A DNA stretch of 50,659 nucleotides from Bacteroidota bacterium (GTDB taxonomy: Bacteria; Bacteroidota; Bacteroidia; Bacteroidales; Prolixibacteraceae), in the NCBI GenBank assembly GCA_030698405.1, contig JAUYMU010000044.1:1-50659 (forward strand). Direction: 5' to 3'. Below the pieces are notes generated by a model that was not told where the DNA came from, searched no databases, and was given only the letters and a program-made list of their open reading frames with translations. Below are positions 1 through 50,659 of the stretch, piece by piece. The position numbers and the translations under genes are program-made. The stretch's first letter is position 1. Every line of letters begins with the position of its first letter.

Positions 1-1739
1 TTCGAGCATTTATCCCAGTCGTAGCCAAAATTCAGCTCCGGAAGTTCTTCTTTCAGGAATACAAAATTCGGCACATCGTCGCCGTAATAGTACAGCACAT
101 CTGCCACGAATAGTCCCTGCTGAAGCATATACATGTTGCGATCGAGATAGCTGATAAAATCTTTGGATTGCTCCCACCAGGTTACGTTCGGGTTGAGGTG
201 CGTTCCGGCGAAATATTCGTTTCCGGGCAAACCAAACTCTTTGGGCGACGAAGTAAATGTGTGCCAGACAATGCGGTTTACTCCGGAACAAAATACACGG
301 TCGATGTTGCCTTTTAGGTCCATCGGTGAACGCTCCCACTGCGGACCAATGCTGGTCGGTCCTTCCGCAGCCACGAAGCGTTTGCCGTTGGTATGTGCCA
401 CACAGGCGCTCTGTTTAACCGAAAGTCGCTCGTCATCTTTAATTCGGTGCGTGTTTGCCATTGCCCAGAATTCTCCCTGCGGAAAATCGCTGATGCCCAT
501 CACTTTCAATGCATCAACGGGAGCCGAGTGCGGGCCGCCCGATTCAGGATGAATGCCCATTCCGTGTTTATGGGCGAGGTTGTAGAATAATTGATAATGG
601 TTGTCGGCCACCAAATCGCCAATGGTTTTGCGGAAATCGTGCAAAAAGCGGTTCGATTCGTTGCGGTTTTCAATAATCCGTCCAGCCAAAACAGGCATGT
701 ATTTCTGGATGTCGTATCCTCTGTATTTTTTGAACTCGGTCGGGAAATTCCTGGTCCAGCTAACCAAATCCATTTCCCAACTGTCGGTTTGCAGGTATTT
801 CACACTGTTGCCCGCTTCCTGCGCAGTTTTGATCAACGGAATGATGACCGTGTTGGCAAACAAATCAAACGCCTCAACGCTGAGGTGATCGACTGACAGA
901 CCTGCCCAGCCATCGCTGTTGGTCGATGTTCTGGCACCGGTGCAAGTGTATCCGTAGCGGATGATGGTCCAGTTTCCGGCGGGTGCATTCCATTCGAGTT
1001 TACCGTTTTTGTAGTTTCCGGTCAGATCGATAATTTCATTTTTTCGGATGGCCATCATTTTGCCATCACCATCAAAATCCTTGCGCAGTTCGTGTAACGG
1101 ATAAATGCCTTTCCACCCAATTTTTTCGTTGAACGATTTTTTCTTCCAGTTTTCGATGGCTTCATTCTGAACCGGTACACCTGGTTTTGTTGGAATTGCC
1201 TGCACGAGCACATCCTGATACAACAGCTTATTTTCAGGCTGAGGCAATTCGATGCTGATGGCTTTTCCACCGGTAATGTCCACTTCCGACCAAACGATTT
1301 TTTTCATTGCCATTTCAGGAGTGATGGAAGGTGCACCCGGATTCCAGCCGCTTTGCACATTCACGCTCAGTTCGATACCAATCCGGTCGGCTTCTTTTAC
1401 GGTATGTTTAAACAGGTCCATCCATTCGGGGCTCATAAAAACCGGACCTGCCGGAGTTTTCCGGGCAACCTGATAATTGGAACTCCCGGCATCGAACAAA
1501 GTCGCGCCGCCGTATCCTTTGTCTTTCATTTCTTCGAGGTCGCGGGTAATCGATTCTTTGGTTACCATGCTGTTGAGCCACCACCAATAACAGCGCAAAC
1601 GTGCTTCGGCTGGCGGGTTTGCAAATCCGGATTTCAGTTCAGGATAAGGCACGGTTTTGCTGGTGAAAATATTTTTTTGTTGGGCGGCCGAAAATAGACC
1701 GATTAGTAAAGCAATTGTTAGTAGTTTAGTTTTTAGCAT
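1..1739 (-). CDS. GH106-type alpha-L-rhamnosidase, C-terminus outside window
   Basis: The frame is open from ATG at 1739 to the first base of the window, giving about 579 residues. The protein starts with a Sec signal peptide (MLKTKLLTIALLIGLFSAAQ), so it is exported to the periplasm or cell surface. Near residues 35-70 it has the WWWLNSMVTKESI...GGATLFD block, followed by NVQSGWNPG and DGWAGLSVDHLS, which are typical of the large GH106/rhamnosidase-like glycosidases. Those proteins usually exceed 900 residues, so roughly the last third or more is missing here. It is the last visible gene of a locus that also encodes a GH78 rhamnosidase, SusD and SusC, so a role in removing terminal L-rhamnose from an imported glycan is inferred. 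Family membership is fairly secure; the exact substrate is not. Confidence 0.8.
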   Translation of the reverse strand, partial: MLKTKLLTIALLIGLFSAAQQKNIFTSKTVPYPELKSGFANPPAEARLRCYWWWLNSMVTKESITRDLEEMKDKGYGGATLFDAGSSNYQVARKTPAGPVFMSPEWMDLFKHTVKEADRIGIELSVNVQSGWNPGAPSITPEMAMKKIVWSEVDITGGKAISIELPQPENKLLYQDVLVQAIPTKPGVPVQNEAIENWKKKSFNEKIGWKGIYPLHELRKDFDGDGKMMAIRKNEIIDLTGNYKNGKLEWNAPAGNWTIIRYGYTCTGARTSTNSDGWAGLSVDHLSVEAFDLFANTVIIPLIKTAQEAGNSVKYLQTDSWEMDLVSWTRNFPTEFKKYRGYDIQKYMPVLAGRIIENRNESNRFLHDFRKTIGDLVADNHYQLFYNLAHKHGMGIHPESGGPHSAPVDALKVMGISDFPQGEFWAMANTHRIKDDERLSVKQSACVAHTNGKRFVAAEGPTSIGPQWERSPMDLKGNIDRVFCSGVNRIVWHTFTSSPKEFGLPGNEYFAGTHLNPNVTWWEQSKDFISYLDRNMYMLQQGLFVADVLYYYGDDVPNFVFLKEELPELNFGYDWDKCS

Positions 1740-1865
1740 GTTGATTTAGTTTTAATAGGTTCTAATATCTCTTATTTTCAAGAGATAATTCAATGCCGTC
1801 TGAAACAATGAATTCGCTTCTTTTAACGAGCTTCCGCAGACGGGGTTGCTTATTCCAGCTACATA

Positions 1866-1979
1866 CCGTTGGCTAAAGCCGAACGGCAAAGGATATTGCT
1901 GTTGATCCACGAACTATTCTTTGCCGTCACATTCATGTGACGGATTTAAGAATTCACAATTGATTCCGGGCTTTAGCCC
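1866..1979. repeat. Cluster of three REP-like palindromes
   Basis: The 338-base gap between the two rhamnosidase genes holds three short inverted repeats and no gene. They are 1866-1886 (CCGTTGGCT / AGCC-g-AACGG, one bulged base), 1924-1943 (CCGTCACAT-TC-ATGTGACGG, perfect) and 1968-1979 (GGGCT-TT-AGCCC, perfect). GGCTAAAGCC-type palindromes of this kind are common as interspersed repeats in Bacteroidota, so a REP-like element is my reading. They may also act as mRNA 3' stabilisers or attenuators between the two genes. Nothing else is seen in the gap. Confidence 0.55.
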
Positions 1980-2077
1980 TTTGAAATATTGATTCATTAT
2001 TAAGTGCTAAAATCCATTTTCTCTATGATTTCCTGCAAATATTTTGCACCGCCGGTGCAGTAGCTACTTAGATAAAT

Positions 2078-4387
2078 TTATCGGGTAACTTCAAATACTA
2101 TTTTTCCGGAGCCAACTCCTTCAATAACTGCAAAATTTCCTTCTGTGCGGTATTTCACACTATTTCCGTTCATGGTCACTTTTTGCGATTTTGCAAAGAA
2201 AGGCAGGTAAACATCGGCAGTTGTATTGGTCGGAATGGTCAGATTCATGCTGAACGATTGCTGTGGTTTGTTCTTGAATGACACGAGCACATCGCCACGG
2301 ATGGTCGGACATTTTATCTCAGCCTGTTCGAGCGAAGCAGGTTGCGGTTTTATGCGGATTTTCCGGAAGCCGGGTTCGAGTGGTTCGATGCCCATCAGTT
2401 TTCGGGGAATAATGTTGGCCGGAGCAGCGCCCCATGCATGGTTCCAGTCCTGATTGGGTTTGTATTTATTGTCCCATGCTTCGAGCGAAATGGTGGAGCC
2501 GACACGTATCATGTTGTACCAGCTTCGGTCGGAGGTAGAAGTTAATAACTCTAAACCATACTCAGGATTGTTGCCATCATAAACCGCATCCATCAAAAAC
2601 TGCGAACCGTAAACACTGCAAGCCATTCCGCGCGACTGAACGAAATTGCTCACTTTTCCAACAAACTTTTCAGGAACAAGGCCGAATGTTAACGGAAACA
2701 TATTCGCGTGCAACGAAGCATGGTCGGTTCCAATTCCGTCGAAATAAATACCGCGCTTTTTGTCCAGCAGTTTTTCGTTGAAACTGGCTTTCAGTTTTAC
2801 TGCCCTTGCAGTAAATTGTAGTTCATCAGCGGGCTGATTCAACACTTTCGCTATTTGTGCCAACTGGCTGACAGCCTGATAATGATAGGCATTCACCACG
2901 GTATTTACATCCTGAAAAACAAAACCATCGGTTTCGCCGGGTTCATTTTTGCCAAGTCCGAGTATTCCGGTTTGCGGCCAATCGACAATGTCGCGCAGGG
3001 TTCCGTTGAAATGAATGGACTTCGCCACTTCGGGAGTTACTTTGCCGGTTTTGGTAGATATTAGTCCTGATTCATCGGCCAGTGGAAGCAAGGATTTTGC
3101 TTTCAAATCAGTATAAAAATGTTCGAGCGACTCTTTATTTCCGGTGTACAGGTAATCGTTCCAGGCCATCAGCACCGACTGTAAAATCCATTCGGTTGGC
3201 CAGGTTGGCCGATTGATCAGGTATTCGTGCGAGTAGCGGGGCATGCTGTATTCGCGGGCAACGCCGTAATGGCAAAGTTGGTTGATGTACGCGTCGGCCT
3301 CATAAGGAATGCGCTCGCGGTCGCCATCAACATAAACACCCATGAATGAAGTTGCCTTGATAGAATATTTGCACAAATCCCAAACCTGATTCAATACAGT
3401 GTCGGAACTCGCGAAATGCGATTCAGTTTCATCGAACGGGTAAAATACAATTTCCTGAACGATCTGGTTTTTGCTGAGCGGTTCGCTGTAACCTTCCAGT
3501 TCACAATAACGGAATGGCGTGACTTCGCCAATGTATTGTGGCATCAAAACGGCTTGCGCACCGGTATTTCGTTTGTCGGGAGGAATCACAACCGAGTAAG
3601 TATTCCAACCGCGCTTCAGCACAAGTTGGTGTGCCGAATAGCGGATCGTTCCACCGGGAGTGCGGTTGATCCGTCCATCTTTCTGCGCTTCGCCCAAATG
3701 AACCAGCACAGTATCCGACTCATTTTTTCCAAGCAAAGTCAGGCGCACTGTCCCGAATGCAGCTTTGCCGAAATCGATAAAATTATGCGAATCGGAAAGT
3801 GGTTTTATAGAGGCTGGATAAACATCCTGTTTCTGCAGCGGGTAGCGCGAAGTGGTGTAATCCGATAGCACCGAAGCTGTTTTAAATTGTGAAACTGGTG
3901 AAGACACAGATTCAACCCCATGATTGTCCCATGTTTTTACTTTCCAGAAATACACCGAATTGGGCTGAAGCTCTTTTCCAGAATAAATCACATTGACAGA
4001 CTGATCTGTTTTTGTTTTCCCTGAATCCCAGCAATCGCCCGTGTTTTTCTGAATGTTTTCAAGACTTGATGCGACCAGAATCTGGTATGCCAGCTGCACC
4101 GTATTGTTTTGATCTGAGTTGACAATCCATCCGAAGAAAGGCTGTTTTCGGGCAATCTCTGCAAACTGGAAGTTTTCCTTTCGTCCGACAGCCTGATACA
4201 GTTGCGTATTTACCGGATACCCATTTCGGAAAACCTGTCCGGCATGTGAAAGGAAATCAACTGTTAAACCCGAAGGTTGGTTTCTTTCAGGAATTGCACT
4301 TTGCGCGGAGAGACACGTTCCGGAGAGAAGAAAAATTAGGAAAATTCGCGAGTTAATTACCTGAAAAAGTTTTAATAGTTGGTTCAT
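2078..4387 (-). CDS. GH78 family alpha-L-rhamnosidase, secreted
   Basis: A 769-residue protein with a hydrophobic N-terminal export signal ending near AQSA (residue 31). Residues about 40-170 form a fibronectin-like accessory region, about 190-310 a beta-sandwich, and about 330-680 an (alpha/alpha)6 barrel. The signature DGDRERIPYEAD lies at residues 354-365; in GH78 enzymes this region carries the general acid glutamate. The enzyme should hydrolyse terminal alpha-L-rhamnose from glycans or glycosides in the periplasm. It lies 214 bases downstream of susD, separated by a strong intrinsic terminator and a 45-base palindrome, so its expression may be partly uncoupled from the SusC/SusD genes. 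Confidence in the family is high; the linkage preference is unknown. Confidence 0.9.
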   Translation of the reverse strand: MNQLLKLFQVINSRIFLIFLLSGTCLSAQSAIPERNQPSGLTVDFLSHAGQVFRNGYPVNTQLYQAVGRKENFQFAEIARKQPFFGWIVNSDQNNTVQLAYQILVASSLENIQKNTGDCWDSGKTKTDQSVNVIYSGKELQPNSVYFWKVKTWDNHGVESVSSPVSQFKTASVLSDYTTSRYPLQKQDVYPASIKPLSDSHNFIDFGKAAFGTVRLTLLGKNESDTVLVHLGEAQKDGRINRTPGGTIRYSAHQLVLKRGWNTYSVVIPPDKRNTGAQAVLMPQYIGEVTPFRYCELEGYSEPLSKNQIVQEIVFYPFDETESHFASSDTVLNQVWDLCKYSIKATSFMGVYVDGDRERIPYEADAYINQLCHYGVAREYSMPRYSHEYLINRPTWPTEWILQSVLMAWNDYLYTGNKESLEHFYTDLKAKSLLPLADESGLISTKTGKVTPEVAKSIHFNGTLRDIVDWPQTGILGLGKNEPGETDGFVFQDVNTVVNAYHYQAVSQLAQIAKVLNQPADELQFTARAVKLKASFNEKLLDKKRGIYFDGIGTDHASLHANMFPLTFGLVPEKFVGKVSNFVQSRGMACSVYGSQFLMDAVYDGNNPEYGLELLTSTSDRSWYNMIRVGSTISLEAWDNKYKPNQDWNHAWGAAPANIIPRKLMGIEPLEPGFRKIRIKPQPASLEQAEIKCPTIRGDVLVSFKNKPQQSFSMNLTIPTNTTADVYLPFFAKSQKVTMNGNSVKYRTEGNFAVIEGVGSGKIVFEVTR

Positions 4388-4415
4388 TATTAGTTAGTTT
4401 TAATAGAGGTTTGAA

Positions 4416-4460
4416 TTTCCCAGACCTGACAGGTTTTCAAAACCTGTCAGGTCTGGGAAA
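4416..4460. repeat. 45-base perfect palindrome
   Basis: Left arm 4416-4437 and right arm 4439-4460 are exact reverse complements of 22 bases around a single C. Each arm contains CAGACCTGACAGG or its complement. The element lies between susD and the GH78 gene, next to a separate terminator hairpin. AACCTGTCAGGT-type palindromes occur as dispersed intergenic elements in many Bacteroidota; that link is from general knowledge and not tested here. It would fold into a very stable hairpin on either strand. Confidence 0.8.
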
Positions 4461-4539
4461 ACCATTCTTCAGCAAAAGCTAAAATTACAATTTTTGAATT
4501 GACGAACTCCGGAAAACCAGAGAAACTGTCATCTTTCTG

Positions 4540-4578
4540 AAAAAACAGGGACAGTCTTATCGAAAGATGTCCCTGTTT
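4540..4578 (-). terminator. Intrinsic terminator after susD
   Basis: Read on the minus strand, AAACAGGGACA (4578-4568) pairs with TGTCCCTGTTT (4553-4543). The stem continues through TCTT/AAGA with one bulged base, and it is followed by a run of six T. It starts 24 bases after the susD stop and would end or attenuate transcription before the GH78 and GH106 genes, a common way of making more SusC/SusD than enzyme. Confidence 0.8.
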
Positions 4579-4601
4579 AATTATTGGTTCAATAGATATA
4601 A

Positions 4602-6392
4602 TTATTTAGAAGCCCAACCCGGATTTTGTTCCAGTTTTACATCTTTATTGGTATCAATTACTGTTTGTGGAATTGGCCACAGGTTGTAATTGAAAGTAAG
4701 TGTAGCTGCAGCTTCAGGCCAATAGGCGTATTTCTTGATGCGATCGGTGGCAACTGTTCCGCCCATGCGAAGAAGAGTGTTCCAGCGACATTCTTCGTAA
4801 ACCAACTCACGTGCACGTTCGTCTAAAATCAGGTTGAAGTTGTCGTCCACATCGGCAGCGGTAACTTTGTAAGTACAGTTGGCACGGTCACGCAATAAGT
4901 TAATGTCGGCAGCAGCGCCGGCTTTATCACCACTACGCTGTTTGGCTTCGGCTCGCAACAGAATGGTTTCAGACAAACGGATAAAATAATCGTCGCGGAA
5001 CAGGTTGCTCAGGTTTTCACCATCGGCCAGCCCGGTGTATTTGTCGGTGGCAATTTTGCACGATACCGGATAGCATAAACTGCTGTTATTCTTGTTGGTA
5101 GTTGCATCGGTGCTTCCGTTGTACATTTCGCTCCATGGCACTATTTTCTTGAAATAAGGCGATGCGGCAACGTTTCCTTTAAACCTTCTGCGGAAGACAA
5201 TATCCGAATTGCGCAAGTCAGCTCCCCATTTTCCGGCGTAAATTTCATCGCGGGTGTACATGGTTGGCATAATTTGTACAATGCCGCGTCCGCCAACATC
5301 TTCCAAAGTTCCGGTAATGTGATTTTTAGCGCCGTCGCGGAAAACAGCTCCGTAAGTACGCGAGTAAGGCAATTTCGATCGTCCGTCTTCAGCCTTGTAG
5401 GCGGCATAATCAATCTGCATGGCCCAGATACACTCTTTGTTCCCATCCTGAAAGTTCACGTTTCCTTCCTGAAAAAGGTCCCAGTAATGATTCGCGGTTT
5501 GCAAAACAGTGTCAACGGGAGCTGCAGCACTTCCCCCCTGATAAACATTAACGGCGATTGTTGCGGAAGTTCTCCTGGTACCAAAACGCGTTTTCATCAA
5601 AGAATAGGTTCCACCATCAATTACTTTATTCCCAAAGCTTATTGATTTAGCAAAGGCGGCTGAGGCTTCGCTGGCTTTGCCTTCGGCGGCCAGTTGGATA
5701 CCCAGTCCGAGGTACAACTGACATAGATTGTGCTGTAAAGCTCCTTTGACCACGCGGCCACCAACAGTAGTTGTTTCCGGCAGGTCGTTTTCAACGGCTT
5801 CCATTTCGGTAATGGCAAACTGATAGGTTGCAACACGTGTGGCACGTTCGAAATCGTACTTTGGAGTTGTTGTAATATCGGTCACAATTGGCACGCCGCC
5901 AAACAATTCGGCCAAATTACGGTATGCAAAAGCGCGGAAGAATCGGGCCTGGGCAACTGCATATGCTTTTTCGGCAGGAGTCGACCACGAAATTTGCGGC
6001 AGTTCAGCAGCGTACAGCGCCAGGTTGGCACGTGAAATCACATAATACCAGGTGGTGTAGTTTTCGTAAAAACTACCATTGTCCGGATTGATGACACCGT
6101 AATTGTTAAAGGTTGCTCCTCTGCGGATACTGGCAACATCAAACATATCTGTTCCGTTTCCGCGGAAAACAAAAATCCAGCCCGACTCAGTAGGATTTGC
6201 CCACAAATCGCGTAAATGTGAATAGATCGAAACCAATACCTGGTCAACCTGTGCAGATGTAGAAAACGCATTGTCAACGGTATAGAAAGTCTGAGGATCT
6301 TCGGTGAGGAATTCTTTATCCGATTCGCAGCTTACCATACTCACCAGGAGTAACAGGAACCAGATACCAGCTATATATTTTATCTTTTTCAT
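4602..6392 (-). CDS. SusD/RagB family glycan-binding lipoprotein
   Basis: A 596-residue outer-membrane lipoprotein. The N-terminus MKKIKYIAGIWFLLLLVSMV is followed by SCESD, giving a lipobox with Cys22 as the lipidated residue. The body has SusD hallmarks: FFRAFAYRNLAELFGGVPIV near residues 155-175 and, near the C-terminus, LLRAEAKQRSGDKAGAAADIN LLRDR and the DERARELVYEECRW block, which form the TPR-like helices packing on SusC. SusD proteins act as the lid over a SusC channel and bind oligosaccharides. The gene starts 21 bases after the SusC stop, so the two are co-transcribed. The ligand is inferred to be a rhamnose-containing glycan from the flanking rhamnosidases. Confidence 0.95.
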   Translation of the reverse strand: MKKIKYIAGIWFLLLLVSMVSCESDKEFLTEDPQTFYTVDNAFSTSAQVDQVLVSIYSHLRDLWANPTESGWIFVFRGNGTDMFDVASIRRGATFNNYGVINPDNGSFYENYTTWYYVISRANLALYAAELPQISWSTPAEKAYAVAQARFFRAFAYRNLAELFGGVPIVTDITTTPKYDFERATRVATYQFAITEMEAVENDLPETTTVGGRVVKGALQHNLCQLYLGLGIQLAAEGKASEASAAFAKSISFGNKVIDGGTYSLMKTRFGTRRTSATIAVNVYQGGSAAAPVDTVLQTANHYWDLFQEGNVNFQDGNKECIWAMQIDYAAYKAEDGRSKLPYSRTYGAVFRDGAKNHITGTLEDVGGRGIVQIMPTMYTRDEIYAGKWGADLRNSDIVFRRRFKGNVAASPYFKKIVPWSEMYNGSTDATTNKNNSSLCYPVSCKIATDKYTGLADGENLSNLFRDDYFIRLSETILLRAEAKQRSGDKAGAAADINLLRDRANCTYKVTAADVDDNFNLILDERARELVYEECRWNTLLRMGGTVATDRIKKYAYWPEAAATLTFNYNLWPIPQTVIDTNKDVKLEQNPGWASK

Positions 6393-6413
6393 ATCGAAGT
6401 CGTTTTAATAAGG

Positions 6414-9400
6414 TTAGAAACTAATATTTGCACCAATTGAATAGGTTGTAGGTACCGGAAAAGTATTTTCACGCACAGGAGTACCAGTTTCAGGATCACC
6501 CCCGAACCAATTGGTAATAGTAGCCAGATTCTTGGCGCTGAAGAATATTTTTAGTGTGTTGATATTAGCAGCTTTTACCCATGACTGATTGAATGTGTAT
6601 GACAGGGAAACATCTTGCACCCTGACAAATCCGCGCGACTGAAGGGCCAGATAACGACCGTCGCCTGCGAAATATGCCGATGGATATTCATTGCTTTTAT
6701 TTTCAGGGGTCCAGTAGGGTTTCGAAGTCATGTTGTCGTTAAAGCGACCAGTTCCTGAAGTCATATAGGCAGCAGTATTTGCTTTCATAAAATAACCGTT
6801 TCCTCCAAAAGTACCGGTAATCATTGCATACAGTTCAAAATTCTTGTAGCTGACACTGTTGCTCATGTTCAATCTGAAGTTTTCTTTTCCGTAACCCAAA
6901 ATTTTACGATCGGCAGCAGTAATACCTGCAACATCGTCCAGATCTTTATATTTTGGAGCGCCATCAGCAGCACCAGTCAACGCTTTATATTCAGTATCTT
7001 CAGCCTGAACGATTCCATCCTGTTCGAACCCATAAATGGCGCTCAGTGATTTTCCGATAAACAAAGAGTTTGCAATGTCATCATCTTCAATGCCGTCGCC
7101 ATCTTTATCGTCACCATAAAGTTTAGCCAGTTTGTTGCGGTTTATCCAATAGGTAACCGATGTATTCCAGCTTAAATCTTTGGTTTTCACATTAACTGTA
7201 CGGATCGTTATTTCAAGTCCCTTATTGTCTATCTGCCCCATAGAAGTTCTGATTGTTTTGAACCCCGTCATAACAGGAATATTGCGAACAAAAATCTGGT
7301 CGGTGGTTTTTGAGAAATAGGCATCCACATCAACAAAAATGCGGTTATTTAACCATGCTGATTCAAAACCGGTGTTCCATGTGTCAGTCGATTCCCAACC
7401 CAGGTCGGAGTTGCCGAGCGCATTTTGATACAACCCGTAACTGATTTTGCCCGGTGCATTGGAATATTGGTAGCGGATACCTCCTGAAGTCCCATTGGCA
7501 ATGGTTGATAAAGTTCCGTATGGTCCGGTTCCCTGATTACCGTTTTGTCCCCACGATAACTTTAATTTCAAACTATTAAGCGTTTTAAAATCTTTCAGGA
7601 ATTCTTCGTTCGAGATTTTCCAGGCTACACCGGCAGCGGCAAAATTTCCCCACTTTTTATTGGATCCAAAAACCGATGCTCCATCACGACGATACGATCC
7701 TGTAAAGAAATATTTGTCTTCATAGGAATAACTTGCACGGCCTAAGTATCCAATATTGGCACGTTCATCAATATTTATATTTACTTTTTGAACTGTGGCC
7801 TTGGCAAGACCCCACATTCCGAGTGTTGTGTTTCCGTTCGCGGCAAAATCCGATCCGGTGGAGTTAATTTGTTCGTAACGGCGATAGTCGCGTGTGGCAA
7901 CTGCCGTTGCTTCAATACTATGTTTCCCAAACGTATTCTTGTAATTCAGGATATTATCGAATACATAGCTAAACGTTTTGTTGTTGTCAACATTTCCGTT
8001 TGCACTTGCCAGCAAACCGACCACAGTGGCAGGTTGATACCTTTCAGGGCCTTCTCCCTCTTTGATGTAATAATTTTCGTTGGTGAAATTTCCAGATTGA
8101 TTATTGTCCAGATTGGTCATAACATTGATCTTGTAATTTAACCCTTTTATCCAGGGAGCATCAATTACTGCATAGGCATTTAAACGGTAATTGTTCCGGA
8201 TATCCTGGTTTTCGCGTGTTTCATCATCAACTCCCCACAATGGGTTCATTGAAGATTGGGTATATGGGTATTTCTCCAGATTGCCTTTATCGTCGCGATA
8301 CATCACACCATAAGGGGACATTGTTTGAGCTTCGCCAACGTTAGCCGCAAAACCTGAATAATCTCTTCTGGAATAGCTTGCATCGACACCAACTTTTAAC
8401 CAGCTTGTAATGGTAGTATTTACCTTACCCAGCAGAGAAATGCGTGAAAAATCATCGCCAACGACAATTCCTTTATTTTCATTGTATGATGTTGAAATAT
8501 AGTAATTCACATTCTGTGCTGCACCCGAAACGGCAATCTGATAATCCTGAATAACCCCGGTCTGCGTTACCTGATCGAGCCATACGGTTTCATTTCCAGC
8601 AGCAAGGTTGGCCAATTCACCTGTTTTCATCCAGTTGGTCGAACCTTCGGCATATTTATTTCGGGCATTCACTACACCAATCCATTCTTCGCCTTTCATC
8701 ATTACCGATTGATTTTGCCAGATCTGAATGCCACCAGAAGTATTGAACGTGATGACCGGTTTGCCTGTTTTTCCTTTTTTAGTTGTAATGGCTATAACAC
8801 CGTTTGCAGAGCGCGAACCGTAAGCAGCAGCCGAAACAGCATCTTTCAGGATGTCGTAAGTGGCAATATCATTTGGATTGATATCGCTCAAACTTCCCAG
8901 ATAAATAATTCCATCCAACACGATCAACGGATTATTGTCGCCGCTGATTGAATTCTGACCGCGAATTTCCATCGATGGTTGACCTCCTGCGGTGTTAGTC
9001 GCTCCAATGCTCAATCCGGCCACATTTCCTTTCAACGACTCAAGCGCGTTGAGGTTGGGAAGCTGAGATATTGCTGAACCTTCCATTTTTACAGAACTGA
9101 CCGAACCGGTATAATCCTGGCGTCTGGCAGTACCGTAACCAATAACGATGACCTCGTCCAAGCCTGTCAGGTCTTCTTCGAGTACGACATTGATAACCGA
9201 TTTGCCCCGGGCAGATATTTCCTGGGTTTTCAAACCTACAAACGAAAAAACGAGGGTAGAATTTTCTTCCACTTTCTGTAATTCGAAGGTTCCGTCAACG
9301 GTGGTAATGGTACCGAAACTGGTTCCTTTCACAACGATGGCAGCGCCGGGAATCGGTTCTCCATTGGCATCCGTAACCTTTCCGGTCACTTTTTTCTCTT

Positions 9401-9773
9401 GTTGGGCAAAGGCAGGAGAAAGAACGATCTGCCGTCCCATCTGCTTGTAGGTGATATCGGTTCCTTCGAACAACAGGTTCAGCACTTCTGTAACAGATGC
9501 TCCTTTTACATTGATGCTGGTTTTTTTCTCAACATCAATCAGGTCTTTGTTGTACATGAATACATAATTGCTTTGGTTCTCAATCTGAAGCAAAATCTCT
9601 TCTACTTTTGATTGGTTGGCATTCAGGGTCAACCCTGAAGTCTGGGAAAATACTGTTTCTGCCATTGATTGGAGAACAGTAAAGACCAACAAGAAGATTG
9701 CAAGTTTCATAATTAATACAAGTTTTTTCAGGCTTGCGCTCAGCGACAAACCCTTAGGTACGATTTTTTTCAT
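6414..9773 (-). CDS. SusC/RagA TonB-dependent transporter with STN signalling domain
   Basis: A 1119-residue outer-membrane transporter. After a long signal segment come an STN secretin/TonB N-terminal domain (about residues 50-115, TSGLTLNANQSKVEEILLQI onward), a carboxypeptidase-regulatory-like domain (about 128-210, KKVTGKVTDANGEPIPGA), the TonB box region DEVIVIGYGTARR, a plug domain (about 220-330) and a 22-strand-type barrel to the C-terminal phenylalanine. The STN domain marks it as a transducer: substrate binding can be passed to the FecR anti-sigma factor encoded directly upstream, which controls the ECF sigma factor before that. It should import oligosaccharides captured with its SusD partner. 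The start gives an N-terminus rich in Lys (MKKIVPKGLSLSASLKK), normal for this class. Confidence 0.96.
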   Translation of the reverse strand: MKKIVPKGLSLSASLKKLVLIMKLAIFLLVFTVLQSMAETVFSQTSGLTLNANQSKVEEILLQIENQSNYVFMYNKDLIDVEKKTSINVKGASVTEVLNLLFEGTDITYKQMGRQIVLSPAFAQQEKKVTGKVTDANGEPIPGAAIVVKGTSFGTITTVDGTFELQKVEENSTLVFSFVGLKTQEISARGKSVINVVLEEDLTGLDEVIVIGYGTARRQDYTGSVSSVKMEGSAISQLPNLNALESLKGNVAGLSIGATNTAGGQPSMEIRGQNSISGDNNPLIVLDGIIYLGSLSDINPNDIATYDILKDAVSAAAYGSRSANGVIAITTKKGKTGKPVITFNTSGGIQIWQNQSVMMKGEEWIGVVNARNKYAEGSTNWMKTGELANLAAGNETVWLDQVTQTGVIQDYQIAVSGAAQNVNYYISTSYNENKGIVVGDDFSRISLLGKVNTTITSWLKVGVDASYSRRDYSGFAANVGEAQTMSPYGVMYRDDKGNLEKYPYTQSSMNPLWGVDDETRENQDIRNNYRLNAYAVIDAPWIKGLNYKINVMTNLDNNQSGNFTNENYYIKEGEGPERYQPATVVGLLASANGNVDNNKTFSYVFDNILNYKNTFGKHSIEATAVATRDYRRYEQINSTGSDFAANGNTTLGMWGLAKATVQKVNINIDERANIGYLGRASYSYEDKYFFTGSYRRDGASVFGSNKKWGNFAAAGVAWKISNEEFLKDFKTLNSLKLKLSWGQNGNQGTGPYGTLSTIANGTSGGIRYQYSNAPGKISYGLYQNALGNSDLGWESTDTWNTGFESAWLNNRIFVDVDAYFSKTTDQIFVRNIPVMTGFKTIRTSMGQIDNKGLEITIRTVNVKTKDLSWNTSVTYWINRNKLAKLYGDDKDGDGIEDDDIANSLFIGKSLSAIYGFEQDGIVQAEDTEYKALTGAADGAPKYKDLDDVAGITAADRKILGYGKENFRLNMSNSVSYKNFELYAMITGTFGGNGYFMKANTAAYMTSGTGRFNDNMTSKPYWTPENKSNEYPSAYFAGDGRYLALQSRGFVRVQDVSLSYTFNQSWVKAANINTLKIFFSAKNLATITNWFGGDPETGTPVRENTFPVPTTYSIGANISF

Positions 9774-9822
9774 AGTTTTGTAATGATTAATTTTTGTACG
9801 ATTAATTAAATTTCAATTACAG

Positions 9823-9860
9823 ATGCGGGTGATGTTCGAGCATTCCCCGCATTTTTTTTT
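9823..9860 (+). terminator. Terminator-like hairpin facing away from the PUL
   Basis: On the plus strand ATGCGGG (9823-9829) pairs with CCCGCAT (9846-9852), with ATG/CAT pairing inside the loop, and nine T follow. No plus-strand gene ends here. In the sense direction of the locus it is instead a hairpin in the SusC leader, between the FecR stop and the SusC start. It may stop antisense transcription or fold in the leader mRNA; which of these is unknown. No convincing -33/-7 promoter was seen for SusC, consistent with an ECF-type promoter. Confidence 0.5.
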
Positions 9861-9881
9861 GCTTCATAGGCATTACATATT

Positions 9882-10973
9882 TTAGTTTTTAATAATTCTG
9901 GTTTTATCGGCTCTTATCCGAATGTTGTCAGGCTCATAACTGCCATCCGGGTTCAAAGCTTTTGGTTTGTAATCGTATTTTAAAGGCGCAGTCAACGACA
10001 GCATTTGAAGTATTTGTTCCAGGCTTTCATTGTTTATGGTTGCATTGTAGCGGTAATTTCCCAACTCCGGATTCAAAAGTTGAATGTTAACATTGTGTTG
10101 TCGCTGGAGAATTCGCAAAATGGAAGAAAGCGGAGTGTCCCTGAAAATGTATTTGCCTTCGCGCCAGCTACTGTGTACAAAAACATCTGACTTTTCGATT
10201 GCAATACTATTTTTTGTCCTGTCGAAAACTGATACTTCTCCGGGCGTCAGAAATTCTTCTTTTCCTTTCAAATCAAGAGAGATCTTTCCTTCGGCCAGGG
10301 CAACGGTTACAAAATCTTCATCTTTGTATGAGTTGACATTAAATTCCGTTCCATAAACTTTTATTTCAGGCCCCAGATTCGAAACAAAAAACGGGGTTTC
10401 ACCTTTCTGAACTTTAAAATACGCCTCGCCAGTTAAACTGACGCGCCGTTCGCTGGTATTAAAGATTACAGGATAAGAAATTTCGGATCCTGAATTTAAC
10501 CAGGCTTGCGAACCATCGGGTAAATCGACTGCGATACGTGCGCCGATGGGAGCAATGACTGTGATTTTTTGGTCGTGTTTATTTTCTAGTAGATTCGAAT
10601 ATTGTTGTGTGAGATTGTATTGACTGTAAAACAACCAGGCTGAAACCAACAACACAGGCAGCAGTAATATTGCCGCGACTTTTGTAACCTGAGAAATGAA
10701 ACGACGGAACTTCCCGGATGGCTTTCTCTGAATGATTCGTTCCGAAGTTTTTGCCCATAAATACTGAATATCAGCATCTTTAACATCTGCTCCGCGGAAA
10801 CGAAGATTTTCGACCATCTTTTTTGCTTCACGGAATTCGTTGATATGTAATGGATGATTCTTTTCCCACGCGTTCCAATACTCAGCTTTCGAATAATCTT
10901 CCCCTTTTGCCCAGGCGGCAAATTGAGTATTGGAAATTAATTCCTCAAATTTGTTCTGATCCCACTGCCTCAT
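9882..10973 (-). CDS. FecR family anti-sigma factor
   Basis: A 363-residue single-pass inner-membrane protein. The cytoplasmic N-terminal part (1-90) contains AEYWNAWEKNHPLH, the sigma-binding segment of FecR proteins. A transmembrane helix follows (about 96-115, VAAILLLPVLLVSAWLFY). The periplasmic FecR domain (about 130-260) contains DLPDGSQAWLNSGSEISYP and RRVSLTGEAYFKV, and a C-terminal STN-like DUF4974 region (about 280-350) contains PLSSILRILQRQHNVNIQL. It should hold the upstream ECF sigma factor inactive until the SusC STN domain signals substrate. The gene follows the sigma gene by 65 bases in the same direction, and the assignment is secure. Confidence 0.94.
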   Translation of the reverse strand: MRQWDQNKFEELISNTQFAAWAKGEDYSKAEYWNAWEKNHPLHINEFREAKKMVENLRFRGADVKDADIQYLWAKTSERIIQRKPSGKFRRFISQVTKVAAILLLPVLLVSAWLFYSQYNLTQQYSNLLENKHDQKITVIAPIGARIAVDLPDGSQAWLNSGSEISYPVIFNTSERRVSLTGEAYFKVQKGETPFFVSNLGPEIKVYGTEFNVNSYKDEDFVTVALAEGKISLDLKGKEEFLTPGEVSVFDRTKNSIAIEKSDVFVHSSWREGKYIFRDTPLSSILRILQRQHNVNIQLLNPELGNYRYNATINNESLEQILQMLSLTAPLKYDYKPKALNPDGSYEPDNIRIRADKTRIIKN

Positions 10974-11038
10974 TACTCTATGTTTTTATACAAAGAGTAA
11001 AGCCGACACTTTTATACTCAACCCGGAGAAAGTATTTT

Positions 11039-11659
11039 TTATTTTTTTTTACCGAATACGAACCAGAGAAACATTTCTACATTCCCGACGCCTGTAATTC
11101 CCTGATCAGCCATGTCTTTTCGAATTTTGTCGAGAGATCTGAACAGCAGGTTCCGAACGCTTTGAATATTCATTTCGAGTACCTGACTGATCTCGGAAAA
11201 TTCAAGACCATGAAAGAAACGAAGTAAAATGACTTCACGCTGCCGGTCGGTGAGTCCTTCCATGCTTTGGGCAAGAAGTTTTGAGTAGTTGCGGTTATCT
11301 TCAGCCGAAATCAGAAAATCTTCAGCCGAAAATGAAAATTGCATGGTAGTATCTACATTCGTCAATGATTCTTTTCTGGTTTTTTTTAGCCGGTGTATCA
11401 ATTCGCGCCGCAGTGAAATAATCAGGTAAGCCTTAATGTTTCCGACCGATACCATATTTTTGCGCCGTTCCCACACATCAGCAAACAAATCCTGAATGGT
11501 GTCTTTTACCAGCTCTGGCATGGCAACAATCTTTGTTCCGTAGTAAAAAAGTTCCTGATAATGAATTTCAAAAAGAATCCCAAGCGACGCAAAATCGCCA
11601 CCTTTAAAATTGCTCCAGGCATCCTGTGGATGATTCGATTTGAGGCCTCCAGATTCCAT
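11039..11659 (-). CDS. ECF-type RNA polymerase sigma factor
   Basis: A 206-residue sigma-70 factor of the ECF class. Region 2 (about residues 25-100) includes LVKDTIQDLFADVWERR, matching the sigma2 core that contacts RNA polymerase and the -10 element. Region 4 (about 130-190) includes LTDRQREVILLRFFHGLEFSEISQVLEM and NIQSVRNLLFRSLDKIRK, a helix-turn-helix for the -35 element. It is first in the sigma/FecR/SusC/SusD series, so it presumably drives the SusC promoter when released from the FecR protein. A good primary-sigma promoter lies just upstream at 11700-11728, so the regulator itself is probably made constitutively. Confidence 0.94.
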   Translation of the reverse strand: MESGGLKSNHPQDAWSNFKGGDFASLGILFEIHYQELFYYGTKIVAMPELVKDTIQDLFADVWERRKNMVSVGNIKAYLIISLRRELIHRLKKTRKESLTNVDTTMQFSFSAEDFLISAEDNRNYSKLLAQSMEGLTDRQREVILLRFFHGLEFSEISQVLEMNIQSVRNLLFRSLDKIRKDMADQGITGVGNVEMFLWFVFGKKK

Positions 11660-11699
11660 TCTTCAAACTAATAAATGAGTTTGCAGTAATTATTGGCTT

Positions 11700-11728
11700 C
11701 AAAAATAAGAACTATTTTCAATGATCAA
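11700..11728 (-). promoter_or_regulatory. Candidate primary-sigma promoter of the ECF sigma gene
   Basis: On the minus strand a -7 box TATTTTTG (11707-11700) fits the Bacteroidota consensus TAnnTTTG exactly. A TTG (11728-11726) lies 18 bases further upstream as a -33 element. The predicted start of transcription is about 30-35 bases before the ATG at 11659. Confidence 0.5.
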
Positions 11729-11745
11729 CCTATTTGACAGGATTG

Positions 11746-12588
11746 TCAGCGAACGGAATTTTTTCGCCCCAGCCACAAAAGAGCATGAACTACCAGTTTG
11801 TTCTGGGTTTGATTATTAAAGGTAAACGATAATTCGTGATTGGTGCCATGCTCGTAGTCAATATCATTGTGCCCCATATTGATGTAAATCATCCGGTAAT
11901 TTATGTTGGCCCAGACTACAGGAAAATAGCCACTGTGCCATATTTCGTGAGGCTTCGGACCTGTGCCAAGTGGAAAACTCGTTGAATCGACTGACACAAG
12001 GATTCTAATATCGCTGTTCTTCCGAAGGTCATTTTTCCAACTATACCATTCGTTTGGCTGAGACTTGAATTTTTCGGGCAAATGCTTCATTGCCTCATGT
12101 TTGCGGTCTTCTACCTTTAGAATAGCCGAAGTTGGCCGCCATGTATTGCCTCTGTATTCGCCCGAACCGAGAAACTGGTTGTGGTACCAGTCCCAGTTTT
12201 GCGGATAAGCAGATGGAGTGAGCGCAAAGGCTGAAAAATGGAAACCCATAAATGCTCCGCCATTTTCCATGTATTCCTGAAACGCTTTTCGCTGGGATGC
12301 AGAATCAGGACGGGTATCCAGAAAAATAACCACCTGGAAATTTGATAGAAAGTCAGTATTCAGATTTGTCCAATCGTTCGTTGACTCATAGCTGAAATAA
12401 TTTCTGGCACCCACCTTCGAGAACCACGCGTTGGCTTCGTTCACAAAGCTGACGTGAGCCGGATCGTTTTTCGCGGTGTAAAAGGCGATCACCCTAAACT
12501 TTGGCAGTTCATTCCCCTGAACTTTGGCCGATAAGCTAAAGCAAAAAAATAGAATGACAGGAAAAATTATTTTTAGCGAAGTGTTCAA
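11746..12588 (-). CDS. Secreted ThuA-like domain protein, TTG start
   Basis: A 280-residue protein. The initiator is TTG; no in-frame ATG exists upstream after the RlmF stop, and this start gives an intact signal peptide (NTSLKIIFPVILFFCFSLSA). The mature part is a ThuA-like fold of the class I glutamine-amidotransferase-like superfamily: FRVIAFYTAKNDPAHVSFV at the start, VVIFLDTRP, the glycine-rich ENGGAFMGFHFSAFA, then late HSGYFPVVWANINYRMIYINMGH. ThuA-like domains are common in secreted sugar-metabolism proteins, but their reaction is poorly defined. It lies between rlmF and the rhamnose locus on the same strand, with its own gap of about 86 bases to the sigma gene. A role in sugar metabolism is a guess. 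Confidence 0.8.
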   Translation of the reverse strand: MNTSLKIIFPVILFFCFSLSAKVQGNELPKFRVIAFYTAKNDPAHVSFVNEANAWFSKVGARNYFSYESTNDWTNLNTDFLSNFQVVIFLDTRPDSASQRKAFQEYMENGGAFMGFHFSAFALTPSAYPQNWDWYHNQFLGSGEYRGNTWRPTSAILKVEDRKHEAMKHLPEKFKSQPNEWYSWKNDLRKNSDIRILVSVDSTSFPLGTGPKPHEIWHSGYFPVVWANINYRMIYINMGHNDIDYEHGTNHELSFTFNNQTQNKLVVHALLWLGRKNSVR

Positions 12589-12619
12589 ATGAAAAGACTT
12601 TAAGAATTTTGGAAAACGA

Positions 12620-13597
12620 TTACTTGAAAGTTGCAGTCTTCCACCTCGTATTTTTCCATTTGTTTTGTTCTTCGGTGTTCAGAAAAGTCCAAACAACTAT
12701 CCGGCTGATTTTATTTCCCTGGCCCATCGGAATTGTTTCCACTGCAAAAGCTTCGACTTCTTCCAGAACTTTGTAAATACTTCTCAGGTTCGATTCTTTC
12801 GAAATCAGGGTGGAGAAACAAAAACAATTTCCGGAGAATTTTTTACTTTGCAATATCATGTTTCGGACGAATTTTTCTTCGCCGCCGTCGCACCACAATT
12901 CATGGTTTTGTCCACCGAAATTCAGGATTGGTTCAACGTTTTTAACCGGATTCAGATTGTTAACTTTCCGCATGTTAGCAGCCTGCGCTTCTTTTTCTGA
13001 AGCGTGGAATGGCGGATTGCAGATTGATAAATCAATATGCTCGTCTTTCCTGATAATTCCGTAGAAATAGTCTTTCGCGTTGGTTTGCAATTTACATTCT
13101 ACTTTGCCCTGCATCGACGGATTGGAAGCAATGATCTGGTTGGCTGATTCAATCGCGACCGGATCGATATCGGACCCAATAAACGACCATCCGTATTCAT
13201 GGTTTCCGATGATCGGGTAAATGCAACTTGCGCCCACGCCAATGTCCATGCATTTTATTTGCGGGCCGGTCGGAATTTTACCGTAGTTATTGCGGCACAG
13301 AAAATCGGCAATGTGATGAATGTAATCTGCCCTTCCTGGAATAGGCGGACACAGATAGCCTTCGGGAATATCCCAGCTTACCGCGTAGTGATGTTTCAGA
13401 ATAGCTTTGTTCAACGCTTTTACTGCCAGCGGGTCAGCAAAATCAATTGATTCGTCACCGTAAATATTTGGCTTTACAAAGGATTCCAATTCAGGAAAAC
13501 TCACGATCAATTGCTTGAAATCATAGCGTTCCCGATTTTTGTTGCGCGGATGCAATTTCGGTTTCTCTTGCGGTTGTTCTTTCTTTTTCTGAAGCAT
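12620..13597 (-). CDS. rlmF: 23S rRNA (adenine(1618)-N(6))-methyltransferase
   Basis: I start this at ATG 13597 (MLQKKKEQPQEKPK), giving 325 residues; an upstream in-frame TTG at 13612 is less likely. The protein has the RlmF layout: a basic N-terminus with LHPRNKNRERYDF, then an SAM-dependent methyltransferase core with CMDIGVGASCIYPIIG (motif I), FIGSDIDPVAIESA and the N6-adenine catalytic motif ICNPPFHAS (motif IV, NPPF). RlmF methylates A1618 of 23S rRNA in the cytoplasm. It is a housekeeping gene, divergent from the large transglutaminase gene, with 218 bases between them that hold no obvious regulatory element. Confidence 0.93.
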   Translation of the reverse strand: MLQKKKEQPQEKPKLHPRNKNRERYDFKQLIVSFPELESFVKPNIYGDESIDFADPLAVKALNKAILKHHYAVSWDIPEGYLCPPIPGRADYIHHIADFLCRNNYGKIPTGPQIKCMDIGVGASCIYPIIGNHEYGWSFIGSDIDPVAIESANQIIASNPSMQGKVECKLQTNAKDYFYGIIRKDEHIDLSICNPPFHASEKEAQAANMRKVNNLNPVKNVEPILNFGGQNHELWCDGGEEKFVRNMILQSKKFSGNCFCFSTLISKESNLRSIYKVLEEVEAFAVETIPMGQGNKISRIVVWTFLNTEEQNKWKNTRWKTATFK

Positions 13598-13815
13598 GAA
13601 ATTCGGTCTCAAAGTTTACAGCGGCAAATTTAAGATATTAAATGGCAAAAGATATTGATTTGGTTTTATGACGGTTTGTTAATTTATATAGAGATATGAA
13701 ACCTAAAAGTCAATTAAATGTTATTTAAATAATCAATGTGTCAGAATATTGAAACGAAACTATACATTAGCCAAAACATCCGACAAATGCAGTTTTATCA
13801 GTTTAAAATCAGAAT

Positions 13816-16800
13816 ATGGCAATTATCTTAGCAATCAAGCACAATACATACTACCAATACGACCGCCTGATTAACATGGGCGCACACGTAATCCGTCTGA
13901 AACCTGCCCCTCACAGCAGGACAAAAATTCATTCCTATTCACTCAATATTGAGCCGAAAGAACATTTCATCAACTGGCAGCAGGATTCGTTTGGGAATTA
14001 TCTGGCGCGGGTGGTGATGCACGACAAAGTGAAGGAATTCAAGGTTGAAGTAGAGGTGGTGGCCGAAATGACAGTGATTAATCCTTTTGATTTTTTTGTG
14101 GAAGAATACGCCGGTAAATTTCCTTTTCAGTATGAAATTCAGGATATAAAAGAATTGGCACCCTATTTCGAAATCGTTGAAAACGGGTTGCTTCTTCAGG
14201 AGTGGATAAAAAAGGTTTCGGTTTACCGCGATATGAATATCGTCGATTTTCTCGTGGCCATTAACCGCGAAGTCAATCAGGCAATTGAATATACCGTCCG
14301 CATGGAACCTGGCGTATTTACCTGCGAAGAATCGCTAACGAAGAAGCTGGGTTCATGCCGCGATTCGGCCTGGCTGCTGGTTCAAACCATGCGCCATCTG
14401 GGTTTGGCAGCCCGTTTTGTCTCCGGATATTTGGTGCAGTTGAAAGCCGACCAGAAAGCCATCGACGGTCCTTCAGGAACCGAAAAGGATTTTACCGATT
14501 TGCATGCCTGGTGCGAAGTTTACGTGCCTGGAGCCGGATGGATTGGTCTCGATCCTACTTCAGGATTACTGGCTGGTGAAGGTCATATTCCGCTGTGTTG
14601 TACCCCGGCACCGTCGAGTGCAGCGCCTATTTCAGGAGCAATTGATCCCTGCGAAGTGGAATTTTTCCATAGCAATGAAGTGATCCGGATTCATGAAGAT
14701 CCGCGGGTTACCAAACCATACAGCGACCAGCAATGGGCCGGAATCATGGCATTGGGCGATCAGGTGGATCAAAAATTTGAAGCGGGCGACGTTCGGCTGA
14801 CGATGGGTGGCGAACCCACTTTTGTATCGATCGACGACATGGAGTCGGAGCAATGGAATACGGCTGCCGACGGAGATGCAAAAAGGGTTTTGTCGAACAA
14901 ATTGATTCATAAACTCAGCGAAAGTTTCGGGAAAGGCGGATTGTTTCACTACGGACAAGGCAAATGGTATCCGGGCGAACCCACGCCACGCTGGCAAATG
15001 GCTCTGTATTGGAGAAAAGATGGTCTGCCTATCTGGAAAAACAAAAATTGGCTGGCCGATTTCAGCAAAAATTACGGATATACCTTTAAAGACGCAGAGA
15101 AATTTATGACTTCGCTGACCCGCAAAATGGGAGTAGCTCCCGAAAATATTGTTCCGGGCTACGAAGACGCTTTTTATTACTTGTGGACCGAGCGCAAACT
15201 GCCTGTCAATATCGATCCTCTAAATATTGACATGAAAGATTCGCTCGAACGAAAAACGATGATGGAGCAGCTGGATCGCGGCCTGAATGATCCTACTGGT
15301 TTCGTTTTGCCGCTTCAGTGGGCCTACCAGAAAGCTGGCTGGATCAGTTGCGAATGGGAATTCCGCGGTGGAAAGATGTTTTTAATTCCCGGAAATTCGC
15401 AAATGGGTTACCGGTTGCCACTCGATTCGCTGCCGGTTGTCCCAGAATCGAAACGGCCAAAACCCTCAGAGCGCAGTCCTTTCGAAGAATCGGAAGCGCT
15501 GGATGATTTTCACGGAAGTGTGGAAAAACGCTCGAATGAAGTTCACGACTTTTCCATTCCTGAAGAAATGCTTTTCCCGAAAGAATACAAAGAGGAGGAA
15601 GAGGAAGACGACAAAAAGTACAAGGGAATACATCTGCCATTTCAGGAAAAAAAGGAAGAAAAAAGTGAGTACAAACCGCTTTACGATGCGTTTACGATAA
15701 AAACAGCGCTGGTTTCTGAAATACGCGATGGCAAAATTCACCTGTTTTTGCCGCCGGTTGAAATGATTGAGCATTACCTCGATTTGCTGGCAGCCATTGA
15801 GTTGACTTGCGAAGAACTTCAGATTCCGGTAATTATTGAAGGTTACGCACCGCCAAAAGACAAACGCATCGAAAAGCTAATGGTGACGCCTGATCCGGGC
15901 GTGATTGAGGTGAATGTTCATCCGGCCAAATCGTGGCAGGAAGTGGTGACCAACTACAATATTCTGTTTGAAGCAGCATTGGAGAGCCGTTTGGATTCCG
16001 AAAAATTCATGCTCGACGGAAAACATACCGGTACCGGCGGCGGCAACCACATCACGCTGGGGGGAGTAACTCCTTCAGATTCGCCTTTGCTACGCCGCCC
16101 CGATTTGCTGCGAAGTATGTTGGCTTTCTGGCAGCATCATCCCGGCTTGTCGTATTTATTCTCGACAGCGTTTATCGGGCCAACCAGTCAGGCGCCGAGG
16201 GTTGATGAAGGTCGCCCCGAAATGCTTTATGAGCTGGAGATCGCTTTTGCACAGATTCCCGATCCGGGTGAGGGCGAAGTTCCACTCTGGCTGGTCGATC
16301 GTTTGTTCCGAAATTTGTTGATCGACCTCACCGGAAATACACACCGTGCCGAATTTTGCATCGACAAACTATATTCTCCTGATTCGTCAACCGGACGGCT
16401 GGGAATTCTGGAATTGCGTGGCTTCGACATGCCGCCCAACAAACAAATGTGTCTGGTGCAGTTGCTCCTGATCCGGACACTGGTTTCGTGGTTCTGGGAA
16501 AAACCGTACAAAGGCAAGTTGGTGCGCTGGGGAACCGAGTTGCACGACAAATTCCTGACCCATCATTTTGTGCGCGAAGATTTGAAAGATGTGGTGAGTC
16601 AGTTGAATGAAGCAGGATACGCGTTCGACATCAACTGGCTGGAACCGTTTTTCGAGTTCCGGTTTCCGCACATCGGACGGGTGAAGTTTAAAGATGTGGA
16701 ACTGAGTTTGCGCACCGCCATTGAGCCCTGGAATGTGTTGGGCGAAGAAATGTCGAGCTCGGGAACAGCCCGTTTTGTGGATTCATCGGTGGAACGAATT

Positions 16801-17295
16801 GAGGTAAAAGCCATTGGTTTAACCGGAGAACGCTATGCCGTTTTGTGTAATGGAATGCGCATTCCGATGGCCAACACCGGCACGAAAGGCGAACATGTGG
16901 CTTCGGTAAGGTACCGTGCATGGCAACCACCATCGGCACTGCATCCCAATCTTGGAGTGGATACGCCTTTGGTATTCGATATTTTTGATTTGTGGACTGG
17001 TAAATCAGTGGCAGGCTGCACCTATCATGTGTTTCATCCGGGTGGAAGAGCTTATGATACCTTCCCTGTGAATAGTTTTGAGGCAGAAGGCCGACGGGTT
17101 TCGCGGTTCTACAATGAAAATCACACGCAGGGTGTTCTTACACCGAAAGAGGAAGTCAGCACCGAAATTCGCAGATATATTCTTGAAAAAGAGATGGATA
17201 CCAATGAGCGGGTTGTAATTGCACCAAAAATTATTGAGCCCGATCCGGAGTACCCCCACACATTCGATTTGAGAAAGTACAAGTTGAAGAAATAA
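13816..17295 (+). CDS. Large transglutaminase-like protein with DUF2126 domain
   Basis: A 1159-residue cytoplasmic protein with no signal peptide. Residues 1-80 match the bacterial transglutaminase N-terminal domain (HNTYYQYDRLINMGAHVIRL). Residues about 150-260 are the transglutaminase-like cysteine hydrolase core, with Cys181 in GSCRDSAW, His230 in DLHAWCEVY and Asp246 in GLDPTSG, so the triad is complete. From about 300 to the end is the DUF2126 region (LTMGGEPTFVSIDD, GKHTGTGGGNHITLGG, LELRGFDMPPN). There is an acidic/lysine-rich linker near residues 560-625. Proteins of this architecture are regularly encoded with the circularly permuted ATP-grasp, alpha-E and small transglutaminase genes that follow at 19135-22416. 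Comparative genomics has linked that set to peptide amide-bond synthesis or turnover, but no substrate is known. Confidence 0.9.
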   Translation: MAIILAIKHNTYYQYDRLINMGAHVIRLKPAPHSRTKIHSYSLNIEPKEHFINWQQDSFGNYLARVVMHDKVKEFKVEVEVVAEMTVINPFDFFVEEYAGKFPFQYEIQDIKELAPYFEIVENGLLLQEWIKKVSVYRDMNIVDFLVAINREVNQAIEYTVRMEPGVFTCEESLTKKLGSCRDSAWLLVQTMRHLGLAARFVSGYLVQLKADQKAIDGPSGTEKDFTDLHAWCEVYVPGAGWIGLDPTSGLLAGEGHIPLCCTPAPSSAAPISGAIDPCEVEFFHSNEVIRIHEDPRVTKPYSDQQWAGIMALGDQVDQKFEAGDVRLTMGGEPTFVSIDDMESEQWNTAADGDAKRVLSNKLIHKLSESFGKGGLFHYGQGKWYPGEPTPRWQMALYWRKDGLPIWKNKNWLADFSKNYGYTFKDAEKFMTSLTRKMGVAPENIVPGYEDAFYYLWTERKLPVNIDPLNIDMKDSLERKTMMEQLDRGLNDPTGFVLPLQWAYQKAGWISCEWEFRGGKMFLIPGNSQMGYRLPLDSLPVVPESKRPKPSERSPFEESEALDDFHGSVEKRSNEVHDFSIPEEMLFPKEYKEEEEEDDKKYKGIHLPFQEKKEEKSEYKPLYDAFTIKTALVSEIRDGKIHLFLPPVEMIEHYLDLLAAIELTCEELQIPVIIEGYAPPKDKRIEKLMVTPDPGVIEVNVHPAKSWQEVVTNYNILFEAALESRLDSEKFMLDGKHTGTGGGNHITLGGVTPSDSPLLRRPDLLRSMLAFWQHHPGLSYLFSTAFIGPTSQAPRVDEGRPEMLYELEIAFAQIPDPGEGEVPLWLVDRLFRNLLIDLTGNTHRAEFCIDKLYSPDSSTGRLGILELRGFDMPPNKQMCLVQLLLIRTLVSWFWEKPYKGKLVRWGTELHDKFLTHHFVREDLKDVVSQLNEAGYAFDINWLEPFFEFRFPHIGRVKFKDVELSLRTAIEPWNVLGEEMSSSGTARFVDSSVERIEVKAIGLTGERYAVLCNGMRIPMANTGTKGEHVASVRYRAWQPPSALHPNLGVDTPLVFDIFDLWTGKSVAGCTYHVFHPGGRAYDTFPVNSFEAEGRRVSRFYNENHTQGVLTPKEEVSTEIRRYILEKEMDTNERVVIAPKIIEPDPEYPHTFDLRKYKLKK

Positions 17296-17315
17296 GAAAG
17301 ACTGATATTTTTTTG

Positions 17316-17323
17316 TAGTTTTG
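17316..17323 (+). promoter_or_regulatory. Candidate -7 box of the TA operon
   Basis: TAGTTTTG matches the Bacteroidota TAnnTTTG -7 element and ends 20 bases before the ATG at 17344. No convincing -33 TTTG is present. Confidence 0.4.
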
Positions 17324-17343
17324 ATTCATTAAAATATTTTATA

Positions 17344-17610
17344 ATGAAGACTTACCAGATAGATATCGAAGAATCAATGTTCCCTTATTTCAAAAAGCTT
17401 ATGGGTGAACTGCCAGTTGAAAGTTTTAAGCTTTTTACGAAGGAAGGCTACGAACTTAAAATTGATGAGACAGAATTTGAGTTAAGTGATGAAACCAAGA
17501 TGGCAATCGATGAAGGAATCGCTTCTCTGGATCCCGACAAAATAATTACAACTGAAATGGTTGTAAATGAAGCTCAGGCAAGATATCCCCAATTGAAGTT
17601 TAGAAAATGA
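17344..17610 (+). CDS. Type II antitoxin of a ParE-type pair
   Basis: An 88-residue acidic protein. Its position, immediately before and overlapping a ParE/RelE-type toxin by four bases (ATGA at 17607-17610), identifies it as the antitoxin. The body shows an N-terminal beta/alpha section (MKTYQIDIEESMFPYFKKLM) followed by a helical segment with ELSDETKMAIDEGIASLD, as in small uncharacterised antitoxins found beside ParE toxins. I cannot place a recognised DNA-binding fold, so whether it autoregulates is open. It is inserted between two parts of the Anbu-associated gene set and follows the DUF2126 stop by only about 50 bases. Confidence 0.75.
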   Translation: MKTYQIDIEESMFPYFKKLMGELPVESFKLFTKEGYELKIDETEFELSDETKMAIDEGIASLDPDKIITTEMVVNEAQARYPQLKFRK

Positions 17611-17900
17611 GAGCTGTTGAGTGGTCGCCGAAAGCAGAAGCTGATTATTACGCAATTATCGACTATTTATTGAAAAACTGGTCAATAAGTGAGGCTCAAA
17701 ATTTTATTGATCAGGTTTATGATATTGAGCATATTCTAAAGCAAGGCAATGTAGATTTTAAGAAAGCTTTATACCGAAATACCCGAGTTGTAACATTAAG
17801 CAAGCACAATTCAATTTTATACCTTGTACTTTCGACGAAAAGAGTGAAGCTAATCCATATTTGGGATAACCGGCAAAATCCTTCAATGCTTTATAAATGA
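17607..17900 (+). CDS. ParE/RelE family toxin
   Basis: A 97-residue basic protein with the ParE/RelE fold pattern. It begins VEWSPKAEADYYAIIDYLL, the helical hairpin of the family, followed by FIDQVYDIEHIL, and ends with the beta-sheet strands RVVTLSKHNSILYLVLSTKRVKLIHIWDNRQNP. ParE members poison DNA gyrase while RelE members cleave mRNA on the ribosome; the sequence favours ParE-like but does not settle it. Translation is probably coupled to the antitoxin by the ATGA overlap. It is full length, in contrast to the toxin remnant just downstream. Confidence 0.85.
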   Translation: MRAVEWSPKAEADYYAIIDYLLKNWSISEAQNFIDQVYDIEHILKQGNVDFKKALYRNTRVVTLSKHNSILYLVLSTKRVKLIHIWDNRQNPSMLYK

Positions 17901-17932
17901 ACCCTTAGGCCAATCGCAGGCAGAAATGGAAC

Positions 17933-18013
17933 AATGGCGGGTGAGGAAATAAATCAACTCAGCAAAAAGACATTGAAAAGGCAAAAGAGATTTTAAAGAG
18001 AATTAAAAAATAG
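17933..18013 (+). pseudogene. C-terminal remnant of a COG3657-type RelE-like toxin
   Basis: Reading in one frame from 17933 gives NGG, a stop at 17942-17944, then GNKSTQQKDIEKAKEIL through to a TAG at 18011-18013. Toxins of the family encoded just before COG3636 antitoxins end with a very similar GGDKSTQ...DI..A stretch. The rest of the toxin, about 75 residues, is absent, so only the tail survives, four bases before the antitoxin gene. Too short for automatic gene callers. The match is from memory of the family pattern. Confidence 0.7.
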
Positions 18014-18017
18014 AAAT

Positions 18018-18302
18018 ATGGAAACTTCAAAATTTGACATCGCGGATTATTTAGATAGTAACGAAATGATTGCAGAATATCTCAATACAGTTTTGGAGGA
18101 AGGAGATAATTCAGATGTTATAACAGCAATTGGTAATATTGCAAAATCAATCGGAATGACAAAGATTGCTGAAGAAACCGGACTAAGCAGACCGAGTTTA
18201 TATAAAGCTTTATCTGATGGTTCAAAACCCCAATTTGAGACGATTATGAAAGTGTTAAAAGCAATCGGCGGACAGATTCAAATAAACCCGATTACTGCTT
18301 AA
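18018..18302 (+). CDS. Orphan COG3636/HigA-like addiction-module antitoxin
   Basis: A 94-residue protein with a helix-turn-helix in the second half: GMTKIAEETGLSRPSLYKAL. The N-terminal FDIADYLDSNEMIAEYLN and the C-terminal FETIMKVLKAIGGQIQI are the standard flanks of the putative addiction-module antidote family. The partner toxin normally sits immediately upstream; here only its C-terminal tail remains (17933-18013). The antitoxin is intact and could still repress its promoter or neutralise a related toxin elsewhere. The 125 bases after it, before the Anbu gene end, contain no gene I can support. Confidence 0.88.
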   Translation: METSKFDIADYLDSNEMIAEYLNTVLEEGDNSDVITAIGNIAKSIGMTKIAEETGLSRPSLYKALSDGSKPQFETIMKVLKAIGGQIQINPITA

Positions 18303-18415
18303 AAAACGTACGACAGCATCAATTATACCACAAGCCGTATCACAGCGACAGAACAGTTGTGACCTATAAAAACCAGAAAGAGCAAAGTGTAAATTTTGCC
18401 GTGCCTTTGTGTTTT

Positions 18416-18436
18416 AATCCTCAATCCTCAATCCTC
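18416..18436. repeat. 7-base tandem repeat spanning the Anbu stop codon
   Basis: Three perfect copies of AATCCTC (GAGGATT on the minus strand). The last codons and TGA stop of the Anbu gene (18428-18430) lie inside it, so a change in copy number would alter the C-terminus. Confidence 0.85.
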
Positions 18437-19132
18437 AAAATGCAGAAAATCCGGCAAATCGTTGGCGGCATTAAGTAGCATTTGGTTCCATTGTATAGAA
18501 GTTGATTTCAAATCTTCTTCTGTTTTTCGTAATTCCTGAATATCAAACGTGTTATTCCGGTACAAGGCAAAATCAAGCGGAAAGTCAACGTCACTGGCAT
18601 TTTTAAACGTAGCGTCAAACGACAGGTAAGCCGCTTTAATTGCCAGATCGAAGGTGATATCTTCGTGCAAAAGCCTTCGCAGGATCGGTTTACCAAAAGC
18701 AGTATTGCCAATAATGGTGTAAGGCGATTCATCGGAAGCTTCCACCCAGTTTCCTTCAGGAAAAATTAAAAAAATAGTTGAACGTTTGTCTTTTGAGCAC
18801 TGTCCGCCGACAATGAAATGTCCATCGAAAAAGAATTTGCTTTGCTCCAATTGTTTAAGATCTTCAGCCCGGGCCTGTTTAACTGCATTTCCAACCAGAT
18901 TGGCCACTTTGTACAATTTGTCGTTGGGAGAATCCGGAAGTGCGTCTTCGAACAGATGAATCACTTTATCGCGTATGGAGCGCAAACCCGACGACATGAT
19001 AAAGAAGGAATTTCCATCTTCCTGATAAGTCTTTATTTTTTTCGAAGTTGAAACTCCCAATCCGCTGCTGATTCGGGTGTCGGAAAGGGCAACAACTCCT
19101 GTTTTACTTTTGATGGCTATACAAAATGTCAT
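18428..19132 (-). CDS. Anbu proteasome-like (HslV-related) peptidase
   Basis: I place the start at ATG 19132, not further upstream, because an N-terminal nucleophile must follow the initiator Met. The protein then begins MTFCIAIKSKTGVVALSD and has 234 residues, normal for Anbu. Counting from the threonine, Thr1, Asp17 (in LSDTR) and Lys33 (in KKIK) are all present: the active-site set of proteasome beta-subunits and HslV. GNTAFGKPILRRLL in the second half is also typical of Anbu (COG3484). Anbu forms open-ring assemblies and its substrate is unknown. The start lies two bases after the transglutaminase stop, so it is translationally linked as the last gene of the ATP-grasp/alpha-E/transglutaminase operon. 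Confidence 0.93.
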   Translation of the reverse strand: MTFCIAIKSKTGVVALSDTRISSGLGVSTSKKIKTYQEDGNSFFIMSSGLRSIRDKVIHLFEDALPDSPNDKLYKVANLVGNAVKQARAEDLKQLEQSKFFFDGHFIVGGQCSKDKRSTIFLIFPEGNWVEASDESPYTIIGNTAFGKPILRRLLHEDITFDLAIKAAYLSFDATFKNASDVDFPLDFALYRNNTFDIQELRKTEEDLKSTSIQWNQMLLNAANDLPDFLHFED

Positions 19133-19134
19133 AG

Positions 19135-19980
19135 TTATTGATTGGTTACAGTTACTGAATGAATACTTTTTTGCGATCCTGTTGTTTCGAGTACGCCAAT
19201 AATGGGGCTGCAATCGCGGTAATCGGTGCCGTGTGCTATTTTAATGTAATGGTGGTCGGCCACAAGGTTATTTGTTGCATCGAATCCAATCCAGCCCAAC
19301 TCCGGAATCAAAACTTCAACCCAGGCATGGAGCTGGCCTGTTCCAATAAAACCATCGCCCTGGCTAAGATAACCACTAACATACCGGGCTGGAATTTTAT
19401 TTTTGCGGCAAACCGAAATAAACAGGTGGGCATAATCCTGGCATACACCTTTCCTGATTTGCAAAACCTCTTCGATTGGTGTATTTACATCCGTGCTTTC
19501 AGGCGAATACTCAAGCAATTGAAATATAAACGTATTTAATTGCAGCAAATATTCGAATAATTGTAACTCGCCTGAATACACAGGAAACGTATAGTTAACC
19601 ACCGGCGGCATTTGGGTAAGTTGGGTGTCCCAAAGGAACAGGTGATTATCGATCTGAAAATCGAGCGAATGCAGGAGTTCAAATTCATCATTTGGCATCA
19701 GCGGACTTACATAAAATGGATTAATTTTCTTTTTCTGAATTTTTGCTGAAAGCTTAAACCAAAATTCAGAAAAAGGATTGCTGATGTAATAATTGATGGT
19801 TTCGAAACCAAAAACATTCTTCGATAGGTGTATTTCCTTATTTTCGGAGCACGAAAATTTTAAATCCAGAACTCTCTGCAAAGGATTGGAATCAGGAATT
19901 ATCACCAATTGAAAATTTGCTTTTCTGACGGGCGATTCGTACTTGTTCGCGATATAATATTCTAAGTAAAACTCTTCCAT
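19135..19980 (-). CDS. Transglutaminase-like cysteine hydrolase of the Anbu operon
   Basis: A 281-residue cytoplasmic protein. The N-terminal half (1-150) is a beta-rich domain as in other bacterial transglutaminase-like proteins. The catalytic half has Cys180 in RKGVCQDYAHLF, His218 in GQLHAWVEV and Asp234 in WIGFDATNN, so the triad is complete. The following DYRDCSPIIGV is a conserved end motif of this subfamily. It overlaps the alpha-E stop by one base and ends two bases before the Anbu start. In bacterial genomes this set of four genes recurs together; the transglutaminase-like member is thought to cleave or form amide bonds in a peptide made by the ATP-grasp enzyme, but this remains inference. 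Confidence 0.92.
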   Translation of the reverse strand: MEEFYLEYYIANKYESPVRKANFQLVIIPDSNPLQRVLDLKFSCSENKEIHLSKNVFGFETINYYISNPFSEFWFKLSAKIQKKKINPFYVSPLMPNDEFELLHSLDFQIDNHLFLWDTQLTQMPPVVNYTFPVYSGELQLFEYLLQLNTFIFQLLEYSPESTDVNTPIEEVLQIRKGVCQDYAHLFISVCRKNKIPARYVSGYLSQGDGFIGTGQLHAWVEVLIPELGWIGFDATNNLVADHHYIKIAHGTDYRDCSPIIGVLETTGSQKSIHSVTVTNQ

Positions 19981-20918
19981 TAAAATGACAGGTATTTCTT
20001 TTCGAGCTCCGAGGCAATTTCGATGATCTTGGCCTGAGTTCTGTTTAATAGTCCGTAAATATCATCTTTATATTCGTCAAACGAAAGGTATCGGTATTGT
20101 TCGGATAGTTTCCTGATTTTAAAGCTGATGGAATTCGATTCTGAATTTTCATTCTGACTTATCTTCTCTTCGTATCTTCTGATTCCTTTTAACGAATAAC
20201 TTATTGAACGCGGGCAGTTCTGGTTTAGCATTAGAAATTCGAGTACCGTTTCGCGTGCGGGAATGGTGCGGTAAAACTTTCGGTTCATGTCAAACGAATC
20301 TAAACAGCGCAGGAGATTGGTCCATTCAAAACTCATTTCGGTGATCGGATGACCCGATTGCTCAATTTTATAAATATCATTCAATTTGGAATTGATAATC
20401 CGGATGATCTGTATTGCCCGTTCAATGTGCATTCCAATCAATATCATGGCCCATTCTCCATCGTGCAGCAAGGTTCCGTATATTTTGCTGCTAACAATTG
20501 ATGTCTGGTCTAAAACCATCTGGTTGAAAGTGTAAAGTCCCGTAGTCAGATATGTTTTCTGTGGATAATTGGTTGTCAGATGATAATATTTATTGATAGC
20601 TTCCCATAGCTCGGTAGAAATGACATTTCGCGCACCTCGTGCATTTTCGCGTGCAAAAGTAACGTTGCTGAGGATGGAATTTGTGTTTTTTTGATCCAAA
20701 CCAATCCGAAACAATACATCTCTTTCAACTACCTTTTCCATATCAAAAATACCGGCCATAAAAAGCATCGATTCAAGCACAAAACTTCGGTCATAAGCTT
20801 TTAAAATTGGCGCATCCAATGTTGAAAAATAATTCGCGTTGCTATAACGGGCCAGGTGATCGGCTCTCTCGATGTACCGCCCCATCCAGTATAAATTGTT
20901 TGCTACTCTCGATAACAT
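19980..20918 (-). CDS. Alpha-E domain protein (DUF403)
   Basis: A 312-residue all-helical protein that starts with the family signature MLSRVANNLYWMGRYIERAD. Further family blocks are FARENARGARNVISTELWE near residues 90-110 and RTIPARETVLEFLMLN near 220-235. The alpha-E domain has no known catalytic residues; the acidic/arginine helices are thought to bind or present a substrate to the ATP-grasp partner. The gene lies 34 bases after the ATP-grasp gene and overlaps the transglutaminase gene by one base, which supports a tight operon and probably a physical complex. Confidence 0.92.
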   Translation of the reverse strand: MLSRVANNLYWMGRYIERADHLARYSNANYFSTLDAPILKAYDRSFVLESMLFMAGIFDMEKVVERDVLFRIGLDQKNTNSILSNVTFARENARGARNVISTELWEAINKYYHLTTNYPQKTYLTTGLYTFNQMVLDQTSIVSSKIYGTLLHDGEWAMILIGMHIERAIQIIRIINSKLNDIYKIEQSGHPITEMSFEWTNLLRCLDSFDMNRKFYRTIPARETVLEFLMLNQNCPRSISYSLKGIRRYEEKISQNENSESNSISFKIRKLSEQYRYLSFDEYKDDIYGLLNRTQAKIIEIASELEKKYLSF

Positions 20919-20952
20919 AGTTTAGTTGATTATTGTGATTCGATAAATTTTG

Positions 20953-22416
20953 CTAACCCAATACCCATGTGTCTTTTGAACCTCCGCCCTGCGAGGAATT
21001 TACGATCAGGTTACCTCTTTTCAGGGCTACCCGTGTCAATCCACCCTTCAGAATGTATTCGGTATCTTTTCCCATCAGGCAGAACGTGCGCAGGTCGATG
21101 TGGCGTGGTTCAAATTCCTTGGTTTCCTCAATAAAAGTGGCATGTACCGAAAGGCTCATAATGGGTTGGGCAATGTATTTTCGCGGGTTCGATTTGATCC
21201 TGACTTTAACTTCCTCGATCTGATCTTTCGTCAGGGTTGTGCCAATAGTAATCCCGTAACCGCCCGATTCGTCAACTGGTTTTACCACCAGTTTGCCGAT
21301 ATTTTCGAGCACGTATTTCATGTCAGATTCCTTTTCGCAATGATACGTTTGCACGTTGTTCAGTATCGGTTCTTCGTTGAGGTAATATTTGATAATATCA
21401 GGCACATAGTGATAAACGGCCTTGTCGTCGGCCACACCTGTTCCGGGAGCATTGGCCAGGGTTACATTTCCGGCGCGGTAGGCACTCATCAGTCCCGGCA
21501 CTCCAAGCATCGAATCTTTTCTGAAGCAAAGCGGGTCAATAAATTCATCGTCCACCCTTCGGTATATAACGTCCACTCTTTTGGGGCCGTGGATGGTTTT
21601 CATGTAAACGAAATCTTTTTCAACAAACAAATCACGGCCCTCAACCAGCGGAACGCCCATTTTTTGCGCCAGAAATGAATGTTCGAAATAGGCCGAATTG
21701 TACATTCCGGGCGTAACCACAACGATGGTTGGTGCATCAACATTTTTGGGTTTAACAGTCTTTAATATTTCTAATAATTGCTCCGGATATTGATACACGG
21801 TTTTTGTTTTGAGCTTATCGAACAGGTCGAACAATGATTTTTTTAACGCCAGCCGGTTCGATAAAACATAACTTACTCCTGAGGGACATCTCAGATTGTC
21901 TTCCAAAATGTAATATTGTCCGTCGGCGTGCTTTATAAGGTCGGTTCCTGAAATGTGTGTGTAAATTCCACCTTCCGGTGTAAAATCAACCATCTCCTTC
22001 AGGTAATTTTTCGACGAAAAAATCAGGTCGGCAGGTACCACTTTGTCTTTCAGTATCAGTTTTTTGTGATAAATGTCGTCCAGAAAAAGATTGATCGCCT
22101 TGTTTCGCTGAATCACTCCCTGTTCAAGGTGCATCCATTCCTGGCTGGGAATAATCCGGGGAAACAGGTCGAAGGGGAATATCCGTTCATCAGGTTTTTT
22201 ATCTTCAGCATACACTGCGAAAGTGATCCCCTGGTTAAAAAAGGCCGTTTTAACTTCGTTATTGATTCGCTCAAAATCAGAAAGGCTCAGTTGGTTAAAG
22301 CGCTCAACGATACTGTTGTAATGCTCTTTTGGCTCTTTCGACTCCTTGAAAACTTCATCATAGTGGGAGTTGTTCAAACAGTATGAATCCAATATCCCGT
22401 TCGCAGGCTGTTTCAT
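20953..22416 (-). CDS. Circularly permuted type 2 ATP-grasp protein
   Basis: A 487-residue cytoplasmic enzyme of the DUF404/DUF407 (COG2308) class. Visible blocks are the N-terminal RIIPSQEWMHLEQGVIQR, the ATP-binding VVKPVDESGGYGITIG near residues 375-390, IDLRTFCLMG, and the highly conserved end SSQGGGSKDTWVL. ATP-grasp enzymes of this kind ligate a carboxylate to an amine through an acyl-phosphate, which suggests peptide synthesis. It is the first gene of the operon ATP-grasp, alpha-E, transglutaminase, Anbu. The 292 bases upstream, to the divergent 22709 pseudogene, are AT-rich and hold no gene; a weak TATATTCG box on the minus strand is the only promoter-like sequence I noticed. Confidence 0.93.
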   Translation of the reverse strand: MKQPANGILDSYCLNNSHYDEVFKESKEPKEHYNSIVERFNQLSLSDFERINNEVKTAFFNQGITFAVYAEDKKPDERIFPFDLFPRIIPSQEWMHLEQGVIQRNKAINLFLDDIYHKKLILKDKVVPADLIFSSKNYLKEMVDFTPEGGIYTHISGTDLIKHADGQYYILEDNLRCPSGVSYVLSNRLALKKSLFDLFDKLKTKTVYQYPEQLLEILKTVKPKNVDAPTIVVVTPGMYNSAYFEHSFLAQKMGVPLVEGRDLFVEKDFVYMKTIHGPKRVDVIYRRVDDEFIDPLCFRKDSMLGVPGLMSAYRAGNVTLANAPGTGVADDKAVYHYVPDIIKYYLNEEPILNNVQTYHCEKESDMKYVLENIGKLVVKPVDESGGYGITIGTTLTKDQIEEVKVRIKSNPRKYIAQPIMSLSVHATFIEETKEFEPRHIDLRTFCLMGKDTEYILKGGLTRVALKRGNLIVNSSQGGGSKDTWVLG

Positions 22417-22708
22417 ATCTTTTGTTTTTTAAATTTTGGTTTTTTACTGACAACGATTAATAAAAACAAACCATTGACTTTCATAAAGACACGAATATAG
22501 CCAATAAACAATCAATATGATATTATTGTTTGTGTAATAATGTAAAAATAACACAGAGTACTGTTTGTGTTAATACTTTCATTGTAATTTTAAGAAATGG
22601 GTGAATTTTCCTGAAAAAATTTTTCTGGAATTGAATTTTCTGGACTAATAGTGTGTAAATAGTTGTATTTTTATATGTTGTTAAGAATTCCATATAAATT
22701 CTACAATT

Positions 22709-23240
22709 ATGAAAGCCGTTTTCGTTTCGTGGTATCTTTTTGCAATTTTACTGTTTGCATTTCTTGATAGTGCTGGTCAGAATTATTCGTTAAATATTAC
22801 GAGTGAAATGAAAGAGGATAAATCAGTTGACTTTTTTTTCGATAAGTACGACTATGGAAGTTTTTTCCTCAACTTAACGTTCAACCAACTTGAAAATGCA
22901 CCACCGGCATCTTTCAAAGGAACACTAGTCAGTACAAAGGGAAAACTGCTGAATATCAGGCCCATAAATCCTGAAAGACCAATAGTATTTTCATATAGTT
23001 ACACCTTTATCAGAGGGCAGTTAAATCCATCCTTCTGCTTCTGTTTCATTTAGCAGTAAATTAAATTTCATCCTTATTGAGCACGACGATGGCACTCTTG
23101 CAAGATATGATGTTTTAAAAAAAGGCAGCCGGATGGTAATGCCAGGACAAATTGTTTATCCGCATACGCCATTGGCGTTAGCAGGTACTTATGATGAGGA
23201 TAGTAATTCACCTTATCTGGTTTTGTATTCCCCGGCATAA
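22709..23240 (+). pseudogene. Frameshifted and shortened M23-like (LysM/peptidase-type) protein gene
   Basis: The first part (22709-23053) encodes a signal peptide (MKAVFVSWYLFAILLFAFLD) and a beta-rich domain ending in IRGQLNPS before running out of frame. From 23031 a different frame continues as KLNFILIEHDDGTLARYDVL and ends with YLVLYSPA and TAA at 23238-23240. The second part has the EHDDGTLARY...YPHTPLALAG pattern of M23-peptidase-like beta-sheet domains. In intact relatives, as I recall them, roughly 100 residues lie between the two blocks, so an internal deletion plus a frameshift is likely, and not a single sequencing error. The end overlaps the CAP gene on the other strand by 28 bases. 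Confidence 0.65.
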
Positions 23241-23881
23241 TCAATTACGCAAATTGTTTGGTAATCAGGATGATTGCCATTGGCAACACCGGCAAAACGA
23301 AAGCATGGATTCAGTATGTTTTCCCGATGTCCACGATCCGGGACTCCATCATCTATCAGCAGGAAAATCACAATCTGACGGGCTTCGAAACTTCCGTAGG
23401 TAATATCTTCGGCAGAACAAATATCCCATTCTCCATATTTTTCGATGCGTTTTTGCGGAGTTGAGCCATTCCGAGCAATGTGGCCGATTCCGCCGTATTT
23501 CTGCTGATCTCTCATCAATTCTGCCGCAGCTTTTGATAATCCTTCAGAGGGATTGAGCATAGGCCGCGGATCTGTTTTTTTCAAAACCTTAATACACTCA
23601 TCGAGTGGCCTGATTCCTTCCTGTGTTCTGACCGTAAATTGTCCCGGATAAGTGAAAAGTTTGCCGTTAAAACCGTCCCTGAGTTCATCCAGATATTCCT
23701 CTGCGTAACGTTTCGGGTTACTGCGGACTTTGTTGAGCTCGTAAATAACCTGCTGTTCCAATTCGTTGAGGTATGGTGAATTCTTAGCAGTGTTAAGTTC
23801 GGCAGGCCAGTTGGGTTTGGAAGTTTGGGCAAAGGCGGGTGTCTGAAGAAATGTGACCAGAAAAATGAAAATTATACGCAT
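23213..23881 (-). CDS. Secreted CAP (SCP-like) domain protein
   Basis: A 222-residue protein with a signal peptide (MRIIFIFLVTFLQTPAFAQ). The mature part is a CAP domain: VIYELNKVRSNPKRYAEEYL at about residues 45-65, LSKAAAELMRDQQKYGGIGH (containing a conserved His) near 120, then the conserved end block DRGHRENILNPCFRFAGVA. Bacterial CAP proteins are extracellular and bind lipids or act as possible proteases; function here is unknown. The 3' end runs 28 bases into the decayed M23-like gene, so the two transcripts converge. The ORF has no disruption. Confidence 0.88.
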   Translation of the reverse strand: MRIIFIFLVTFLQTPAFAQTSKPNWPAELNTAKNSPYLNELEQQVIYELNKVRSNPKRYAEEYLDELRDGFNGKLFTYPGQFTVRTQEGIRPLDECIKVLKKTDPRPMLNPSEGLSKAAAELMRDQQKYGGIGHIARNGSTPQKRIEKYGEWDICSAEDITYGSFEARQIVIFLLIDDGVPDRGHRENILNPCFRFAGVANGNHPDYQTICVIDYAGEYKTR

Positions 23882-23996
23882 CTTAATCTGCTGAATTGTT
23901 TGAATGAATGGTATTTAATCAACGTTTTATTTTGAAGTATATTTTCCATCTTCAATTTAAAGGTCAAAAGTTGGTGCGGCAGATCGGTTTTTAATT

Positions 23997-24023
23997 ACTC
24001 ACGGGATGACTCACCCCGTGAGT
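23997..24023. repeat. ACTCAC-family palindrome, copy 1
   Basis: ACTCACGGG (23997-24005) and CCCGTGAGT (24015-24023) are perfect 9-base arms around ATGACTCAC. It lies 16 bases beyond the stop codon of the creatininase-family gene (minus strand). Related copies lie at 26387-26423 and 28331-28365. It is shorter than those two and looks like a copy whose centre has been partly lost. It could serve as a transcript end. Confidence 0.75.
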
Positions 24024-24039
24024 TGAAATGGATGAATTT

Positions 24040-24801
24040 TTATTCGTAAAAATCTTTCCGATCATTAGTAGCTACTTCAAACATAAACTCCCCGATTTTT
24101 TCGGTGAGGAGTTTGAAGAATTTTTCACCTTTTTCAACAGTTGCTTTGGCCGGATTGCCGATACCAGTATCCTTTGTGACGCTTGTCCAGCGGCGTTCGG
24201 CCCAGCCCCAACCTTCGTGCATGGCTTTAAACCTGTATTTTTTTGCAGTGCCATCACCAGCTTCTGAAAGTGGCAAAACCCATTCCGGTTTCAGGTAAAG
24301 CATCAGGCTGGTTTCCACCTCACCGGCATGTTCGCCCAAATCATCGAAAATAGTTTTGGCATCTTTTACCTTGTACCAGTTCACCTCGGAGAGAAACATT
24401 TTCGGGTATTTCAGTCCCAGCTCGCGCAGCATTTGCCTGAAATCGTTTCCTCCGTGACTGTTCAGGATAATTAGTTTAAAAATTTCCTGACGGTTAAGGG
24501 TTTCAATAATGTCGTTCAGGATGGCAAACTGTGTGGATGGATTCAGGTTCATATCGAGCGGCACATCAAATTGTCCGGTATTTACACCAAAAGGAATTGC
24601 TGGCAGCACAATCACTTTGCCACCTTTTTCCCATGCGAGTCTGGCCGATTCAGCTGCGATTGCATCAGCTTCCACATTGTCGGTGGCGTATGGCAGGTGG
24701 TAATTGTGCGCTTCGGTGGCTCCCCAAGGCAGTATCACAAGTTGATAATGTTCGTCTTTTACGGTTTTCCAATTGTTTTCGGCTAAAATGTAAGGTCTCA
24801 T
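24040..24801 (-). CDS. Creatininase family amidohydrolase
   Basis: A 253-residue cytoplasmic enzyme. Metal-binding blocks of the creatininase family are present: LVILPWGATEAHNYHLPYATD (Glu, His and Asp ligands, residues about 21-41) and the later ILNSHGGND (His). Also typical are IPFGVNTGQFDVP and EHAGEVETSLMLYLKPE. Family members hydrolyse cyclic or linear amides (creatinine, formamidopyrimidines, mycofactocin precursors), so the name should not be read as creatinine degradation. It is a single gene, divergent from the Gfo/Idh gene with 256 bases between them. A sugar or purine-related substrate cannot be chosen from sequence alone. Confidence 0.9.
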   Translation of the reverse strand: MRPYILAENNWKTVKDEHYQLVILPWGATEAHNYHLPYATDNVEADAIAAESARLAWEKGGKVIVLPAIPFGVNTGQFDVPLDMNLNPSTQFAILNDIIETLNRQEIFKLIILNSHGGNDFRQMLRELGLKYPKMFLSEVNWYKVKDAKTIFDDLGEHAGEVETSLMLYLKPEWVLPLSEAGDGTAKKYRFKAMHEGWGWAERRWTSVTKDTGIGNPAKATVEKGEKFFKLLTEKIGEFMFEVATNDRKDFYE

Positions 24802-24947
24802 AAGCGGGTTTTTTGTTGCTGAATTGTCTGATGTTGTGAGGTTAAAAGTAATATTGTAGTTTGATATTTATCTTTAACTGAAAAAAAATATTTGAATTGC
24901 TGAAATTGTGCAATCGAGTGCATTAAAAGAATCATTTCAATAAAATG

Positions 24948-24980
24948 TTGACTGATACCAGTTTTTCCTTTTTAATTTTG
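24948..24980 (+). promoter_or_regulatory. Candidate promoter of the Gfo/Idh gene
   Basis: TTG (24948-24950) and TAATTTTG (24973-24980, exact TAnnTTTG match) are separated by 22 bases, slightly longer than usual. A second, weaker box TACCTTTA follows about 10 bases later. The ATG is at 25058. Confidence 0.4.
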
Positions 24981-25057
24981 CATTCATTGGTTACCTTTAG
25001 GGCAAATTTTATAACCACTAGTAATACCACTGATATAAACCATAAATCAAATTAAAT

Positions 25058-26377
25058 ATGACCAACGATCGCAGAACTTTTATCAAACAATCGACTACTG
25101 TGGCAGCCGCTATGAGTGTTTTTCCTACACTGATGAATGCCGGTTGTGTGGGCGCAAATGAAAGGATTACTGTTGCACTCATCGGGTGCAACAATCAGGG
25201 CTGGAGTAATTTAGTTTCATTCCTGAAGCAGCCCTATGTGGAATGTGCCGCTTTGTGCGATGTTGACCGCAATGTGATGGAAAAACGTGCTGCCGAAGTT
25301 GAAAAAATGACCGGCAAAAAACCTGCTCTTTACAACGATTTCAGGAAAGTACTTGAGCAAAAAGACATTGATTCGGTTATTATTGGCACACCCGACCATT
25401 GGCATTGTATTCCGATGATTTATGCCGCCGAAGCCGGAAAAGACGTGTATTGCGAAAAACCGCTTGGTTACACCATCGAAGAATGTAACCTGATGGTGAA
25501 AGCTACCAACCGTTACAAAACAGTTGTTCAGGTTGGGCAATGGCAACGCAGCGACCCGCATTGGCTCGATGCTGTTAAATATATTCAGGCCGGAAACCTG
25601 GGGCGTGTCCGCTCTGTTCGTGCCTGGTCGTATGTAGGCTGGAAACGTTCTATCCCTGTAGTTCCTGACAGCCCGGTACCCGCCGGGGTCGATTACGACA
25701 TGTGGTTAGGGCCACGTCCTTCGCGTCCCTTTAACCAAAACCGTTTTCACGCATCTTTCCGCTGGTACTGGGATTATGCCGGCGGAGTAATGGCCGACTG
25801 GGGCGTTCATTTGCTCGACTATGCTTTGTTTGGAATGAATCAGTATGTTCCAAAAGCAATCAGTTCTTCAGGCGGAAAATATGCTTTTCCTACTGATGCG
25901 ATGGAAACTCCGGATACCATGATGGCAATGTATGATTTTGGCGATTTCGGCATTTTATGGGATCACACCATTGGCATTGATGGGGTGCAATTCAAACGTC
26001 GTCCTCATGGTGTTGCATTTGTGGGCGAATATGGTACACTCATCGTTGATCGTGGCGGATGGGAGGTGATGGCCGAAAACAAAAGTACCAGCGCAAAAGA
26101 AGGTTTTGTTGATTTGCCTGTTCAAAAAGGTACCGGAAAAGGACTCGATTTGCACGTGGCCAATTTCCTCGATTGCATCAAAACCCGAAATAAACCCAAT
26201 TGCGACATTGAAATTGGTGCGCACATTGCCCGTTTTTCGCACATGGGAAATATTGCCTACCGTTTAGGACGAAAACTGAACTGGGACGGAGAGAAACAGG
26301 AATTCCTGAACGACCCCGAAGCCAATGCCATGACCAAAGCCGAATACCGCGCTCCTTGGTCGCTGCCTAAAGTATAA
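25058..26377 (+). CDS. Tat-exported Gfo/Idh/MocA family oxidoreductase
   Basis: A 439-residue protein with a twin-arginine signal (DRRTFIKQSTTVAAAMSVFP), so it is folded with its cofactor before export to the periplasm. The Rossmann domain (about residues 34-160) has VALIGCNNQGW and the Gfo/Idh motif EKPLGY, where the Lys is catalytic. The C-terminal alpha/beta domain contains RWYWDYAGGVMADWGVHLLD, a pattern common in Bacteroidota members that act on sugars, some of which are glycosidases using NAD redox chemistry. It is monocistronic: a perfect palindrome follows the stop at 26387. The substrate is unknown; proximity to GH127 and 2-hydroxyacid dehydrogenase genes suggests sugar metabolism. 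Confidence 0.92.
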   Translation: MTNDRRTFIKQSTTVAAAMSVFPTLMNAGCVGANERITVALIGCNNQGWSNLVSFLKQPYVECAALCDVDRNVMEKRAAEVEKMTGKKPALYNDFRKVLEQKDIDSVIIGTPDHWHCIPMIYAAEAGKDVYCEKPLGYTIEECNLMVKATNRYKTVVQVGQWQRSDPHWLDAVKYIQAGNLGRVRSVRAWSYVGWKRSIPVVPDSPVPAGVDYDMWLGPRPSRPFNQNRFHASFRWYWDYAGGVMADWGVHLLDYALFGMNQYVPKAISSSGGKYAFPTDAMETPDTMMAMYDFGDFGILWDHTIGIDGVQFKRRPHGVAFVGEYGTLIVDRGGWEVMAENKSTSAKEGFVDLPVQKGTGKGLDLHVANFLDCIKTRNKPNCDIEIGAHIARFSHMGNIAYRLGRKLNWDGEKQEFLNDPEANAMTKAEYRAPWSLPKV

Positions 26378-26386
26378 TGAGTACTT

Positions 26387-26423
26387 TTACTCAGCGGGTG
26401 ACTTAGAGTCACCCGCTGAGTAA
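26387..26423. repeat. ACTCAC-family palindrome, copy 2
   Basis: TTACTCAGCGGGTGACT (26387-26403) and its exact complement (26407-26423) give 17-base perfect arms around TAG. It begins ten bases after the Gfo/Idh stop codon. It differs from copies 1 and 3 at compensating positions of both arms (AGCGGG with CCCGCT), so the pairing is conserved while the sequence changes. Confidence 0.85.
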
Positions 26424-26524
26424 TTTACCAATACAGTTTTACCATAAACCAATGTCACAAAAGAGAAGTTATTTTGCATTCACTTTACCGATCGTTGAGC
26501 CCTAACGGAATCCTTAAATAAAAT

Positions 26525-27850
26525 TTAAACAGTTTCTTGTTTTTTGAAATATTTCTGAATTAACACCATTAAATTATCTTTCTTAATAGGTTTTGGGATA
26601 TAATCATTGCATCCTGCCTCTATTGCCAATTCTCTATCACCAGTGAGTGCGTAAGCTGTCTGTGCAATAATAACTACATCTTGGTTGAATTGCCGTATTT
26701 GTCTGGTGGCTTCATATCCGTTCATTTCTGGCATTTGAATATCCATAAAAACCAAATCGATATCAGGGTTATTGCGGCAAGCTTCAATAGCTTCAACTCC
26801 GGTTCTTGCTTTTAAAACTTCTTTGCCAAACATTTTTACTACTACGGTAAGGAGTTTTTCCGATCCTTCGTCGTCTTCAGCAATTAATATTTTCAGGTCT
26901 TTAATTTGACTCGTTGCTCCTTCAGGCAAAACAACATTCTGAATGACATTTTTATCAGCTGCTTCATCATTGTAAGGAATGGTAAAATAAAATGTGGAGC
27001 CTTTCCCTTCTTCACTTTCTACCCAAATTTTGCCACCCAGCATTTCTACGTAAGCTTTCGAAATGGATAATCCCAATCCTGCTCCTTGAAAAGCTCTTTT
27101 ATCGCCAATGTTGGCTTGGACAAAACGGTCAAAAATAGCTTCTTGTCTGTCTTTAGGAATACCAATACCAGTGTCTTTTACAAAAAATTCAAGATATTTC
27201 CCCTTTTTCTCATACCCCAATCCGATTGAACCTTTATCACTGTATTTAATGGCATTCTTGACAAGGTTGATAAAAATTGCAGAGACTTTTTCACGGTCTG
27301 TTTTTAGGATGGCTTCTTTTAACGGCAAGCTGTTTTTAAAGAAAAGCTGCATTCCTTTCCCTTCAACCTCCGGTTTGAAGAAGGTATAAATGTATTCAAT
27401 CTGCTCGTTTACATTCGACTCCTTCATATTAACTTTCATCAGTCCCGATTCTATTTTCGAAATATCAACAATATCGTTGATGATATTAAGCATACGTGCT
27501 CCGCTTTTCTCAATGATGCTGATATACTCTTGCTGCTCTTCCCATGTTAATTTTGGTTCTTTAAGCATTTCTGCAAAACCCAGAATGCCGTTCATAGGAG
27601 TACGTATTTCGTGGCTCATATTGGCAAGAAACGCTGATTTCAACCGGTCGCTCTCTTCGGCGTGTTCTTTGGCTATGGTTAACTCTGCTGCCTGTTTTTC
27701 TTTCTCCTCGTTTTGAAAGATAAGTTCTTTGTTAGCAATGGTTAACTCTGCTACCCGTTTTTCTTTCTCTTCGTTTTGAAAGGCAAGTTCTTTGTTAGCA
27801 ATGATTAATTCATTCGATTTTTTCATTTTAACCATAACTTTTTTCATCAT
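26525..27850 (-). CDS. Soluble hybrid histidine kinase without a sensor domain
   Basis: A 441-residue protein with no transmembrane segment and no PAS or other input domain. Residues about 15-70 form a coiled coil built from two 21-residue repeats (IANKELAFQNEEKEKRVAEL type). HisKA follows with SHEIRTPMNGILGF (phospho-accepting His about residue 84), then HATPase with FINLVKNAIKYSD (N box), DTGIGIP (G1) and GAGLGLSISKAYVEMLGG (G2). A receiver domain ends the protein, with MDIQMPEMNGYEAT (phospho-Asp) and CNDYIPKPI. It is divergent from the XRE regulator at 28011, and the two promoters flank one palindrome. The output partner is not in the window. Confidence 0.92.
   Translation of the reverse strand: MMKKVMVKMKKSNELIIANKELAFQNEEKEKRVAELTIANKELIFQNEEKEKQAAELTIAKEHAEESDRLKSAFLANMSHEIRTPMNGILGFAEMLKEPKLTWEEQQEYISIIEKSGARMLNIINDIVDISKIESGLMKVNMKESNVNEQIEYIYTFFKPEVEGKGMQLFFKNSLPLKEAILKTDREKVSAIFINLVKNAIKYSDKGSIGLGYEKKGKYLEFFVKDTGIGIPKDRQEAIFDRFVQANIGDKRAFQGAGLGLSISKAYVEMLGGKIWVESEEGKGSTFYFTIPYNDEAADKNVIQNVVLPEGATSQIKDLKILIAEDDEGSEKLLTVVVKMFGKEVLKARTGVEAIEACRNNPDIDLVFMDIQMPEMNGYEATRQIRQFNQDVVIIAQTAYALTGDRELAIEAGCNDYIPKPIKKDNLMVLIQKYFKKQETV
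27681..27806. repeat. Two 63-base in-frame tandem repeats in the kinase gene
   Basis: 27681-27743 and 27744-27806 are near-identical 63-base units, with partial units on either side, encoding 21 residues each (three heptads). Copy number changes would keep the frame and lengthen or shorten the coiled coil. Confidence 0.85.
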
Positions 27851-27945
27851 TGTCTGGTGAAATTAAAATAATTACTTGAATATAAAATGATTATTGGAAT
27901 TGTTAGTTATAGATTATCGATTTATTTTTTATAAAAATCATGATC

Positions 27946-27988
27946 CAAATATAAAATAAATATAGCACAAGTGCTATATTTATTTTTG
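27946..27988. promoter_or_regulatory. Palindromic operator with two divergent -7 boxes
   Basis: AAATAAATATAGCAC (27954-27968) and its exact complement (27971-27985) form a 32-base palindrome with AA at the centre. TATTTTTG at 27981-27988 on the plus strand is a -7 box for the XRE gene and overlaps the right arm. On the minus strand TATATTTG (27953-27946) is a -7 box for the kinase gene and abuts the left arm. A dimeric XRE repressor binding here would control both. The palindrome and boxes are seen directly; the regulation is inferred. Confidence 0.65.
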
Positions 27989-28010
27989 TTTTTCTGCGAA
28001 ACTTTCTGCG

Positions 28011-28280
28011 ATGAAACCACAGCAGCAAAGTGATCGAAAATTAATATTTGATGATGAAGGGATTAAAGCTTTTGCTATTCATCTGAAGAAAATCCGTATC
28101 AGAGAAGGATATTCACAAAGCCAGCTCGCATTTGAATCGGGATTATCATTAAGTCAAATTGCCAGAATTGAAACAGCCAGAATAAACCCAACTCTAAGTA
28201 CCGTTTTTGCCTTGGCACGAACATTAAATGTACAATTGTCCGATCTATTTGATTTCGAACTTTCTCCAAAGGAAAAATAA
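28011..28280 (+). CDS. XRE family helix-turn-helix regulator
   Basis: An 89-residue protein with a Cro/C1-type HTH: LKKIRIREGYSQSQLAFESG followed by LSLSQIARIETARINPTLST, ending ALARTLNVQLSDLFDFEL. The N-terminal 20 residues precede the HTH and there is no other domain. Such small regulators usually repress their own promoter. The perfect palindrome 26 bases upstream of the ATG overlaps its -7 box and is the obvious operator. It also lies against the promoter of the divergent hybrid kinase gene. No toxin gene adjoins it, so it is not obviously part of a TA module. Confidence 0.9.
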   Translation: MKPQQQSDRKLIFDDEGIKAFAIHLKKIRIREGYSQSQLAFESGLSLSQIARIETARINPTLSTVFALARTLNVQLSDLFDFELSPKEK

Positions 28281-28310
28281 TACGTAACCCTTATTTTATC
28301 TCAATTTATG

Positions 28311-28318
28311 TACATTTG
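28311..28318 (+). promoter_or_regulatory. Candidate -7 box of the GH127 operon
   Basis: TACATTTG is an exact TAnnTTTG match about 70 bases before the GH127 ATG. The palindrome at 28331-28365 would then lie in the 5' untranslated leader. No clear -33 element is seen. Confidence 0.35.
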
Positions 28319-28330
28319 GTAAACTTTTGA

Positions 28331-28365
28331 TACTCACAGGGTGACTTCAAGTCACCCCGTGAGTA
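28331..28365. repeat. ACTCAC-family palindrome, copy 3
   Basis: TACTCACAGGGTGACTT (28331-28347) and AAGTCACCCCGTGAGTA (28349-28365) are 17-base arms with one mismatch around a single C. It lies after the XRE gene and before the GH127 gene. An apparent start at 28341 for the GH127 gene falls inside it and is rejected. Confidence 0.85.
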
Positions 28366-28388
28366 ATTCACTAACTAAACCTAACCCA

Positions 28389-30269
28389 ATGAAACAACTT
28401 ATCCTTATTTTCATTTTTCTGCTTCCATTTTTGTGTCTGGCACAACCAAAACCTGCCAAAACCGATTTACTCGAATCCATAATTCCTGCCAATATTAAAA
28501 TCAATGGTTATCTGGGCGAAAAAATTGATTTATGCATTGGTGAGCGCATCAAAAAGCAGGATGTTCAGCATTTGATCGATCCATTTAAAACCCGCAACGA
28601 AACCCGGATGTGGCAAACTGAATTCTGGGGAAAATGGATTCTTTCGGCCATCGCTTCCTACGAATACAATCAGGATCCTGAAATGCTGAAAATTATTCAG
28701 AATGCAGTTTCAGGATTGCTGGCCACCCAAACTCCTGACGGTTACATCGGAAATTATTCTCCGGAAGCCCAGTTGCAACATTGGGACATCTGGGGACGAA
28801 AATACACCATGCTTGGGTTGCTGGCTTATTACGATATTTCAGGAGATAAAAAAACGCTGGATGCTGCGAAAAAACTAGCCGGTCATTTGTTAACGCAAGT
28901 AGGACCCGATCATACTGATATCGTGAAAACCGGCAACTACCGCGGAATGCCAAGCAGTTCAATACTGGAACCCATGGTTTTATTGTACCGGCATACCAAT
29001 GAAAAACGCTACCTCGAGTTTGCCAAATACATTGTTGCCCAATGGGAAACCGCTGACGGCCCGAAACTGATCAGCAAAGCTGCTTCAGGAGTAAATGTGG
29101 CCGACCGTTTTCCTTTCCCAAAATCCTGGTGGTCGTGGGACAACGGTCAAAAAGCTTATGAAATGATGTCGTGTTACGAAGGATTGCTCGAACTTTACAG
29201 GATCACGGGCGAAGCAACTTATCTGAAATCAGCCGAACTTGCCGTGCAGAATATCATTGATACCGAAATTAATGTGGCCGGTTCGGGAACCGCATTCGAA
29301 TGTTTTTATCACGGAGGTCAACGGCAAACCGAACCAACCTACCACACCATGGAAACCTGCGTGACTTTTACATGGATCAAGCTGTGCAACAATCTGCTGC
29401 GGTTGACCGCCAACCCAATGTATGCCGACCAGATAGAAAAAACTGTTTACAATGCGCTGCTGGCTTCCATGAAATTTGACGGATCGCAGATTGCCAAATA
29501 CAGTCCGCTTGAAGGAATGCGACACGAAGGCGAAGAACAGTGCGGAATGCATATCAACTGCTGCAATGCAAACGGGCCTCGGGCTTTTGCGCTCTTGCCA
29601 AAACTAGCCTTGATGACCAGCGGAAATGAAATATTTGTGAATTTGTACAGCCAATCAACGGCCTCAGTTATACTCAATAAAAAGAATAAAGTAACTGTTT
29701 TGCAGACTACCACTTATCCTGAATCAGACCAAATCGAAATCACTGTTCAGCCAGAAAAATCAGGAACATTCACCATTGGATTGCGCATTCCTGAGTGGAG
29801 CAGCAAGACATTGGTATTGGTAAACGGTATTCCGGTGGAAGGTGTCAGATCGGGCAGTTACTGCAAAGTTACCCGCGAATGGAAAAGCGGTGACAAGGTA
29901 ATTTTGAAGCTTGACCTAAGTGGTCGCCTGATTGTTTTGAACGGACATCAGTCCATAATGCGTGGGCCGGTTTTGCTTGCCCGCGACTCGCGTTTTGAGG
30001 ATGGATTTGTGGATGAAGCGGGCATTTTTCAGCATAAAAATAACCTAATCGAACTTGTTACTTCTACAAGAAAACCTGAGCATATCTGGATGTCGTTTAC
30101 CGCTCCTTTGGTTTTGGGAACCGATTTGGAAGGTGAATTGCGAAATCCTCAACAGATTCATTTCTGCGATTTTGCTTCTGCCGGAAATACATGGAGCTCT
30201 GATTCGCGCTACCGGGTTTGGATCAGGCAGACCTTGAATGTGATGAATGCTGCATATAAACCGTATTAA
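28389..30269 (+). CDS. Secreted GH127-type (DUF1680) beta-L-arabinofuranosidase-like enzyme
   Basis: I start this at ATG 28389 because it gives a clean signal peptide (MKQLILIFIFLLPFLCLAQ); an in-frame start 48 bases earlier lies in a repeat. The mature protein (626 residues in all) is an (alpha/alpha)6 barrel followed by beta domains. RMWQTEFWGKWILSAI, ATQTPDGYIGNY, the ETC motif at 322-324 and the double cysteine at 391-392 (INCCNANGPR) match GH127/GH146. There, zinc-bound cysteines include the catalytic nucleophile. The glutamate zinc ligand could not be placed with certainty. It should release beta-L-arabinofuranose in the periplasm. It heads an operon with a lipoprotein and a 2-hydroxyacid dehydrogenase. 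Confidence 0.88.
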   Translation: MKQLILIFIFLLPFLCLAQPKPAKTDLLESIIPANIKINGYLGEKIDLCIGERIKKQDVQHLIDPFKTRNETRMWQTEFWGKWILSAIASYEYNQDPEMLKIIQNAVSGLLATQTPDGYIGNYSPEAQLQHWDIWGRKYTMLGLLAYYDISGDKKTLDAAKKLAGHLLTQVGPDHTDIVKTGNYRGMPSSSILEPMVLLYRHTNEKRYLEFAKYIVAQWETADGPKLISKAASGVNVADRFPFPKSWWSWDNGQKAYEMMSCYEGLLELYRITGEATYLKSAELAVQNIIDTEINVAGSGTAFECFYHGGQRQTEPTYHTMETCVTFTWIKLCNNLLRLTANPMYADQIEKTVYNALLASMKFDGSQIAKYSPLEGMRHEGEEQCGMHINCCNANGPRAFALLPKLALMTSGNEIFVNLYSQSTASVILNKKNKVTVLQTTTYPESDQIEITVQPEKSGTFTIGLRIPEWSSKTLVLVNGIPVEGVRSGSYCKVTREWKSGDKVILKLDLSGRLIVLNGHQSIMRGPVLLARDSRFEDGFVDEAGIFQHKNNLIELVTSTRKPEHIWMSFTAPLVLGTDLEGELRNPQQIHFCDFASAGNTWSSDSRYRVWIRQTLNVMNAAYKPY

Positions 30270-30279
30270 ATTTTGAAGC

Positions 30280-30843
30280 ATGAAGAATATATTTTTAACT
30301 TTAATAATTGCACTAAGTATGTCAACTTCTTGTACCAGTCCAGCAGGACAATCAACTCCTCTGGCAACAAACAGCTGGAAAACGGTTTTAGCTGAAGAAT
30401 TGCCATTGTTAGGCCATCGCAACTGGATTTTGGTGGTCGATAAAGCATTTCCGGCACAAAACGCACCCGGAATTTATGTGATAAATACCGGTGAAGAGCT
30501 TCTTCCGGTGCTGAAATATACGCTTGACCAAATCTCTCAGTCAACGCATGTTAAACCAATTATTTACACCGATAAAGAGTTGAATTTTATTACTCCTGAA
30601 CTGGAAGCCGGAATTGAACCGTTTAAGAATTCATTGCAGGAAGTGTTACATGGAGCTGATGTGCAGACTATTTTGCACGATTCAGTATTTCTGAAAATCG
30701 ATGAAGCTTCGAAACTCTTTAAAGTTTTGGTGCTGAAAACTGAAGGAACCATTGCCTATTCATCGGTATTTTTAAATCTGGATTGTAAATACTGGACCGG
30801 AGAAAAAGAAAACGCATTACGACAGTCCATGTCCGGAAAATAA
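30280..30843 (+). CDS. Lipoprotein with RbsD/FucU-like sequence
   Basis: A 187-residue lipoprotein; the signal ends at the lipobox MSTSC (Cys18). Residues 41-60 read LPLLGHRNWILVVDKAFPAQ, which resembles the active-site start of the RbsD/FucU sugar mutarotases (a His in a GH motif followed by an Asp). The rest, with INTGEELLPVLKYTLDQI, fits an alpha/beta fold. If the resemblance holds, it would interconvert anomers of a released sugar in the periplasm. It lies ten bases after the GH127 gene, so it is co-transcribed. The family call is moderate and could be wrong. Confidence 0.6.
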   Translation: MKNIFLTLIIALSMSTSCTSPAGQSTPLATNSWKTVLAEELPLLGHRNWILVVDKAFPAQNAPGIYVINTGEELLPVLKYTLDQISQSTHVKPIIYTDKELNFITPELEAGIEPFKNSLQEVLHGADVQTILHDSVFLKIDEASKLFKVLVLKTEGTIAYSSVFLNLDCKYWTGEKENALRQSMSGK

Positions 30844-30863
30844 ATACGTTGAAACTCTCAAAA

Positions 30864-31760
30864 ATGACATTTCAGAAAATCACAATCATCGATACCTGCG
30901 GATTGACTAGTCCGGTTTTGAATCAAATTACTCAACTTTCTAATGTACCGATGGTCATTCACAATGATGATCCGGCTGATGATGCCGAAATTCTGAGAAG
31001 GATTGCAGATTCGGATTGCATTCTGGTAAGTTGGCGAACAAAAGTTAATGCTAAAGTGATTCAAGCTTCTCCAAAACTGAAATACATTGGCATGTGCTGC
31101 AGCTTGTACGACGAAAAAGCAGCCAATGTGGATATTGAACAGGCACGCAAGCAGGGCATTGTGGTCAAAGGTGTCCGCGATTATGGGGATGATGGAACTT
31201 TGGAATTCATTTTTGCAGAGTTGATTTATTTGATGAAAGGACTTGGCAACCTCAGGTGGCAAACCGCGAATCGGGAACTTCGCGGCAAAACGATGGGTAT
31301 TATCGGAATGGGAACTTTGGGAACAATGGTTGCCCGCGCTGCGCGGCATTTTGGCATGAACGTATTTTACTTCAACCGCAGCCGCAAATATCACCTTGAA
31401 GAAGAAGGTTTTGCTTTTTTACCGCTGAATGAATTGATGGATAAATGCGATGTTATCAGCACACATCTGCCCAAAAATTCAAATATACTCGGAGAAGCCG
31501 AATTCAGGAATAAAAAACCGAATTCGATTTTGGTAAACACTTCAATCGGCTTGACTTTCGATAAAGATGCCTTCGTAAATTGGGTTAAAAGTGACCCGGC
31601 TTCGTATGCCATTTTCGACAGCGTTGGGGTGGGAGATCATTCCGAAGAATTTTCAAACTATCCGAATGTAATTATATCCGACCGATCTTCAGGATTTACG
31701 CTGGAAGCCCAAACGCGACTCTCGGAGAAAGTGCTGGAAAATATGCAAAGTTTCTTCTGA
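30864..31760 (+). CDS. D-isomer specific 2-hydroxyacid dehydrogenase family protein
   Basis: A 298-residue cytoplasmic protein. I start at ATG 30864; an upstream in-frame TTG at 30849 is less likely. The N-terminal catalytic domain has DDPADDAEILRRIADSDCILVSW and KLKYIGMCCSLYDEKA. The NAD-binding Rossmann motif is GIIGMGTLGTMVARAARHFG (about residues 143-162). The expected catalytic Arg/Glu/His order of classical members is not clear: the usual C-terminal His block is replaced by ISDRSSGFTLEAQ. It may act on a sugar-derived acid. It is 20 bases after the lipoprotein gene and completes the GH127 operon. Confidence 0.85.
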   Translation: MTFQKITIIDTCGLTSPVLNQITQLSNVPMVIHNDDPADDAEILRRIADSDCILVSWRTKVNAKVIQASPKLKYIGMCCSLYDEKAANVDIEQARKQGIVVKGVRDYGDDGTLEFIFAELIYLMKGLGNLRWQTANRELRGKTMGIIGMGTLGTMVARAARHFGMNVFYFNRSRKYHLEEEGFAFLPLNELMDKCDVISTHLPKNSNILGEAEFRNKKPNSILVNTSIGLTFDKDAFVNWVKSDPASYAIFDSVGVGDHSEEFSNYPNVIISDRSSGFTLEAQTRLSEKVLENMQSFF

Positions 31761-31846
31761 AATAAATGTATTGGCACATTTTGTCGGTAATTCCGTATAA
31801 ACCGTTACTGGTTTGTCAACTTTACTTAACCAAAAAATTCCATAGA

Positions 31847-32635
31847 ATGAAAACTATTGGTCAAATAAAGCTCATGTCATTTTATAGAATCAAGGTTCTG
31901 TTCTTCCTGGTTTTTATTTATTTGTCCTGCACATCGGCCAGGCAGGATTCGGGTGATAAAAAACAAAACAGTTCATTAAAAATGTACTCCGAACAAAAAG
32001 ACGATACCATTCAGTGGAAAAAAGACGCAAAAAAAATGGTCAACAGCCAACTCATTCCACGAGGGATTACAGATAAAAAAGTACTCCGTGTGATGGAAAA
32101 TACTCCCCGCCATCTTTTTGTTCCTGAAAATTATACTGATGCTGCTTACGACGATGGTCCTTTACCAATCGGCCAAGGACAGACCATTTCGCAGCCATAC
32201 ATCGTAGCGCTCATGACCGAATTGCTGAAATTAAAAGGTCATGAAAAAGTACTTGAAATTGGCACCGGATCCGGTTATCAGGCGGCAGTTCTGTCTCCGC
32301 TGGTTGATACCTGTTATACTATTGAGCTGGTGAAAAAACTTGCCGACAATGCCGGCGGCTTGATAAAAAAACTCGGCTATACCAATGTAATTGCCAAATG
32401 CGACGACGGCTACAAGGGTTGGCCGGAACATGCACCTTTTGATTGCATCATCATTACTGCGGCACCGCCCGAAATTCCACAGGCGCTGGTTGGCCAATTA
32501 AAACCTGAAGGAATAATGGTTCTTCCGGTGGGAACATTCTATCAGCAATTAATGGTAATTACAAAAACAAAAAGAGGAATCAAGAAGGAAAGTATTATCC
32601 CTGTCCGCTTTGTTCCGATGGTGAAACCCGATTAA
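31847..32635 (+). CDS. pcm: Lipoprotein-type protein-L-isoaspartate O-methyltransferase
   Basis: I start at ATG 31847 (262 residues); ATG 31874 is possible and would give a shorter n-region before the same signal core (IKVLFFLVFIYLSC). The lipobox YLSC makes this a predicted lipoprotein. The mature part is a full PCMT: LIPRGITDKKVLRVMENTPR, GQGQTISQPYIVALMTELL (substrate region) and SAM-binding VLEIGTGSGYQAAVLSPL. PCMT repairs isoaspartyl residues using SAM, which is normally cytoplasmic, so an exported form is puzzling, although annotated elsewhere in the phylum. It follows the dehydrogenase gene by 86 bases and may be read through. Confidence 0.85.
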   Translation: MKTIGQIKLMSFYRIKVLFFLVFIYLSCTSARQDSGDKKQNSSLKMYSEQKDDTIQWKKDAKKMVNSQLIPRGITDKKVLRVMENTPRHLFVPENYTDAAYDDGPLPIGQGQTISQPYIVALMTELLKLKGHEKVLEIGTGSGYQAAVLSPLVDTCYTIELVKKLADNAGGLIKKLGYTNVIAKCDDGYKGWPEHAPFDCIIITAAPPEIPQALVGQLKPEGIMVLPVGTFYQQLMVITKTKRGIKKESIIPVRFVPMVKPD

Positions 32636-32881
32636 ACTGTAATCCTATTTCTGATACTTCATGGAAATAAATTCAATTACACATTCGTTTGTGGGTTATT
32701 TTCGGAGGAACAAAATACACCAACATAACAGTTTCAGGTATTTCAACAAAGGTAACAAGGTAATCATGGAATATTGAATGGCAAAAATTATCAACCCAAT
32801 TAAAGTATTCTAATTTCATTGTAAATTAATGGAAAATTATTCGTTAATTTAAAGTGAATATTAAAATGTAGCACGAGAGAT

Positions 32882-33292
32882 ATGAAAGGGAAGATTATGG
32901 AGCTATTTTCAATATCAGCAAAAGAAGGTAAGTATTTTAATGACAAAGAAGGATTTATTGAGGTTGAAAGCTGTCCTGTTGGAGTAATGTTTTGCACTGA
33001 ACATCTTGCTTTTATCAATAAAAAAATGCGTTTCTCGCGCAGTCACTGGATAAATAAAAATTATTTGCTGGCAATTGAAGAACTCAAACTTGCGTATAAT
33101 AAAACTACTGAATTAAATCAAACCTCCTGCGTGCAGTGCGCGGATCTATTTCGCTCGACTATCACGAATTCATTGGAAACAATTCAGGAAGATTTGCATG
33201 AAATGACTACCGGCTTCTTTAGAGCCAGGCGTTTTCAGGCAAGTTATGAATTGGCAACCAGAACCTTAAAGGAATTCAAAGAGAACAATTAA
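32882..33292 (+). CDS. Hypothetical protein with two cysteine pairs
   Basis: A 136-residue soluble protein I do not recognise; ATG at 32897 is an alternative start. Cys31 and Cys38 (ESCPVGVMFCTEH) and Cys83/Cys86 (TSCVQCADLF) with a nearby His41 could bind a metal. The middle and end are helical and resemble a short tetratricopeptide-like helix pair (HWINKNYLLAIEELKLAY). It sits between the isoaspartate methyltransferase and the Ehr-type operon, on the same strand, with 185 bases before the latter. No link to either is shown. Confidence 0.6.
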   Translation: MKGKIMELFSISAKEGKYFNDKEGFIEVESCPVGVMFCTEHLAFINKKMRFSRSHWINKNYLLAIEELKLAYNKTTELNQTSCVQCADLFRSTITNSLETIQEDLHEMTTGFFRARRFQASYELATRTLKEFKENN

Positions 33293-33379
33293 GATCCGTA
33301 TTATACTCCAATCCGGATAATATTTTAACGCGCTAACCTGGTATAATAATAGATTTTTTCATTTTCAATATAAACTTTT

Positions 33380-33430
33380 CGTCCTGAATGTGCATTTTGG
33401 ACGTTGCACGGGATAATTTCGATACTTTTG
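33380..33430 (+). promoter_or_regulatory. Dyad and candidate promoter of the Ehr operon
   Basis: CGTCCTGAATG (33380-33390) and CATTTTGGACG (33393-33403) form an imperfect dyad around TG. An exact -7 box TACTTTTG lies at 33423-33430, 48 bases before the ATG. The dyad overlaps where a -33 element would be, so it may be a regulator site. A TTG (33404-33406) lies only 16 bases from the box, less than usual. Confidence 0.4.
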
Positions 33431-33477
33431 CCCTTACTTTGCATTTTTATTTTTTGTCATAATCAGACTTTTGAAGT

Positions 33478-35505
33478 ATGATAGGATTTACAACTCTTGA
33501 AAATTCAGGTTTTCTTTTTAATATCTACATTGGAATTTTACTTGCCGGATTAATTGGTATCTTCGTTGTTTCAGAAAAATTAAAGCCCTACTTATCGGCA
33601 TTGGTTGTTCTTCTTGTTTCACTTATTACCAGCTTAATAGCAATACAGGGAATCAATTCAAATGGGTTAGAGTTTCTCATCCCGGGAGGATCTTTCATTG
33701 GCGATATTCCTTTTAGAATCGATGCACTTTCAGCCTGGTTTATGCTCATTATAAACCTGACGATGATCACCGGAGTGTTTTATGGAATTGGTTACCTCAG
33801 GGCTTACAAACCAATAAAATCAATCATTACACTTCATTGGATACTACTTGTTCTTTTTCAGTCGTCCATGTTGTGGGTTTGCATGGTTCAAAACAGCATT
33901 GCTTTTCTAATTGCCTGGGAAATAATGTCTTTGTCGTCCCTTTTCCTGGTTTTGTTCGATCACGCCGATTCCAAAGTGATTAAAGCTGGCATAAACTACA
34001 TGGTTCAAATGCACCTGAGTGTTGTTTTTCTGACTGTCGCGTTCATCTGGGTGTATTTTGAAACCGGAACTTTCGACTTTAAAGGCATCGATATTTATTT
34101 TGGCTCCAATGCGAATCTTTGGTTGTTCGTCGTGTTTTTTCTTGGTTTTGGTCTGAAAGCCGGGTTCATGGGTTTGCATTCATGGTTGCCTCATGCCCAT
34201 CCTGCCGCGCCGTCACATGTTTCAGGAATCATGTCAGGAGTAATTGTTAAAATGGGTATTTACGGTATTTTCCGGGTTATTACCTTTTTAAAAGCAGATT
34301 TCATTTTATTGGGCGAAATTGTTTTAACCTTCTCCGTTTTAACCGGTTTGTTCGGAATCATGAATGCCGCTGTACAAAGCGATTTCAAGAAAATGCTGGC
34401 CTATTGCACCATCGAAAATATCGGAATTATCGGAATTGGTATCGGAGTGGGATTGATTGGTTTGGGAAAAGATCAGAATGTATTGATCTTTCTTGGATTT
34501 GGAGGCGCACTTTTGCATGTGCTGAATCATTCGCTTTTTAAATCGCTACTGTTTTATTCGGCAGGATCGGTTTATCAGCAAACACATACCCGCGATATGA
34601 ATCAGTTGGGCGGATTGATAAAAAAAATGCCACAAACAGCTTTGTTATTTCTGATTGGAGCTTTGGCGATTGGCGGAATTCCACCTTTCAACGGATTTAT
34701 CTCAGAATTCCTCATTTATAGCGGATTACTGGCCGGAATACATTCAGTTGACATCGCACAAACCACCCTGATGGTTGTATCAGTTGCCGGAATGAGCATT
34801 ATCGGTGGTATTTCGGTATTCGCTTTTACCAAAACATTTGGAACCATTTTTTTAGGATCAGCCAGAACTGAATTGCATCAAGAGCCCAGGGAAGTTTCAA
34901 AAATAATGTTGTTTCCGCAATACCTGATTGTGCTGGTGATGCTTTCCGTGGCTTTCTTCTCAGGTTATTTCCTGAATGTTATTTTGACCATTCTCAACGG
35001 ATCTTTTCATGTCAGCATGGAAGTCGGAAATGTGGATTATCTTCGCTACTCATCAGTTTTACAGCATATTAGTTTGTATTCATTTTTGTTTCTTGCCGGA
35101 ATCGGGCTGATATATTTTATCCGAAAGTCGATTACTAAAAACAGGGAAAGCACTTATCAATCAACCTGGGGATGTGGATATGTTGCTCCAACCAGCCGCA
35201 TGCAATACACAGGAAAGTCGTTTACAAAACCATTGAGCAAGCTTTTCAATTTTGTGCTGATCGAAAAAAAGAATTTTAACGAATTGAAATCCAATGAAAT
35301 ATTTCCTGTTAGCAGAAAATATTCCTCTTCCTATCTTGACTTTTGGGAACATTGGCTGATAAATCCGGCAACAAAATACCTCGATTTATTTATCGACCTG
35401 TTTAAATTTATCCAGAATGGACGAATTCAGGCTTATGTTCTTTATGGTATTATTTTTATATTGATTGTGTTTATTGGAACAGTGTTTCATTCATCGCTTC
35501 AGTAA
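33478..35505 (+). CDS. HyfB-like proton-conducting membrane subunit of the Ehr-type complex
   Basis: A 675-residue inner-membrane protein with about 14-16 helices, related to the antiporter-like subunits NuoL/MrpA and hydrogenase-4 component B. The conserved block WEIMSLSSLFLVLFDH (residues about 145-160) holds the Glu of the proton channel, and GLKAGFMGLHSWLPHAHPAAPSHVS (about 227-251) the channel Lys and His residues. The C-terminal extension ends with one more helix. The order of neighbours (HyfB, HyfC, HyfE, HyfF, HyfG, HyfHI-like) defines the operon. It should move protons or Na+ coupled to electron flow in the hydrophilic arm. The cysteine losses in the catalytic subunits argue against hydrogen. 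Confidence 0.9.
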   Translation: MIGFTTLENSGFLFNIYIGILLAGLIGIFVVSEKLKPYLSALVVLLVSLITSLIAIQGINSNGLEFLIPGGSFIGDIPFRIDALSAWFMLIINLTMITGVFYGIGYLRAYKPIKSIITLHWILLVLFQSSMLWVCMVQNSIAFLIAWEIMSLSSLFLVLFDHADSKVIKAGINYMVQMHLSVVFLTVAFIWVYFETGTFDFKGIDIYFGSNANLWLFVVFFLGFGLKAGFMGLHSWLPHAHPAAPSHVSGIMSGVIVKMGIYGIFRVITFLKADFILLGEIVLTFSVLTGLFGIMNAAVQSDFKKMLAYCTIENIGIIGIGIGVGLIGLGKDQNVLIFLGFGGALLHVLNHSLFKSLLFYSAGSVYQQTHTRDMNQLGGLIKKMPQTALLFLIGALAIGGIPPFNGFISEFLIYSGLLAGIHSVDIAQTTLMVVSVAGMSIIGGISVFAFTKTFGTIFLGSARTELHQEPREVSKIMLFPQYLIVLVMLSVAFFSGYFLNVILTILNGSFHVSMEVGNVDYLRYSSVLQHISLYSFLFLAGIGLIYFIRKSITKNRESTYQSTWGCGYVAPTSRMQYTGKSFTKPLSKLFNFVLIEKKNFNELKSNEIFPVSRKYSSSYLDFWEHWLINPATKYLDLFIDLFKFIQNGRIQAYVLYGIIFILIVFIGTVFHSSLQ

Positions 35506-35567
35506 TAGTAATCCGGTTTTCATCGATAGTATTTTGACAGTTTTACAATTCTTAAACCATTTACAAT

Positions 35568-36473
35568 ATGCTAAGTTTGGTACTCATACTTATCGCAAGC
35601 CTTTTCTTTACCGGAATTATTATTCGGACAAAAAGTATTTCGTCAGGAAGAAAGGGCCCAGGCATTTTTCAGCCTGTTAAAGATGTGTGGAGGCTATTTA
35701 AAAAAGGTTCGGTTTACAGCGAAACTACCAGCTTTGTATTCCAGATTGCTCCGGTAGTATATTTTTCATCGGTAGTGATGGCAATTTTGGTGGTTCCGTT
35801 CGGTTCAACCAAAGGAATTATAAGTTTCGATGGCGACTTTATCTTTTTTGCCTACGTTTTGGCGCTGGGCAAATTCTTCAGCATTATTTCGGCCATGGAT
35901 ACCGGAAGCAGTTTCGAAGGTATGGGCGCAAGCCGCGAAGCACTTTATTCGATGTTTGCCGAGCCAGCGTTCTTCATTTTGATGGGTTCGTTTGCTTTGC
36001 TCACAGGCCACACTTCGTTCTTCGAAATCTTTTCGACCTTGCATCTGGGTTCGTATATTACTTATGCGCTGGGAATTATGGCCACCTTTGTGTTGGTGAT
36101 GATCGCCATGATCGAAAACAGCCGGATGCCAATCGACGATCCTAAAACACACCTTGAATTGACCATGGTTCACGAAGTAATGATTCTCGACAACAGCGGT
36201 TTCGATCTGGGACTGATCCTTTCGACCGGATATCTGAAATTTGCTATGTACGGAACCCTCATTGCCAACTTGTACATTGGCGAATTGTCTTTAATCTATG
36301 CCATCCCGGCGTTTTTCTTCATCCAGATTGCCTTTGCTGTTTCAGTTGGGATCATTGAATCGTTCATGGCCCGTTACAGGATCAGCCATAATCCGCAGTT
36401 TATTTTTGCACTTTCATCAGTCAGTTTGCTGATCTTTTTGGGTGTATTGCTTGTGCTTGGAAAATTTGTTTAA
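35568..36473 (+). CDS. HyfC/NuoH-like membrane anchor subunit
   Basis: A 301-residue protein with about eight membrane helices. It matches NuoH and HyfC/HycD: GPGIFQPVKDVWRLFKKGSV near residues 28-48, ETTSFVFQIAP, and the acidic loop MIENSRMPIDDPKTHLELTMVHE (residues about 182-206), which in complex I forms part of the quinone cavity and funnels energy from the last FeS cluster to the membrane arm. It lies 62 bases after the HyfB-like gene. Conservation of the acidic loop suggests it still couples electron transfer to ion pumping. Confidence 0.9.
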   Translation: MLSLVLILIASLFFTGIIIRTKSISSGRKGPGIFQPVKDVWRLFKKGSVYSETTSFVFQIAPVVYFSSVVMAILVVPFGSTKGIISFDGDFIFFAYVLALGKFFSIISAMDTGSSFEGMGASREALYSMFAEPAFFILMGSFALLTGHTSFFEIFSTLHLGSYITYALGIMATFVLVMIAMIENSRMPIDDPKTHLELTMVHEVMILDNSGFDLGLILSTGYLKFAMYGTLIANLYIGELSLIYAIPAFFFIQIAFAVSVGIIESFMARYRISHNPQFIFALSSVSLLIFLGVLLVLGKFV

Positions 36474-36484
36474 TACTTACGAAA

Positions 36485-37117
36485 ATGATTGACGTACTTT
36501 TAATAGTTTTCATCATCACCCTGTTGTATGTTTCCATCGCGAATCGGATCATCACTTATGTGAAGGTTTTAGCGCTTCAGGGATTTATACTCTTTGGGGT
36601 AACTTTTTTGCAGTTGCAGGAGATCAACACTTTAAATCTGGTGCTCATTCTTCTTGAAACCATTGTTTTCAAAGCAATTGCGGTTCCCTTGTTTTTAGAT
36701 CATCTCATCAAGCGGAACAACATTACCCGCGAAGCGGAACCATACATCCCCAATTTCCTTTCACTAGTAATCACGACCATTATTATTGTGGTAACTATTC
36801 TGTTGGCCAATTCGGTAAAGGATGATAATCTGGACAAGATATTTTTCATTGTAGCGCTTTCAACGCTGTTCACAGGTTTGTATTTTATCGCTTCACGCAA
36901 GAAAATAATCACACACGTAATGGGCTATCTGATCATTGAGAATGGGGTTTTCGTATTGTCGCTGGCGGTTGGAAACGAAATGCCCATGCTTGTGAACCTC
37001 GGTATCATGCTTGATATTTTTGCGAGCGTTTTAATTTTGGGAATATTTCTGAATAAAATTGGCGACGTTTTTAAAGACGTCGATGTTAACCAGTTAAGCA
37101 ATTTGAAGGATTATTAA
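36485..37117 (+). CDS. HyfE-like membrane subunit
   Basis: A 210-residue protein made almost entirely of membrane helices (about six). It resembles hydrogenase-4 component E, itself related to NuoK/MrpC. FIASRKKIITHVMGYLIIENGVF near residues 133-156 contains the Glu (in IIENG) that is conserved in this group and important for ion movement. It begins 11 bases after the HyfC-like gene. Short length and location leave little doubt about the assignment. Confidence 0.88.
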   Translation: MIDVLLIVFIITLLYVSIANRIITYVKVLALQGFILFGVTFLQLQEINTLNLVLILLETIVFKAIAVPLFLDHLIKRNNITREAEPYIPNFLSLVITTIIIVVTILLANSVKDDNLDKIFFIVALSTLFTGLYFIASRKKIITHVMGYLIIENGVFVLSLAVGNEMPMLVNLGIMLDIFASVLILGIFLNKIGDVFKDVDVNQLSNLKDY

Positions 37118-37128
37118 AATACAACTAC

Positions 37129-38559
37129 ATGACCGGAATTTATTTAACAGGGGGTATTCTCATAGCTGGTTTGTTATTCGCAAATCGGAATGTAATCATT
37201 AACAATGCTTTGATCATCCTCTTTGGCTTATTGCAAACTGTTTTTACAATCTACCAATGTTCAAATTACAGGGGAACTGATTTGGAGTATTTCACCTCCG
37301 ATTCTTTGGGATTGTTATTTCTAATCACTTTAACTGTCGTTAGTCTTCCGGCTTTGATGCACAGTTACTTGTACATAAAGCGCAGTCCCGAAACATCGCA
37401 CCATTCAAGAAGCATTTATTTCGCGGCGCTTGTTCTGCTAATAACATCCATTAGCGCTGCCTACCTGGCCAATCACATTGCCGTTGTCTGGATTTTTACT
37501 GAACTGACAACCCTGAGCGCCTCCGCGTTGATTTACCATCACCGAAACAAGTTGGCGCTCGAAGGCACCTGGAAATACGTATTTATTTGTGCAATCAGTA
37601 TCACATTCGTTTTCATTGGCATTCTGTTTCTAAGTCTTTCGCTTCAGGGAACCGGTTCCGAAGATTTGTCGTACTCCAACTTGATGGCCAAAAGCGACCA
37701 GTTAAATCCATTTTGGCTGAGGCTTGCTTTCCTCTTTATTTTCACCGGATTTACTGCCAAGCTCGGATTGGTTCCGATGTACACTGCCGGAGTTGATGCC
37801 AAAGACAAAGCTCCTGCACCCGCTGGCGCGCTGTTATCAAGTGCTTTAATGAACATGGGTTTTATCGGTATTTTCAGGTTTTACATGGTAATTGCCCACA
37901 CACCTTTGCATCACTGGGCCAACATTGTGATTTTCGTTTCGGCCATACTCTCCATATTTGTAGCTACTGTTTACATGACAAAGGTTATAAATATCAAGCG
38001 CATGTTTGCCTATTCGAGTATCGAGCACATGGGTTTGGTGATGTTGGGTGTCGCTGCCGGAGGAATTGGCTATTATGCTGCTATCCTGCATCTTGTTTTA
38101 CATGCGTTGGTTAAGTCGAGCATGTTTTTTCAGTTCAACCAATTGTATAATGTTTTTCAAAGCAAAAGCGTTGCATATGTAGGCAATTATTTTAAATACA
38201 ACTCAACCGGTGCAATCGTATTGCTGATCGCCTTTATTAGTGCCACTGCAATGCCGCCTTCAGGATTGTTTGTAAGCGAATTCCTGATTTTCAGGGCGTT
38301 GTTCGAAGGCCAGTATATTTTTGTGCTGTTGCTGGTGCTTTTACTCCTGACCATCATTATCTGGGCATTCGCAAAAAATATTTTCAAGATACTGTTTACT
38401 CCTGTTGAAGGGTTTGATGACAGCAATGTTCCTAAAATAAATCCGTGGGAATCACTAACCCAATATGTTTTGCTGTTTGCTGCTGTTTGGCTGGGCTTAA
38501 ATCCTCCTGAAATATTTGTGGATCTGATCAGGGAAAGTGTCATTTTGTTACAAATTTAA
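37129..38559 (+). CDS. HyfF/NuoN-like proton-conducting membrane subunit
   Basis: A 476-residue membrane protein with about 14 helices, a second antiporter-like subunit. Family blocks are IAVVWIFTELTTLSASALIYHH (channel Glu, residues about 118-139), AKLGLVPMYTAGVDAKDKAPAPAGALLSS (Lys, about 212-240) and MFAYSSIEHMGLVMLGVAAGG. Two antiporter-like subunits (this and the HyfB-like one) imply that more than one ion could be moved per turnover. The spacing to the neighbours, 11 and 3 bases, shows tight co-translation. Confidence 0.9.
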   Translation: MTGIYLTGGILIAGLLFANRNVIINNALIILFGLLQTVFTIYQCSNYRGTDLEYFTSDSLGLLFLITLTVVSLPALMHSYLYIKRSPETSHHSRSIYFAALVLLITSISAAYLANHIAVVWIFTELTTLSASALIYHHRNKLALEGTWKYVFICAISITFVFIGILFLSLSLQGTGSEDLSYSNLMAKSDQLNPFWLRLAFLFIFTGFTAKLGLVPMYTAGVDAKDKAPAPAGALLSSALMNMGFIGIFRFYMVIAHTPLHHWANIVIFVSAILSIFVATVYMTKVINIKRMFAYSSIEHMGLVMLGVAAGGIGYYAAILHLVLHALVKSSMFFQFNQLYNVFQSKSVAYVGNYFKYNSTGAIVLLIAFISATAMPPSGLFVSEFLIFRALFEGQYIFVLLLVLLLLTIIIWAFAKNIFKILFTPVEGFDDSNVPKINPWESLTQYVLLFAAVWLGLNPPEIFVDLIRESVILLQI

Positions 38560-38562
38560 AAA

Positions 38563-40065
38563 ATGGAAAACTTTACAACCATATTAAACAATCAGACCAT
38601 TCCGGTGGCCGATATTCCTGAAGTAAACTATGCGACGTTTCTGGAAATGAATACTGGTTTCATTCTCAGTTCTCCGGAAAGGCATTGTGTAAACTATTTC
38701 GGATATCCGGTTAAAAATCAGATTAAACTGATTTGCTGTATTGCTGACGACAATACCCACAATATACATGTATCGTCCTGTTTGGTGAATTCAGTGGATA
38801 CACTTGATTCATTTACCGCCCGGCACTATTGCTTCGAAAAATTTGAACGCGAAATTCATGAAAACTTTGGAATTGGCTACAAGGATCATCCGTGGTTGAA
38901 ACCCGTCAGGTATTCCAAAAACCGCTTCGATCAGTCAAAAACAATCGCCAACTATCCATTTTATTCGATCGACAGCGATGAATTGCACGAAGTTGCAGTT
39001 GGTCCGATCCATGCCGGAGTTATTGAACCCGGACATTTCCGGTTTATCTGCAATGGGGAGCAAATTCTGCATCTCGAAATTCAATTGGGATATCAGCACC
39101 GCGGAATTGAGCAGCAATTTCTGGATAAGAAAAACCTGCTTCAGCGCTCAACCCTTGCCGAATCAATTGCAGGCGATACGGTTGTTGGGCATACCACCAC
39201 CTTTTCACATATTTGGGAAAGCCTCTGCGGAATTCAGCCAACGCGCGATATCGAATTTTCGCGTACGCTGGCTTTGGAGATGGAACGGATGGCCAATCAT
39301 ACCGGCGATTTGAGCGCTGTTTGTGCCGACATTGCCTATCAGTTGGGGAATTCTGTTCTGGGTCGTTTAAGGACGCCTCTTATTAATTTTATGCAGGAAT
39401 GGGGTGGAAACCGCTTGTCGAAAGGATTAATCAGGCCAGGCCGCAACCAGTTTCCTTTTACTCCTGAATTGGCGAAACGGCTGAAAGAGGTGTTTAAAGC
39501 CTACGAACCCGACTTTGTGGAAATGAACAAACAATTGTTCCAGCTACCCAGCGCCCTTTCGAGGTTTGAAAGAACCGGCGTGGTTTCGTACGACGATGTT
39601 TTGTCGATCGGAACGGTTGGAATGGCTGCCCGAATGAGTGGATTGAGCCGCGATATCCGTTCATCTCATCCATACAGCCTTTATCCTGAAATAGCGCATG
39701 AGCCGATCCTTAAACACCATGGCGATGTTTATTCGCGCGTGCAAATACGCAGGCAGGAAGTAATGCAGTCGATGCAATACATCCGAGAACTGATTGAAAA
39801 CGTTCCGGAATATGTTGAAAAAGAACCGGTGGTTGGCAGTCCGAAACCAAATTCATTTGCACTTTCATTGGTTGAAGGTTGGAGAGGCGAGATTTGCCAT
39901 TGTGCCATTACTGACAATTCAGGAGAATTGATTTTGTATAAAATAAAAGATCCGTCATTTCACAATTGGCTGGCTTTGGCGCTGGCCGTGCGCAACAACG
40001 AAATTTCCGATTTTCCGATCTGCAACAAGAGTTTTAGCTTGTCGTATTCAGGCCACGATTTATAA
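38563..40065 (+). CDS. HyfG-like catalytic subunit (NuoC-NuoD fusion) lacking Ni-Fe ligands
   Basis: A 500-residue soluble protein. Residues 1-140 are a NuoC/30-kDa-type domain (FEREIHENFGIGYKDHPWL); the rest is the NuoD/hydrogenase large-subunit fold (EIQLGYQHRGIEQQF; EMERMANHTGDL). In [NiFe] hydrogenases the first metal-binding motif is CGIC; here the aligned stretch is AGDT (203-206, in AESIAGDTVVGH). The second motif, DPCxxC at the C-terminus, is replaced by SFSLSYSGHDL. So all four Ni-Fe cysteines are missing and the protein cannot be a hydrogenase. This is the pattern of energy-converting-hydrogenase-related (Ehr) complexes; the electron donor and acceptor are unknown. Confidence 0.9.
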   Translation: MENFTTILNNQTIPVADIPEVNYATFLEMNTGFILSSPERHCVNYFGYPVKNQIKLICCIADDNTHNIHVSSCLVNSVDTLDSFTARHYCFEKFEREIHENFGIGYKDHPWLKPVRYSKNRFDQSKTIANYPFYSIDSDELHEVAVGPIHAGVIEPGHFRFICNGEQILHLEIQLGYQHRGIEQQFLDKKNLLQRSTLAESIAGDTVVGHTTTFSHIWESLCGIQPTRDIEFSRTLALEMERMANHTGDLSAVCADIAYQLGNSVLGRLRTPLINFMQEWGGNRLSKGLIRPGRNQFPFTPELAKRLKEVFKAYEPDFVEMNKQLFQLPSALSRFERTGVVSYDDVLSIGTVGMAARMSGLSRDIRSSHPYSLYPEIAHEPILKHHGDVYSRVQIRRQEVMQSMQYIRELIENVPEYVEKEPVVGSPKPNSFALSLVEGWRGEICHCAITDNSGELILYKIKDPSFHNWLALALAVRNNEISDFPICNKSFSLSYSGHDL

Positions 40066-40075
40066 AATAGAAACC

Positions 40076-40828
40076 ATGTTCAATAACTTAAAGATAGTCT
40101 ATCATCAGGGGAAACAATACATCCGGAACACTGCGACTACAAAAGTTCCCGGTATTTTCAGGGGCCGTCCGGTTATTAGTACCGAAAAGGTAAATGAAAC
40201 TGAACTGATTGGTTTGTGTCCGGTTAATGCCATTTCGGCCAATCCGGTGAGCATCGATATGGGCAAATGTACTTTCTGTGGCGAATGCGCCAAACAGTTT
40301 CCCAACAAAATCAGATTTACCAGCGAGTATAAAATAGCTACCAACGAACGTGCACGGCTCATCGTTAAAGAAGGCGAAGACAAACTGGTAGAAGTGAATC
40401 CTAAAACAGTCAGAAGCGACATTCATCGTGTATTTGGAAATTCATTAAAGCTACGGCAAGTGAGTGCTGGTGGCGATAACAGTTGCGAGTGGGAATTGAA
40501 TGCTTCGAATAATGTTCAGTTCGATATGGGGCGTTACGGGATCGAATTTGTGGCATCGCCACGCCATGCCGATGGAATTGCAATTACCGGACCGATTACC
40601 GAAAACATGGCCGAAGCTTTACAGATTTGTTACGATGCCGTTCCCGAACCCAAAATAATCGTTTTGGTCGGAACCGATGCCATTAGTGGCGGAATTCATG
40701 CAGGCAGTTCATCCCTAAACCGCAGTTTTCTCGATAAATATCCCGTCGATCTTTACATTCCCGGCAATCCTGCCCATCCGCTGACGATTATTAATGGGCT
40801 GGTTGATTTGACGCGGAAACGAAAGTGA
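40076..40828 (+). CDS. Ferredoxin-NuoB-like fused small subunit (HyfH-HyfI type)
   Basis: A 250-residue protein. Residues about 40-80 form half of a ferredoxin: Cys48 in LCPVNAI plus Cys65, Cys68 and Cys71 in KCTFCGECAKQFP can bind one [4Fe-4S] cluster, while the second cluster's ligands are missing. Residues about 125-245 are NuoB/HyfI-like (GITGPIT-type block, VPEPKIIVLVG). In relatives four cysteines bind the proximal cluster. Only Cys137 remains, and the other three positions read Glu (CEWE), Asp (VGTDAISGG) and Asn (PGNPAHP). The gene ends the operon, and its last codons are duplicated twice downstream. Confidence 0.88.
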   Translation: MFNNLKIVYHQGKQYIRNTATTKVPGIFRGRPVISTEKVNETELIGLCPVNAISANPVSIDMGKCTFCGECAKQFPNKIRFTSEYKIATNERARLIVKEGEDKLVEVNPKTVRSDIHRVFGNSLKLRQVSAGGDNSCEWELNASNNVQFDMGRYGIEFVASPRHADGIAITGPITENMAEALQICYDAVPEPKIIVLVGTDAISGGIHAGSSSLNRSFLDKYPVDLYIPGNPAHPLTIINGLVDLTRKRK

Positions 40829-40940
40829 AAAAGTAAGGTTGAGGAGGAAAGTGATAACTTGGCAACACCGAATTGGTAAGCATAAAAAACTGACAGAATT
40901 CTTGAAAAAATAGTAACTTGCGTTTGATTTGATTTAAGGT

Positions 40941-41258
40941 ATGATTGAAACAGCAAAAATATTTGATATTGTTAATAGGATTGCCACTAAATTCAATCCT
41001 GATAAAATCATTTTATTTGGTTCTTATGCAGCAGGGACTCCAAATAATGATAGTGATTTGGACCTTTTAATCATTCAGGATACAGAATTGCCACCTCATA
41101 GAAGAAGTTTTGCCATTCAAAAATTTTTGATAGGTTCATTGGTTCCGATGGATATACTTGTTTATACCAATAATGAATTTGAACAAGAGCAGAAGGAAAA
41201 ATATTCCTTTATTAGTAATGCTATAAAAACATCAAAAATTCTTTATGAACGCAGATAG
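40941..41258 (+). CDS. MNT-domain nucleotidyltransferase (antitoxin of HEPN/MNT pair)
   Basis: A 105-residue protein with the minimal nucleotidyltransferase motif GSYAAGTPNNDSDLDLLII at residues about 28-46, in which GS and the DxD aspartates bind Mg-NTP. A third acidic residue lies in VPMDILVY. In HEPN/MNT modules the MNT protein acts as antitoxin, often by adding AMP to the HEPN toxin. It overlaps the HEPN gene by 14 bases. Base composition is AT-rich compared with the preceding Ehr genes, consistent with acquisition. It is framed by two copies of the Ehr operon's last codons. Confidence 0.92.
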   Translation: MIETAKIFDIVNRIATKFNPDKIILFGSYAAGTPNNDSDLDLLIIQDTELPPHRRSFAIQKFLIGSLVPMDILVYTNNEFEQEQKEKYSFISNAIKTSKILYERR

Positions 41259-41643
41259 TGAATTGATTAGGGAGTGGATTGATAAAGCTGACCATGATCT
41301 TGGTTCCGCGAAATTGATTTTTCTTCATATTCCTGAATATTTTGATACCATTGCATTTCATTGTCAGCAAGCAACCGAGAAATACATAAAAGCGATGCTT
41401 GTCTATTCTGGGATTGATTTTCAACGTACCCATAATTTAATTTTCCTGCTTGATTTGTTATCTCAAAAGATGGCTTTATCGGAAGATACTTATGACAAAG
41501 CTATCTTGTTAAATGGGTTTAGTGTCCAGATAAGATATCCAAATAAGAACATTTATTTGACAAAGGAAGAATTAGAACTGTCAATCAATATTTCACAAGA
41601 ATTTAGAAATATGGCACTTCAAATTGTCGGAATAAAAGAATAA
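41245..41643 (+). CDS. HEPN domain protein (toxin of HEPN/MNT pair)
   Basis: A 132-residue all-helical protein of the COG2250 class: EWIDKADHDLGSAKLIF at the N-terminus, then FHCQQATEKYIKAMLVYSG and FQRTHNLIFLLDLL. The RTHNL segment takes the place of the RX4-6H RNase motif of other HEPN proteins, and a strict RX4H motif is not visible, so nuclease activity is uncertain. Overlap with the MNT gene indicates co-translation. A copy of the Ehr gene 3' end starts 19 bases after its stop. Confidence 0.9.
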   Translation: MNADSELIREWIDKADHDLGSAKLIFLHIPEYFDTIAFHCQQATEKYIKAMLVYSGIDFQRTHNLIFLLDLLSQKMALSEDTYDKAILLNGFSVQIRYPNKNIYLTKEELELSINISQEFRNMALQIVGIKE

Positions 41644-41661
41644 TGGAAATACTTCTGTCTG

Positions 41662-41739
41662 GGTATTTCGGGTAATCCGGCTCATCTGCTGACGATTATT
41701 AATGGACTGGTTGACTTGACGAGGAAACGAAAAATTTAA
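41662..41739 (+). repeat. Copy B of the Ehr small-subunit gene 3' end
   Basis: In frame this reads GISGNPAHLLTIINGLVDL, then TRKRKI and a stop, matching the C-terminus of the gene at 40076-40828 (copy A, 40750-40828). Over 62 aligned bases it differs from copy A at 7 positions, mostly synonymous. It has no start codon and lies directly after the HEPN gene. The core CTGACGATTATTAATGG (41689-41705) is identical in all three copies. Confidence 0.9.
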
Positions 41740-41791
41740 AAATCGTTCCATCGGATTAAAATTCGGAGCTGCATCAATTCTGCATACCAGC

Positions 41792-41845
41792 CATACTAAT
41801 CCTTGCAGCGATTAGTATGTGAGTTGTTTAAGCCAACTTTTTTTT
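41792..41845 (+). terminator. Hairpin and weak terminator between TA cassettes
   Basis: CATACTAATC (41792-41801) and GATTAGTATG (41810-41819) are perfect arms around an 8-base loop. A second short hairpin, AGTTG/CAACT (41822-41838), is followed by a run of T. Either could end the HEPN/MNT transcript before hicB. Confidence 0.5.
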
Positions 41846-41906
41846 GTTACTTTTACCTCGTAAATCTCAAAACACAAGCAATAATAATAGCTGTTTAAAA
41901 ATTACC

Positions 41907-42143
41907 ATGAAGACAAAAGATAAAATATTGCACCTTCGCATCCTCGTCGAACAGGACGAAGACAATGTTTATATTGTTAGTTGCCCTGTTTTCAAAGGTT
42001 GCCACTCTTATGGCAAAACCATTGATGAAGCCTTGGCAAACATCAAAGAGGTGATTGATATTTGCATGGATGAAGAAAAGGAGAAAGTTACTGAAATAAA
42101 CCGCTTTGTAGGTTTTAGGGAGATGCAGGTGACAATTGTTTAA
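41907..42143 (+). CDS. hicB: HicB family antitoxin
   Basis: I start at ATG 41907 (MKTKDKILHLRILVEQDEDN), giving 78 residues; an earlier in-frame start adds a poor N-terminus. The HicB partial RNase-H-like fold is clear: VYIVSCPVFKGCHSYGKTIDEALANIKEVIDIC. No C-terminal DNA-binding domain is visible. The partner HicA toxin is reduced to a C-terminal fragment directly downstream, so this is an antitoxin without a working toxin. It is framed by copies B and C of the Ehr gene end. Confidence 0.88.
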   Translation: MKTKDKILHLRILVEQDEDNVYIVSCPVFKGCHSYGKTIDEALANIKEVIDICMDEEKEKVTEINRFVGFREMQVTIV

Positions 42144-42146
42144 GAT

Positions 42147-42227
42147 CTTCCCAAAGGATTGATGCGTAAAATAATCCGTGAAGACCTGGACATGGAAATG
42201 GCTGAGTTCCTGAACTTGTTGAAGTGA
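42147..42227 (+). pseudogene. hicA: C-terminal remnant of a HicA toxin
   Basis: Translation in frame from 42147 gives LPKGLMRKIIREDLDMEMAE, then FLNLLK and TGA at 42225-42227. This matches the last third of HicA proteins (the KG..R.I....D....EFL pattern). The N-terminal half with the double-stranded-RNA-binding-like fold and its catalytic His is absent. The stop overlaps the first base of copy C of the Ehr gene end. Confidence 0.8.
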
Positions 42228-42322
42228 AATATCAATTCGATCTATACATTTCGGGCAATCCTGCAAATCCGCTGACGATTATTAATGGATTGCTGGATTT
42301 GACGAGAAAGAGGAAAATCTAA
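42227..42322 (+). repeat. Copy C of the Ehr small-subunit gene 3' end
   Basis: In frame it reads KYQFDLYISGNPANPLTIIN followed by GLLDLTRKRKI and a stop, matching the final 30 residues of the 40076-40828 gene. It differs from copy A at 11 of 62 aligned bases and from copy B at 13, again mostly without changing the protein. The shared 17-base core lies at 42272-42288. It directly follows the HicA remnant. Confidence 0.9.
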
Positions 42323-42364
42323 AAAGGGAGTTTATTTACAGGTTGATGATTTTCAAAGTTGCTT

Positions 42365-42625
42365 TTATTTTTGTTTCCGCCTTACATCAATTCTCGCCTG
42401 CGACATTCGTTCCCGTAGCCCACCTTCCTGTAAAAATTCTTTTTCCAGTGTTTTTAACTGTTTGGCGAGTAAGAAGGAAGTTATATTGATCAAGCCAATC
42501 ATCACATTGGCCGATACTTCTGGATCAGGATTTTCAATGCCTTTCCGGTAGGTTATCAAACGTTCGTAACCACCATGTTTGGGGATAAAACCATCGGGGT
42601 TATATTGTTTATCCATTGGCCTCAT
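42365..42625 (-). CDS. Internally deleted four-helix-bundle suffix protein
   Basis: An 86-residue product. The N-terminus NPDGFIPKHGGYERLITYRK and the C-terminus LLAKQLKTLEKEFLQEGGLR ERMSQARIDVRRKQK are the two ends of a four-helix-bundle protein family (S23-like) that is normally about 180-200 residues long. The two helices between them are missing, yet the frame is kept, so roughly 100 residues were lost in frame. It may be a non-functional remnant or a mini-protein. It lies 43 bases beyond copy C, on the opposite strand, at the edge of the rearranged zone. Confidence 0.65.
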   Translation of the reverse strand: MRPMDKQYNPDGFIPKHGGYERLITYRKGIENPDPEVSANVMIGLINITSFLLAKQLKTLEKEFLQEGGLRERMSQARIDVRRKQK

Positions 42626-42802
42626 TTTTTTTATTTTTCTTATCGTTGGACAATTGTGACTTCGTGGACGGTTAAAGTGTCAAGATTGTCAAATTTGTCC
42701 AACGAAAGTTACTGTTTATTTACCTTATTTTCACAATCTCCGACGCAGTTAACCTTTATAATTCATAAAGAAAATTGCTTTTTATCTATTCCGTCCACAT
42801 AC

Positions 42803-43330
42803 TCACAGTATCTTCTGAAACATCAACTCATTTTTCCAGCCTTCCAAAGTGCGGCGCCAATCTTTTTTTGTGCCGGAAAGTTCAAACCCGTTGTTTTTGA
42901 ACAATTGAATACTTGCCAGGTTGTCAGCAGTAATATTGGCAAACAACTGATGCAAACGAAGATAATTGGCGGCATAGCTGCAAAGTAGTTGAAGGGCATC
43001 ATTGGCATAACCCATTCTGCGGTCTTTTTCATCGTGAATCAGAATGCCCACGCCGGCCCTGAAATGGAAAGGATCAAAATCGAACAGGTCGATGGCGCCG
43101 ACAGCTTTTCCTTCCAGCGTTTCAATAATCATGCGTAGCTGCTTGCTTTCGTAGATGTCGCGCTGCGAGTCCTTGATGTATTTGGCCAGAATATATTTTG
43201 AGAATGGTTCATAAGTGTTGCTCACTTCCCAGATTTCTGCATCGTTTTCCCATTCGTACAACAAGTCGATGTCGTCGGGTTCCAAAGCCCTGAAAAGAAT
43301 TTTGCCAAATTCAAGTTTGTGGTGAATCAT
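42803..43330 (-). CDS. GNAT family N-acetyltransferase
   Basis: A 175-residue cytoplasmic acetyltransferase of the RimJ/RimL or SpeG-like type. It has ILFRALEPDDIDLLYEWEND at the start, VGAIDLFDFDPFHFRAGVGI (strand 4 and the acetyl-CoA pyrophosphate region) and MGYANDALQLLCSYAANYLRLHQL, ending ASIQLFKNNGFELSG. Related enzymes acetylate spermidine or protein N-termini; the substrate here is not determined. It starts within the last four bases of the glycosyltransferase gene (ATGA), so the two are translationally coupled. Confidence 0.9.
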   Translation of the reverse strand: MIHHKLEFGKILFRALEPDDIDLLYEWENDAEIWEVSNTYEPFSKYILAKYIKDSQRDIYESKQLRMIIETLEGKAVGAIDLFDFDPFHFRAGVGILIHDEKDRRMGYANDALQLLCSYAANYLRLHQLFANITADNLASIQLFKNNGFELSGTKKDWRRTLEGWKNELMFQKIL

Positions 43331-45273
43331 GATTTTCCGATATTTCTCCAGGCTTTCAGTACAATTTCAAAATCGTACAATAGCCGGTAATCTTTGGCGT
43401 AAACAATGTTCAGTTCATCCTTCTTTTTCTCCTGAATGTTTTCAGGATAAAGTGAAGCAGGGGAGAGGATGCCTTTTTTTAGCGGCGGCAAATGATCTTG
43501 ATTTCCGGTACAGTAGCCAACCCAGCTCTTTCTTCCGGCGAAAACTTCAAAAATACTTTGGAAGAAACCTGTTTTGGAATGAGTGAACCAAACAATAAAT
43601 GGAGAAAGAAAAAGCAGGGAAGTTGCCATTGCCAGATCGAAAGCACGCTTATTTTGTTTGTTGTTTTCCTTTGCAATTGAGTTGATATGAACCACATACA
43701 AATCGCCGGCAGTAGAAATTGAGTTGCTGCCAATAATTGAAAGGCTTTCGGGCGGTGCAATTTTATAGTCGATGTTCAGATCGCTTAATTCGAGCATAAT
43801 CCTGATTATTTCCTGTGAAGGAATATCTCCGGATGAAAAGATCAGTTCGTCAATTTTATTGATACGGATAATTTCGGGCAGCTGGTGAATATTTCCCAGG
43901 TAAAATTGCTGGTGAACCGAATCATTGGGTGAAACAAATCCAACCACGTCAATATTTAATCCTGATTGGGCTATTAGTTCCGATATTCGTTTTGATTCTT
44001 CCAGCGCAGCTACCAAGGCAATGCGTTTTTGATGGTCGAGCTCAAGTTCCAGTCCGGATACACGCAGTTTATGCAATAAATACCGATAAGATGGCAATGC
44101 CAAAAATGCCCAGCCCGAGCCTAAAAGCAGCAAAGCCCTTGAATAGCGCATACTTTCGTCCACCAGCGAATAAAAAATAAGGATTGAAAGCGTTCCCCAA
44201 AGCAAACCTTTAAAGATTCGCCCGAACTGAATGTTTTTCCGGTAGCCACCGTTCAGCCAGATGCAACTAATCCATATCAGGATATAAATTGGAACTGCAA
44301 AGTGCAAATATTCGGGAGGATAGTAACCCCTTTCATATTTGTACGCTTCCCAATTGGGCAATAAAACTGCAAACCCAATGTAAATCATTAAGGCATCGAT
44401 TGCAGGTAAAATTGCTGATTTGATGAATTGTCCGGTTAGTGTTAAAATAGCCCGGAAGTAAATGGCCAAATTGATCAAAATGGCATACCGGCGGGCATTC
44501 CCTTTCGAAAAGTGTTTCTTCGCAAAGATGATCATCGCATTGTAAAACACTTTCACGTAATTGATACTGCCCTTTTTGGTGCTTTCTCCCTTATAATGGA
44601 TAATGGTTGTTTCGGGGAAGTAATAGTTTTTGTAACCGCCTTTTGTGATGCGGTACGAAAGGTCGATGTCTTCGCCGTACATAAAATAATCTTCGTCGAG
44701 CAATCCAACTTTATCGAGCGTTTCGCGGCGAAGAAGCATAAAAGCGCCTGCTAGCACTTCAACATCGTGAATTAGATCGTTGTCGAGGTAGCCCAGATGA
44801 TACCGGCCAAAACGTTTGGAATGAGGGAAAAGGCTTGAAAAGCCGAACATTTTCCAGAAAGCAACTTCAGGAGTTGGTAAACCGCGTTTCGATTCAGGTA
44901 AAAACCTGCCTTTGCCATCGATCATTTTTACGCCCAACCCACCGGCTTCAGGCGTTTTGTCCATAAATTGAACGATCTTCAGGAAGCAGTCTTCCTCAAC
45001 AACAGTATCCGGATTCAGGAGTAAAATGTATTCTCCTTTGGCAATTCTGATAGCCTGGTTGTTGGCTTTTGAAAAACCTACATTTTCTTTGTTGGCGATC
45101 AATGTTGCCTCTGGAAATTTTTCGGCAACCATCTGGCAGGAACCATCAACCGAATCGTTGTCAACGATGATAATTTCGGAACTTATCTTCGATGCAGCTT
45201 TATAAGCGGCATATAGACACTGCTCCAGAAAATATTTTACGTTGTAATTGACAATGATCACGGTTAATTTCAT
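43327..45273 (-). CDS. GT2 glycosyltransferase with sugar-transferase-like C-terminal half
   Basis: A 648-residue membrane protein. Residues 1-250 are a family 2 glycosyltransferase: TVIIVNYNVKYFLEQCL, IIIVDNDSVDGS and the DXD-like NPDTVVEEDC, ending with DEDYFMYGEDIDLSYRITKGG. Four membrane helices follow (about 275-410), then a soluble nucleotide-binding-like stretch, then KRAFDLAMATSLLFLSPF, the membrane anchor of WbaP/WcaJ-type phosphosugar transferases. The catalytic motifs of those transferases are not visible, and only a fragment GRKSWVGYC remains. The protein probably builds a surface polysaccharide. Confidence 0.88.
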   Translation of the reverse strand: MKLTVIIVNYNVKYFLEQCLYAAYKAASKISSEIIIVDNDSVDGSCQMVAEKFPEATLIANKENVGFSKANNQAIRIAKGEYILLLNPDTVVEEDCFLKIVQFMDKTPEAGGLGVKMIDGKGRFLPESKRGLPTPEVAFWKMFGFSSLFPHSKRFGRYHLGYLDNDLIHDVEVLAGAFMLLRRETLDKVGLLDEDYFMYGEDIDLSYRITKGGYKNYYFPETTIIHYKGESTKKGSINYVKVFYNAMIIFAKKHFSKGNARRYAILINLAIYFRAILTLTGQFIKSAILPAIDALMIYIGFAVLLPNWEAYKYERGYYPPEYLHFAVPIYILIWISCIWLNGGYRKNIQFGRIFKGLLWGTLSILIFYSLVDESMRYSRALLLLGSGWAFLALPSYRYLLHKLRVSGLELELDHQKRIALVAALEESKRISELIAQSGLNIDVVGFVSPNDSVHQQFYLGNIHQLPEIIRINKIDELIFSSGDIPSQEIIRIMLELSDLNIDYKIAPPESLSIIGSNSISTAGDLYVVHINSIAKENNKQNKRAFDLAMATSLLFLSPFIVWFTHSKTGFFQSIFEVFAGRKSWVGYCTGNQDHLPPLKKGILSPASLYPENIQEKKKDELNIVYAKDYRLLYDFEIVLKAWRNIGKS

Positions 45274-45294
45274 CAGGTTTCTATTTTATTTTAG

Positions 45295-45366
45295 AACCAC
45301 ATAGACACATAGGGCACCTAGTTTTTTTAAATTCATTTTCTATGCGTTCTATGTGTCTATGTGGTT
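45295..45366. repeat. Long-arm inverted repeat between recR and glycosyltransferase genes
   Basis: AACCACATAGACACATAG (45295-45312) pairs exactly with CTATGTGTCTATGTGGTT (45349-45366), with 36 bases between. The CATAGACACATAG unit is a familiar dispersed Bacteroidota repeat. It lies between the recR stop and the GT2 start and would make a hairpin in the recR transcript, followed on the plus strand by a T-run. Confidence 0.8.
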
Positions 45367-45387
45367 TTTTTCCTTTTTTTCTTTTTC

Positions 45388-46014
45388 TTATTGAATTATT
45401 GAATCCTCAAAGTTCATCCGGTTAACGATCGAACGACCCAGCGTAACTTCATCAGTATATTCCAGTTCGTCGCCAATCGAAACGCCACGGGCGAGGGTCG
45501 ATATTTTTACATCCAGGTTTTTAAGCTTTTTGAAAATAAAAAAGTTGGTGGTATCGCCTTCCATGGTGGTACTCAGGGCCAAAATAATCTCATCAATTCC
45601 ACCTTCGTTTACACGGCCAACCAGCGAATCAACCTCAAGGTCAGAAGGGCCGATCCCATCCATTGGCGAGATAATCCCTCCCAAAACATGGTACAATCCG
45701 TTGAACTGATGGGTGTTTTCGATGGCCATTACATCTTTTATGTTTTCGACTACACAGATGAACGATTTGTTGCGCGATGGATTTGAGCAGATATTGCAAA
45801 CATCGGTATCCGAAATGTTGTGGCAAACGCGGCAGTGTTTTACTTCGGAACGTAACTGGAGGAGGCTGTTGGCGAATATCTCCACTTCATGAACTTCTTG
45901 TTTCAGGATGTGAAGAACCAGGCGCAGCGCCGATTTTCGGCCAATACCCGGAAGTTTGGCGAATTCGTTCACTGCATTTTCCAATAATCTGGAGGGAAAC
46001 CGGTCGAGGTGCAT
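45388..46014 (-). CDS. recR: Recombination mediator RecR
   Basis: A 208-residue protein of standard length. It has the helix-hairpin-helix [20 protein letters not shown] (residues about 16-35), a C4 zinc finger ([18 protein letters not shown], cysteines at about 57, 60, 69 and 72), the Toprim domain with [16 protein letters not shown] and the Walker-like [12 protein letters not shown]. RecR loads RecA onto gapped DNA with RecO. Gene order does not include dnaX here, which usually precedes recR in other phyla. Confidence 0.96.
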
Positions 46015-46036
46015 ATTCCATTTCTTTTGTAAGCCT

Positions 46037-46044
46037 CAAATTTA
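46037..46044 (-). promoter_or_regulatory. Candidate -7 box of recR
   Basis: TAAATTTG on the minus strand matches TAnnTTTG and lies 23 bases before the recR ATG. No -33 element at proper spacing was seen. Confidence 0.3.
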
Positions 46045-46089
46045 ATCAGCGAATTTTAATAAACAGAATCTGCGCTCAATTTTAAGGGA

Positions 46090-48681
46090 TTATTTATTCA
46101 GGTATTTAGCAACAGTGGTCAAAACATCGTCCATTCTGATGGGTTTTACAAGCACATCGTTGCATCCCGAATCCAGACATTTCTGCTTATCGTCGGCCAT
46201 TGCATAGGCTGTTTGGGCGATGATCGGAATAGAAAGGTCTTTCAGCCTGATTTGGGAGGTTGCTTCGTAACCGCTTATCTCGGGTAATTGAATGTCCATC
46301 AGGATAAGATCAATTTTTGTGGCGTTGAAAATATTCAAAACATCAATTCCGTCTTTTGCCCATACAACATTGGCCCCGGTTTTTTCGAGTATGCTATTCA
46401 GATATTCATAATTGTATGGAGTGTCTTCTGCAATCATGATGGTGTAATTGCTGAAATTATATTTCCGCTGTGTTTGAGATTTAACTGCTGATCGGACCAT
46501 TGGGATTTTTATTTTATCGTAAGGCAAAGTCAGATAGAAGACACTTCCTTCACCCGGAACAGATTTTACATTGATACTTCCACCAAGCAACAATGCAAGA
46601 TCTTTGCAAATGGACAGTCCAAGTCCTGAACCTGCTTCGGATGGACTTGTTTCTTCGGAATAATTGAAACGTTTAAAAATATTTTTAAGCCGTTCGGCCG
46701 GAATTCCTTCTCCGGTATCCGAAACAAAGAATCTCAGTTTATTATCTGCGAGTATGTTGTAGCCAATTTCAATGTTTCCGGTTTCGGTATATTTTAAGGC
46801 ATTCAGGTATAAATTGTTTAAAATTTGTTTTAACCGGTATGGGTCGGTAAAAATTACATCGTGATGCGCTTCTTCAGGAAGTTGAAAAATCAGTTCCATG
46901 TTTCTTTTTTGTTTACGCCTCAGATAATTGTTATAAGTCATTTCAAGTTCAGCAAACAAATCACCCAGAGAACAAGCTTCCTTTTTAATTTTCAGTTCGT
47001 TGGCCTCTATTTTTGCAACGTCTATAATATCGTCAATCAGCCGAAGCAATGCCTGGCTGTTTTCTTCAATAATTTCTGAATATTTATTTCGCTTTTGTAT
47101 CGGCAATTCATCGTTTTTCATCAATTCGCTAAATCCAATAATCGTGTTGATCGGTGTCCTGATTTCGTGACTCATATTGGATAAGAAATGATTCTTGTAG
47201 TTATTGGCAATTTCGGCATCTTGTTTTGCTTTTTTCAGATCCCGTTCAATTTTCTTCAGATAGGTAATGTTTTCTGCAATTTTTACATAATGCGTAATGT
47301 TGCCAAAGCTATTTCTGATGGGCGAGATGCTTGCTAATTCCCAGTAATATTCGCCTGTCTTTTTTCGGTTTTTAAATTCTCCCTGCCATTCGTTTCCATC
47401 GCTGACGGTTTTCCATAGTTTTTCGTAAAAGCTTGGCGGTTGAAATCCAGACTTCAGGATATTGGGTTTTTTACCAAGTATTTCCTGATCGCTCCAGCCC
47501 GTAATTTTGCAAAAGGCGGGGTTAAAGAATTCGATGTATCCTTCAGTGTCGGTAATTATCACTGCAATTGGACTCTGGAGTATGGCCTGATGAAGTTTTT
47601 TATATTCGCTGGCTGATTTTTTTTCTTCCGTGATGTCACGATGAACGCCAAACATCCGGATGGCTTTTCCATTTTCGTCGCGTATTACTGAAGCACGACT
47701 TTTAATCCAGGCATAGTTTCCTTTTTTGTGCAACATTCTGAATTCTGCTTCATAAATAAGCGAATCGCTATTTAGAAAATTATTCATAAAATAAACCATT
47801 CTGTCTTTGTCCAACGGATGGATCATATCAAGCCAGGCAGAGTAATTGTCGGGAATTTCGTCAGGGTAATATCCGAGCATTGATTTCCATCTTCTGGAAT
47901 AGAATGTTTTTCCGGTGCCAACCATATAGTCCCAAATTCCCAGGTCGGCCGCTTCGGTGGCCAGCAGGAAACGCTGTTCGCTATCCTGAAGTTTTTCTTC
48001 GGTTTTTACCAGGCGGCTTACATTTTTCAGAATGATAAGTACTGATTGCTGATGATCGGCCGGGTCAATTTCAGGGATAAAAGTCATGTTCCACCAAGTT
48101 GTTCCATCAGGTTTTTTTAAACTGATATTTTCTTTGATCTTTTTTTGAAGCTGGAATGCCTGATTGATCAGTTGGACAACATTTGCGGTTTGATCACCAA
48201 ATAAGCCAATTTCTTCAATTGATTTTCCTTTTACATTGGCCGCTTTTATGCCCAGTTTTGAATAACATTTTTTTGAAATATAGCTTACTTGTATATCAGG
48301 ATTTATCCGGATAATTAAATCCTGTATTTTTTCTGGAAGCGACTGGTAGTCAATGCTTATTGCTGCATGTATTTCTTCTAAGCTTATGATTGTCAATCCA
48401 GACGAGAGGGAAGTTACTGTAACGTTTAGGATTGTTTTTTTTCGGTCGTGTGAAAAATTTCTGATTTGCCGGGCTTTTATAGCCGGTAAAATTTCCTGTT
48501 TAAAAAATGAACGGGTATTTTTCTTCAGAACTTCAATGATATGAAGAAAACTTTCATCCGGATCAAATTCATCAATTTGCAGAATTTTATTTATTTCACC
48601 TGAAATTTCCAGAATTTTCAGATGTTCGTCGATTTTAATGTAGCCTGAAATATATTCAGTATTTTGGGTTTGAGGAAACAT
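46090..48681 (-). CDS. Multi-PAS hybrid histidine kinase
   Basis: An 863-residue soluble protein with no membrane helix. It has three PAS domains: about 115-225 (SLPEKIQDLIIRINPDIQVS), about 235-350 (RFLLATEAADLGIWDYMVGT, a PAS fold with a PAC segment) and about 365-480 (SPIAVIITDTEGYIEFFNPA). HisKA follows with SHEIRTPINTIIGF (His about residue 510), HATPase with YLNALKYTE, DTGEGIP and GSGLGLSICKDLALLLG, and a C-terminal receiver with MDIQLPEISGYEAT. A ligand or redox signal in the cytoplasm is likely, since the sensor is not membrane-bound. It resembles the kinase at 26525 in layout but has the sensor domains that one lacks. No response regulator gene adjoins it. Confidence 0.93.
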   Translation of the reverse strand: MFPQTQNTEYISGYIKIDEHLKILEISGEINKILQIDEFDPDESFLHIIEVLKKNTRSFFKQEILPAIKARQIRNFSHDRKKTILNVTVTSLSSGLTIISLEEIHAAISIDYQSLPEKIQDLIIRINPDIQVSYISKKCYSKLGIKAANVKGKSIEEIGLFGDQTANVVQLINQAFQLQKKIKENISLKKPDGTTWWNMTFIPEIDPADHQQSVLIILKNVSRLVKTEEKLQDSEQRFLLATEAADLGIWDYMVGTGKTFYSRRWKSMLGYYPDEIPDNYSAWLDMIHPLDKDRMVYFMNNFLNSDSLIYEAEFRMLHKKGNYAWIKSRASVIRDENGKAIRMFGVHRDITEEKKSASEYKKLHQAILQSPIAVIITDTEGYIEFFNPAFCKITGWSDQEILGKKPNILKSGFQPPSFYEKLWKTVSDGNEWQGEFKNRKKTGEYYWELASISPIRNSFGNITHYVKIAENITYLKKIERDLKKAKQDAEIANNYKNHFLSNMSHEIRTPINTIIGFSELMKNDELPIQKRNKYSEIIEENSQALLRLIDDIIDVAKIEANELKIKKEACSLGDLFAELEMTYNNYLRRKQKRNMELIFQLPEEAHHDVIFTDPYRLKQILNNLYLNALKYTETGNIEIGYNILADNKLRFFVSDTGEGIPAERLKNIFKRFNYSEETSPSEAGSGLGLSICKDLALLLGGSINVKSVPGEGSVFYLTLPYDKIKIPMVRSAVKSQTQRKYNFSNYTIMIAEDTPYNYEYLNSILEKTGANVVWAKDGIDVLNIFNATKIDLILMDIQLPEISGYEATSQIRLKDLSIPIIAQTAYAMADDKQKCLDSGCNDVLVKPIRMDDVLTTVAKYLNK

Positions 48682-48730
48682 ATCAGCTTATGTTGTTAAT
48701 GTACCTTAAAAATAAGAAATTAAAGTGTTA

Positions 48731-48759
48731 CAAACATAGTGCCTTCGGGTTTTTTCCAA
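48731..48759 (-). promoter_or_regulatory. Candidate promoter of the PAS kinase gene
   Basis: On the minus strand TATGTTTG (48738-48731) fits the -7 consensus and TTG (48759-48757) lies 18 bases upstream, the same spacing as in the ECF sigma promoter at 11700. The ATG is 50 bases downstream. Confidence 0.5.
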
Positions 48760-48845
48760 TATATTTTTATAAGCTTTATTTAATTATGGAATTTCAGCAA
48801 CTCCTTATTATTTCTTTAAACAGAGTATAACATCTGAAAGTTTTA

Positions 48846-50483
48846 TCAGGCGTAATAAAGAAAACGCTTAATTTTCTGTGTTGGTGTTTTTTCAAACGGA
48901 ATTGGCTGCAATACAATGCGTTGAATTTTCGAGAAATTATTCACTTCCTCGTTAACCTTGCTTTGTATTTCCTTCAGAATTTCTTCCGCTTTCTCCTGAA
49001 GAAACGATACTGCCTCAGATTTCATGTCCTGGTATTTTTTTTCGAGTTCTTCCATATTCAAATGTACCATCGCTACCAACCGGCCTTTTTGCTGAACCAC
49101 CAGTGATTCAAGTACATATTCCATGCGGTTTATCACCGACTCAATTTCTTCAGGATAGATGTTTTCGCCACTGGCACCAACAATCATGTTTTTGATACGC
49201 CCTTTGATGTAAAGGTTGCCGCTTTTGTCGAAATAACCCAGATCTCCGGTTTTTAGCCATCCGTCTTCGGTAAAAGTTTCTTTTGTTATTTCAGGTTCTT
49301 TGTAGTAGCCCTGCATCACGTTTTCACCTTTGGCCTGAATTTCTCCCCGCCCGGTTTTTTTGTCAGCATTGGCAATTCGTAATTGAACGCCTGGCATGGC
49401 TGGTCCGGTTGACAGAAACTTGGTTTTACCCACACCTGCTCCTGCCAGCAATGGCGACGATTCGGTCATTCCGTAGCCAATAGCAAGAGGAAATCCGCCT
49501 TCCATAAGGAAGCGTTCAACATTGTCGTCGAGTTTCGCGCCACCGATTCCGAAGAACTTTAATTTACCGCCAAATGTTTCATACAGCTTTTTACCTGCTA
49601 CTTTGTGCAATACTTTTCTGAAAGGTGGAACCTTATACAAGACACGTGTAATGAATTTGCTGTTGATTTGAGGTAATATTTTGGTTTTGTATATCTTTTC
49701 AACAATCAGCGGCACAATTAACATGATAGTCGGACGAACTTGTTTGAGTGCGGCAAGCAAAACCGATGCAACTGGTGGTTTTTGCAGATAGTGAACCGAA
49801 GCGCCATACTTCAAAGGCAGCATAAGAACCAGAGTGTTTTCGAGTGTATGCGAAAGCGGAAGTATAGAAAGAAAGCGGTCGGTTGGGAATATGTTCTGAA
49901 TTAACCAACATTGCTGAGCAGTCCAAACAATATTTTTATGGGTCAGCATCACGCCTTTTGACTTGCCGGTTGTGCCTGAAGTATAAATGATGGAAGCCAA
50001 ATCCTGTTCTGCAATTTTTTCATAGATGAAATGTGCTGCATCCATTTCATCGAAAACAGGTGGAGAAGTTGCTGATACAACTTCAAATTTTTCAATCTGA
50101 ATGACTGTCATTCCCGGGACAGGTTCCAGTTTGGCGTTCAGGGATTCTGAAACATAAACTACAGATACCTCTGCATGGTCAAGAATGTTTTTTATTTCGT
50201 TTGGGTGAAAATCAGGCAGGATAGGAACAACAACTGCACCTGTAATGCTGGCGGCAAAAAATGCAATTCCCCATTGCGGCATGTTCAGGCTCAAAATACC
50301 AACTTTATCGCCTTTTTTAACTCCAATTGCCTGAAGTTGAAGCGCAGCCTTTTTTACATCAACCTCAAGTTGTGCATAGGTTCTGTTTTCTTCACCGACA
50401 AATACCAGTGACTGGTTTGATGCAAAGTCTTTGAAACTTGCTTGCAACATAGCAGGAATCGTCAAAAAGTCAAGCCTTCCCAT
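48846..50483 (-). CDS. AMP-forming long-chain acyl-CoA synthetase
   Basis: I start at ATG 50483 (MGRLDFLTIPAMLQ), giving 545 residues; an in-frame upstream start would add a 15-residue extension without conservation. The ANL-superfamily motifs are complete: P-loop IIYTSGTTGKSKGVMLTHKN (residues about 169-188), YGMTESSP (about 336-343), GWLKTGDLGYFD (about 412-423) and the hinge/lysine region IVGASGENIYPEEIE with the final TQKIKRF, whose Lys is catalytic. The enzyme activates a fatty acid to acyl-CoA. It stands alone; the 176 bases upstream contain only AT-rich sequence. Confidence 0.9.
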   Translation of the reverse strand: MGRLDFLTIPAMLQASFKDFASNQSLVFVGEENRTYAQLEVDVKKAALQLQAIGVKKGDKVGILSLNMPQWGIAFFAASITGAVVVPILPDFHPNEIKNILDHAEVSVVYVSESLNAKLEPVPGMTVIQIEKFEVVSATSPPVFDEMDAAHFIYEKIAEQDLASIIYTSGTTGKSKGVMLTHKNIVWTAQQCWLIQNIFPTDRFLSILPLSHTLENTLVLMLPLKYGASVHYLQKPPVASVLLAALKQVRPTIMLIVPLIVEKIYKTKILPQINSKFITRVLYKVPPFRKVLHKVAGKKLYETFGGKLKFFGIGGAKLDDNVERFLMEGGFPLAIGYGMTESSPLLAGAGVGKTKFLSTGPAMPGVQLRIANADKKTGRGEIQAKGENVMQGYYKEPEITKETFTEDGWLKTGDLGYFDKSGNLYIKGRIKNMIVGASGENIYPEEIESVINRMEYVLESLVVQQKGRLVAMVHLNMEELEKKYQDMKSEAVSFLQEKAEEILKEIQSKVNEEVNNFSKIQRIVLQPIPFEKTPTQKIKRFLYYA

Positions 50484-50659
50484 AATTTGATGTTTTATTA
50501 AACGATTATTTTCTAATATAACTAACATTTCGGAGGAGCTAAATGCTTGATAATCAGCATTTGCATATTATTATTAAATAACGTTAAATATCTGATATTT
50601 AATGAATTAAATTTACTAAAAAGTTGCATATTTCGACATAAGTCACTATATTTGAAGTG

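Follow-up and report, generated by a model that had tools for sequence, protein, structure and literature searches.

How does the end of an ordinary protein-coding gene come to stand three times at one place, with toxin-antitoxin (TA) genes between the copies? This question is raised by a 50,659-nucleotide stretch of DNA (here called the window), which is contig 51 of genome G000 (assembly size, 5.49 Mb) and whose named near relatives are metagenome bins of Bacteroidota, Bacteroidales, Prolixibacteraceae. The analysis described below suggests that TA modules located after ordinary genes spread between related species by a swapping of gene ends, and not by means of a transposon or an integrase.

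Genes and repeated ends in the window

The working gene at this locus encodes a 250-amino-acid protein that matches PF01058 (Oxidored_q6) and is located on the plus strand at positions 40076 to 40828, downstream of a 49-kDa-like gene that matches PF00346 (38563 to 40065, plus strand). We refer to these as the small- and large-subunit genes of the putative "Ehr" pair, a label carried over from the original prediction. The last 30 codons of the small-subunit gene and its stop codon, detected by a repeat search (family D1), constitute end A (40736 to 40828, plus strand). Downstream on the same strand are an MNT nucleotidyltransferase gene (40941 to 41258; PF01909, NTP_transf_2, and PF18765), an antitoxin by family; a HEPN gene (41245 to 41643; PF05168), a toxin by family; copy B, a displaced gene end of ~25 codons (41662 to 41739), found by repeat search and tblastn; a hicB-like antitoxin gene of 78 amino acids (41907 to 42143; PF15919); the 3' part only of a hicA gene (42144 to 42226), recognized by alignment to the hicA gene of genome G004; and copy C, a displaced gene end of 31 codons that runs on into resident flanking sequence (42227 to 42322), as aligned to genome G014. 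The order is A, MNT-HEPN, B, hicB plus hicA remnant, C. A GNAT acetyltransferase gene (42803 to 43330, minus strand; PF13302) follows, and this is the gene found after the empty site in relatives. Compared with the G004 gene, which encodes a full-length 77-amino-acid HicA (PF07927), the hicA of the window is short by ~175 bp, confirming that what follows hicB is a remnant.

All three ends were recovered by the repeat search of positions 39900 to 42900, and tblastn with the last 45 amino acids of the gene detects C at an E value of 2e-13 and B at 8e-10, so the last ~25 to 30 codons are indeed present three times. The 17-base core said to be identical in A, B, and C is found exactly at 40781, 41689, and 42272; elsewhere in the 5.49-Mb genome there is no site with 0 or 1 mismatch and there are two sites with 2. 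Over the 62 bases around the core, A and B differ at 8 positions, A and C at 12, and B and C at 13. The original range of 7 to 13 differences holds at its upper bound, while the lower figure is 8 by our recount. These 62 bases of A are identical to B at 54/62 positions and to C at 50/62, and the best match elsewhere in the window, on either strand, is 32/62.

The Ehr site in related genomes

A full-length close match to the Ehr small-subunit gene is present in 13 of 23 genomes of the genus, and 5 of those 13 (G000, G007, G010, G006, and G004) have extra copies of the gene end. In G018 and G011 the site is empty, with the GNAT gene ~140 bp after the Ehr gene, and in G014 there is one further ORF between the two. 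The comparison for empty states covered the Ehr site and identified them in G018, G011, G014, and loci L112/L103. G006 contains MNT-HEPN and one extra gene-end copy; in G004 the extra copy, also single, occurs with hicB and a complete hicA. The G004 copy is interrupted at its core near a contig end, its other half starts contig 186, and GTTAAC is present on both sides of the break, as after an IS insertion. G007 has a double array. In G010, a single extra copy accompanies MNT-HEPN, hicB, and a hicA remnant. In G002, MNT-HEPN follows the Ehr gene and an extra gene-end copy was not found. Since empty (G018, G011), single (G006, G004), and double (G007) states all exist in congeners, the look at what follows the gene in relatives bears out the stepwise addition that had been proposed. 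As separate observations, other toxin/antitoxin-like ORFs (judged by eye) follow the Ehr gene without a copy in G021 and G016, and in G015 (88% complete; no full Ehr gene found) hicBA stands directly before the GNAT gene.

In a wider survey, the Ehr gene was present in 174 of 181 loci, representing 146 distinct genes; of the 137 whose downstream sequence extends for 700 bp or more, 7 have an adjacent tail-only copy. A candidate eighth copy, at L150, was not accepted, being a weak match of 40% identity. Two of the cases are independent and lie outside the genus: between the Ehr gene and its copy there is a WG-repeat gene (PF14903) at L252 (G366), and an FKBP gene (PF00254) at L111, a Bacteroidales bin in which the copy is decayed. 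Most Ehr copies are ~20 to 33 codons long with the same core inside, and those of G048 and G506 are 58 codons. Gene ends also occur on other contigs in G420 (before an smpB-like ORF) and in G048, and for these we found no explanation.

The evidence supports the downstream-most copy of the window as the displaced resident end, as predicted. C with its downstream sequence (1402-1729) is 88% identical to the stretch of G014 that spans its gene end and what lies beyond (-89 to 239), so that both the 3' part and the flank continue as they do in that genome. Likewise, the sequence behind the decayed copy at L111 is nearly identical to the flank of an empty relative, L112. Retention of the resident 3' end downstream of a new module was examined at the Ehr site and observed there in these two lineages. 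Evidence that A itself is a replacement end is divided. When G000 is compared with G010, G014, and G002 in 45-bp windows, identity is 0.82 to 0.98 in the five preceding windows, 0.80 to 0.91 at -90, and 0.71 to 0.78 in the last 45 bp, which is the kind of drop that an incoming gene end would leave. This terminal drop, as judged from the raw identities, is seen for A in G000 and G007, whereas in G004 and G006 there is none.

Both modules have been transferred horizontally between distant congeners, as they are more similar there than the host gene. For G000 versus G006, identity is 76.7% over the first 220 codons of the Ehr gene, 89.9% for MNT, and 90.0% for HEPN, and fourfold sites differ at 4/19 (MNT) and 6/20 (HEPN) versus 34/60 (Ehr gene). 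Between G000 and G004, the Ehr gene is 77.7% and HicB 86.5% identical. In the close pair G000 and G007, the values are 99.7% for MNT, 95.2% for the Ehr gene, and 90.0% for the GNAT gene. The comparison of G000 with G010 is contrary to these, with 91.5% for the Ehr gene and 84.6%, 87.5%, and 85.0% for MNT, HEPN, and HicB, respectively, indicating that the modules either arrived separately or diverged faster there.

The same layout behind other genes

In a first control of 855 genes from 97 Ehr loci (82 of the 855 being Ehr genes by motif count), there were 5 full paralogues and 8 tail-only copies. Because 7 of the 8 were at the Ehr gene and only 1 elsewhere, this gene at first looked special. 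Inspection of HEPN and HicB relatives at other places in the genus then revealed the same layout behind other genes. We surveyed 12 chosen genomes of the one genus, taking 30 of 95 HEPN, 30 of 58 HicA, and 30 of 62 PIN matches, with 30 of 51 GNAT matches from the same genomes as the control. Direct repeats are present on both sides at 13/30 HEPN, 4/30 HicA, and 9/30 PIN loci and at 0/30 GNAT loci. Pooled, this is 26/90 TA loci versus 0/30 (p 0.0002), or 21/85 (p 0.002) when the five loci seen before the test are removed. Overlapping control windows contain bracketing repeats in 24 of 662 cases, three of which are Ehr cassettes. Some of the repeats at TA loci are, by eye, intergenic.

A tail-only copy of the flanking gene on the far side of the module is present at 7/30 HEPN loci (L437, a doubtful ORF, is among the positives counted at 7/30) and 7/30 PIN loci, and at 0/30 HicA and 0/30 GNAT loci (HEPN plus PIN versus GNAT, p 0.004). 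Among the 14 positives, five had been seen previously (three Ehr loci, L346, and L455); without these and L437, the comparison is 8/54 versus 0/30 (p 0.046). By Pfam, the host genes are EamA, ACT_8, Gfo/Idh/MocA, tRNA_U5-meth_tr, squalene/phytoene synthase, ACR_tran, QueF (identified in G006, with a gene in G021 that looks similar by eye), and DNA polymerase III alpha, and the first reading of HEPN and HicB relatives had given PGI as a further one. An array like that of the window is present in the same genome, on contig 81 of G000 (L435), where the order is squalene/phytoene synthase gene, methyltransferase gene, copy, small ORF plus PIN gene, copy. At pgi, the repeat goes on near-identical past the stop codon into a hairpin, and self-duplication or conversion is a better explanation for that locus.

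Origin of the repeated ends

The original prediction had mentioned recombination between divergent relatives as an alternative, and of the readings we considered this one fits best. We consider it somewhat more probable than not that modules are gained through interspecies recombination at the 3' ends of genes, which also supplies a replacement end and leaves the old one stranded. A TA module would arrive from a related species joined to the donor's version of the neighboring gene's 3' end; recombination within the conserved 3' portion of the resident gene would give this gene the incoming end with the module behind it; and the recipient's old end would be left stranded downstream of the module. 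Two such events at the Ehr gene would produce the order A, MNT-HEPN, B, HicB(A), C. The route we infer, in which one side pairs by homology within the gene end and the other is joined without extended homology, resembles homology-facilitated illegitimate recombination and would not require a dedicated recombinase. Once it exists, a module with a gene end on either side may be passed on by ordinary homologous recombination. An exchange of ends is favored by the intermediate states, the horizontal movement, the resident flank, the mostly synonymous divergence, and the recurrence at other genes. Counting against it are the G010 modules that are less similar than their gene, the 0/30 tail copies at HicA loci, the lack of a terminal drop in G004 and G006, the pgi, EamA, and G006 Ehr loci, the share of the divergence that is decay, and conversion between ends.

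The divergence of the ends bears most directly on the alternative that the modules inserted with a long target duplication, in which the cell copies 50 to 180 bp of its own target and the copies diverge later. Restriction-modification systems reportedly insert in this way (Nobusato, 2000; Furuta, 2010). If an end were a duplicate of the cell's own target, the stranded copy would decay and the differences would be largely nonsynonymous. Sixteen end pairs, not all independent and without the squalene/phytoene synthase A/B pair, have 130 synonymous and 52 nonsynonymous changes at 322 synonymous and 1,130 nonsynonymous sites (pS, 0.40; pN, 0.05). In the 12 pairs used for simulation (the G000 A/B and A/C, G007 A/B, and G010 A/C Ehr pairs being excluded as nonindependent), the synonymous fraction is 0.71. 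With an omega of 0.05 for the working end and a transition bias of 3, simulations of self-duplication in which the displaced copy is neutral have a mean of 0.38 (range, 0.27 to 0.52), and 0 of 300 runs reach 0.71. With an intermediate omega of 0.3 for the displaced end the value is 0.62 (2/300 reach 0.71), and with both ends working throughout it is 0.82 (0.74 to 0.93), with 300/300 above the observed fraction. We conclude that the displaced ends diverged mostly as parts of working genes, as originally claimed from one locus, but not wholly: an observed value below all two-working-end simulations means that part of the divergence is decay. Pooled divergence thus speaks against the repeats being copies of one target, although single pairs do fit that description. 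At EamA nonsynonymous changes exceed synonymous ones, at the G006 Ehr site they are equal, and at Gfo/Idh and squalene/phytoene synthase they are nearly equal. The two ends also share local variants within G004, G006, and G010 and at queF, indicating that gene conversion acts too. Repeats that bracket TA modules at numerous loci, the EamA, pgi flank, and G006 Ehr cases, the variants shared within a genome, and the precedent described for restriction-modification genes (PMC3874152) are what self-duplication would predict; given the simulations, we regard it as an unlikely account of the whole set.

It is much less probable that small cassettes lacking an integrase were mobilized in trans and integrated at an attachment site in the 3' end of the gene. 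The similar length and common core of most Ehr copies are as expected for such a site. However, synonymous variation is 0.44 in the tail and 0.42 in the core codons, as high as in the rest of the Ehr gene (0.36 to 0.43); the tail thus gives no indication of being recognized as DNA, and we rejected a sequence-constrained core. The core sequence also differs between species. In 13 genomes, no integrase (PF00589) is located within 60 kb on the contig of the Ehr gene, several of these contigs being shorter than 17 kb, and a nonexhaustive search with 12 mostly Xer-like seeds found a tyrosine recombinase within 8 kb downstream at 3 of 146 Ehr loci and adjoining the gene at none, in agreement with the original statement, for tyrosine recombinases, that there is no integrase at the site. 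The proposal that the Ehr gene end is a particular attachment site is further weakened by the same layout at about ten other genes, whose ends are unrelated and yet, as is largely shown, carry the same kind of module. In these searches, the Ehr gene did not show the features by which an integrative element or CIME would be recognized (a tyrosine recombinase nearby or a conserved attachment sequence). An attachment site in phages or plasmids was likewise rejected: a degenerate core pattern has 0 matches in the viral collection, the 36-amino-acid tail matches 4 plasmid records (50 to 61% identity) and 3 phage records (46 to 50%), and the HEPN protein matches 2 plasmid records (33 to 37%). A diversity-generating retroelement was considered on layout only and dropped. 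We consider it slightly less probable still that metagenome assembly fused strain variants into chimeras; 79 of 80 named loci are metagenome or uncultured-bin records and 1 is an isolate, but the boundaries recur across assemblies (C in G000, G007, and G010; queF in G006 and G021) and displaced copies contain stops and other decay (L111). The least probable of these explanations is a local tandem duplication that took in the gene end and its downstream gene. This does occur in G506, where a 224-bp stretch that starts from a gene end on another contig is repeated with 90% identity and is followed by a second WG-repeat gene. In the window, in contrast, what lies between A and B is unrelated to what lies between B and C, homology stops at the gene's end, and no flanks are duplicated, and the local duplication of B and C that the original prediction named as its refutation was not found.

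Significance and comparison with known systems

Tentatively, an exchange of ends would make the 3' end of the neighboring gene a ready-made homology arm carried by TA modules as they spread between species; each acquisition would replace the gene end in frame and strand the old end, which would be the arm for the next transfer. If this is true, ordinary genes trade their ends across species along with TA cargo, chromosomal TA modules are recombination cassettes that need no mobile element, and stacked displaced gene ends are a record of the order in which modules arrived. To our knowledge, the means by which chromosomal TA modules travel in the absence of a nearby transposon, phage, or integron is an open question, and recurrence behind about ten genes in one genus, with two readable gene ends, makes the route testable. 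Among the titles and beginnings of abstracts that we searched, none named TA modules between duplicated gene ends, most subscription papers being outside our reach.

CIMEs are integrase-less elements between attachment repeats, and other elements sit at the 3' ends of genes. Common to these and the present loci are a restored gene end, a displaced old end, and serial accretion; the present loci differ in that no integrase was found, no attachment sequence is conserved, and many host genes are involved. In type VI secretion system (T6SS) immunity arrays and rhs genes, successive modules are added after a conserved portion of a gene, displacing the earlier 3' ends and their partners downstream, and homology-facilitated illegitimate recombination has been proposed (PMC5361080). 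In those systems an effector end of another kind is displaced along with its immunity gene, whereas at our loci the old and new ends specify almost identical peptides of an ordinary gene, and a separate TA pair forms the cargo. The nearest described pattern is the long target duplication of restriction-modification genes (PMC3874152, PMC3031569, and PMC2654758), which has in common with our loci addiction-type modules without a transposase of their own, direct repeats of ~100 bp on both sides, and empty sites in relatives. In contrast to that pattern, the cargo here consists of TA modules, gene 3' ends are prominent, and in most pairs the two repeats are gene ends that evolved largely apart, not duplicates of a single target.

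Region between copy C and the GNAT gene

Between copy C, a displaced Ehr gene end, and the GNAT gene (42803..43330, minus strand), the window contains an 86-amino-acid ORF on the minus strand (42365-42625), for which a Pfam search returned no match. Both of its ends match a 181-amino-acid ORF that occupies the same position in genome G010, the middle of which is absent from the window's ORF. A repeat search found an 18-nt inverted repeat (42643-42660 and 42688-42705) between the 86-amino-acid ORF and the GNAT gene, with arms that are 89% complementary and spaced 27 nt apart. At locus L335 (G015, contig C19), hicBA immediately precedes the same GNAT gene; a search of the G015 genome for the Ehr gene found no full match.

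Gene-part copies at other loci

Another three-copy array is present within the window's own genome (L435, contig C81): the end of a squalene/phytoene synthase gene is followed by a methyltransferase and a second copy of that end, then by a PIN module and a third copy. At L347 (G009, contig C57) and L340 (G010, contig C31), the modules are flanked by copies of a gene's 5' part (432 bp and 40 bp, respectively) rather than of its 3' end.

Ehr gene ends also occur without their gene. In G420, a lone end (L226, 2747-2842) lies 5' of an smpB-like ORF, named by eye, and the full Ehr gene is on a different contig. In G048, an end of 58 codons (L228, 1248-1430) lacks the upstream part, and a search of that genome found no full close match to the Ehr gene.

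A split displaced copy

In G004, a relative with hicB and full hicA, the displaced Ehr copy is broken at the core, the 17-base stretch identical in copies A, B, and C, across two contigs (the end of L040 and the start of L166). GTTAAC flanks this break on either side, an arrangement that resembles the outcome of an IS insertion.
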